From Deltaproteobacteria bacterium (GTDB taxonomy: Bacteria; Desulfobacterota; DSM-4660; Desulfatiglandales; HGW-15): a stretch of DNA of 36,135 bases. Location: positions 1 through 36,135 of the forward strand of contig JAFGGA010000055.1 in NCBI GenBank assembly GCA_016930835.1, written 5' to 3'. This document shows, in pieces, positions 1-36,135 of this stretch (position 1 is its first letter; every line of letters starts with the position of its first letter). The notes under the pieces are model-generated. The model was given only the letters and a program-made list of their open reading frames with translations, searched no databases and was not told where the DNA came from. The position numbers were made by a program, and so were the translations under genes.

Positions 1-13
1 TCCCTGTAACTAT

Positions 14-93
14 TTGAAAAGACTGGATTCCGGTCTTCACCGGAATGACAAAAATAAGCGTTTTTCGACTTTTTACGAGACCATCAAGTAATA
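14..93. repeat. Dispersed palindromic repeat, copy A
   Basis: The stretch carries a short palindrome (ATTCCGG, spacer, CCGGAAT) followed by the string ATGACAAAAATA, a T-run with TTCGACT and then GACCATCAA. The same order of words recurs at 17594-17720, so this is a dispersed intergenic repeat and not the start of the downstream gene. An open frame runs through it into the esterase, but the ribosome-binding site lies further downstream. No terminal target duplication could be recognised. Confidence 0.55.
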
Positions 94-212
94 GGTCTTC
101 GTTAAAAAACAAATGTTCTAGGTTTTGCTCCTTGATAAGTGCATTAGTGGAGGTGATTAAATTTTATTTTTTAGACAGAGAAGTAAATATTATTAATGAA
201 AGGAGGATACAT

Positions 213-2204
213 ATGGAAAAAGTAAAACGAACAATGACATTTCTAATTTTTCTATCGAGCATGACACTATTATTTGCATATCCGGAATTTTCTTCAGCAA
301 CTCAGGCCGACTGCACAGCCCTTATGACTTATATGGAAGGCCTTACTGATGAAGCCCTGAATCAACCTGTTGCCAATGTCACTGCGACTTGGCATGATGC
401 TTCAGAATCAACACCTGAGTATTGCGAGGTGAAGGGACGTATATTTCCAGAGATTGATTTTGCAGTTAGGCTGCCGACAGACTGGAATAATAGATTCATT
501 CACTTTGTCAGTGGTGGAAATGGTGGAAGTGTCGCTAGAGTAGACAGCACAACGATAAATTTGGGTTATGCTTCGTCAGCATCCAATGATGGACATGATG
601 CTACACAATATCCTAACTCAGCTGTGTTTGGTCTCAAAGATCCTTACTTCCGTGAATATTTTCCAGAGCAAAACAAAGACAACCCTTATGCGTGTCAGAT
701 GCTCGTTGATTTCGGTATAAGAGCTCACAGAGAAACACCCATAATTGCAAAAAAAATAATCAATCAATATTATGGTGGTAATCCGGATTACACCTACTAC
801 AGTGGTATGTCACGGGGTGGTATGAACGGCTTGACTAGTGCTCAGAAAAATCATGATATTTTTGATGGATTTTTGCTCTATTGTGCCCCGGTAGGACAAG
901 TAGCGGGAATGTTCCGTGGTTTGTGGAATAACATACATGGTGCACCTATGAGAGAATCTTGGACGACAGATAAACAAATTGCACTTTATGAAGCGGTCTA
1001 CGAAAAATGTGATGGCGTCGATGGTTTGGTCGATGGTTTGATCGACGATCCTCGTCAATGCACCTTCGATCCCATTACGGAGCTTCCTGCCTGCCCTGAT
1101 GATGTTGATTCGGAAGGGTGTTTTACTCTCGAACAGAGGCAGTCTTTAAAATATATTTATGATGGTGCATATGATAGCACTGGACAAGCACTTAGCGCGG
1201 GTTCGCCCGTTTCTGCCGAATATCTAACTATTGGTGCAGGTAATAATCCTGTCAGCGGTTTTACATTTTCTCTAGGGGGAATGTCATCATCACCAGACAT
1301 TCTTAGATATTGGTTCTTTGATCCACCCCCAGGTCCAGACTGGGATGTGGCAGATTTCGACTGGGATGAGGACCCCTACGAAATCCGAAAAACTACTTGT
1401 ACCCAGTGTTATGATGACAGTTGTGACGAGCATACTCTTTATGATGTATTGGACCCTGGAACTTTTAGCCCCAATCCTGTTCCTAGAATGGGCGGCTTTG
1501 CCCCGCTTAAAGCGAAAGGTGGCAAAATAATTCAATTTCACGGTTGGAGCGATCCGTTTGTATCCCCCCTTGCGGTCACTCAATGGTACGAAGGGATTAT
1601 GAAGCGGATGGGGAAAGCTGCCACAAAAAGTTTTTATAAACTTTATATGGTTCCCGGTACAGGTCATTGTGGTGGGGGAATTGGCTGTAATCAAACATGG
1701 ATTGACGCCTTTAACGCATTAGTAAATTGGGTAGAAAATTCTATAGAACCAGATTCTTTTACAGGAACTCGCAACGCCAATACAGACTATAACTGGCATG
1801 AATTTCGTACACGTCCGATTTGCCGATATCCAGAAGTTGCCCGCTGGAACGGCATAGACAGCATAGAAGATGCCGAAAGCTTCATGTGTGTGCCCCCCAT
1901 CGAGGTTCGTATAAAACCACAAGTGCTGAAGCTCAAACGAAAAGGTAAGTTCACTGCATTTATTACCGTGCCAGGTGACTACCACATGAAGGACTGGAAT
2001 CTGCAAAACATAACCTGTGAAGGCGCACCAGCAATATTTGGCAGGACTCATAAAAATGTCTATATTGTTAAATTTCACACACAAGACATGCAGGATGTGA
2101 CGCCAGGCAAGTTGGTCACATTAACGGTGAAAGGCGAATTTTATAAGGATGGTGAAACAGCTCTTGTCCAGGCAAGCGACATGGTAAGAGTTATCAAGCA
2201 GTAA
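213..2204 (+). CDS. Secreted tannase/feruloyl esterase family hydrolase
   Basis: This 663-residue protein belongs to the tannase/feruloyl esterase family of serine hydrolases, which cleave ester bonds of aromatic acids (gallate, ferulate or similar). The ATG at 213 follows AGGAGG at 201 with good spacing; the frame extends upstream only through a repeat. Residues 1-30 form a Sec signal peptide. The nucleophile is Ser200 in GMSRGG, the acid Asp447 in GWSDP and the base His485 in GTGHCGGG. The family normally has Cys directly before the Ser, disulfide-bonded to the Cys after the His; here the first is Met199 while Cys486 remains. The last 100 or so residues (IKPQVLKLKRKG onward, then CEGAP, DMQDVTPGKLVTLTVKG) look like a beta-sandwich module seen at the end of other deltaproteobacterial secreted proteins. 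The substrate cannot be deduced. It stands alone, convergent with lepB. Confidence 0.85.
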   Translation: MEKVKRTMTFLIFLSSMTLLFAYPEFSSATQADCTALMTYMEGLTDEALNQPVANVTATWHDASESTPEYCEVKGRIFPEIDFAVRLPTDWNNRFIHFVSGGNGGSVARVDSTTINLGYASSASNDGHDATQYPNSAVFGLKDPYFREYFPEQNKDNPYACQMLVDFGIRAHRETPIIAKKIINQYYGGNPDYTYYSGMSRGGMNGLTSAQKNHDIFDGFLLYCAPVGQVAGMFRGLWNNIHGAPMRESWTTDKQIALYEAVYEKCDGVDGLVDGLIDDPRQCTFDPITELPACPDDVDSEGCFTLEQRQSLKYIYDGAYDSTGQALSAGSPVSAEYLTIGAGNNPVSGFTFSLGGMSSSPDILRYWFFDPPPGPDWDVADFDWDEDPYEIRKTTCTQCYDDSCDEHTLYDVLDPGTFSPNPVPRMGGFAPLKAKGGKIIQFHGWSDPFVSPLAVTQWYEGIMKRMGKAATKSFYKLYMVPGTGHCGGGIGCNQTWIDAFNALVNWVENSIEPDSFTGTRNANTDYNWHEFRTRPICRYPEVARWNGIDSIEDAESFMCVPPIEVRIKPQVLKLKRKGKFTAFITVPGDYHMKDWNLQNITCEGAPAIFGRTHKNVYIVKFHTQDMQDVTPGKLVTLTVKGEFYKDGETALVQASDMVRVIKQ

Positions 2205-2250
2205 AAAAGTCGCGAAAATCTTGGAAAACAAAAAAAATAGCCTACAAGCC

Positions 2251-2284
2251 TTAGAGGCAAGGTCGGCAACGGCCCTGCCTCTAA
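2251..2284. terminator. Stem-loop between convergent genes
   Basis: A perfect 9-bp inverted repeat (TTAGAGGCA / TGCCTCTAA) lies between the esterase and the convergently transcribed lepB. On the minus strand it is followed about 10 bases later by a run of eight T residues, so it may terminate lepB; on the plus strand there is no T-run. It may be a two-sided transcription barrier. Confidence 0.4.
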
Positions 2285-2360
2285 CCTATCATTTTGAGGA
2301 CTATCCTAAATCGTATTGTGCGGATGAAATTAAGAGATCTCTCCATCAAATGCCACGATT

Positions 2361-3059
2361 CTATGGCAATTTGGAAAAAAACCGATCCCATCGAGGCTTG
2401 TAATGCCTGGTTTTATCCAAGGAGATCACGATATTGGTGGCGCGACCCAGGATCTCCCCACGCTTGACAAAACCGAAATACCTTGAATCCGCGCTGTTAT
2501 CCCGATTATCTCCCATCATGAAATAGTGCCCTTCCGGGACGATCACCGGGGCGAATGACCGGGGTGATGGGGTCAGTGGTGTGATCATCACGGCATGGGA
2601 TTTCCCCAATAAATCTTCATCATAAAACAGATGTTCCAGGCTTTGACCCTTGGCGATTGCTTCAAAATTCTCCTGTTCAATGGACTCATATTTTATGGCT
2701 TCACCATTGATGAATAGCTGGTTGTTCCTCATGGCTATGGAATCACCGGGAAGGCCGATCACGCGTTTGACCAGACATTTATCATCGGCCGGAGAATTGA
2801 ACACGACGATATCACCCCTTTCAGGATTATCCCATTGGGCGATGTGCCAGGTCGTATAGGGAATCTTGAGATCATAAGCCAGCTTATTGGCAAAGATCCG
2901 ATCCCCTTCCACGATGGTCGGTTTCATGGAGCCGGTGGGTACCACATACCAATCGGCAATGGCTGATTTGATGGATGTGGCCACCAGAACCGCGATAAGG
3001 ATGCTCCCTATCCAACCGCGGAAAAAGAGGGATATGGGTTCTTTTATTTTTTTTGCCAT
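2361..3059 (-). CDS. lepB: Signal peptidase I (S26A)
   Basis: A 232-residue type I signal peptidase that removes Sec signal peptides at the outer face of the cytoplasmic membrane. One membrane anchor spans about residues 16-35. Box B is VVPTGSMKPT with nucleophile Ser44. Box C is RGDIVVF (81-87), box D LVKRVIGLPGDS with general base Lys98, and box E GDNRDNSADSRYFG near the C-terminus. Length is typical for a compact bacterial LepB. The ATG at 3059 is preceded by AGGAGAA. It follows the dapF-like gene by 63 bases on the same strand and is probably co-transcribed. Confidence 0.96.
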   Translation of the reverse strand: MAKKIKEPISLFFRGWIGSILIAVLVATSIKSAIADWYVVPTGSMKPTIVEGDRIFANKLAYDLKIPYTTWHIAQWDNPERGDIVVFNSPADDKCLVKRVIGLPGDSIAMRNNQLFINGEAIKYESIEQENFEAIAKGQSLEHLFYDEDLLGKSHAVMITPLTPSPRSFAPVIVPEGHYFMMGDNRDNSADSRYFGFVKRGEILGRATNIVISLDKTRHYKPRWDRFFSKLP

Positions 3060-3122
3060 TTTGTTCTCCTAAAAAAAGTTGCGTAATGTAAGATTTTAAT
3101 CGAAAGTCTAATCAGTTGGTGA

Positions 3123-3962
3123 TCATGTGTAAAATATTTCTTCTGAAATAACCCCCTTGCAGACTCTTGTGACGGGACCGGTCATTATGGCGGAGAAGTC
3201 GTCCTTAAAATGAACTTGAATTTCACCCCCGGGCATATGGACGGTGATATCAGGGTCGCAGAGTCCCAGTTTAAGTGCAACCCCGGCCGCGGCCGTGCTG
3301 CTGCTGCCGGAGGCCAGGGTGTAACCGGCACCGCGCTCCCAGATTTCGATTTGGATGTTATTCCGATCCAGGACCTTCATGAATTGTACGTTGATCCGGT
3401 TTGGAAACCGGGCATCCGTCTCGATCAAGGGACCGAATTTTTTGGTCTCTCCCGGTGATGGATTATCGCTCAATATCACACAGTGGGGATTACCCACCGT
3501 TGCCGCACAAAATCGAAAATCGCGGTTCAGCACCTGGATTTGCTCATTCAATACCTCCCGATCGGATCCAGTTACAGGGATCTCAGCACTGTTGAATCGG
3601 ACCTGTCCCATCTCAACGGTCACGCGTTTTCCTGAATCAAGAACAGTACAAGAGACCGCTCCGCCGAGTGTCTCGACCGTAAAGGGTTGCGTTGAGACCA
3701 TGTGCCGATCCCAAAGGGTCCGGGCAAATATACGAAGCCCGTTTCCGCTTTTTTCCGCTTCACTTCCGTCGGGGTTGAAGATCTGTAAACCAAAATCACA
3801 CGAAGCACTGTCCAGCGGGCCCAAAAGGATCCCATCCGAACCGATCCCGTAGTTCCTGTGACAGATCCTATGAATAGTCTCGGGTAAAAGCCCGTTCGGA
3901 ACTTCGGAAGGGGCAAGAACAATATAATCATTCCCCAATGCATGATATTTTAAAAATTTCAT
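3123..3962 (-). CDS. dapF: Diaminopimelate epimerase homologue lacking both catalytic cysteines
   Basis: The 279-residue product has the DapF fold signature over its full length: the start FLKYHALGNDYIV, the FNPDGSEAE block, GNPHCVI, and ERGAGYTLASG. DapF interconverts LL- and meso-diaminopimelate for lysine and peptidoglycan synthesis with a Cys/Cys two-base mechanism (Cys73 and Cys217 in the characterised enzymes). Here the first site reads EKSGNG (Ser72) and the second LASGSSS (Ser218), and the usual Glu in GAGET is Tyr. Both replacements are clear single residues in an intact frame, so the gene is not decayed. It may be a divergent epimerase, another racemase, or a binding protein. The ATG is preceded by CAGGAG. 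lepB follows on the same strand. Confidence 0.85.
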   Translation of the reverse strand: MKFLKYHALGNDYIVLAPSEVPNGLLPETIHRICHRNYGIGSDGILLGPLDSASCDFGLQIFNPDGSEAEKSGNGLRIFARTLWDRHMVSTQPFTVETLGGAVSCTVLDSGKRVTVEMGQVRFNSAEIPVTGSDREVLNEQIQVLNRDFRFCAATVGNPHCVILSDNPSPGETKKFGPLIETDARFPNRINVQFMKVLDRNNIQIEIWERGAGYTLASGSSSTAAAGVALKLGLCDPDITVHMPGGEIQVHFKDDFSAIMTGPVTRVCKGVISEEIFYT

Positions 3963-4097
3963 TACATCTCCTGTAAAGATATTTTGGGATCAAGCTTATC
4001 ATGAGGGAATTCGGCTTGCAAGTTTTGGTCTTTGTTCCGAATATCTCTTATCTAATGCTTATCCCTGAGTAACTCCTCTTGAGGCTGTGATCACAAT

Positions 4098-4199
4098 GTC
4101 ATTTCGAGCCCGCGACGTGCCGGGTCGAGTCGGTGACAGCCGAGGTCTTTTTTTGCAAGTAATTGTTATTAAAGGATTTCTCCCTTCGGTCGAAATGAC
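4098..4199. repeat. Palindrome-ended repeat (GTCATTTCGA / TCGAAATGAC)
   Basis: A 102-base stretch is bounded by perfect 10-bp inverted ends, GTCATTTCGA at 4098 and TCGAAATGAC at 4190. It lies in the 587-base gap between the dapF-like gene and the small gene at 4550, which otherwise holds only the next repeat and no recognisable coding remnant. The ends GTCAT/ATGAC are shared with other repeats here (4873, 5019, 25974). Confidence 0.6.
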
Positions 4200-4262
4200 A
4201 AGAATAGCAAACAGCTTCTGATGACATAGTCTAATTGCCGGAGGGGGTTAGGAGGAAGGGTT

Positions 4263-4395
4263 GTTGACTTAAGCCCCCAATTTGGTCACAAAAGCCTCTG
4301 ATGTCATTCCGGCGAAGGCCGGAATCCAGCTTTTCGAAGTCTTCTGGACCCCGGCCTTCGCCGGAAGCAGGGCTGGAAAATTCCCTTAAGTCAAC
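4263..4395. repeat. Nested palindromic repeat
   Basis: The outer arms GTTGACTTAAG (4263-4273) and CTTAAGTCAAC (4385-4395) are a perfect 11-bp inverted repeat. Between them sits a second palindromic unit starting GTCATTCCGGCGAAGGCCGG at 4303 and ending CCGGCCTTCGCCGG near 4364. The arrangement suggests one repeat inserted in, or evolved around, another. No coding potential is seen. Confidence 0.6.
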
Positions 4396-4549
4396 AGTAT
4401 TGGGGTTAAGAGCAGGGGCATCATCGAGGGGGGAGTCATCTGGCCCATTTCTGGAAAGACACAAAAAGTGAATTTCCATGCGTCTTGACACATCACGTTT
4501 CGGATCTACATTATAGACAAACCTATTATCAAAGAAAGGGGTATTGACT

Positions 4550-4792
4550 ATGCTGAACATATCCGGCAAGACAAGACTTTCGCATGAACGGATCGAACAA
4601 AAAATCACGACTTTTTTTGGACCAAAAGGGCTAAATCTGACGTTGATCAAGAAAGATCCCGACAATATGGTTTTTGAAGGTGGGGGAGGGTATGTGGACA
4701 TCACCATTTGTGCGGAGGATAAGGAAAATCGGGTGGACATTGTCACTCAGGAATGGGATTATCAAGTAAAAAAATTCCTTGAGGAATTGTAG
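4550..4792 (+). CDS. Conserved-looking small protein of unknown function
   Basis: An 80-residue protein, MLNISGKTRLSHERIEQKI onward. The ATG at 4550 has AAAGAAAGGGG eight bases upstream; a TTG two codons earlier is less likely. The sequence is balanced and globular: an N-terminal helix (LSHERIEQKITTFF), a glycine-rich turn (FEGGGGYVDI), an acidic strand region and an amphipathic C-terminal helix (WDYQVKKFLEEL). There is no signal peptide, membrane segment or metal motif. The composition and strong ribosome site support a real gene, but I do not recognise the family. It is isolated between repeat-filled spacers. Confidence 0.7.
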   Translation: MLNISGKTRLSHERIEQKITTFFGPKGLNLTLIKKDPDNMVFEGGGGYVDITICAEDKENRVDIVTQEWDYQVKKFLEEL

Positions 4793-4872
4793 TTGGTACT
4801 TATCCAGAAATACCCTACATTTTCTCTCCCTAACGCCTCCCGCGAGGAGGCTGTGTCACAACACGTAAAACC

Positions 4873-4961
4873 GTCATCCCGGACGAGCGAAGCTGGATCG
4901 GGAATCCAGAAATGATTAGCGTTATTAAATACTTCTGGATACCGGTTTTCGCCGGTATGAC
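4873..4961. repeat. GTCAT...ATGAC palindromic repeat
   Basis: The ends GTCATCCCGG (4873) and CCGGTATGAC (4952-4961) are near-perfect inverted repeats, with internal mirrored words (GGGAATCCAGAA and TTCTGGATACC). This is one of several such units in the spacer between 4792 and the PrmA-like gene. The remainder of that spacer has no recognisable gene. Confidence 0.6.
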
Positions 4962-5018
4962 GACTCACTGAATATGTTTACAATAGTTTCTACCTGTCTC
5001 GTAATTGTTCACGCCACC

Positions 5019-5106
5019 GTCATTCCGGCGTCTATGAGAGTGGCTTTTCATCGCCACGAACCGTGTATACTATTATGAGACGATTGATCTGTACGGCCGG
5101 CATGAC
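5019..5106. repeat. GTCAT...ATGAC palindromic repeat
   Basis: The ends GTCATTCCGG (5019-5028) and CCGGCATGAC (5097-5106) are inverted repeats with one mismatch. The unit has the same length class (about 88 bases) as the neighbour at 4873, but its interior differs and includes a small hairpin GTGGC/GCCAC. Confidence 0.55.
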
Positions 5107-5215
5107 AAACCGCCCAACAGCGGTCAAATGACCGCCGTGGCCAGAGGCCTCTTGTAATATCTTGCTTGTTTGTGTTAACAAAAGAAATGAAAGAGCAAAA
5201 GAGGTTCACTATTAT

Positions 5216-6079
5216 TTGAAAACATTCATTGGAAGTCAATACAGCCGCTCAGCTTTTCCTTATGAGGAACTTTATATTTACCTGCTTCAGGGACGCGTGG
5301 AAGAAGATGATGAAGACCTGTTCGAAGATGCCTTTATCGGGAACTGGGTGGAGGATGATTATTCTTTCCTCTTTTTTTCCAAACCTGCCGGTGATGAGAT
5401 CAGGCGTCTCCTTCATGTCCGTTCGGATCTCACATTAGGGGATCAATACAGATTTACCTACGAAGAGTGGCAAGGTGGAAGATTCGACGCAATAAAGGTC
5501 GACTCTTTTTTGATTACACCTCCTTGGATTTCACAGGCGCAGGAAAAAGGTATGATACAGATCCTGCTGGATCCCGGGGTTGTATTTGGTAACGGCCTTC
5601 ACCCTACCACAAGGGATTGCTTAAAGGCCATTGCCCATGCTATGAAGGTTGACAGGTTTGATCGAGTGCTTGATATGGGTACGGGAACCGGCATTCTGGC
5701 CCTGGCTGCCGCGAATATGGGAGCCAAAAGGGTGTCGGCCGTGGACCTGAACCCCCTATGCGTCAAAACGGCAAAACATAACGTAATCCTTAACGGCTTG
5801 GATGGTATCGTGGATGTTACCCAAGGGCGGGCAGAGGATTTTATGAATGAACCTGCTGACTTGGTCGTGGCCAATATCCACCATCAGGTTCTGGTTGATC
5901 TTTTTGAGAATGGGTCGTTTAAAGACAAATCCCGGTTGATTCTTTCAGGCCTGATGAGAAGTCAGGCCGCGGATATACGGTCCCGCTTGGAGAGGCATTA
6001 TTTCAAATTGATCCATGAATGGGATCACGAGATGAAATGGTATACCATGCTGGCTTGCAATGAAGGAATAAGGTGTTAA
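5216..6079 (+). CDS. prmA: Ribosomal protein L11 methyltransferase-like (PrmA family)
   Basis: A class I SAM methyltransferase with the PrmA pattern: LDPGVVFGNGLHPTT (PrmA-type substrate loop), SAM-binding LDMGTGTGILALAAA, acidic SAVDLNP, and DLVVANI as the catalytic-loop equivalent. PrmA trimethylates ribosomal protein L11. The loop reads GNGLHP instead of the common GTGTHP, so the substrate may differ. The N-terminal part (PYEELYIYLLQG, FIGNWVEDDYSFLFF) would be the ferredoxin-like substrate domain. There is no in-frame ATG: I chose TTG at 5216 (287 residues, AGAGG 11 bases upstream); TTG at 5162 would give 305 residues. The thioesterase begins five bases after the stop, so the two are one operon. 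Confidence 0.8.
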   Translation: MKTFIGSQYSRSAFPYEELYIYLLQGRVEEDDEDLFEDAFIGNWVEDDYSFLFFSKPAGDEIRRLLHVRSDLTLGDQYRFTYEEWQGGRFDAIKVDSFLITPPWISQAQEKGMIQILLDPGVVFGNGLHPTTRDCLKAIAHAMKVDRFDRVLDMGTGTGILALAAANMGAKRVSAVDLNPLCVKTAKHNVILNGLDGIVDVTQGRAEDFMNEPADLVVANIHHQVLVDLFENGSFKDKSRLILSGLMRSQAADIRSRLERHYFKLIHEWDHEMKWYTMLACNEGIRC

Positions 6080-6083
6080 ATTC

Positions 6084-6578
6084 ATGGATAAAAAAAAGAC
6101 TAAAATCATCAATCCTAAAGGGTATAAGTGCTTTGCTTGCGGAACGGCCAACCCGATCGGTCTAAGACTCCGGTTTTATCGTTCCGGTGAATCGGTTTGT
6201 ACGGATATCACTTTGGGGAAATACCATGTGGGGTGGGAGAATATTGCGCATGGAGGTATCATTTCCACGATTCTGGATGAGGTCATGTCGTGGACGATCC
6301 TTTATTTTAAAAGGATCTTCTTCGTGACCCGCAAGATGGAACTGAAATATATCAGGCCGGTTCTGGTGGGAATCCCGTTGACTGCAAAGGGAGAGGTGAT
6401 TGATGGCTCTGAACCGCCCAGGATAAAAGCCAAGGCCGAACTCCGTGATCAAGAAGGGACGCTTCTGGCCAGAAGCACGGGGGAATTCGTCAGCCTTGAC
6501 AAGGATGAATTGACATCTATTCCGGATGGATTGAAGGATGAGATGTTTTCTATTATCGGGAAGCTGCCTCCACTGTAA
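6084..6578 (+). CDS. Hotdog-fold thioesterase (PaaI family)
   Basis: This 164-residue protein has a hotdog-fold acyl-CoA thioesterase pattern: CFACGTANPIGLRLRF at 13-28, then AHGGIISTILDEVMSW, where the HGG and Asp/Glu of the central helix are the usual active-site region. KMELKYIRPVLVGIPL is the second strand block and LLARSTGEFV the last. Such enzymes hydrolyse acyl- or aroyl-CoA thioesters in the cytoplasm; the substrate is not deducible. The ATG at 6084 lies five bases after the PrmA-like stop with AAGGAATAAGG upstream, so it is translated from the same message. Confidence 0.85.
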   Translation: MDKKKTKIINPKGYKCFACGTANPIGLRLRFYRSGESVCTDITLGKYHVGWENIAHGGIISTILDEVMSWTILYFKRIFFVTRKMELKYIRPVLVGIPLTAKGEVIDGSEPPRIKAKAELRDQEGTLLARSTGEFVSLDKDELTSIPDGLKDEMFSIIGKLPPL

Positions 6579-6585
6579 AAAAGGT

Positions 6586-6671
6586 AGTCAGAAGTCAATA
6601 GTCAAAAGTCAGTGGCTAGAACGCTCAAGGCTCAAAGCCGTAAGCTGACCTCCGAAACTGACCGCTGAACA
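6586..6671. repeat. Heptamer-periodic spacer repeat
   Basis: Successive 7-base words AGTCAGA, AGTCAAT, AGTCAAA, AGTCAGT are followed by a second series CGCTCAA, GGCTCAA, AGCCGTA, AGCTGAC. Units drift in sequence but keep the 7-base register. The 250-base spacer (6579-6835) holds no gene. Confidence 0.65.
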
Positions 6672-6835
6672 CCCTCGTTGACGCATATTAAAGGTCTCAA
6701 AATAGTCTAGATATGTTTTGCCCCGTCACCTTGAAAGCTATTTCGAGACGATGAATAATTATTAAATACGCTTGAATTACATAGGTTATTCAAGGAATAT
6801 GTATCAGGCATAGGGAATATAAAAAGGAGATGTTT

Positions 6836-7468
6836 ATGGAAGTTGAACAAATGAAAGTCGGTTTTATGGATGTTTTTTGCTATATCGTGTCAAGCCCCAA
6901 TCAAAAAGAGGCACTGGTGATTGATCCTGCCGGTGATGAGGATCGGATTGTCAATAGGCTTGCGCAAAAAGGATTGACCTTAAGATATATCGTGAACACG
7001 CATGGGCATGGGGATCATACCTGTGGTAACGCCAGGGTCAAGGAATTAACGGGCGCTCAGATCGTCATGCATAAGTTGGATGAAGAGCTGTTTAATTCTC
7101 CCATGGGCCATCAGATGGCCAGGCAGTTTGGTTTCGCCATCTCACCGCCCGCGGATATACTGGTGGAAGATGGTGATCAAATCGTGGTAGGGGATATCTC
7201 CCTTGAGGTCATTCATACCCCGGGACATAGCCCGGGGGGTATGTGTTTATATAGCGATGGACATGTGTTTACGGGTGATACCCTTTTTGTGGGCGCAATC
7301 GGGCGAACGGACCTGCCGGGTGCGTCTTATAACCAATTTATGCAGTCTATTCAGGAGAGGCTCATGTCATTGCCCGGAGAGACGATCGTATGGCCCGGCC
7401 ATGATTACGGCATGAGACCGTCTTCAACCATCGAGATCGAGAAACGGACGAATCCATGGTTGGGTTGA
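6836..7468 (+). CDS. MBL-fold metallo-hydrolase (glyoxalase II-like)
   Basis: A 210-residue metallo-beta-lactamase-fold hydrolase. The binuclear metal motif THGHGDH places His56, His58, Asp60 and His61 as ligands. HTPGHSPGG carries the third-site His, FTGDTLF the bridging Asp and WPGHDYG the last His. Family members hydrolyse S-lactoylglutathione-like thioesters or other substrates; without the C-terminal glyoxalase II domain the exact reaction is open. The ATG at 6836 is preferred to that at 6830, because AAGGAG abuts the first and is seven bases from the second. It is followed 96 bases later by an alpha/beta hydrolase. Confidence 0.88.
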   Translation: MEVEQMKVGFMDVFCYIVSSPNQKEALVIDPAGDEDRIVNRLAQKGLTLRYIVNTHGHGDHTCGNARVKELTGAQIVMHKLDEELFNSPMGHQMARQFGFAISPPADILVEDGDQIVVGDISLEVIHTPGHSPGGMCLYSDGHVFTGDTLFVGAIGRTDLPGASYNQFMQSIQERLMSLPGETIVWPGHDYGMRPSSTIEIEKRTNPWLG

Positions 7469-7487
7469 TGGAAGTCGAGCTATTAGC

Positions 7488-7508
7488 CTTCAGCTGTCAG
7501 CATTCAGC
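7488..7508. repeat. Three heptamers (CTTCAGC TGTCAGC ATTCAGC)
   Basis: Three 7-base units sharing TCAGC lie in perfect register in the spacer between the MBL-fold hydrolase and the alpha/beta hydrolase. The same style of repeat is seen at 6586, 25702, 25778 and 35865. Confidence 0.6.
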
Positions 7509-7564
7509 AAAAATATCATAGCTATTGTGATCTTTACGTCTTAAAGATGCAATAGGATTTGACT

Positions 7565-8176
7565 ATGTCCGAAGAACAGATCTTTTTCCATGCCCAAGGC
7601 ATTCAAATCGAGGGACTTCTTGAGAACCTCCCTGGAGACAAAGGTGTCATCATTGCACACCCCCATCCTTTATACGGGGGTGATATGCATAACAACGTGG
7701 TGGATGTCCTGTGCCGGGCCTTTAAAGGAAAGGGATACGGTACGCTGCGATTCAACTTCAGGGGAGTTGGGCAAAGCGAAGGTCAATATGATAATGGGAT
7801 TGGCGAACAGGATGACGTGAAAGCCGCCGTTCAATACCTCTCCGATCTGGGGAAGACCCACATCACTCTGGCCGGGTACTCGTTTGGTGCATGGGTGGTT
7901 GCGCATATTCCAGGGGTGGATGATCAGGTGGAAAGGCTTATAATGGTTTCTCCTCCGGTCGATTTTATGGATTTTACTTTCCTGAAATACACTCCAAAAC
8001 TTCATCTCGTCATAGCCGGGACAAAAGATGAATTCGGTCCCGCGGACAGGATCGAGGAAATGTTACCGGCCTGGAACCCTCAAGCAGCTTTAAAGGTTAT
8101 TCAGGGCGCGGATCATTTCTATTGGGGAAAGACCCAGAAGATACAAGGAATTTTACATGGGTTTTTGGTTGAGTGA
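7565..8176 (+). CDS. Alpha/beta hydrolase (small serine hydrolase)
   Basis: A 203-residue cytoplasmic alpha/beta hydrolase. The signature AHPHPLYGGDMHNNVV (oxyanion-side HPHP motif) is followed by LRFNFRGVGQSEG, the nucleophile elbow GYSFGAW with Ser106, the acid region GTKDEFG (Asp155) and GADHFYWG with His184. This pattern matches the small hydrolases related to dienelactone hydrolase, often annotated as phosphoribosyl transferase-associated or generic hydrolases; the substrate is unknown. The ATG at 7565 is chosen over TTG at 7559, since ATAGGAT sits just upstream. No signal peptide. Confidence 0.85.
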   Translation: MSEEQIFFHAQGIQIEGLLENLPGDKGVIIAHPHPLYGGDMHNNVVDVLCRAFKGKGYGTLRFNFRGVGQSEGQYDNGIGEQDDVKAAVQYLSDLGKTHITLAGYSFGAWVVAHIPGVDDQVERLIMVSPPVDFMDFTFLKYTPKLHLVIAGTKDEFGPADRIEEMLPAWNPQAALKVIQGADHFYWGKTQKIQGILHGFLVE

Positions 8177-8251
8177 TATTTCATTTTACCAGGCGCCGTG
8201 TTTTATCCGAAATCTCCTTGTCATGGCATCATCGCTTGAATAACCGCATTG

Positions 8252-8322
8252 ATATCATTTTAGATTTATGAAAAAACTGGCGAAAACCTATCGTTTGGAT
8301 TTAAAAAACCCCAAATTATGAC
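8252..8322. mobile_element. MITE-like element, copy 1
   Basis: A 71-base element of the family whose other copies are at 19970 and 24360. It begins TATCATTTTAGATTT after one changed base and ends near TTGGATTTAAAAAACC. The flanks CCGCATTG (8244-8251) and CCGCATCT (8323-8330) share six of eight bases, a decayed target duplication. It lies inside a ferritin-like gene fragment on the minus strand. This is the most diverged, hence probably the oldest, of the three copies. There is no coding capacity; mobilisation would need a transposase elsewhere. Confidence 0.7.
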
Positions 8323-8508
8323 CCGCATCTTCATCTGTATAGAGATTCCATTGCTCATTGTGCCGCTTCTCGTCACCAGCGATTTGTTCAAGGATGCGGC
8401 GATTCTCCGGCGATTTTTGCCTGCGGGCCAGTCGGCGATAAATACGATGTTCGGTCATTTCGTTCCGCTGAAAGTCCAGTAAGCGTTTTTTGTCTCAGGT
8501 GATAACAT
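8323..8508 (-). pseudogene. Fragment of a ferritin-like (VIT/rubrerythrin-type) gene, interrupted by a MITE
   Basis: The minus strand encodes LLDFQRNEMTEHRIYRRLA, then RILEQIAGDEKRHNEQW and LYTDEDA, the first two helices of a ferritin-like four-helix bundle as found at the N-terminus of VIT-type transporters and rubrerythrin relatives (E..H metal pattern in DEKRH). The likely ATG at 8508 is out of frame with this segment and a TGA sits between, so a small indel has occurred. After DEDA the reading runs into the 8252-8322 element. Beyond it the frame resumes as VIQAMMP and a stop at about 8224. No function is expected. Confidence 0.65.
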
Positions 8509-8564
8509 GGTTCATCCTTTGTTTTTCGCCGTAGATCCGGATTGCGTGAAAAGAGCAGATTATA

Positions 8565-9041
8565 TTAAGCTTCCAATATATTTTTCAGATTTCTGCCTTC
8601 TTCTCTTAAATACATTCTGAAATGAGATAACCCATCATCAATAGACTTCTTAAAAAATATTTTGCCGATCCAACCCATACGGAAAGTTGCTGATGATATA
8701 AAAAGGCACGCATCGTTTTTTTCTTCAATAATAAATTCTTTTTTTGGAAAAAACATTTTCATGGATTTGGATGTCGGCATGTATTCTATATGCCTATTCG
8801 GCAAGATTGTGGACATGACGAATGTAAACTTATGCGGTTTTCCATGAAGGTATTTCTCAGCATAGGCTACCGAGCCTACTGCCCATGGTTTTCCTTTTAA
8901 CCACCGGAAACTGATATTGTCCGCATTCAATGTTTTAAAGCTTACATCATCAACAATATTCGTTATGTAGTTGAATATCTTTTCCGCTGTTGTTTTGATC
9001 TCTATTTTTTCCGTAATGATGATATCTTCAAGAAAAGGCAT
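8565..9041 (-). CDS. SRPBCC-like (START/polyketide-cyclase fold) protein
   Basis: A 158-residue protein with an SRPBCC-type layout: an opening strand IIITEKIEIKTTAEKIFNYI (domain start with helix), WLKGKPWAVGSVAYAE in the middle, FTFVMSTILPNRHIEYM, and a C-terminal amphipathic helix (DDGLSHFRMYLREEGRNLKNIL). This fold makes a deep hydrophobic pocket for lipids or aromatic ligands; no catalytic residue can be named. The ATG at 9041 follows GGGGATGG. It starts 44 bases after the methyltransferase stop and is probably its operon partner. Confidence 0.7.
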   Translation of the reverse strand: MPFLEDIIITEKIEIKTTAEKIFNYITNIVDDVSFKTLNADNISFRWLKGKPWAVGSVAYAEKYLHGKPHKFTFVMSTILPNRHIEYMPTSKSMKMFFPKKEFIIEEKNDACLFISSATFRMGWIGKIFFKKSIDDGLSHFRMYLREEGRNLKNILEA

Positions 9042-9085
9042 TTATCCATCCCCAACATAAAGTGAGAAGCTATTGGATCATGGGC

Positions 9086-9862
9086 TTACATTTTTTTCCC
9101 TATATAGAAAACATAGCCGTAAAAGGCCTTATATTTATGGTACAGTTCGGCTTCATGCCTCTGGTTTTCCACGAGTTCCTCGGCGGCCTTATTGCCTGCG
9201 TACTTTTCCAAAAATTTTTCCTGCGCGGGAACTTGCGGAGCATAAAAATGTTCAGTCCAGCAATTTTCCGGCAGGACAAAAGTGGCCATCGGGATATATC
9301 CGGCCGTTTGCATCTGTGCAACCTTGTTTGAAATGATATCTATTCCCGGATATTCATCTTTCCAGAACTTATCGATTTCAAGAGGTCGTTCTTCGGTAAA
9401 CCAGGATGCCTCTGAAACGGCAATGAAGGCCCCCGGCTTCAAAAATCGACGCCATTCGTTCATGCCTCGTTCAAACCCGATATTGTAGATTGCTCCTTCC
9501 GACCAGATCAGGTCTAATTCTTCATTCTGAAAAGGAAGGTTGTCCATTGAACCCACTACGCCATTCACCCTATCCTGAAGATTCAGTTTCCGGCTATTCA
9601 TGTTGAATAGATCTATAAAGGCGGGAAACAGGTCAATGCCTGTGATATGTCCTGATGCATGATCAGCTATCACCATGGTCTGACCGCCGGTTCCACAACC
9701 TATATCGGCAATTTTTGATTCATTCGTCAGGTTATCCATAAAACTCAAGGCCTTGATGGTTACCTCAGGGCTTCCAGGCCCTTGTCGTTCTAAGCCCGAA
9801 TAATATTCGCAGATCAATTCAAAATCAAACTCATGAATGGATTTACTTTCATTATTCATCAT
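9086..9862 (-). CDS. Class I SAM-dependent methyltransferase
   Basis: A 258-residue class I methyltransferase. Motif I is IADIGCGTGGQT, the acidic end of beta-2 is TGIDLFP, and motif IV is DLIWSEGAIYNIGFERGM. The N-terminal helix region EFDFELICEYYSGLERQGPGSPE resembles the UbiE/COQ5-like small-molecule group. The C-terminal part is rich in aromatics (FYAPQVPAQEKFLEKYAG, YHKYKAFYGYVFYIG). The substrate is unknown. The start ATGATG at 9862 follows AGGGGA and overlaps the stop of a frameshifted upstream ORF, suggesting former translational coupling. The SRPBCC gene follows. Confidence 0.82.
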   Translation of the reverse strand: MMNNESKSIHEFDFELICEYYSGLERQGPGSPEVTIKALSFMDNLTNESKIADIGCGTGGQTMVIADHASGHITGIDLFPAFIDLFNMNSRKLNLQDRVNGVVGSMDNLPFQNEELDLIWSEGAIYNIGFERGMNEWRRFLKPGAFIAVSEASWFTEERPLEIDKFWKDEYPGIDIISNKVAQMQTAGYIPMATFVLPENCWTEHFYAPQVPAQEKFLEKYAGNKAAEELVENQRHEAELYHKYKAFYGYVFYIGKKM

Positions 9863-10113
9863 TTTCCCCTACTCTGCGTATTTACATTTCCACTGTTATC
9901 GGATTCGATAGTCTTATCCATTACATCCTCGCTGTTGATTGTGAGGAGCAGCCATTTCCCATCATGATAGGTTTTTGCCTCATCGCCAAAGACTGGCCTC
10001 TTCGTCATACCACACCATGATCATTCTGTTCAAGTGGTTCGATACGTCGCTTGCCTTTTGGCCTTCCGGCCAAGGATTAACAAGCAGATAGTGCCTTTCT
10101 TCTTGTCTTTCAT
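9859..10113 (-). pseudogene. Frameshifted ORF of unknown family
   Basis: In two successive minus-strand frames one reads HYLLVNPWPEGQKASDVSNH and LNRMIMVWYDEEASLW, then after a one-base shift near 9990 FGDEAKTYHDGKWLLLTINS and EDVMDKTIES, ending at a TGA that overlaps the ATG of the methyltransferase. A possible start ATG at 10113 needs a further shift after six codons. The amino-acid composition is protein-like and the frames abut neatly, so this is probably a recently broken first gene of the methyltransferase operon. I do not recognise the family. The rest of the gap to 10454 shows no gene. Confidence 0.45.
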
Positions 10114-10454
10114 CCCCTCGATATTGAAATGTGAAAAATGAGGATGTAGGGGCGAAAATGAAAATTATGGATATTTAACATATCATTTCCATATCTTTTC
10201 GTATCCTAAGATCACATTATTTTATCATTATTTCCAAGTATTTTTGTGCTGGCCTTGAAAAAAGATTCCCGAACCTCCCGAAACCGTTTTTTGATAAGCA
10301 TAGTCTTTTCTATTTTGCAACTTTTTGATATACTTTTATATCCTATAGATAAATGATTCGGTAAGAAATGAAGGTCCCCCAGAGCGGTGGGGTCAAAGGC
10401 GAATAAAACCAATCAGATACTGGAAAAATTCCTATTCAAAATGTTCGGAGACAT

Positions 10455-13208
10455 ATGGATACAGCAGATAAGCAAAACAATAAAGCCGGAACATTTTCCA
10501 TCTGCCAAGTAACCGGCTTGCCCGTCCTTCAAAAACCGGAGTGGACCAAGGTTCGTTTTGATGATCATTTCGTTGTTACCTACCGTAAATTGGGTGATCA
10601 TATCATCCATATCCAACCTTCAGGGTACGCAAGCCTTAAGGGGGTTGAATCCCATGTGGCATTCGTCGGCAAGCTCGTCCATGAATTTTTTGCGAAGGGG
10701 ATCCCCATCGTATCCATACAGGATTATCAGGAGCTTCATGGCGTTTCCATGGAGGCACGGAGATATTTTATCAACTATTATAAAACAGAGACGCCGCTTA
10801 TTTGTGTCATATTCTGTCATACTTCCGCATTCATGAAGTTGGCGATCAAGCTCGCCCAGCGTTTTTACACATTTCGGTTTCAACTGTTTTTCGTCAATAA
10901 CTATGCTGATGCAGTCACCCTGGCCCGTAACAAATTATCGGAAGAGATTGAATCTTCTACAGGGGATGTCCCCGTCCGATCCGTGATGCATTACCCGATA
11001 CATGGGGGAACGGGCCAGGAGGGAGGTTCACTCATCATAGAAGCAGGACAAGATGCACCCGATAACCGCTTTCAAGATGATACATTACAAAAGAATATCC
11101 ATGAGATTCTTCAATTCATAGGCCGCATCCATTGGAAATCCGACGGTGTGGATAAAACCATACAGGATTTCGACCGCAATCATCCGTTTGCTTCCGTGTT
11201 TGACGCGATCTTGCTGATCAAGACCGATCTTGATCAGTCATTGAAAGAGCGGATGATGGCTGAAGAGGAGCTTAGAAAGAGCGAAGAGAAATACAAACAG
11301 ATTGTGAGTAATATTTCGGACCTCCTATATTTTCACGATTTGGACGGCACCTTTCGAAACTCCAATTTCGTCTATATGCCGGCATTGGGATACACTGAAA
11401 GTGAATTGGAAAATCTGAATGTGAGAGATTTGATCCCCAAAAAATTCAGGCATGAATTTGAAGAATATTTAAAGAGGATTAAGAAGCACGGAAAAGATGA
11501 AGGCCTCATGCGGGTGGTGACAAAAGACGGGGCAGAACATATTTTGGAATACAGAAACACATTGGTCTATGCGACTGATGGCAGTCAGGAGCCCGTTGGT
11601 GTGCAGGGGTTTGCCAGTGATGTTACGGATCGGATGCACGCTGAAAAGGCCTTGCGGGAAAGTGAGGAGAAATATCGAAGCATCCTTGAAAACATGGAGG
11701 AAGGTTATTATGAGGTGGATTTGGACGGCAATCTGCTGTTCTTTAATCATGCCATTATTCGGTTGCTCGGTTACCCCGAGGATGAATTAAAAGGCATGAA
11801 TTATAAAACCTATATTGCCCCGGAGTACACGAAAAAGGTGTATGATATTTTCAATAATGTTTTTAGGACCGGTAGACCGGTCAAGGAAGCCAAATATGAA
11901 GTCATTTTAAGGGATAAATCCAAACGAATCGTGGATATCTCGGTATCCCTCATCAAAAATTCAAAAGGCGAACCTATCGGTTTTCGCGGGATTATAAGGG
12001 ACGTGACGGAGCTTGTTCTGACGCAGGAAGAAAGAAAGAGATTACGCGCCAAGCTTCAACACGCGCAAAAAATGGAGGCTATCGGTACTTTGGCCGGAGG
12101 TGTGGCACATGACCTGAATAACATCCTTTCCGGATTGGTCAGCTACCCGGAATTATTGCTCATGGATCTGCCACGGGATAGTCACTTAAGAAAGCCGATC
12201 CAGATTATTCAAAAATCAGGAGAGAAGGCGGCCGCTATTGTTCAAGATTTATTGACTTTGGCCAGGAGAGGGGTCTCCATTAAAGTGGTCGTGAGTTTAA
12301 ATAATATTATATCGGAATATCTTAAAAGTCCGGAATATGAAAAACTCCTTTCCTACCATCCCCATGTTTCCGTTGAGATCCGGCTTGAAGAAGCATTGCT
12401 TTATATAATCGGTTCCCCAGTACACCTGGCCAAGACTGTAATGAATCTGGTTTCAAACGCCGCTGAAGCTATGCCCGAAGGGGGCATGTTGATTATATCC
12501 ACACAAAACCTTTATATTGATAACCCGTTGGAGGATTACGCGGAGCTGAATTTAAGGGTTGGTGAATATGTCGTCCTCAAAGTCACCGATACGGGTACGG
12601 GTATTTCATCAGAAGACATGGAACATATTTTTGATCCTTTTTATACCAAAAAGGTCATGGGCAGAACCGGCACCGGCCTGGGGATGGCCGTTGTTTGGGG
12701 GGCGGTGAAAGATCATCAAGGATCTATCGATCTGGAAAGCCAGATAGGCAAGGGGACGACGTTTACGATCTATTTCCCAGCAACGAGAGAAGAACCCAAA
12801 AAAGTTGAACCGTCATTATTTTTGGAAAAATACGCAAGCAAGGGGGAGTCTATTTTGGTCGTGGATGATGTGGAAGAACAGCGATTCATCGCGTCTGGCA
12901 TGCTGACCAAATTGGGGTACACCGTTGTAACGGTTCATAGCGGGGAGGAGGCGGTTTCCTATTTAGAGAAACATCGCGTGGATCTCGTTCTACTGGATAT
13001 GATCATGGACCCGGGGATAGACGGATTAGAGACCTATCGCCGAATCCTTCAATATCATCCCAGGCAAAAGGCCATTATCGCGAGTGGTTTTAGCGAGACC
13101 ATTCGCGTGAAAGAGGCCAGAAGATTGGGAGCCGGAGCCTATATTAAGAAACCTTACCTCCTGGAAAAGATCGGCTTGGCCATAAGGACGGAGTTGGATA
13201 GGAACTAG
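10455..13208 (+). CDS. Hybrid histidine kinase: N-terminal unknown domain, two PAS, HisKA-HATPase, REC
   Basis: A 917-residue soluble hybrid sensor kinase with no membrane segment. Residues about 25-165 (FDDHFVVTYRKLGDHIIHIQ through VNNYADAVTLARNKL) form a domain I do not recognise, possibly STAS-like. PAS domains follow at about 278-398 and 406-520, then a coiled linker, HisKA with phospho-acceptor His552 in AGGVAHDLNN, HATPase (NLVSNAAEAMPEGG, DTGTGIS, GTGLGM) and a C-terminal receiver (ILVVDDVEEQ, phospho-acceptor Asp848 in LLDMIMD, Lys in YIKKPY). The C-terminal receiver suggests feedback or phosphorelay output to an unlinked partner. The HisKA-HATPase-REC half is a close paralogue of the convergent kinase at 13606. 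The ATG is preceded by CGGAGAC. Confidence 0.92.
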   Translation: MDTADKQNNKAGTFSICQVTGLPVLQKPEWTKVRFDDHFVVTYRKLGDHIIHIQPSGYASLKGVESHVAFVGKLVHEFFAKGIPIVSIQDYQELHGVSMEARRYFINYYKTETPLICVIFCHTSAFMKLAIKLAQRFYTFRFQLFFVNNYADAVTLARNKLSEEIESSTGDVPVRSVMHYPIHGGTGQEGGSLIIEAGQDAPDNRFQDDTLQKNIHEILQFIGRIHWKSDGVDKTIQDFDRNHPFASVFDAILLIKTDLDQSLKERMMAEEELRKSEEKYKQIVSNISDLLYFHDLDGTFRNSNFVYMPALGYTESELENLNVRDLIPKKFRHEFEEYLKRIKKHGKDEGLMRVVTKDGAEHILEYRNTLVYATDGSQEPVGVQGFASDVTDRMHAEKALRESEEKYRSILENMEEGYYEVDLDGNLLFFNHAIIRLLGYPEDELKGMNYKTYIAPEYTKKVYDIFNNVFRTGRPVKEAKYEVILRDKSKRIVDISVSLIKNSKGEPIGFRGIIRDVTELVLTQEERKRLRAKLQHAQKMEAIGTLAGGVAHDLNNILSGLVSYPELLLMDLPRDSHLRKPIQIIQKSGEKAAAIVQDLLTLARRGVSIKVVVSLNNIISEYLKSPEYEKLLSYHPHVSVEIRLEEALLYIIGSPVHLAKTVMNLVSNAAEAMPEGGMLIISTQNLYIDNPLEDYAELNLRVGEYVVLKVTDTGTGISSEDMEHIFDPFYTKKVMGRTGTGLGMAVVWGAVKDHQGSIDLESQIGKGTTFTIYFPATREEPKKVEPSLFLEKYASKGESILVVDDVEEQRFIASGMLTKLGYTVVTVHSGEEAVSYLEKHRVDLVLLDMIMDPGIDGLETYRRILQYHPRQKAIIASGFSETIRVKEARRLGAGAYIKKPYLLEKIGLAIRTELDRN

Positions 13209-13286
13209 GGTGATCTTTCCTCATCAACCCGGGCTATTGCATCAATAGTCTTCATCAAATTCATAGACAAGTCCCACGTTTTGCCG

Positions 13287-13600
13287 TCAACCGGTAGTGA
13301 TCGCCTGGACTCTTTTCGAGCTGCCCCCGGTGTTGATCAGGCTGACCACCGCTACTACGATCTACAGCGCAGTGGTGAATACCCAGGTATAGGTCAAGAA
13401 GGCCCCTCCTGTGGTCGGTGGCGCCATGACAAGGAGTGTGCTGAATAGGTGACTCGCGTGCATGAGTAACACCACAAATAGGCTCTCGGTGTGGTCATGG
13501 ACCCAAACCATGAGCACCCTGCAGGCCGTCAGTTATGGGATAACACAGAAGGAGTACTGCGGCAGAAAGAGGGCCGGGTAAATGGCTTCAGCACTTAACA
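13287..13600 (-). pseudogene. Remnant of a CPBP-family intramembrane protease
   Basis: The minus strand reads AIYPALFLPQYSFCVIP, stop, LTACRVLMVWVHDHTESLFV, VLLMHASHLFSTLLVM, GGAFLTYTWVFTTAL, stop, IVVAVVSLINTGG. This matches the C-terminal part of CPBP (CAAX protease/bacteriocin-processing) membrane proteins, with the RVLMVWVYD and LMHAS words of that family. Two in-frame stops (TAA, TAG) and the missing N-terminal half, with its EExxxR motif, show a dead gene. It occupies the 397-base gap between the two convergent kinases. Confidence 0.65.
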
Positions 13601-13605
13601 GGTAT

Positions 13606-15642
13606 TCAGACATCGTAAAAATCCTCAGCCTGAATATCAAGCCCGGCTCTGACAGCCAGGCCGATTTTCTCCAAAGAATACGGCTTTTGGATATAGCCAC
13701 TCACACCTATCTTCAGGGCCTCCTTGACTCGTTCAGTTTCAGAGAAACCGCTGGCAATAATGGCTTTTTGATGAGGATGGTATTTCTGAATTCGTTTATA
13801 TGTTTCCAGGCCATCCATGCCGGGATCCATTATCATATCCAAAATCAAAAGATCCGCTGAATTTTTCTTCATATATTCAATGGCCTCTTCACCGCTGGAT
13901 AAGGTGATAACAGAGTATCCTAATTTTTTCAGGATTAAAGATGCAATCAGCCGTTGTTCTTCAATATCGTCAACAAGCAATATTTTCTCTTTCCCCTTGA
14001 TCTCATTTAAAGGTACACTCATTTCACTACTATCCACTTTTTCCTCTGTCACAGGAAAATATAGATCAAACCGTGATCCTTTACCTCTAGTGCTTTGAAC
14101 ATCTATATACCCGTTGTGATCTTTGACTGTGCCCCAAACCACGGTCATACCCAAACCCGTTCCACTTCGACCCATTACTTTTTTTGTATAAAATGGCTCG
14201 AATATCCTGCCGATTTCTTCGGAGGACATGCCTACTCCAAAATCAGTTATACTCAGTATGACATATTTGCCTTTTCGAATGTCGTCATATCCTTTTACAG
14301 GCTTATCGATATATTTTTTTGTGGTGGACACGATGATTTTTCCGCCATCAGGCATCGCCTCCGCGGCGTTTGAGATGAGATTCATGACACATTTGGATAG
14401 ATGAACGGGTGATCCGGCAATATTAGGAAGATCCCGGTCAAGATTTATCTCAATCTGAACACTCGGGTGATATTGTTTCATGGTTTCATATTCAGGACTG
14501 CATAACAGGTCAGATATGATGCTGTTCAGATTTACTATCTCCGAGATGGTAACTCCTCTCCGTGCCAGGGTCAGGAGGTCCTGAACGATTGCAGCGGCTT
14601 TTTGTCCCGATTTCCGAATGGTCAAGATGGATGCCCGCAAAGGATCATTTTCTGAAAGGTCCATCAAAAGCAGTTCGGGATAAGTTACGAGACCGGATAA
14701 GATATTGTTTAAGTCATGTGCCACTCCTCCAGCCAGGGTACCAATAGCCTCCATTTTCTGGGCGCGTTGAAGATGCGCCTGGAGCCGTATCCTCTCCTCC
14801 TCCGACTTCTTGTGATCAGTGTTGTCCTCAAAAAGGCCCACGCCCCCAACAAATCCTCCTTCCTCATCGGTAATTCCATGGTAAATGGCTTTCAAGAACA
14901 ATTTTTCTCCGTTGAACACAGAAATATAATCATCCTCGAAATGCCCAAGCTTGCCATCCAGCGAATCCTGAAGCGCTTTTATCATCTTTTCGTTGTGCGG
15001 TAATTGAAGCATATTGAAGCCCCTGAGTTTTTCTGGAGAGGCCCCCATAATTTCGGCAAACCTGTTATTCAGGTTAAGGATGATACCATTTTTATCATAA
15101 TGTATTGCACCAACCGGCAGATGGTTGAATAGCATTTGATAACGTTCCTTACTTGCTCTCAGTTCTTGTTCGATCTTTTTACGTTTTCTGATGTCTTGAG
15201 CCAATTGCTCGTTCATCTGTTTTAGATCACCTGTTCGTTCTTCGACTTTTCGCTCTAATTCCAGGGCATATTTCTTCAACTTCGCATCGGATTCCCTTAA
15301 ACGGTCTGTCATCTGGTTAAAAGAAACAGCTAGCTCTCCGACTTCGTCTTTGTTTTGAACCTTCACATGGTGAGACAGGTCGCCATGCCCTATTTTCTTT
15401 ACACCTTCCAATAATTGACTGATTGGTTTGCTGAAAGAGCGGGAAAAGAAATAACAAATGACTAATCCAATGATAATAAGGATAATGACGAGTATTGATG
15501 AGTTCAGTATGCGTTTATTCACTTCATCGTCTATTCTTTCAAGAGAAATACCCAGTCGGATGTATCCGATGCTTTTATCTTCGTAATTGACGGGTGCGCT
15601 TATGTCCAGGATGGCATGGTTGTTCATATCACCGGAAGTCAA
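13606..15642 (-). CDS. Membrane hybrid histidine kinase, C-terminal portion (HAMP-PAS-HisKA-HATPase-REC)
   Basis: This 678-residue frame holds the second membrane segment (about 46-68), a HAMP domain (SKPISQLLEGVKKIGHGDLS), a coiled coil, one PAS domain, HisKA with His309 in GGVAHDLNN, HATPase (NLISNAAEAMPDGG, GTGLGM) and a receiver with Asp602 in ILDMIMD. It is read from a TTG with no ribosome site directly after an in-frame TAA (15643-15645). Upstream of that stop the same frame encodes the first membrane segment and most of the extracytoplasmic domain, so the original protein was about 805 residues. The kinase core is paralogous to the one at 10455. As it stands the gene is probably broken or depends on readthrough. 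Confidence 0.85.
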   Translation of the reverse strand: MTSGDMNNHAILDISAPVNYEDKSIGYIRLGISLERIDDEVNKRILNSSILVIILIIIGLVICYFFSRSFSKPISQLLEGVKKIGHGDLSHHVKVQNKDEVGELAVSFNQMTDRLRESDAKLKKYALELERKVEERTGDLKQMNEQLAQDIRKRKKIEQELRASKERYQMLFNHLPVGAIHYDKNGIILNLNNRFAEIMGASPEKLRGFNMLQLPHNEKMIKALQDSLDGKLGHFEDDYISVFNGEKLFLKAIYHGITDEEGGFVGGVGLFEDNTDHKKSEEERIRLQAHLQRAQKMEAIGTLAGGVAHDLNNILSGLVTYPELLLMDLSENDPLRASILTIRKSGQKAAAIVQDLLTLARRGVTISEIVNLNSIISDLLCSPEYETMKQYHPSVQIEINLDRDLPNIAGSPVHLSKCVMNLISNAAEAMPDGGKIIVSTTKKYIDKPVKGYDDIRKGKYVILSITDFGVGMSSEEIGRIFEPFYTKKVMGRSGTGLGMTVVWGTVKDHNGYIDVQSTRGKGSRFDLYFPVTEEKVDSSEMSVPLNEIKGKEKILLVDDIEEQRLIASLILKKLGYSVITLSSGEEAIEYMKKNSADLLILDMIMDPGMDGLETYKRIQKYHPHQKAIIASGFSETERVKEALKIGVSGYIQKPYSLEKIGLAVRAGLDIQAEDFYDV

Positions 15643-16023
15643 TTACGCTAATTCCATATCATCGAGTCTGTCCTTCGGGGGTAGGTCGTTTTCGATTCCA
15701 CCAAATAACACTTTATGTGCCAGCCTTAATCCTGAATCATTATATACATACACATACAGGAGATCTTTTGATTCGCATAGTTGTGAAATGAACGTATCTA
15801 AAATCCTTTTATCTTCTATCACTATTCCTTCAGCTATCTTTTGTGAAAATTCCTTAGCCAGAAGTTTCCCCCTTTCTCTAAACTCTCCTGACATATTGTT
15901 CTTCAGATTTTTCAGGAAAAAAACCGAGATGGCGGACATTGAGAATATCATCAATGCTGATACCAATATGAATATTCTTGCCCGAAAACTGAGTCGAATG
16001 TCTGACAATGTTGTTTCTCTCAT
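15643..16023 (-). CDS. N-terminal sensor part of the same kinase, ended by in-frame TAA
   Basis: A 126-residue frame containing an N-terminal transmembrane helix (about 17-37, ILVSALMIFSMSAISVFFL) and an extracytoplasmic helix-strand region (EFRERGKLLAKEFSQKIAEG, then LLYVYVYNDSGLRLAHKVL), typical of single-Cache-like sensor domains. It stops at TAA after DDMELA, and the same frame continues without shift as LTSGDMNNHAILDISAPVNY in the next entry, which finishes the sensor fold (ISAPVNYEDKSIGYIRLGIS). Thus this is one gene split by a nonsense codon, most simply CAA or GAA to TAA. There is no clear ribosome site before the ATG. It lies 76 bases after the FIST gene. Confidence 0.75.
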   Translation of the reverse strand: MRETTLSDIRLSFRARIFILVSALMIFSMSAISVFFLKNLKNNMSGEFRERGKLLAKEFSQKIAEGIVIEDKRILDTFISQLCESKDLLYVYVYNDSGLRLAHKVLFGGIENDLPPKDRLDDMELA

Positions 16024-16099
16024 CTAGGTGGAAATGATGGAAGCACATCCGATCATTCAAAAAAAATACAATTTATGATTTTTTTTCGCCATTGGTCAT

Positions 16100-17395
16100 T
16101 TATTCTGCAAATACAGCCATGGAACTTGTTAGATTACCCATGAAGATCCCGTATCCGGAAATATTACCCTGCTCTCCTGCCGTAAAGGTGCCGATATATG
16201 GCTTTCCATTCATCTTTTTATTGGTCTCGTTCACTAAAGGCTGAAGATTCTCCCTGTCTCTGCCGAATTGGGAGAAGGCCGCTCCTCGGCAATAATAGTG
16301 TACGCCTCCTACGAGTTCGGGATATTTTATTTTTCCTTCAACCAAAGCCTGTTGCACAATCGTTCCCGCCCTTTTTATATAAGCCTTTTTGGAAGCAGTA
16401 GCAAAATAGAGATGTTCACCTTCACTGATATCAGCCCCTGTGACCAACGATAGGTCAGGATTTACCGTAATCGGAACGACTACCTTTGTCCCGACTTCAT
16501 TCTGAGCAAGGTTGTAGACCCGCACCAATGCAAAGGATCGGGACCAGATTGATGTGGATTCAGAAACATTCACATCATCAAGGGCTCCATCAGCCCAATT
16601 GCGATATACCTCGAAAGCAGGTTTGTTGTTTATTTCTTTAATGATCCTGTGTGTTTCCCCCATTGTAGTGACAACACCGGATTTGTTCCTGTCAACGGCT
16701 ATGCCCGCGTGAAAACCGGCACCTATTTTTGTGTCGGCATAAATAACCGCCAAAACAAATCCGTTCTCTACAACCCTATCGTTGGCTATAGTGTTGGGAC
16801 CACCAGGAGAACCCCCGACGATCCTGACATCATTACTGAAGACGTATTCAATGGCGCTTAGGATCGGTTCCTCCTTGAGTTTCGTTGGTGCAATGAATAC
16901 CAAACTGGGTTTGTCTTCTGTTGTTTTGCCTGCGTCATCGATAGCTGATTTTATTGCCTTAAGTGCCATTTCTTTTATTTGCGTGGGAGTCTCTGCGTTA
17001 GACATATCCATTACCCCCACCCCCACGCTCCATGAAGGCGCCTCGATGCCGAGAATAGCCAGAGAGCCTTTCTCGCCTACATGGACACCATCTCTAGAAA
17101 ATACCGCGTAGGTGCCTTCTAAGCCATAAACCTTAGGTTTGTTTGCCAATCTATATAAATTTTGGGCGATTATGCTATCATTTTCATATGAAGATTCAAT
17201 AAGTAGAATGACTAGATTGGGCTTGGATATCGTCATTCGCATCATTTCCACGGCTTCCTGAACTGCTTTGGCCTCATCAGCATTAACACTCCAACCATAT
17301 CCGATTTTAACCTCAGCAGGTCCACATTTTGGAAAGGGGAATGACATCAATAAGGAACCAGCCAGAATTGCTATAATTTTCAATTTGTTAGACAT
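16100..17395 (-). CDS. Exported FIST-domain protein
   Basis: A 431-residue protein with FIST N and FIST C domains, which are predicted sensors of small ligands such as amino acids. N-terminal half: KPNLVILLIESSY, VYGLEGTYAVFS and VGGSPGGPNT. C-terminal half: GGVHYYCRGAAFSQFGR and KPYIGTFTAGEQG, then YGIFMGNLTSSMAVF. I chose ATG at 17395, with AGGTGA just upstream; an upstream ATG at 17491 lacks a site. The chosen start yields a clear Sec signal peptide (LKIIAILAGSLLMSF), unusual because FIST proteins are typically cytosolic. A Cys after the signal lacks a good lipobox. It is immediately upstream of the split membrane kinase, so it could present a periplasmic ligand to it. Confidence 0.85.
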   Translation of the reverse strand: MSNKLKIIAILAGSLLMSFPFPKCGPAEVKIGYGWSVNADEAKAVQEAVEMMRMTISKPNLVILLIESSYENDSIIAQNLYRLANKPKVYGLEGTYAVFSRDGVHVGEKGSLAILGIEAPSWSVGVGVMDMSNAETPTQIKEMALKAIKSAIDDAGKTTEDKPSLVFIAPTKLKEEPILSAIEYVFSNDVRIVGGSPGGPNTIANDRVVENGFVLAVIYADTKIGAGFHAGIAVDRNKSGVVTTMGETHRIIKEINNKPAFEVYRNWADGALDDVNVSESTSIWSRSFALVRVYNLAQNEVGTKVVVPITVNPDLSLVTGADISEGEHLYFATASKKAYIKRAGTIVQQALVEGKIKYPELVGGVHYYCRGAAFSQFGRDRENLQPLVNETNKKMNGKPYIGTFTAGEQGNISGYGIFMGNLTSSMAVFAE

Positions 17396-17494
17396 AGCTT
17401 CACCTTTTTTTCCAATGGAAGGAATCATTGTTAAAGGACGTTTTTTTAGTCCATTGCATAAAGAGTTATCATCACTTTTGTTTTCAATCATCTT

Positions 17495-17522
17495 GATATA
17501 ACCATCGAAAAAAGCAATTCAA
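17495..17522 (-). promoter_or_regulatory. Possible promoter of the FIST-kinase operon
   Basis: On the minus strand TTGAAT, a 16-base spacer and TATATC resemble sigma-70 -35 and -10 boxes. They would give a leader of about 90 bases before the FIST start at 17395. Matches are four of six in each box, so this is only suggestive. Confidence 0.35.
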
Positions 17523-17593
17523 ATCTTAAACGTAAGTGAAAATAAAAGAGACTCTAGTGCCCCATATGAGGGCGTTCAACAGTGCTTGTCGGA

Positions 17594-17720
17594 AAAGCGA
17601 AATTTGACGATCTCGTAAAAGTTGTCACCCCGGCCTGCCTGCGTGCGGACGCGCACAGGCAGGCCGTAATGACAAAAATAGCTGTTTTTTCGACTCTTTT
17701 CAGGACCATCAACATTTTAA
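17594..17720. repeat. Dispersed palindromic repeat, copy B
   Basis: A strong palindrome CGGCCTGCCTG / CAGGCAGGCCG is followed by AATGACAAAAATA, a T-run with TTCGACTCTTTT and ACCATCAAC, the same word order as at 14-93. It lies in the 460-base gap between the FIST gene and the PLP enzyme, in which no other gene is seen. Confidence 0.6.
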
Positions 17721-17857
17721 AGAATGAAAATACGATGAGCATACCCAATTATTCAATGGAATTCTTGATAACCATCTCGCAAATCTGTAAATGTGAAGAA
17801 CGCGCCTCATCAAGACTTGTGGTCTCATAAAAATGATTGTTGTGGCCATTTCGGTCA

Positions 17858-18964
17858 TTATTCAGATGGGTGCTTATCTAAAGGTTGCACATCTTCTTCA
17901 AAATAACGATGGAACCTCCGGTGCAACTGATGATAATCGATCTCGTTTATGACGTCGGAAAAATTTCTGGTATTATGAGTGTTCCAAAACAGGATAACCT
18001 CATTTCTTGCACCATTTCTCCTCAGATGGTCTATAAGGGCTGCCATCGCTTTACCCGTATAGGTCCCCTCCAGTCGGATTCCTTCCGATCTTTCCAGAAG
18101 ATCGATCGCTGCCATTCCCTGCTCAGTGAAACACGCATATTGCTCTCCAAAGAAGTCGTGCTGAATATCCATTTCATCAGCGGATATTTCCACGCGTGGG
18201 AAAGAAGCATCCAATGAAAGAGCCAAGGCCATTGTTTTTTCAAAAAGCTTGAAAAATTTTTTCTTATTTGCATATTTTTCGTCAGTGACTCGCACGGGAA
18301 CGACACGAGTCTTGAGCCCGGCGGCCTTGAGACCGATGGAAAGACCTAAGGCCGTTCCCATGGTTCCTAATGGGATAAAAATCGTATCAGGTTCAGGTAT
18401 TAATCCCATTGAGACCTGCTCTCTCAGTTCAAAACCAGCATTCACATATCCGATTGCTCCCAAGGGAGATGATCCGCCCGGGCCGATGATGTAAGGGAAT
18501 TTGCCTAGTCTTACTTTTTTTTGGAGCAATATAATGATGGTCGGGATATAGGCCGCGATTTCATTCCTAAAATGATGAAGCTCAGCACCGCAAACATGGC
18601 TGAAAAGCAGATTGCGACGAACGTACCACGCATTTGGCTGGGCCAACAGTATGGATATGCTCTTCAAACCAAGTTTCCGCGTGTAGACTGCTGTAGCCAG
18701 TGCGTGATTTGAACCGGCAAAGCCGAAAGTAAGGACCTCTTTCGCCCCCTTGTGAAGGGCATCACCTAGAAGGAACTCCAATTTGCGAACTTTATTCCCA
18801 CCATACATGGTGCTGCTCAGGCCATCATCCTTTAAATATAGATAGTCGATCCCCATTTTTTTCCCTAAATTTTTCAGATGCCTTACAGGCGTTGGGAACG
18901 TACCCAATTGGGTATAAGGAATTTTTTCCTTCAATAGGGGATATTGTTCAAATAGGGGTATCAT
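17858..18964 (-). CDS. PLP enzyme of the D-cysteine desulfhydrase / ACC deaminase family
   Basis: A 368-residue fold-type II PLP enzyme. FPTPV at the N-terminus, YLKDDGLSSTMYGGNKVRKL with Schiff-base Lys58, FGFAGSNHALATA (cofactor ring contacts) and GPGGSSPLGAIGYVNAGFEL (phosphate-binding loop region) match the ACC deaminase/D-cysteine desulfhydrase group. These enzymes release ammonia from D-cysteine (with sulfide), 1-aminocyclopropane-1-carboxylate or related amino acids; specificity cannot be read from the sequence. The C-terminal region GTYTGKAMAALIDHL, FWNTHNTRNF is also typical. The gene stands alone. Confidence 0.88.
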   Translation of the reverse strand: MIPLFEQYPLLKEKIPYTQLGTFPTPVRHLKNLGKKMGIDYLYLKDDGLSSTMYGGNKVRKLEFLLGDALHKGAKEVLTFGFAGSNHALATAVYTRKLGLKSISILLAQPNAWYVRRNLLFSHVCGAELHHFRNEIAAYIPTIIILLQKKVRLGKFPYIIGPGGSSPLGAIGYVNAGFELREQVSMGLIPEPDTIFIPLGTMGTALGLSIGLKAAGLKTRVVPVRVTDEKYANKKKFFKLFEKTMALALSLDASFPRVEISADEMDIQHDFFGEQYACFTEQGMAAIDLLERSEGIRLEGTYTGKAMAALIDHLRRNGARNEVILFWNTHNTRNFSDVINEIDYHQLHRRFHRYFEEDVQPLDKHPSE

Positions 18965-19204
18965 GGGTTATTCGTCCTGCTGTATTGTTGATAAGCTATG
19001 CTGTTTAACGATGCACCTGGACAACGGGAGGAATTTTTGGCCTGTCTAGGTTCAATGGGTAACTAATAAAATCAAGAAATTTGATATTGAGAGGAAACGG
19101 TCTGTATCAATTTGATTCCCTTAAAATATCGCAAAGCTTGAGAGGTGCGAATGTGGCATAGCTGAATGGGCATCCTTCTCAGAGCTGATGTTCGGCACAG
19201 ATCA

Positions 19205-19588
19205 TCATTGAACCAGCAACTTGATTTTGAGGATGTCTTTTATAAGCTCAAAATGGTTATCCAGTGAATATATTTCACAATGATATTGTTTTGCGTTCTG
19301 GGCTAATATGAGATCAGGAATACCGATTCCGTTTAAACCATTTCTCAGACATCTGTATTGAAATTCAATGATTTGTTCCCAATCGATGGCCAAAACCAAA
19401 TTTCTAATACTACGTAATAATTCGATGAGTTTACGTTGGTTGCGAACCTTTAGAGACGGGACCAATTCCGCAAGAATAAGATCATTAATGACAATGAGGT
19501 TCTCATCCATTAAATACTCAAGCTTTTCAGCGTAATCGCCGCTCCTGAGATATTCGATCCAGATAGATGTATCAACTAATACCGGCAT
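19205..19588 (-). CDS. vapC: VapC-type PIN-domain ribonuclease toxin
   Basis: A 127-residue PIN-domain protein. The acidic Mg-binding residues are Asp6 (VDTSIW), Glu41 (LAEL), Asp92 (IPDLILA) and Asp110 (SLDNHF). VapC toxins cleave initiator tRNA or rRNA and are neutralised by the antitoxin encoded just upstream. Its start overlaps the antitoxin end by 13 bases, the usual coupled arrangement. All catalytic residues are present, so the toxin is probably active. Confidence 0.92.
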   Translation of the reverse strand: MPVLVDTSIWIEYLRSGDYAEKLEYLMDENLIVINDLILAELVPSLKVRNQRKLIELLRSIRNLVLAIDWEQIIEFQYRCLRNGLNGIGIPDLILAQNAKQYHCEIYSLDNHFELIKDILKIKLLVQ

Positions 19589-19779
19589 TGACGCCCTCTA
19601 ATGGCATTCATATCAATGTCCAAATCTACTTTGCCTTTGAATTCCTTTAACCCGGAAATTTTCGATTTTCTTATTAATTCTTCCAAGGCGGTTATAATCA
19701 CCTTGGTCTTTGTATCGATGTGAGTTGCCTTCATGGCCTCATTAACTAAATCCTCAGGTAAATCAAGTGTTGTTCTCAT
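19576..19779 (-). CDS. vapB: VapB-type antitoxin
   Basis: A 67-residue antitoxin. The N-terminus MRTTLDLPEDLVNEAM is the ribbon-helix-helix-like DNA-binding part and the C-terminal tail (KGKVDLDIDMNAIRG) the toxin-wrapping part, as in VapB proteins paired with PIN toxins. The ATG at 19779 has AAGGAGG upstream. The complex is expected to repress its own promoter; two TTATGCATA palindromes over the promoter (19791-19820) are good candidate operators. Confidence 0.9.
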   Translation of the reverse strand: MRTTLDLPEDLVNEAMKATHIDTKTKVIITALEELIRKSKISGLKEFKGKVDLDIDMNAIRGRQCRY

Positions 19780-19790
19780 GGTTGACCTCC

Positions 19791-19820
19791 TTATGCATAA
19801 ATCTAGCACTTTATGCATAT
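19791..19820. promoter_or_regulatory. Doubled palindromic operator of vapBC
   Basis: TTATGCATAA at 19791-19800 and TTATGCATAT at 19811-19820 are two copies of a self-palindromic word with centres exactly 20 bp apart, about two helical turns on one DNA face. One copy lies in the promoter spacer, the other at the transcription start just before the ribosome site. This fits cooperative binding by VapBC. Confidence 0.65.
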
Positions 19821-19828
19821 TGCGTCAA
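19800..19828 (-). promoter_or_regulatory. Promoter of vapBC
   Basis: Minus strand TTGACG, a 17-base spacer and TAGATT form a sigma-70-like promoter directly in front of vapB; transcription would start near 19793, leaving a leader of about 14 bases. It overlaps the paired palindromes. Confidence 0.6.
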
Positions 19829-19956
19829 GTCTGTTGCCGAATGCGCCGCGGAGCAATGGTCAGCGGATCTCCAAAGATTATGGCAGCATCTTGAAATGAA
19901 ATCCCATGTTTCTTAAGGTTTGCCGCAGCTTTCTCGGGGTCCCATTCAAATCTCAT
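19825..19956 (-). pseudogene. Truncated brnT-type toxin gene
   Basis: The minus strand encodes MRFEWDPEKAAANLKKHGIS then FQDAAIIFGDPL, the characteristic start of BrnT-family (RelE-like) toxins. After that it runs into unrelated residues and a TGA located in the vapBC promoter, 43 residues in total against about 90 for a full BrnT. No brnA antitoxin is present. A MITE copy sits directly upstream of the start and has removed the native leader; no ribosome site is seen. It is a stub left by recombination with the vapBC segment. Confidence 0.65.
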
Positions 19957-19969
19957 GAATAAATTTTTT

Positions 19970-20042
19970 GTATCATTTTAGATTTTTGAAAAATTTGGCG
20001 CGGAATCCAATCGTTTGGATTTAGAAAAACCTAAATGGTTAC
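19970..20042. mobile_element. MITE-like element, copy 2, with perfect 8-bp target duplication
   Basis: A 73-base element starts GTATCATTTTAGATTTTT and ends AAAAACCTAAATGGTTAC; the ends are inverted repeats matching at 14 of 18 positions. It is flanked by AATTTTTT on both sides (19962-19969 and 20043-20050), a perfect 8-bp direct duplication. The interior is GAAAAATTTGGCG...CAATCGTTTGG with no coding capacity. It lies just upstream of the brnT stub. Confidence 0.8.
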
Positions 20043-20144
20043 AATTTTTTTAATTATATTATACCAGAAATGGCTTTGTATTATCAATAATCTTCGGAGA
20101 CCGAACACCGCTAATCAGCCGCGCGGATTTTTGCGTCGGCTGCG

Positions 20145-20455
20145 TTAACCTTGTTGTGCCAAATGCTTAGACCACGGTTTGATGCCTTTGAGCCTTGGGC
20201 CGATTGTGCGCTCCGCAACTTCGGTATCATATGCAGCTTGAGCACGTAGCCAATAACCGTTGGATAGGCCAAAGAATCGACACAATCTCAAATCTGTATC
20301 AGCCGTAATCGATCGTTTCCCAGCAACAATCTCGCCAATGCATTGTGCAGGAACGCCAATTTTCTTTGCCAGCCGATATACTGGCTAAGGCCCATAGGTT
20401 TCAGGAATTCTTCCAACAGGATTTCGCCTGGTGGAATGGGTTCATATTGTTACAT
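20145..20455 (-). pseudogene. Degenerate higA-type antitoxin
   Basis: The reading begins with ATG (after GGAGGATTTATT) directly followed by a TAA, then QYEPIPPGEILLEEFLKPMG and LSQY. A two-base insertion (TATATCGG for TATCGG) then shifts the frame to RLAKKIGVPAQCIGEIVAG and KRSITADTDLRLCRFFGLSN, GYWLRAQAAYD, ending WSKHLAQQG. This is a HigA/VapI-type helix-turn-helix antitoxin, recognised by PPGEIL, GLSQYRLAK and GYWLRAQ. A stop at codon 2 plus a frameshift make it non-functional. Confidence 0.75.
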
Positions 20456-20468
20456 AATAAATCCTCCT

Positions 20469-20504
20469 CAATGGTAATCAATAATTTCAAAGTGTATTGA
20501 TATT
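20469..20504 (-). pseudogene. C-terminal scrap of higB toxin
   Basis: Just upstream of the higA remnant the minus strand reads HFEIIDYH followed by TGA, the typical end of HigB toxins and the typical overlap with the higA ribosome site. Nothing more of the toxin is left; an in-frame stop lies about ten codons before the end. Confidence 0.5.
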
Positions 20505-20560
20505 CAACATTTGACCCTGCCCATCCTTTTTGATAGGATACGGGCCAAAAAAATGAGTAT

Positions 20561-20589
20561 CCATCCAGAAATACATTATTTCCGGATGG
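20561..20589. other. Stem-loop
   Basis: CCATCCAGAAAT and ATTTCCGGATGG form a 12-bp arm pair with one mismatch and a 5-base loop. On the minus strand a T-run begins about eight bases beyond it. It may mark a terminator for a lost gene or a leader structure before the aldolase at 20734; the remainder of 20505-20733 shows no gene. Confidence 0.4.
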
Positions 20590-20733
20590 GGCTTTCGTTG
20601 GTCAGCGATCCGCTCTCAGCCAAACCGATTAGGTGATGGCTGAGTGTTTAGGATAAATCAAGCAAATCCATGAAGGATAGATATTGATAAGTATTCGTCA
20701 AGGAAATCCTGTTTTGAGAAGGAGGTACAGCAT

Positions 20734-21627
20734 ATGCCGGATGCGGAAGGAATTTTAGAGGCCCGATGTGTATCGGAGATGGGGGCCGAGGGTGTTCAGA
20801 CCGGCGGTAAGTATATAAAGGGCGCCGGACATCAGGATTGGGGCATGAGAAACCGGCTTTCCCGTCTTATCAAAGCTGACGGGCACTGCCAGTTCATGCC
20901 CATTGACCACGGTTATTTTCAAGGTCCCACGAGATGCCTGGAACGGCCCGGTGAGACCATAAAGGAGCTTTTGCCTTATGCCGATGGTCTTTTTGTGACC
21001 CGCGGCGTGTTGCGTTCGTGCGTAAACCCGGATGTGGAAACACCCATTATCCTCCGGGTATCGGGCGGCACCAGCGTGGTGGGCAAGGACCTGGCGGACG
21101 AGGTCCTGACCACATCCATCGAGGAGATCATCCGGTTGAATGTGGCGGCCGTGGGGATTTCCGTGTTCATCGGGACGGAATATGAAAAACCCACCCTTCA
21201 AAGCCTGGCCACGCTGGTGAACGAATGTGAGGATTATGGGATTCCGGTAATGGCCGTAACCGCAGTGGGCAAGGAGCTTGAAAAACGCAAGGCCCGTTAT
21301 CTGGCCTTGTGCTGCCGGATCGCGGCGGAATTGGGGGCCAAGCTGGTGAAGACCTATTATTGCACCGAAGACTTTGATAAGGTCACGAACGGTTGCCCTG
21401 TTCCGGTGGTGATAGCCGGGGGGCCCAAGTGTGAAACCGAGCTGGAGGTCTTTGAATTCGTATATGATGGCATGCAAAAGGGGGCCATTGGTGTGAACCT
21501 GGGCAGAAACATCTGGCAGAACCCGCATCCCACGGCCATGATGAGGGCCTTGAACGCCGTTGTTCACGATCAGGCCACACCGAAACAGGCATTGGATATA
21601 TTTATGGATATGAAGGATAGGAAGTAA
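20734..21627 (+). CDS. LsrF-like class I aldolase/thiolase
   Basis: A 297-residue TIM-barrel Schiff-base enzyme closely matching the LsrF pattern: IKGAGHQDWGMRNRLSRL, PIDHGYFQGPTRCLE, LLPYADGLFVTRGVLRS, then RLNVAAVGISVFIGTEYE, with Schiff-base Lys206 in LVKTYY and a phosphate-binding end CPVPVVIAGG ... GVNLGRNIWQ. LsrF transfers the acetyl group of 3-hydroxy-5-phosphonooxypentane-2,4-dione to CoA in autoinducer-2 breakdown. No lsr transporter or kinase is nearby, so the substrate may instead be another phosphorylated ketose. The ATG follows GAAGGAGG. A zinc alcohol dehydrogenase lies 174 bases downstream on the same strand. Confidence 0.85.
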   Translation: MPDAEGILEARCVSEMGAEGVQTGGKYIKGAGHQDWGMRNRLSRLIKADGHCQFMPIDHGYFQGPTRCLERPGETIKELLPYADGLFVTRGVLRSCVNPDVETPIILRVSGGTSVVGKDLADEVLTTSIEEIIRLNVAAVGISVFIGTEYEKPTLQSLATLVNECEDYGIPVMAVTAVGKELEKRKARYLALCCRIAAELGAKLVKTYYCTEDFDKVTNGCPVPVVIAGGPKCETELEVFEFVYDGMQKGAIGVNLGRNIWQNPHPTAMMRALNAVVHDQATPKQALDIFMDMKDRK

Positions 21628-21644
21628 GTACTATTTTATACATT

Positions 21645-21770
21645 CCTAACACTCCCCCCCTCCCCCTGACCCCCCCCGCCAGGGGAGGGGAAAATAAGAT
21701 TTATCAGCTATCATGGCTATCTTATCCTCTCCTTAGGGCAGGGGAAGGTGCCGACTGGAGGGGGGAACAA
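21645..21770. repeat. C/G-run palindromic spacer
   Basis: CCCCCCTCCCCCTGACCCCC is followed by GCCAGGGGAGGGG and, further on, CCTCTCC ... GGAGGGGGG. The C-rich and G-rich halves can pair. A related CCCCTCCCCTTG/CAAGGGGAGGGG hairpin occurs at 35929. It fills the aldolase-dehydrogenase spacer. Confidence 0.5.
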
Positions 21771-21800
21771 TGGATAGATACAAATAAAGAGTGAAAAATT

Positions 21801-22844
21801 ATGCCAATCGATCGTTCCATGTGCGTCCTCATGTATTACAGCAACAAGGATGTCCGCGTCCAGGAGATGCCCGTGCCCAAGATCGGGCCGGGTGAGCTGC
21901 TCATGCGGGTGGTGGCCAGCGGGATCTGCGGCAGCGATGTCATGGAATGGTACCGCCGGGATAAGGTTCCCTTGGTATTGGGGCATGAGGTGGCGGGCGA
22001 GGTGGTTGAAGTGGGAGAAGGGGTGGACCGCTTCAAACCCGGTGACCGGATCGCCGCTACCCATCATGTGCCATGTAATACCTGTCATTATTGTCTGAGC
22101 GGGCATCACACGGTATGTAAGACCCTGCTTCGCGGCACCCACTTTGATCCGGGCGGGTTTGCCGAGTATATTCGGGTCCCCGCCATCAATGTGGACCGGG
22201 GAACCTTTCACATCCCGGACGGGATCTCGTATCAAGACGCCTCCTTTATGGAGCCCTTGGCTTGTGTCCTGCGGGGGCAGAAAAGGTCCCGATTACAGGC
22301 CGGGCAATCCGTGTTGGTGTTGGGTGCAGGCATCGCCGGTCTCCTACACGTGGGTCTGGCCCATGCCATGGGTGCCGGTCGGGTCATGGCCGCGGATACG
22401 ATTACGTTCCGCATGGATATGGCGAAAAGGATGGGGGCGCATCATGTGTTCAGGGCGGATGAATCCCTGGTGGATTCGGTGCGGCGGGTCAATAATGGTT
22501 ATCTGGCTGACCTGGTGATCCTGTGTTTTGATGGTTTTCTATCCTTTGCGCTTCAGACCGTTGAAAAGGGTGGGACGGTGCTGGTTTTTTCAGGGGCTGC
22601 TGAGGATGCCACCCTTCCGGGCAGGGTGAATGATATCTTCTGGCGAAGGGAGGTCACCATCACCAGTACTTATGCCGGCAGCCCCGCGGATTGCTGGACC
22701 GCCCTAAAGATGATCCAGGCGGGGGTGATTCCGATTCAAAGACTTATCTCCATGCGGCTTCCCTTAAAAGAAGGGGGCAAAGGTTTTAAGGCCGTGGCCA
22801 ATCCCTTGGAGCATGAATGCATTAAGGTTATTTTGGAGCCATAA
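21801..22844 (+). CDS. Zinc-dependent MDR alcohol/polyol dehydrogenase
   Basis: A 347-residue medium-chain dehydrogenase. Catalytic zinc ligands are Cys43 (SGICGSD), His62-Glu63 (GHE) and Glu151 (MEPLACV). The structural zinc lobe is Cys92, Cys95, Cys98, Cys106 (CNTCHYCLSGHHTVC). The Rossmann motif GAGIAG is at 175-180, followed by an acidic residue in AADT, suggesting NAD preference. The layout fits sorbitol/threonine-type dehydrogenases that oxidise sugar alcohols. It lies between an LsrF-like aldolase and a YhaM-like nuclease, so aldolase and dehydrogenase may share a carbohydrate pathway. Confidence 0.88.
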   Translation: MPIDRSMCVLMYYSNKDVRVQEMPVPKIGPGELLMRVVASGICGSDVMEWYRRDKVPLVLGHEVAGEVVEVGEGVDRFKPGDRIAATHHVPCNTCHYCLSGHHTVCKTLLRGTHFDPGGFAEYIRVPAINVDRGTFHIPDGISYQDASFMEPLACVLRGQKRSRLQAGQSVLVLGAGIAGLLHVGLAHAMGAGRVMAADTITFRMDMAKRMGAHHVFRADESLVDSVRRVNNGYLADLVILCFDGFLSFALQTVEKGGTVLVFSGAAEDATLPGRVNDIFWRREVTITSTYAGSPADCWTALKMIQAGVIPIQRLISMRLPLKEGGKGFKAVANPLEHECIKVILEP

Positions 22845-22854
22845 GGAGACGCGG

Positions 22855-23904
22855 ATGACGTCCGAAGAAAAACAGTCTCATACAACCCGGGAGGATCATA
22901 TCTGGGTCAAGGATATTCAAGAGGATGATCAGGTCAGGGGTCTTTATGCGGCCAAGACCAAAAGATTGGCCCGCACCAAACGTGGAGACCCGTTCCTGAG
23001 CATTACCCTGTCCGACCGCACGGGTGACATGGAATGCAGGGTCTGGGATAATGCCGAGGCCCTTTCATCCCTTTTTAAAGAAGGGGATATCCTGGATATT
23101 GAGGGACGCGCCAATTCATACCGAAATCAGGTTCAACTGATTATCGCGGATCTAAAGGTCGCCGATAACGGAGCGGACCCCTCACTTTTCCTTGAGGCCA
23201 CATCCTATGATGCAAAGGACATGATACGATCCCTTCGCGAGGTCCTCAAAACCATAAAAGAGCCCCATTTAAAAAAACTCATGGAATCCTTTCTTTCTGA
23301 CAGGGCATTCATGACATTATTCAAGGAGGCCCCCGCGGCTAAGAATTTTCATCATGGGTACGTGGGGGGGCTCTTGGAACATACCCTTTCCGTGTGTCGA
23401 TTGACCGACTCTGTGTGCGAGCATTATCCTCAATTGGACAGAGATCTGTTGCTTGCAGGGGCTTTTCTCCATGATATCGGAAAGATTAAAGAGTTCAAGA
23501 CCCATACCCTGATTGAATACACGGATGAAGGGCGGTTGCTTGGTCATCTGGTACTGGGGGCTGCTATGTTGGATGAAAAATTAGATCATATAAAGTCCTT
23601 CCCTAGGGATACTGCGTTGCGGTTGAAACACCTGATCCTGAGTCACCATGGTGAATATGACTTCGGGTCACCCAAGCGCCCCAAATTCTTAGAGGCCTTT
23701 GTGCTTCATTTCATCGATGATCTGGATGCGAAAGTCAGCGGTCTGGGTCGATTTATGGAGCGGGATACCCAGGAAGGGGTATGGACGGATTTTAATCGGA
23801 TGTTTGATCGGTATCTGCTTAAGGGTAAGATACTCGAGGTGGAGGAGGAAACGTTTCCATCTTCCGATGTGGATGATAGACAGGAGTTATTGTTTAAGCC
23901 TTAA
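22855..23904 (+). CDS. YhaM-like OB-fold/HD-domain 3'-5' exoribonuclease
   Basis: A 349-residue protein with an N-terminal OB-fold nucleic-acid-binding domain (about 22-105: GLYAAKTKRLARTKRGDPFL, ITLSDRTGDMECRVWD, LDIEGRANSYRNQ) and an HD hydrolase domain (about 165-310). Metal ligands include His176 in LLEHTLSVC, His206-Asp207 in FLHDIGK, the HH of LILSHHGEYDFGSPK, and Asp in FIDDLDAK. This is the YhaM/CBF1 layout, a 3'-5' exonuclease of RNA and possibly DNA. The ATG at 22855 follows AAGGAG; it begins ten bases after the dehydrogenase stop and is likely co-transcribed. Confidence 0.88.
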   Translation: MTSEEKQSHTTREDHIWVKDIQEDDQVRGLYAAKTKRLARTKRGDPFLSITLSDRTGDMECRVWDNAEALSSLFKEGDILDIEGRANSYRNQVQLIIADLKVADNGADPSLFLEATSYDAKDMIRSLREVLKTIKEPHLKKLMESFLSDRAFMTLFKEAPAAKNFHHGYVGGLLEHTLSVCRLTDSVCEHYPQLDRDLLLAGAFLHDIGKIKEFKTHTLIEYTDEGRLLGHLVLGAAMLDEKLDHIKSFPRDTALRLKHLILSHHGEYDFGSPKRPKFLEAFVLHFIDDLDAKVSGLGRFMERDTQEGVWTDFNRMFDRYLLKGKILEVEEETFPSSDVDDRQELLFKP

Positions 23905-24359
23905 TATTCGATTCGCTGTTCAAGAAGACAAGAGGTTATTATTTTTAAATATCCTTCCCGTCTTTGATTGTAATCCCTCCATTTAATCCTTATTTTAGCT
24001 TTGACAGATGATGCTAAATTATATAGATAGTGCCCAGCCGTGATTGGGGTAAATCCTCCTCCAGGGTTGCGGCAATAATAAAGCATAACCCTGTTCCTTA
24101 TGTCATGCTGGGATTGATCCGGCATCCATGAGCATAGCCTATTCAAATATGCTTGGATGAGTTTCATTATCAAAAGCGATATTCCCCCTTCCTTCAATCC
24201 CCGCCCACCGGGGAAGGAGAGGGGCTTTTTTTGCGCCCGGCAGCTTTGCTGGATTCCGGGTCAGCCTGGAATGACAAAACATGAATAGTAGTGGGATTTT
24301 TATTGCGGCAGGGTACCCACTGAGAGGTGATGAGTGAGGCTGCGAAATAATCAGAATTC
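23905..24359. other. Spacer without recognised gene
   Basis: This 455-base stretch holds short palindromes (CCTTC..CCCCGCC...GGGGAAGG near 24185-24215, and GGATTCCGGGTCAGCCTGGA at 24251), but no recognisable coding remnant on either strand. An open minus-strand frame of about 98 codons across 23901-24197 has no ribosome site and no familiar motifs. Confidence 0.5.
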
Positions 24360-24565
24360 GTATCATTTTAGATTTTCGAAAAACTTGGCGCGAACCTATG
24401 GATTCCGCGATCAAGTCGCGGAATGACCGTGCAAAAACCAGGTATGATCATTTATAGTCGTGTAACCAAAAAGTAGGCTGGTCATTCCGCGACCCCTCAT
24501 CAAGTGCGGGGCAGGCTTGATCGCGGAATCCAATCGCTTGGATTTAGAAAAACCTAAATTGTTAC
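24360..24565. mobile_element. MITE-like element, copy 3, 206 bp with nested palindrome and 8-bp target duplication
   Basis: It starts GTATCATTTTAGATTTTC and ends AAAACCTAAATTGTTAC, inverted repeats matching at about 14-15 of 18 positions. CAGAATTC flanks it on both sides (24352-24359 and 24566-24573). Compared with the 71-73-base copies it has about 135 extra bases in its centre, bounded by a perfect 16-bp inverted repeat (GGATTCCGCGATCAAG / CTTGATCGCGGAATCC). Either the centre is an insertion or the short copies are deletion forms. No ORF is seen inside. Confidence 0.82.
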
Positions 24566-24637
24566 CAGAATTCGAGATTGGAGTAGTCGTATCAGCTTGA
24601 AAATATTAGACGTTTGGACAGGTGTTCAATCAAAATT

Positions 24638-25633
24638 ATGACAACGGAAAATCATTTAAAAAATAATAATCGTTTAATCAATTACTTGCGTCTATCTGTT
24701 ACAGATCGATGTAATCTCAGGTGTATATATTGTATGCCCGAAGAAGGTATTGATTTCCTTCCCCATGATAAAATCCTTCGATATGAAGAGATCCTCCATC
24801 TGGTAAAATTAGCCGTTAAAATAGGTATTCGAAAAGTGAGGTTGACCGGTGGAGAGCCTTTGGTCCGGAAAGGATTTGTGGGTTTTCTCCGGCAATTAAA
24901 TGAGATTGAAGGGATAAAGGAGACCAGTTTGACCACAAATGGGGTCTTACTGAAAGAATACGCTGAAGAGATCAAGGCAAGCGGGGTTCGGCGCATCAAC
25001 ATCAGCCTGGATTCCCTGAGGCCGGACCGGTTCGCCCGCATTACGGGAAGGGATTACTTTGATCAGATTTGGGAAGGGATCCGGGAGGCGGAACATAACG
25101 GGTTTGACCCAATCAAGATCAATGTGGTGGTGATCAAAGGCATTAATGATGATGAGATCTTGGATTTTGCCCGGCTCATACTGGATAAGCCTTATCATGT
25201 GCGTTTTATCGAACATATGCCTATCGGTCAAAATGGATGGAATGCCGAGCAATTTTTGAGCATCGGGGAGATTATCAAAACCTTGCAGGCACTTGGTCCG
25301 TTGACACCGATTCTGAATCGAACCAATCTGGACGGTCCGGCCCAGCGTTTTCAATTGCAGGGAGGGAAAGGCGAGATCGGTTTGATCGGGGCCTTGAGCA
25401 ACCATTTTTGCAATATTTGCAACCGGCTACGGATGACCGCTGACGGGCATATCCGTAGTTGCCTTTTTTCGGATAACGAGATTGATGTAAAGACTCCCAT
25501 GAGGGAAGGGAAAGGGGACGATCATCTCCTGGGGCTTTTGGAGAAGGCTATTTTAGAAAAACCCGAAAATCACGGCTTTAAGATGCATGAACCGAGGAAA
25601 TGTATTCGGCAGATGTCGAGCATAGGGGGGTAG
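24638..25633 (+). CDS. moaA: GTP 3',8-cyclase MoaA (molybdenum cofactor)
   Basis: A 331-residue radical-SAM enzyme for the first step of molybdenum cofactor synthesis, making 3',8-cyclo-GTP from GTP. The radical-SAM cluster is Cys25, Cys29, Cys32 (CNLRCIYC); GGEPLVR follows at 71. The second 4Fe-4S cluster is Cys258, Cys261, Cys275 (CNIC ... SC). The C-terminal Gly-Gly (SSIGG), needed for activity, is intact. The ATG at 24638 is preferred to TTG at 24614; the ribosome site is weak. No other mo genes are adjacent. A MITE copy ends 72 bases upstream and could affect its promoter. Confidence 0.95.
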   Translation: MTTENHLKNNNRLINYLRLSVTDRCNLRCIYCMPEEGIDFLPHDKILRYEEILHLVKLAVKIGIRKVRLTGGEPLVRKGFVGFLRQLNEIEGIKETSLTTNGVLLKEYAEEIKASGVRRINISLDSLRPDRFARITGRDYFDQIWEGIREAEHNGFDPIKINVVVIKGINDDEILDFARLILDKPYHVRFIEHMPIGQNGWNAEQFLSIGEIIKTLQALGPLTPILNRTNLDGPAQRFQLQGGKGEIGLIGALSNHFCNICNRLRMTADGHIRSCLFSDNEIDVKTPMREGKGDDHLLGLLEKAILEKPENHGFKMHEPRKCIRQMSSIGG

Positions 25634-25701
25634 TTACTTGATTTGGATTCCAAGAACAGCCGATATCATGGGTGCGAAGATATTTTTTCATACGGATACG
25701 T

Positions 25702-25734
25702 AAGGCTTAAGGCTCATGGCGCAAGGCGCAGGGC
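25702..25734. repeat. Heptamer-periodic repeat
   Basis: AGGCTTA AGGCTCA TGGCGCA AGGCGCA GGGC in 7-base register, in the 550-base spacer between moaA and rubrerythrin. That spacer otherwise holds only the next three repeats. Confidence 0.6.
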
Positions 25735-25777
25735 ATCTCCGAAGCTGGACTTTGGAAAACATATGTGTGATAATCGG

Positions 25778-25799
25778 CCTTGAGCTTTCAGCTGTCAGC
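25778..25799. repeat. Heptamer-periodic repeat
   Basis: CCTTGAG CTTTCAG CTGTCAG C: three heptamers related to those at 7488. Confidence 0.5.
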
Positions 25800-25871
25800 A
25801 AAACGTTAAAAGCATTCATGCCTCCAGTTATTAGGGGATTGATCCTTTAGGATTTAGTTCGGTTTGGAAAC

Positions 25872-25890
25872 CCACGCCCTACGGGCGTGG
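25872..25890. other. GC-rich hairpin
   Basis: CCACGCCC / GGGCGTGG is a perfect 8-bp stem with the three-base loop TAC. There is no T-run after it. The arms are similar to the terminator stem at 32943. Confidence 0.4.
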
Positions 25891-25973
25891 TTATGTGGGA
25901 CGGGCTATGCCAGTCCTGAATCGGCTTGGTCGAAGGGCGGCAATCAGAGCTATTTTAGATTTGAGTTGAAGCC

Positions 25974-26104
25974 GTCATGTCGGACCTGATCCGGCACCCA
26001 GGATCGCGAATGGTTCAAAGCCACTGGAGATTCCAGATCTCGTTTCACTCGTCCAGAATGACAGGCTTTAGGTATGATGATACAGCCTCTTTCGCCGGAA
26101 TGAC
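25974..26104. repeat. GTCAT...ATGAC palindromic repeat
   Basis: The 131-base unit begins GTCATGTCGGA and ends GCCGGAATGAC, like those at 4873 and 5019. An accidental ORF crosses it. Confidence 0.5.
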
Positions 26105-26184
26105 GTTTGAACTGAGTTTGATCTGCCCCTTTATAGGGGGTGGAATATGTCTAGACTATTTTGAGAACCTTAATAGGAGAAAAA

Positions 26185-26682
26185 ATGAGTAAAACGGAAA
26201 AAAATTTACAAGATGCCTTTGCCGGTGAGTCCCAGGCCAACCGCAGGTATCTTGCGTTTGCCAAACATGCGGATAAAGAAGGTTATCCACAGGCGGCCAA
26301 ATTGTTCCGGGCCGCGGCTGAAGCCGAGACTGTTCACGCGCACGCCCATTTGCGGGCGCTTAAGGGTGTCAAAAGCACGGCCGAAAACCTCAAGGAGGCC
26401 ATAGCAGGTGAGATCCATGAATTTAAGTCCATGTATCCTGATATGATCAAGGAGGCCAAGGAAGAAGGAAACAAGGTCGCTGAAAGAAGTTTTTCATTTG
26501 CCAATCAGGTGGAGGAAATTCACGCCCGTCTGTATCAAAAGGCCCTGGATAATCTGGATAATCCCACGGATGTGGAATGCTATTATGTGTGCTCCGTGTG
26601 TGGTTATACCGTCGAAAATGAAGCCCCTGAAACATGCCCCGTATGCGGTGCAAAATCAAATGCCTTTTCACGAGTGGATTAG
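26185..26682 (+). CDS. Rubrerythrin
   Basis: A 165-residue rubrerythrin: an N-terminal ferritin-like diiron domain (AFAGESQANRRYLAFAKHAD, AEAETVHAHAHL, EIHEFKSMYPDM, NQVEEIHARLY) and a C-terminal rubredoxin-like domain with Cys136, Cys139, Cys151, Cys154 (CSVCG ... CPVCG). Rubrerythrins reduce hydrogen peroxide in anaerobes using electrons from rubredoxin. The ATG at 26185 follows TAGGAG; it is monocistronic. Confidence 0.95.
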   Translation: MSKTEKNLQDAFAGESQANRRYLAFAKHADKEGYPQAAKLFRAAAEAETVHAHAHLRALKGVKSTAENLKEAIAGEIHEFKSMYPDMIKEAKEEGNKVAERSFSFANQVEEIHARLYQKALDNLDNPTDVECYYVCSVCGYTVENEAPETCPVCGAKSNAFSRVD

Positions 26683-26967
26683 ACACCCTTCAAGGAATAC
26701 ACTATCTTTCATCCCTTTCATGGGTTGATTTAAGTATGGGTCCGACATGGTCGATATTCAAAAAGGCCCAGGGCATAGGGCGCACGGTGAAGGGTTTGCA
26801 AGAAACTTGAAAATTAGCTTGGGATACTTGAGTCTTATATCTTGAGCAATGTGCCGTACTTGTAGGTCTAATCTTTGAAAAACAGATATTGACGTTACAT
26901 CTTTTTGGGGCGAATCAGCCCTGGATTATATATTTGTCATGATGGTAAGGAATCAAAGGAGAAAAAT

Positions 26968-28554
26968 ATGAGTGATATAATACAACAAGAATACTTTAAT
27001 GCCGCTGATTATTTTATTGATCGAATTATTCGGCAGGGCAAGGGACATAAGATTGCCATATATACGGATCATCGTAATTATACTTATAATGATCTTCAGA
27101 AAATGGTTAATAAAACCGCGAATGCCATGCGCGTTCTCGGTCTGCGGGTCGAAGACAAGATGATGCTTCTTCTGTTGGATGTCCCCCAGTTTTTCGCGCT
27201 TTTTTGGGGTGCAGTGAAAATGGGCGCCATCCCTATTCCCGTGAATACCATGATGACCCCGGCGGATTATGAGTTTTATCTGAATGACAGTCGCGCCCGT
27301 GTGTTGGCGGTTTCTGAAGAGTTTCTACCCATCGTCAACAGCATTCAGGGTGACCTCCCTTACCTTCGGGATATTATTGTGATCTCGGAAACGGAAGGGG
27401 CCCGTATACCCTTTAAACAGAAATACAAGAGTGCTGCCGCAGTGGCCAAAGCCGCCTTAACCACGCGTGATGATGTATGTTTTTGGCTTTACAGTTCAGG
27501 GTCTACCGGATCTCCGAAAGGGGCCGTCCATTCCCAAAATGATATGGTGGTGACGTCTAAGAATTTTGCCCAGGGCGTCCTTGGAATTCATGAAGATGAT
27601 ATCCTGTTTTCAGCGGCCCGGATGTTTTTCGCCTATGGACTGGGAAACAGCCTCTATTTCCCTTTATCCGTAGGGGCTTCGGTGGTCCTGAATCCCAATC
27701 CTCCCAAGCCGGATGTCATGTTTCAATATCTGGAAAAATATAGACCTACGGTATTTTTTGGTATCCCGACGCTTTATGGTCAGATGTTGGAGTACCAGGC
27801 ACGTCTTGATCAGGAATCGGGTAAGAAAATAGACCCTGATGCGGAACACGCATTATCATCAGTGCGTATATGCGTTTCCGCCGGAGAGGCCTTACCCACC
27901 GAGATTTATCGCCGATGGAAGAAACGATACGGTGTGGATATCCTGGATGGCATCGGTTCCACGGAGATGGGCCATATCTTTATTTCCAATCGTCCTGGAG
28001 AGATCAAACCCGGGTCGACTGGGAAGCCCGTGCCGGGGTATGAACTCAGGATCGTTGATGATGAGGGAAATGATGTGCCGCAAGGGGAGATCGGGACCTT
28101 GCTGGTCAACGGGGACAGCGCAGCCCAGTCCTACTGGCGCAAGAGAGATAAGACCCGTAAAACCATGCTGGGAGAATGGGTCAACACCGGTGATAAGTAC
28201 TATATTGATCAGGATGGATTTTATTGGTGTGCCGGTCGCGCGGACGATATGCTCAAAAGCGGTGGCATATGGGTTTCACCATTGGAGGTCGAAAATTGCC
28301 TGGTTGGTCATAAGGCCGTCTTGGAAGCCGCGGTGGTTGGTCAAAAAGATGATAAAGGACTGGATAAGCCCAAGGCCTATATCATTCTCCGCGAAGGGTA
28401 TGAGCCCTCGGAAGAATTGGTGGAAGAATTGAAAAAATGGGTCCTGGATCGGTTGGCCAAGTATAAATACCCGCGTTGGATAGAATTTGTGAAGGAACTG
28501 CCTAAGAGTTCCACTGGGAAGACTCAACGGTTCAAGCTGCGGAACTTGGGGTAA
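26968..28554 (+). CDS. Benzoate-CoA ligase family acyl/aryl-CoA synthetase
   Basis: A 528-residue ANL-superfamily enzyme that activates a carboxylic acid with ATP and CoA. A3 is YSSGSTGSPKGAVHS, A5 GIGSTEMGHIF, A7 WVNTGDKYYIDQDGFYW, A8 GRADDMLKSGGIWVSPLEVE, and A10 PKSSTGKTQRFKLR with adenylation Lys518. The N-terminus (EYFNAADYFIDRIIRQGKG) is typical of benzoate- and 4-hydroxybenzoate-CoA ligases, but the exact acid is not fixed by sequence. The ATG at 26968 follows AAAGGAG. A secreted cyclophilin begins 11 bases after its stop. Confidence 0.9.
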   Translation: MSDIIQQEYFNAADYFIDRIIRQGKGHKIAIYTDHRNYTYNDLQKMVNKTANAMRVLGLRVEDKMMLLLLDVPQFFALFWGAVKMGAIPIPVNTMMTPADYEFYLNDSRARVLAVSEEFLPIVNSIQGDLPYLRDIIVISETEGARIPFKQKYKSAAAVAKAALTTRDDVCFWLYSSGSTGSPKGAVHSQNDMVVTSKNFAQGVLGIHEDDILFSAARMFFAYGLGNSLYFPLSVGASVVLNPNPPKPDVMFQYLEKYRPTVFFGIPTLYGQMLEYQARLDQESGKKIDPDAEHALSSVRICVSAGEALPTEIYRRWKKRYGVDILDGIGSTEMGHIFISNRPGEIKPGSTGKPVPGYELRIVDDEGNDVPQGEIGTLLVNGDSAAQSYWRKRDKTRKTMLGEWVNTGDKYYIDQDGFYWCAGRADDMLKSGGIWVSPLEVENCLVGHKAVLEAAVVGQKDDKGLDKPKAYIILREGYEPSEELVEELKKWVLDRLAKYKYPRWIEFVKELPKSSTGKTQRFKLRNLG

Positions 28555-28565
28555 GGAGTAAGAAA

Positions 28566-29168
28566 ATGAAAAAATTCATCATGTTCTCGTGTATGGTGTT
28601 TTCTTTCTTCAACATCCATCCCGCGTTATCCCAGGAGGTGCGTTACCGGACCTTCACCCAGGAAGAGATCCAGAGCATGAAAGATACCAAGGCTGTGATC
28701 AAGACCGTGTATGGGAATATCACCCTGGCGTTTTTTCCGGATCTGGCGCCCAACCATGTGGATAACTTTATCTCCCTGGCGGAGAAGGGATATTATAACG
28801 GGACGATTTTTCATCGGGTCATCCCCGGATTTATGATCCAGGGGGGTGACCCCAATTCAAAGAGCGAAGATCGAGCCATGCATGGAACCGGCGGTCCGGG
28901 TTATACCTTAAAGGCTGAATTTAACAGCAAATCCCATAAGAAGGGTATCCTCTCCATGGCACGAACTTCTGATCCGGATAGCGCCGGGTCACAATTTTTC
29001 ATCTGTGTAGCGGATGCCCCCCATCTTAATGGACAGTATACGGTCTTTGGAGAGGTTTTATCCGGGATGGATGTGGTGGATAGGATCGCCCTGGAACGGC
29101 GGGATGGAATGGATAACCCTCATAAACGGATTGAAATTGCGGTTGAGATACTCCGTCCAAAAAGATAG
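28566..29168 (+). CDS. Secreted cyclophilin-type peptidyl-prolyl isomerase
   Basis: A 200-residue cyclophilin with an N-terminal signal peptide (about 1-22, cut near ALSQ), so it probably folds proteins in the periplasm. Active-site blocks: FHRVIPGFMIQGGD (catalytic Arg), GILSMART and SAGSQFFI, and LNGQYTVFGEV, where His replaces the Trp of the cyclosporin-binding eukaryotic types, by reading HLNG. The ATG follows AAGGAG; it lies 11 bases after the CoA ligase with no functional link apparent. Confidence 0.93.
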   Translation: MKKFIMFSCMVFSFFNIHPALSQEVRYRTFTQEEIQSMKDTKAVIKTVYGNITLAFFPDLAPNHVDNFISLAEKGYYNGTIFHRVIPGFMIQGGDPNSKSEDRAMHGTGGPGYTLKAEFNSKSHKKGILSMARTSDPDSAGSQFFICVADAPHLNGQYTVFGEVLSGMDVVDRIALERRDGMDNPHKRIEIAVEILRPKR

Positions 29169-29223
29169 GTAGCCTTCGCCAACCGGACAGTGACATTACG
29201 TCTTCCCGGGATGCAATAGAAGC

Positions 29224-30300
29224 TCATCCTTTTTTATGCTTCATCACGGATTTGACGAGTCTTCCAAAGGCCTTGTCTTTCTTTCTTTTTTCGTGATAGG
29301 ACATCTCATAATAATCAGACTCTTTTTTCATCTTGATATAATTCCTGTAACGTTTTTCTGAAATGGTCCCATCTTCCAAGGCAGCCAGGACCGCGCAACC
29401 CGCCTCATTGATATGCCGGCAATCACTATAACGACATTGTTCAGCCAATAGGGTAATTTCATGAAATGTGTCCGCGAGCCCCGAATCCACCGCCATATTC
29501 CCCAACTCCCTCATGCCCGGTGTGTCGATGATCATGGCCCCGTTATCCAGAATAATCAATTGGCGGGATGTGGTGGCATGCCTTCCTTTGCCGTCCTTTT
29601 CCCGGATCGTTTTGGTTTTAAACAAGGGTTCCCCCATCAGATTATTGAGCAGGGTTGTTTTCCCGACACCCGAAGATCCCAATAAACAATATGTAAAACC
29701 TGGTTTGAGCGACCTTTTTACATCACCCAATCCATCTCCGTTTTTATTGTTAAAAGGGATAACCTGTAACTGGGGCATGATTTTTTTGATATCTCCAATC
29801 TTATCTTCAATCTCCTCACGGATTACCAGATCGCTTTTGCTCAACAATACGATGGGTTGGATATTGGCCTCATGGATCATGACCATGTATCGCTCCAGCC
29901 GGTTGAGATTAAAGTCGGCGTCCAGTGATTGCATGATAAAGGCCGTATCAATATTGGCGGCGATCAATTGAAAGTCAATCTTTTTGCCGGATGTTTTCCT
30001 TTTGAGTAAAGATTTTCTGGGCAGGGTCTCATGGATGATTGCAAAAGTGTCGTTATTGTAAAAATGGGCTAATACCCAGTCTCCCACGGTCGGTAAAGCT
30101 AGAGAAGACTCGGCGGAGAACATCATCTTCCCGACCAGTTCGGCAAACACCATGTTTGCACCATTGGATAGCTCATAACTGTCCTTATGAACGGCGAGCA
30201 CCCTGGCGATCTCAAAGTCGGCCTTTTTTTCAGGATCAACTTGATTTTGAAACCATTCATCAAAGCCAAGTTCTTTAATATTTTTGGGGATATTGCTCAT
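29224..30300 (-). CDS. rsgA: Ribosome small-subunit GTPase RsgA
   Basis: A 358-residue circularly permuted GTPase for late maturation of the 30S subunit. An N-terminal OB fold is followed by the permuted order G4 (SKSD, 154-157), G1 (GSSGVGKTT, 208-216), G2 (RHATT, 240-244), G3 (DTPG, 259-262), and the C-terminal zinc knuckle Cys289, Cys294, His296, Cys302. All signatures are intact. It is the last gene of a minus-strand run with guaA-type ATP-PPase, LysE and the FMN-binding protein. Confidence 0.96.
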   Translation of the reverse strand: MSNIPKNIKELGFDEWFQNQVDPEKKADFEIARVLAVHKDSYELSNGANMVFAELVGKMMFSAESSLALPTVGDWVLAHFYNNDTFAIIHETLPRKSLLKRKTSGKKIDFQLIAANIDTAFIMQSLDADFNLNRLERYMVMIHEANIQPIVLLSKSDLVIREEIEDKIGDIKKIMPQLQVIPFNNKNGDGLGDVKRSLKPGFTYCLLGSSGVGKTTLLNNLMGEPLFKTKTIREKDGKGRHATTSRQLIILDNGAMIIDTPGMRELGNMAVDSGLADTFHEITLLAEQCRYSDCRHINEAGCAVLAALEDGTISEKRYRNYIKMKKESDYYEMSYHEKRKKDKAFGRLVKSVMKHKKG

Positions 30301-30343
30301 GAAAAGTTCCTATATGAATATCATGGAATCTCCGGGAGCCTCA

Positions 30344-31306
30344 TCAGATCGCTTCAATGGTTGACGGGGGCTTTGAGGCGATGTTGTACGTAACGCTGAC
30401 AATCCCCGGGACCTCTTGAATAATCTCCTGAGCAAGCTTTTCCAGGATTTCAAATGAGACGCGAGTCGGTGAGGCTGTACGAGCGTCCACGCTGTCCCAG
30501 CATCGGATCTCGATCTGTTGGCCGAATTCACGTTTGCCGTTACGCATGCCGGTTACGCGGTCTTTATGAAGTATGGCCAGATATTGAAATGCGCCGGTTC
30601 CCTTAAGCAATCGTTCGACAATAACGGTCGCCTTGCGGACTGTTTCGATTCTTTCCGGGGTGACTTCGTCGATCACACGAGCCGATAGGGCCGGTCCCGG
30701 AAAAGGAATACGTTCAAACAGATCGGACGGAAGCCCCAAGACCTCTCCGATTTTTCGGACCCCATCCTTTCGAAGTTGAATGAGCGGTTCAATGATACGG
30801 TAGCCGAAACTTTCCTGAGGATCAATCCCAAGTTGCTCAAAGACATTGTGCTGCCGCTTGATCCCCGCAACGGTTTCATCCACATCGGTCAGGATCGTTC
30901 CCTGAAGTAGATACTTGGCCTGGCTTTCCTTGACGACACGACCGAATATCTTTTTATAAAAGGTTTGGGTAATGGCTTCGCGTTTTTCTTCCGGGTCGGT
31001 GATGCCATCGAGTGCCGAGAAAAAATCTTTACGCGCATCGATCACCTCTACGGTAACCCCGAGCTTGTGGAAAAATCCCTTGACCTGTTCCGCTTCTCCC
31101 TCTCGCATCAAGCCATTTTCAACAAAAATAGTCCTAAGACGATCCCCTAAAGCCCGATGCCCCAGCATGGTCACTGTGGATGAATCAACCCCTCCTGATA
31201 GGGCGTTGATGGCCATCCCATCGCCAACCGTGTTTTTGATCTCTTTGAGCTTCTCATCGATGAATCGCTCAGCATTTAACTTTTCAACAGTAATTTCCTT
31301 GATCAT
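30344..31306 (-). CDS. Stand-alone GMP synthase ATP-pyrophosphatase subunit
   Basis: A 320-residue protein that matches the ATP-pyrophosphatase plus dimerisation half of GMP synthase: PP-loop ALSGGVDSST (SGGVDS, 37-42), YLLQGTILTDV, IEPLIQLRKDGVRKIG and FPGPALSARVI, then IASKPPSTIEAI at the end. The N-terminal glutaminase domain is absent and no separate glutaminase gene is in view. Such split forms (GuaAb) are known chiefly from archaea; alternatively it uses free ammonia or adenylates another substrate. The ATG at 31306 follows AAGGAGAA; the longer frame to 31345 lacks a site. rsgA follows after 43 bases. Confidence 0.85.
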   Translation of the reverse strand: MIKEITVEKLNAERFIDEKLKEIKNTVGDGMAINALSGGVDSSTVTMLGHRALGDRLRTIFVENGLMREGEAEQVKGFFHKLGVTVEVIDARKDFFSALDGITDPEEKREAITQTFYKKIFGRVVKESQAKYLLQGTILTDVDETVAGIKRQHNVFEQLGIDPQESFGYRIIEPLIQLRKDGVRKIGEVLGLPSDLFERIPFPGPALSARVIDEVTPERIETVRKATVIVERLLKGTGAFQYLAILHKDRVTGMRNGKREFGQQIEIRCWDSVDARTASPTRVSFEILEKLAQEIIQEVPGIVSVTYNIASKPPSTIEAI

Positions 31307-31356
31307 ATTCTTTTCTCCTTGTAACCTGATTGATATTGTTTCCATGATTCTTATCG

Positions 31357-31992
31357 TTAAGATTTTAATGATATTGTTAGGATGTTTAACAGCCTCAACC
31401 CATCACGGAAAAGCACCATTGCAAAGACACATAAAACAAATCCAAGACCGCGCATCATGTAGATATACCACTTTCTGGTCAAAAAAGACCTTGATCGACC
31501 GACCAAAAAGGCCAATAGAATTTTGGACCCCACCAAAAAAAAATAAAAACCAATGATAAAAGATGCGGACCCTAACATACTCTGATTCGTGGCCTTAATG
31601 ATGGTGGGGGCGCCCACGCTCAACCAGAATAGGTATGGATGCGGATTAAGGACGTTTACGATCATGCCTTTTGTCAAGGATTTCGGTTTTTCTTCCTTGA
31701 TCTCGACCTCAACCCCTTTGATACGTATGGCTTGGTATCCCATAACAAGGATGAGGAAGCCGCCGACCATCGAGATAATTCCCAGGACATTATGAAAATT
31801 GGATAATTTCGATAAGATGAATACTGTTAAAATAATGATCGGCAGATCCGTGGCTAGGGGGGCCAAGGCCACTTGAACGCCGGCTTTCATGTTATGCCGA
31901 AGGGTTTCAGATATCACCAGCGCCAGAAGTGGTCCTGGCGCGAAGCCGGCTGATAAACCCAGTATGGTCCCAATCGTCAAATAATGGAGCAT
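31357..31992 (-). CDS. LysE/RhtB-family exporter
   Basis: A 211-residue inner-membrane protein with about six hydrophobic segments and the LysE signature GFAPGPLLALVI near the N-terminus and NVLNPHPYLFW in the middle. The family exports amino acids or analogues; the cargo is unknown. It starts two bases after the FMN-binding protein stop and ends 50 bases before the GMP-synthase-like gene, so one message is likely. Confidence 0.88.
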   Translation of the reverse strand: MLHYLTIGTILGLSAGFAPGPLLALVISETLRHNMKAGVQVALAPLATDLPIIILTVFILSKLSNFHNVLGIISMVGGFLILVMGYQAIRIKGVEVEIKEEKPKSLTKGMIVNVLNPHPYLFWLSVGAPTIIKATNQSMLGSASFIIGFYFFLVGSKILLAFLVGRSRSFLTRKWYIYMMRGLGFVLCVFAMVLFRDGLRLLNILTISLKS

Positions 31993-31994
31993 GG

Positions 31995-32264
31995 TTATTT
32001 ATTTTGTTCTTTTTGCGCCTTTTGTATGGCATCTTCTACAGCATTCATGATGGCCACGCTGCTCACGGTGGCGCCGGAGACGGCATCCACATGGGTGGAT
32101 TGTTCTTCAATAATGCTTACAACGACTTGCTCGGCAGCTTTGCCTTTCCAGTTGCGGTGTTTAATGAGTTTGATGTTTGCTATGCGTTGATTTTGTATGG
32201 TTACCTCAGCGATGACACTGACAGGACCATTTTGGGCTTCGCCTTTGTAGGTTCCATCAATCAA
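31995..32264 (-). CDS. FMN-binding domain protein (possibly frameshifted from its signal peptide)
   Basis: An 89-residue frame with the FMN-binding domain typical of RnfG/NqrC and small flavoproteins: DGTYKGEAQNGPVSVIAEV and the flavin-attachment or binding word DAVSGATVSS. The only start is a TTG right at the domain edge. Upstream, one base out of frame, lies a lipoprotein-like signal peptide (see 32257-32370), so the natural product was probably an envelope lipoprotein carrying this domain, and a one-base change in a CCCCAAAAA run has separated them. It would be an electron-transfer accessory protein. It may be a real mutation or a sequencing error. Confidence 0.7.
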   Translation of the reverse strand: MIDGTYKGEAQNGPVSVIAEVTIQNQRIANIKLIKHRNWKGKAAEQVVVSIIEEQSTHVDAVSGATVSSVAIMNAVEDAIQKAQKEQNK

Positions 32265-32370
32265 TGAATCCTTCTTTACCGGCCCCGCCGGCGATTTTTG
32301 GGGTAGCGCATCCTGGAATGAATATAAAAAACAAACCGGCCATCATAGACATTATGATTTTATTTCTCAT
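32257..32370 (-). pseudogene. Detached lipoprotein signal peptide of the FMN-binding protein
   Basis: A 37-codon frame starts at ATG 32370 (AAGGATG upstream) and reads MRNKIIMSMMAGLFFIFIPG then CATPK, a lipobox-like end (IPGC). It terminates in the overlap with the FMN-binding frame; shifting one base in CCCCAAAAA joins it as QKSPAGPVKKDSLIDGTYKG. Confidence 0.55.
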
Positions 32371-32528
32371 GACGGCATCCTTAAAGGGAGCAAAAGATAA
32401 TGGTTGAAAATATCAGGACATTGGCGAACAGACGTCGATCATAATTAGTTGAATCAGGCTGGTTTGTAAATGTTTTCTTTATGCCGAGGCCTTTGCAAGA
32501 CTCAGTAAACCACATTGTTTTGTCGTCC

Positions 32529-32720
32529 CGGCACCGGAATCCAGTATTTTCAAGTAGTTCCCCGCACAAAACTTCAAAGAAACCTTAGGTCGTCGGTCCT
32601 GTGCTAAGTACCTTTTACGCCATTCCCCGGCTTGACCGGGGAATCCAGTATTCCCAATGTTTTTTGGACCCCGGACGCAGTTTATCCCGCGCTTGATGCA
32701 AAGCCGGGGTGACCACTTTG
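32529..32720. repeat. Cluster of palindromic intergenic repeats
   Basis: Within the 513-base gap between the FMN-protein signal ORF and the PxxKW promoter are a perfect hairpin ATTCCCCGG / CCGGGGAAT (32622-32644), CCGGAATCCAGTATT words in direct repeat (32533, 32638), and GACCCCGG ... CCGGGGTGACC. No gene is seen. Confidence 0.5.
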
Positions 32721-32883
32721 TTTCGCTCTCGTTCAATCCATACTTTTTTCGCCCGGCGGCGCCGGATTCCGGGTCAAGCCCGGACTGATGGAGAGGCAGT
32801 TATGCAGAGGGCTCATTTCTTTTATGCTCGATTCGGGGATGTCCAAAAATGTGCGGAAAAAATATCATTGGTATTATTTTTGC

Positions 32884-32912
32884 TTGACAAGCCTTGATTT
32901 TTTAGGCATAAA
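32884..32912 (+). promoter_or_regulatory. Strong sigma-70-like promoter
   Basis: A consensus -35 box TTGACA, a 17-base spacer and CATAAA (four of six) precede the PxxKW gene. Transcription would start near 32919, leaving a leader of about 100 bases with the hairpins of the next entry. Confidence 0.65.
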
Positions 32913-32929
32913 AATCGATTAATTTTTTG

Positions 32930-32990
32930 AGAGGCTAATTATCCACGCCTCTTTCCTCATGAGAGAACCATTGAGGGGCGTGGTTTTTTT
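32930..32990 (+). promoter_or_regulatory. Attenuator-like leader: two exclusive hairpins, second with T-run
   Basis: AGAGGC (32930-32935) pairs with GCCTCT (32947-32952). The same GCC is part of the terminator stem CCACGCC (32943-32949) / GGCGTGG (32977-32983), followed by seven T (32984-32990). The hairpins cannot coexist. Because promoter and leader precede a gene with no gene upstream on this strand, conditional termination is likelier than a simple end of transcription. Confidence 0.55.
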
Positions 32991-33019
32991 ATGAAAAAAC
33001 AAGAAAGGATGTGATAATC

Positions 33020-33298
33020 ATGGTTTGCGTAACAGTAAAACCAGGCGTAGAGTGCTTTTTTATGAAAAAAAGCGGGTGTCAGTACAATGGCGGTAGCTGT
33101 CACCAGATTGTTGAACAATGCGAAGGTTGCCAGAGAGCCAAGGAATTTCCGACCGGCAAATACTGCATCAACTTCCCTGACCCGGCCAGCAAATGGCGAG
33201 TGGGGATCTGCAATATGGCCACTCATGTGAAGGCCACCACCGAAAAGAAGGTTGAGAAAATCAACCCGTTGAAGGCTTCAAAGCGCGGCAGTCATTAA
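33020..33298 (+). CDS. PxxKW-family cysteine-rich protein
   Basis: A 92-residue protein with eight cysteines (3, 12, 20, 27, 34, 37, 49, 64) in a pattern including CEGC (34-37), GKYC (46-49), the PASKW motif (55-59) and GICNMATH (62-69). It matches the PxxKW family of small cysteine-rich proteins common in Desulfobacterota, whose role is unknown. The spacing resembles the small iron-sulfur subunits of glycyl-radical enzymes, but no glycyl-radical enzyme is here. The C-terminal tail is basic. ATG at 33020 is chosen over GTG at 33011, since AAAGGA is ten bases upstream. It sits behind a strong promoter and an attenuator-like leader. Confidence 0.85.
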   Translation: MVCVTVKPGVECFFMKKSGCQYNGGSCHQIVEQCEGCQRAKEFPTGKYCINFPDPASKWRVGICNMATHVKATTEKKVEKINPLKASKRGSH

Positions 33299-33430
33299 AA
33301 CCCGGTTTCAAGATCATCAACATATTTCGGAATGGCCGTCAGGGTGATTACCAAGGACCTGTTGTTATTTTTCAAGGGAATAAACAGGAAGGGAGAGGTA
33401 TGTCCGCGGGCCCTTATGAGCCTCGATGGA

Positions 33431-33604
33431 CTATCCCTCCATATGCATCAGAGATTTTTTCCCTTTAGGGCCCAGAATCGGGGAGGGGATATGAATGGTT
33501 GGACCCTGGCTATCAGAGGAAAGGATAATCTTTTGCCCGTCCGGGAAAATGATAAAAATATCTCCTGAATCTTCAGAAAGAATCTTTTCCCCAGCGGTGA
33601 CCAC
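33431..33604 (-). CDS. Candidate small ORF after acetoacetyl-CoA synthetase
   Basis: A 57-codon minus-strand frame starts with GTG 13 bases after the synthetase stop and reads GEKILSEDSGDIFIIFPDGQ then KIILSSDSQGPTIHIPSPIL, ending KSLMHMEG. The composition is protein-like and beta-rich, but there is no convincing ribosome site and no recognised family. The rest of 33299-33617 shows nothing else. Confidence 0.3.
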   Translation of the reverse strand: MVTAGEKILSEDSGDIFIIFPDGQKIILSSDSQGPTIHIPSPILGPKGKKSLMHMEG

Positions 33605-33617
33605 TCAGGGAATAATG

Positions 33618-35573
33618 CTAATCATAGCCCAGGTCTTCGATTTGCGTAAAATAATCCAAGGATTCAGGATTTTTAAGAGCGTCTCTGTTTAAAACCTTCT
33701 GTCCTTGTATGACCTGTTTCACCGCCAGTTCCACTTTTTTCATATTGAGTGTATAGGGAATATCCGGAACTTGCAGGATTTTAGCAGGGACATGCCTGGG
33801 AGAGGCCTCTTCGCGAATGAGTTTCTTGATACGGGATCTGAGTTCGTCGGTCATCTCATTATTCGGCCGCATCTTGGCAAACAGGATGATACGGATATCA
33901 TTTTTCCAATCTTGCCCGACCACAAGACTGTCCTCAATTTCAGGAAATCTTTCCACCAGTCTATAGATATCCGATGTCCCGATTCGGACCCCTCCCGGGT
34001 TCAGTGTCGCATCTGATCGTCCATATATGACAACACCTCCATTGTCCCGTATCTCTATAAAGTCCCCATGCCGCCATATATTGGGATATACATCAAAATA
34101 GGCTGAATGGTATTTCTCCATATCGGGATCATTCCAAAAATAAATGGGCATGGAAGGGGCAGCCGCAGTACATACCAACTCACCGCGCTCATTGAGAACG
34201 GAATCGCCTTTTTCATTGAAGGCCTCCACTTTCATACCCAGGCCTCTACATTGGAGTTCTCCGGCGTAAACAGGCCCCATTGGGTTCCCCAGGGCAAAAC
34301 AGCCGTTGATATCGGATCCCCCGCTGATGGAAGAGAGCTGAAGATCTTTTTTCACCTCCCGATAAATAAACTCAAAGCCTTCTACAGAAAGAGGCGAACC
34401 AGTTGAAAGAATCGTATTCATAGAAGACAGATCATATTCCTTACCCGGTTTGACCCCTGAATTCATTAACGCACCGATATATCCCGCGCTGGTGCCGAAT
34501 ACGGTTATTTTTTCATCCTGGGCCATTTTCCAGAGGGCAGCCGGTCCCGGATGAAAAGGATTGCCGTCATAGAGCAAAAGGGTCGCCCCGACACCCAGTG
34601 AAGCGGTTAACCAGTTCCACATCATCCAACCGCAGGTGGTATAGTAAAAGATCCTATCATTCCGCTTGAGATTCGTATGAAGGATGAGTTCCTTGAGCTG
34701 GTTGATGAGAACGCCTCCGGCACCCTGTACCATACATTTCGGAAGTCCCGTGGTTCCTGACGAATACATGATATAGAGCGGGTGATCAAAAGGAAGCTGC
34801 TCAAACATGATATTCAATCTGGATTCCTCTGACTTGAACTCACTGTAATGAACGGCACGGGGAATGGAACCGATCTCCGGCCTTTCGGCTGTATAGGGGA
34901 CTACAACGACCTTTTCAATGCTCGGAATCTCTCTTATGATTTGGGAAACCCGCCCAAGGGAATCCAGACCCTTACCCTTGAACCAGTATCCATCCGCTGT
35001 AATGAGGACCTTCGGTTTTATTTGACCGAATCTATCCAGGACACCGTTAATACCAAAGTCCGGAGAACATGATGACCAGACGGCACCGATGCTGGTCGCC
35101 GCCAGCATGGATGTGATCGTTTCTGGCATATTGGGCATAAAGCCCGATACCCGATCACCGGGCCGGACCCCCATAGCCCTCAAGGACTTGGCTACCTTGG
35201 CCACTTCATCATAGAGTTCAGCGTATGTGATCTCACGCCGTTCGCGGTCTTCTCCTCTGAAGATCAGGGCTATCTGGTCATCTCGATAACGCAGAAGGTT
35301 CTCCGCAAAGTTTAGACGTGCCCCTGAAAACCACCTTGCACCGGGCATTTTTCCAGGATCATCGACAACCTGTTCATAGGATACGGAAGACTTGATATGA
35401 ACAAATTCCCATATGGTCTCCCACAAATCCGAGATATTATCCACTGACCATTGATAAAGTTCACGATATTCTGTAAAGGCCTTTTGAAATTTTTTATTCA
35501 CAACACCCATAAATTCATACATGTTCGTGCTCTTTATCTTTTCATCAGATGGTTTCCAAAGAATCTTATCCAT
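33618..35573 (-). CDS. Acetoacetyl-CoA synthetase
   Basis: A 651-residue ANL-superfamily enzyme with the acetoacetate-CoA ligase layout: N-terminal ILWKPSDEKIKSTNMYEFM, FSGARLNFAENLL, A3 YIMYSSGTTGLPKCMV, A5 SISGGSDINGCF, A7 WRHGDFIEI and A8 YGRSDATLNPGGVRIGTSDIY. It activates acetoacetate (or a close 3-oxoacid) to the CoA ester for polyhydroxybutyrate or ketone use. The A10 end reads PYTLNMKKVELAVK; the Lys is kept though the usual Gly before it is Met. The ATG at 35573 gives the family length; an in-frame extension to 35780 is not family-like. AAAGG lies upstream. It ends the minus-strand run, with 562 bases of repeat-filled spacer beyond. Confidence 0.92.
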   Translation of the reverse strand: MDKILWKPSDEKIKSTNMYEFMGVVNKKFQKAFTEYRELYQWSVDNISDLWETIWEFVHIKSSVSYEQVVDDPGKMPGARWFSGARLNFAENLLRYRDDQIALIFRGEDRERREITYAELYDEVAKVAKSLRAMGVRPGDRVSGFMPNMPETITSMLAATSIGAVWSSCSPDFGINGVLDRFGQIKPKVLITADGYWFKGKGLDSLGRVSQIIREIPSIEKVVVVPYTAERPEIGSIPRAVHYSEFKSEESRLNIMFEQLPFDHPLYIMYSSGTTGLPKCMVQGAGGVLINQLKELILHTNLKRNDRIFYYTTCGWMMWNWLTASLGVGATLLLYDGNPFHPGPAALWKMAQDEKITVFGTSAGYIGALMNSGVKPGKEYDLSSMNTILSTGSPLSVEGFEFIYREVKKDLQLSSISGGSDINGCFALGNPMGPVYAGELQCRGLGMKVEAFNEKGDSVLNERGELVCTAAAPSMPIYFWNDPDMEKYHSAYFDVYPNIWRHGDFIEIRDNGGVVIYGRSDATLNPGGVRIGTSDIYRLVERFPEIEDSLVVGQDWKNDIRIILFAKMRPNNEMTDELRSRIKKLIREEASPRHVPAKILQVPDIPYTLNMKKVELAVKQVIQGQKVLNRDALKNPESLDYFTQIEDLGYD

Positions 35574-35864
35574 ATGTTTACCTTTATGTTTCCTTAGCAA
35601 TGAATTGAGTGATTCATCCCGAATAACCAATGGGCGACAAACCACGAAGAAATCAAGAACGGTTGTATCGTGACAGCCATGTTTTTCAGGTAGCCGATTT
35701 ATCAGCGCAAAACCGAATGGACGTGAAAATCGAAATCCCTTCCTAATGTGTATTTTTGCGTTATATTGGCTGGCGCTCATCCAGAAACGAACATTTCGGA
35801 ATTCGCACTATCATTACTTATTCAGTATTCCGCTGTCAACTGACAATTTTAAAATATAGAGGCT

Positions 35865-35885
35865 TGGCTGATCGCTGATGGCTGA
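35865..35885. repeat. Three heptamers TGGCTGA TCGCTGA TGGCTGA
   Basis: Perfect 7-base register with one base difference. It lies in the spacer after the acetoacetyl-CoA synthetase start region and is the cleanest example of the heptamer class. Confidence 0.65.
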
Positions 35886-35928
35886 CTGTTAAAAGCTTCA
35901 CCCGGAAACTAATGCCCATCCATCAATT

Positions 35929-35961
35929 CCCCTCCCCTTGCGGGAAGGGCAAGGGGAGGGG
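35929..35961. repeat. C-rich/G-rich hairpin
   Basis: CCCCTCCCCTTG (35929-35940) and CAAGGGGAGGGG (35950-35961) form a perfect 12-bp stem with a 9-base loop. It is related to the C/G-run spacer at 21645. The remaining bases to the end of the window (to 36135) show no gene. Confidence 0.6.
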
Positions 35962-36135
35962 AAAAAGAAAATGATTTTTAGAAGATCAATCTATTTGTTA
36001 AACGTCTCGAAATCCTTTTCATTGCGCGTTCCCCCTCATCCCCCTCATCCCCGATAAAATGAGAAAGACGGTCTCCTTTGAGGCAAAGCCTCAATTGTGT
36101 TAATTAGCGATTAGAACAAAAAACAATTAACGCAA

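Follow-up and report, generated by a model that had tools for sequence, protein, structure and literature searches.

A phylum-core PxxKW gene that is probably attenuated by recurrent, lineage-specific leader terminators

Known leader terminators and the PxxKW gene

A framework in which leader terminators are defined by their synteny with the downstream gene has been set out by Naville and Gautheret (2010; PMC2965389), who also described leader-terminator families that lack a conserved sensor, for example rimP-leader; the main text of that study contains neither 'Desulfo' nor 'Geobacter'. In rimP-leader and other 5' terminator families (PMC2965389), as at the PxxKW gene analysed here, the leader of one orthologous gene carries a terminator in many species, and rimP-leader likewise has no larger conserved element of the type found in riboswitches, T-boxes or ribosomal-protein leaders. 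However, rimP-leader does have a conserved GGGc..gCCC terminator motif, whereas the PxxKW leaders have position alone in common. The rpsL-leader, one of the 'multiform' ribosomal protein leaders (PMC2965389), is similar in that one gene is preceded by several unrelated leader terminators across clades, although its authors report potential antiterminators for each variant and the PxxKW leaders have none that is general. In mobile or BIME-type attenuators (PMC2965389) palindromic repeats become leader terminators, and hairpins similar to that of the PxxKW leader (CCACGCC) are dispersed in the source genome; unlike such attenuators, the leader copy has only its stem in common with the repeats and carries a T tract of its own. 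Riboswitch, T-box and leader-peptide attenuators also have a leader terminator before the gene, but the PxxKW leader has no Rfam match, leader peptide or conserved aptamer.

The window, i.e. the whole stretch of DNA analysed, is 36,135 nucleotides long and encodes a protein of 92 amino acids that a preliminary description had assigned to the PxxKW cysteine-rich family. This assignment was confirmed by scores above the cut-offs for both NF038144 (119.8 bits versus 40) and PF20657 (Pfam DUF6811; 132.7 bits versus 35.8). The protein has eight invariant cysteines and a conserved NP[LI]KASKR tail (alignment A3). The gene is present in one copy in the source genome and is single-copy in nearly all relatives; it was found in 16/17 genomes of the family, 61/85 of the order and 272 of the 395 sampled genomes of the phylum. 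A PDB sequence search with PxxKW returned no relative, the AlphaFold model has a pLDDT of 45 and was set aside, and a literature search found no paper naming PxxKW or DUF6811 and nothing on its role. The gene neighbourhood is variable with no conserved operon. A gene recognised by eye as encoding a TlyA-like RNA methyltransferase often lies convergent to PxxKW (L065, L069, L071, L074, L075 and L078); elsewhere its neighbours differ, and it therefore behaves as a stand-alone gene.

Promoter, leader and terminator in the window

The preliminary description placed a near-consensus promoter and a leader of about 100 bases ahead of PxxKW; both are present there (Table 1), with ~100 nt between promoter and gene. 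Conservation of this promoter extends to PxxKW genes in general: TTGACA-17-GGCATAAA recurs upstream of many orthologues, and a promoter score of ≥16 was reached in 126/174 upstream regions of PxxKW genes phylum-wide, compared with 3.3 expected in shuffles. Promoters were chosen by consensus, a score of ≥15 being expected by chance in ~7% of regions (12.5/174). The extended Shine-Dalgarno is also widespread, with at least 10/14 matches to AAAGGAGGTGATCC in 93/174 orthologues versus 0.3% of shuffles. Its pairing partner would be the anti-Shine-Dalgarno AAAGGAGGTGAT at the 3' end of 16S rRNA; the 16S rRNA gene was looked for in assembly GCA_016930835.1 and was not found. A near-consensus promoter combined with an extended Shine-Dalgarno would be expected of a gene made for high-level expression. 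The intergenic DNA just 5' of the promoter (window 32530-32780) contains repeats that carry GGAATCCAGTATT and CCGGGTCAAGCCCGG-like sequences.

Table 1. Coordinates of features in and around the PxxKW leader of the window
Feature	Position	Strand	Details and basis
Sigma-70-type promoter	32884..32912	+	TTGACA 32884-32889, 17-nt spacer, CATAAA 32907-32912; basis: sequence
5' leader, presumed transcription start to terminator	32919..32942	+	AATTTTTT and ATCCACGCCTCT common to L007 leader (alignment A2)
Candidate competing hairpin P1	32929..32953	+	GAGAGGC 32929-32935 with GCCTCTT 32947-32953; -9.4 kcal/mol; folding and shuffles
Predicted intrinsic terminator	32943..32990	+	CCACGCCTCTT 32943-32953 / GAGGGGCGTGG 32973-32983, then T7 32984-32990; folding, stem kept in L007
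Alternative 15-pair hairpin (with G-U pairs)	32957..32994	+	32957-32971 / 32980-32994; folding of growing transcript
Extended Shine-Dalgarno	33004..33015	+	AAAGGATGTGAT; near-complement of 16S rRNA 3' end, 11/14 matches in window
PxxKW family cysteine-rich protein (DUF6811), 92 aa	33020..33298	+	NF038144, PF20657

A T-tailed terminator formed by CCACGCC and GGCGTGG had been proposed in this leader. The hairpin is present, although its stem is longer than claimed: the two motifs (32943-32949 and 32977-32983) are part of an 11-bp stem. Its predicted stability is -18.6 to -19.3 kcal/mol (z -3.4) and was equalled by 1/200 shuffles; folding of the whole leader gave a z of -1.8, which is not significant. 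A simple terminator scan missed the hairpin because its loop limit was 8. It had also been argued that, with no gene upstream on the same strand, the terminator is not simply ending a transcript, and this holds: the nearest upstream + strand gene ends at 29168, leaving 3.8 kb with no same-strand gene, and the genes between 29224 and 32264 are all on the - strand; a role in ending a transcript from upstream is thereby excluded. By its placement between the gene's own promoter and start codon it is a leader terminator of PxxKW. In the broad sense of Naville and Gautheret (PMC2965389), the window terminator is placed as a transcription attenuator would be, and leader terminators recur above chance at orthologous genes (see below).

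Were RNA polymerase to pass the terminator, and only then, the alternative 15-pair hairpin could form and would bury the T tract; the minimum-energy fold after read-through leaves much of the Shine-Dalgarno open. A leader-peptide attenuator was considered and rejected, as no short open reading frame with a ribosome-binding site precedes the terminator: there is no ATG from the presumed start to the terminator stem, and the sole ATG ahead of the terminator 3' arm is in the loop (32959-32961) and has no Shine-Dalgarno.

Leader terminators in relatives and across the phylum

The promoter and the extended Shine-Dalgarno recur in most close relatives, but their leaders are of 40-50 nt, with about 36-54 nt from the -10 to the ATG, which is too little to accommodate this element, and have no terminator; attenuation is therefore not needed for the function of the PxxKW gene. 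The only leader homologous to that of the window is in L007, from another genus and with a PxxKW protein 72% identical. It keeps AATTTTTT, ATCCACGCCTCT..GGGCGTGG and the terminator stem CCACGCCTC/GGGCGTGG; the loop differs and P1, the candidate competing stem, is absent. The comparison of orthologous leaders that had been suggested as a check is thus a weak one, with a single other genus, and it favours the terminator stem and not P1. The 3' half of the window leader is also 80% identical over 49 nt to a terminator-bearing leader at the PxxKW gene of a further genome (G071/L032), in which the terminator stem differs (TAGGCCGCCC/GGGGCGCCTA, then T8). With the terminator stem kept where P1 is missing in one of these leaders, and a different terminator stem in the other, it is the terminator that persists, not P1. 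A DNA search with the leader over the order matched only the window's own leader, the 3' half of this G071 leader and a short AT-rich, chance-like segment in G048.

The sources of upstream regions for the phylum survey were the order, named GTDB contigs and another 100 genomes of the phylum. Of 192 distinct upstream regions, 139 had a promoter scoring ≥15 whose distance to the start codon was 25-160 nt, giving 80 short leaders (25-65 nt) and 59 long leaders (66-160 nt). A T tail was required for a terminator to be counted, and expected numbers came from dinucleotide shuffles, which ignore relatedness. At a threshold of -8 kcal/mol, terminators were found in 39/59 long leaders versus 6.6 expected; the corresponding values were 31/59 versus 3.7 at -10 and 24/59 versus 1.9 at -12, and no terminator was found in the 80 short leaders. 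In a preceding analysis limited to the first 85 leaders, where hairpins were defined more strictly, 11 reached -10 versus 0.3 expected. Among control genes from the same DNA with equally good promoters and leader lengths, a small set, 2/25 had a terminator, and the long PxxKW leaders exceeded them at each threshold (Fisher p 7e-7 at -8, 8e-5 at -10 and 0.004 at -12), with the excess narrowing at the strictest (24/59 versus 2/25). The leader terminator of the earlier proposal is upheld, as a recurrent feature of PxxKW genes, by both the shuffles and the controls; the switch between competing stems that went with it is not, as described below.

Leader terminators occur in 14 GTDB families and at four loci of the named-contig set. 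They are uniform in some families (f13 8/8, f19 3/3, f21 4/5) and never found in others (f12 0/6, f58 0/4). Terminator sequences are unrelated between families, with T7-T8 tracts following the hairpin in many unrelated leaders. The species are related and the counts are not independent, yet a single origin is made less likely by the unrelated stems of 14 families.

In f13 (L228, L233, L244, L274, L276, L277, L279 and L280) a two-hairpin PxxKW leader, TTGGT/ACCAA followed by GAGTTACC/GGTAACTC with T7-T8, is kept in most species and offers a suitable basis for modelling an attenuator. The upstream hairpin CTCGGTTGGT/ACCAAAACGAG has CGAG in common with the terminator in most of them; some have lost these common bases, and a covariation check found the structure kept with almost no double changes. 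In f2 (L018, L025, L026, L035 and L064), PxxKW leaders of ~105-112 nt have a common AAGAACYA..TGGTTCTTATTTT hairpin with G-U and one-sided changes, and a weak terminator.

Attenuation and alternative readings

The reading to which we give somewhat better than even weight is that recurrent, lineage-specific leader terminators attenuate this phylum-core gene with no conserved RNA sensor, through either fixed damping or control in trans. Judged from the DNA alone, early termination probably serves to damp or regulate PxxKW expression. A strong promoter of constitutive type would transcribe a short leader that ends in a terminator just 5' of the ribosome-binding site of PxxKW; a substantial fraction of transcripts would be expected to stop at 32984-32990, giving a predicted RNA of ~70 nt, and the remainder would read through and be translated from the extended Shine-Dalgarno. 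The terminator, whatever its efficiency, would in this way hold back a strongly promoted gene, and across lineages it appears to have come and gone and been exchanged for other terminators, always at the site between promoter and Shine-Dalgarno.

The lack of a conserved aptamer or antiterminator points to fixed damping, or else to a trans-acting protein or a general antitermination factor. Loss or replacement of the terminator would be explained by fixed damping, and its return at the same place by a trans-acting regulator. A bolder version, which we put forward as speculative and unlikely, is that a conserved factor acting in trans, for which the cysteine-rich protein with its metal or Fe-S state might be a candidate, drives regulated premature termination at the sequence-unrelated terminators of the phylum's PxxKW genes; if so, terminators of unrelated sequence between promoter and Shine-Dalgarno would be its targets. 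The combination of recurrent terminator, near-consensus promoter and extended Shine-Dalgarno suggests that the level of PxxKW is set with care, and read-through under different redox, metal or sulfur conditions would offer a handle on any signal and then on PxxKW function. A terminator whose position is kept and whose sequence is not is also a case that is missed by searches for conserved RNA structures.

The hairpin could instead be an element for stability or insulation of the mRNA 5'-UTR near the ribosome-binding site, with termination incidental or weak. Strong hairpins with no T tract in L048, L118, L119 and L030 are consistent with such a role, as is the openness of the Shine-Dalgarno in the read-through fold; we nevertheless hold it to be unlikely, given that the enrichment was counted with a T tail required and that many unrelated leaders have T7-T8 tracts behind the hairpin.

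The preliminary description had favoured a two-state switch in which an AGAGGC/GCCTCT antiterminator competes with CCACGCC/GGCGTGG, the outcome being decided by a ligand, tRNA, protein or Fe-S status. As it had stated, the two stems share bases: with AGAGGC at 32930-32935 and GCCTCT at 32947-32952, GCC 32947-32949 is common to P1 and the terminator 5' arm. When folded as a growing transcript, P1 formed first, the terminator took over from ~32986 once its 3' arm was out, and P1 later coexisted with the 15-bp hairpin; the pairing gain with the terminator arm in the window leader had a p of 0.035. However, 7-bp P1-like pairing arose in about 2.5-6% of shuffles in which the 5' leader was shuffled and the terminator fixed, a marginal significance (~0.03-0.06) for a feature picked after inspection, and L007 has the same terminator stem with no P1. 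The antiterminator test was applied first to 10 leaders and then to the 33 that had a terminator preceded by sufficient sequence. Over the 33, upstream pairing with the terminator 5' arm did not exceed shuffles (Fisher p 0.97); arm pairing brought a weak excess in energetic gain (p 0.027), and overall upstream structure showed a stronger, though still weak, one (Fisher p 0.002, fold energy), partly from the related f13 leaders. In f13 the upstream hairpin overlaps or encloses the terminator arm, with 87.5% of P1 cells paired over eight species, but there is one double change only and little excess over shuffles. In L219 and L235 (family f78), AGTGGT..ACCACT is able to overlap or enclose the terminator 5' arm in both and is a possible antiterminator. 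Rfam 15 gave no riboswitch, T-box or leader match above gathering score in the window, and no match near a gathering score in 20 related leaders at E≤1. With no enrichment of arm pairing, no Rfam match and no leader peptide, a conserved RNA sensor is not supported; conservation of mutually exclusive stems was not seen in the one homologous leader available, and we judge switching by P1 to be distinctly unlikely.

A separate small RNA gene of ~70 nt, made up of the promoter and terminator, with PxxKW expressed through read-through, would fit the self-contained nature of this unit; in one relative (L242) a tRNA-Leu-like sequence, recognised by eye, lies at the same place between a promoter-like site and PxxKW. 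We consider this very unlikely, as no RNA sequence is conserved between lineages or matched in Rfam, and the same promoter serves PxxKW directly where the leader is short.

Least probable of all, and very improbable in itself, is that a dispersed palindromic repeat once inserted in the leader and left the hairpin there as a remnant without a role. Other CCACGCC..GGCGTGG hairpins, two in the source genome and one in G007, would fit this, but they have only the stem in common with the leader hairpin, the dispersed copies having different flanks and no T tract, and a second genus keeps the stem in the corresponding position; a mobile-repeat origin from them was accordingly rejected. These dispersed hairpins take the form CCACGCC-[5 nt]-GGCGTGG followed by TTATGTRGGACRGGCTATGCCAGTCC and occur at least twice in the source genome (window 25872-25890 and G000:C134:5976-5994, equivalent to L044:1501-1519); the related hairpin in G007 lies within a long palindrome (L148).
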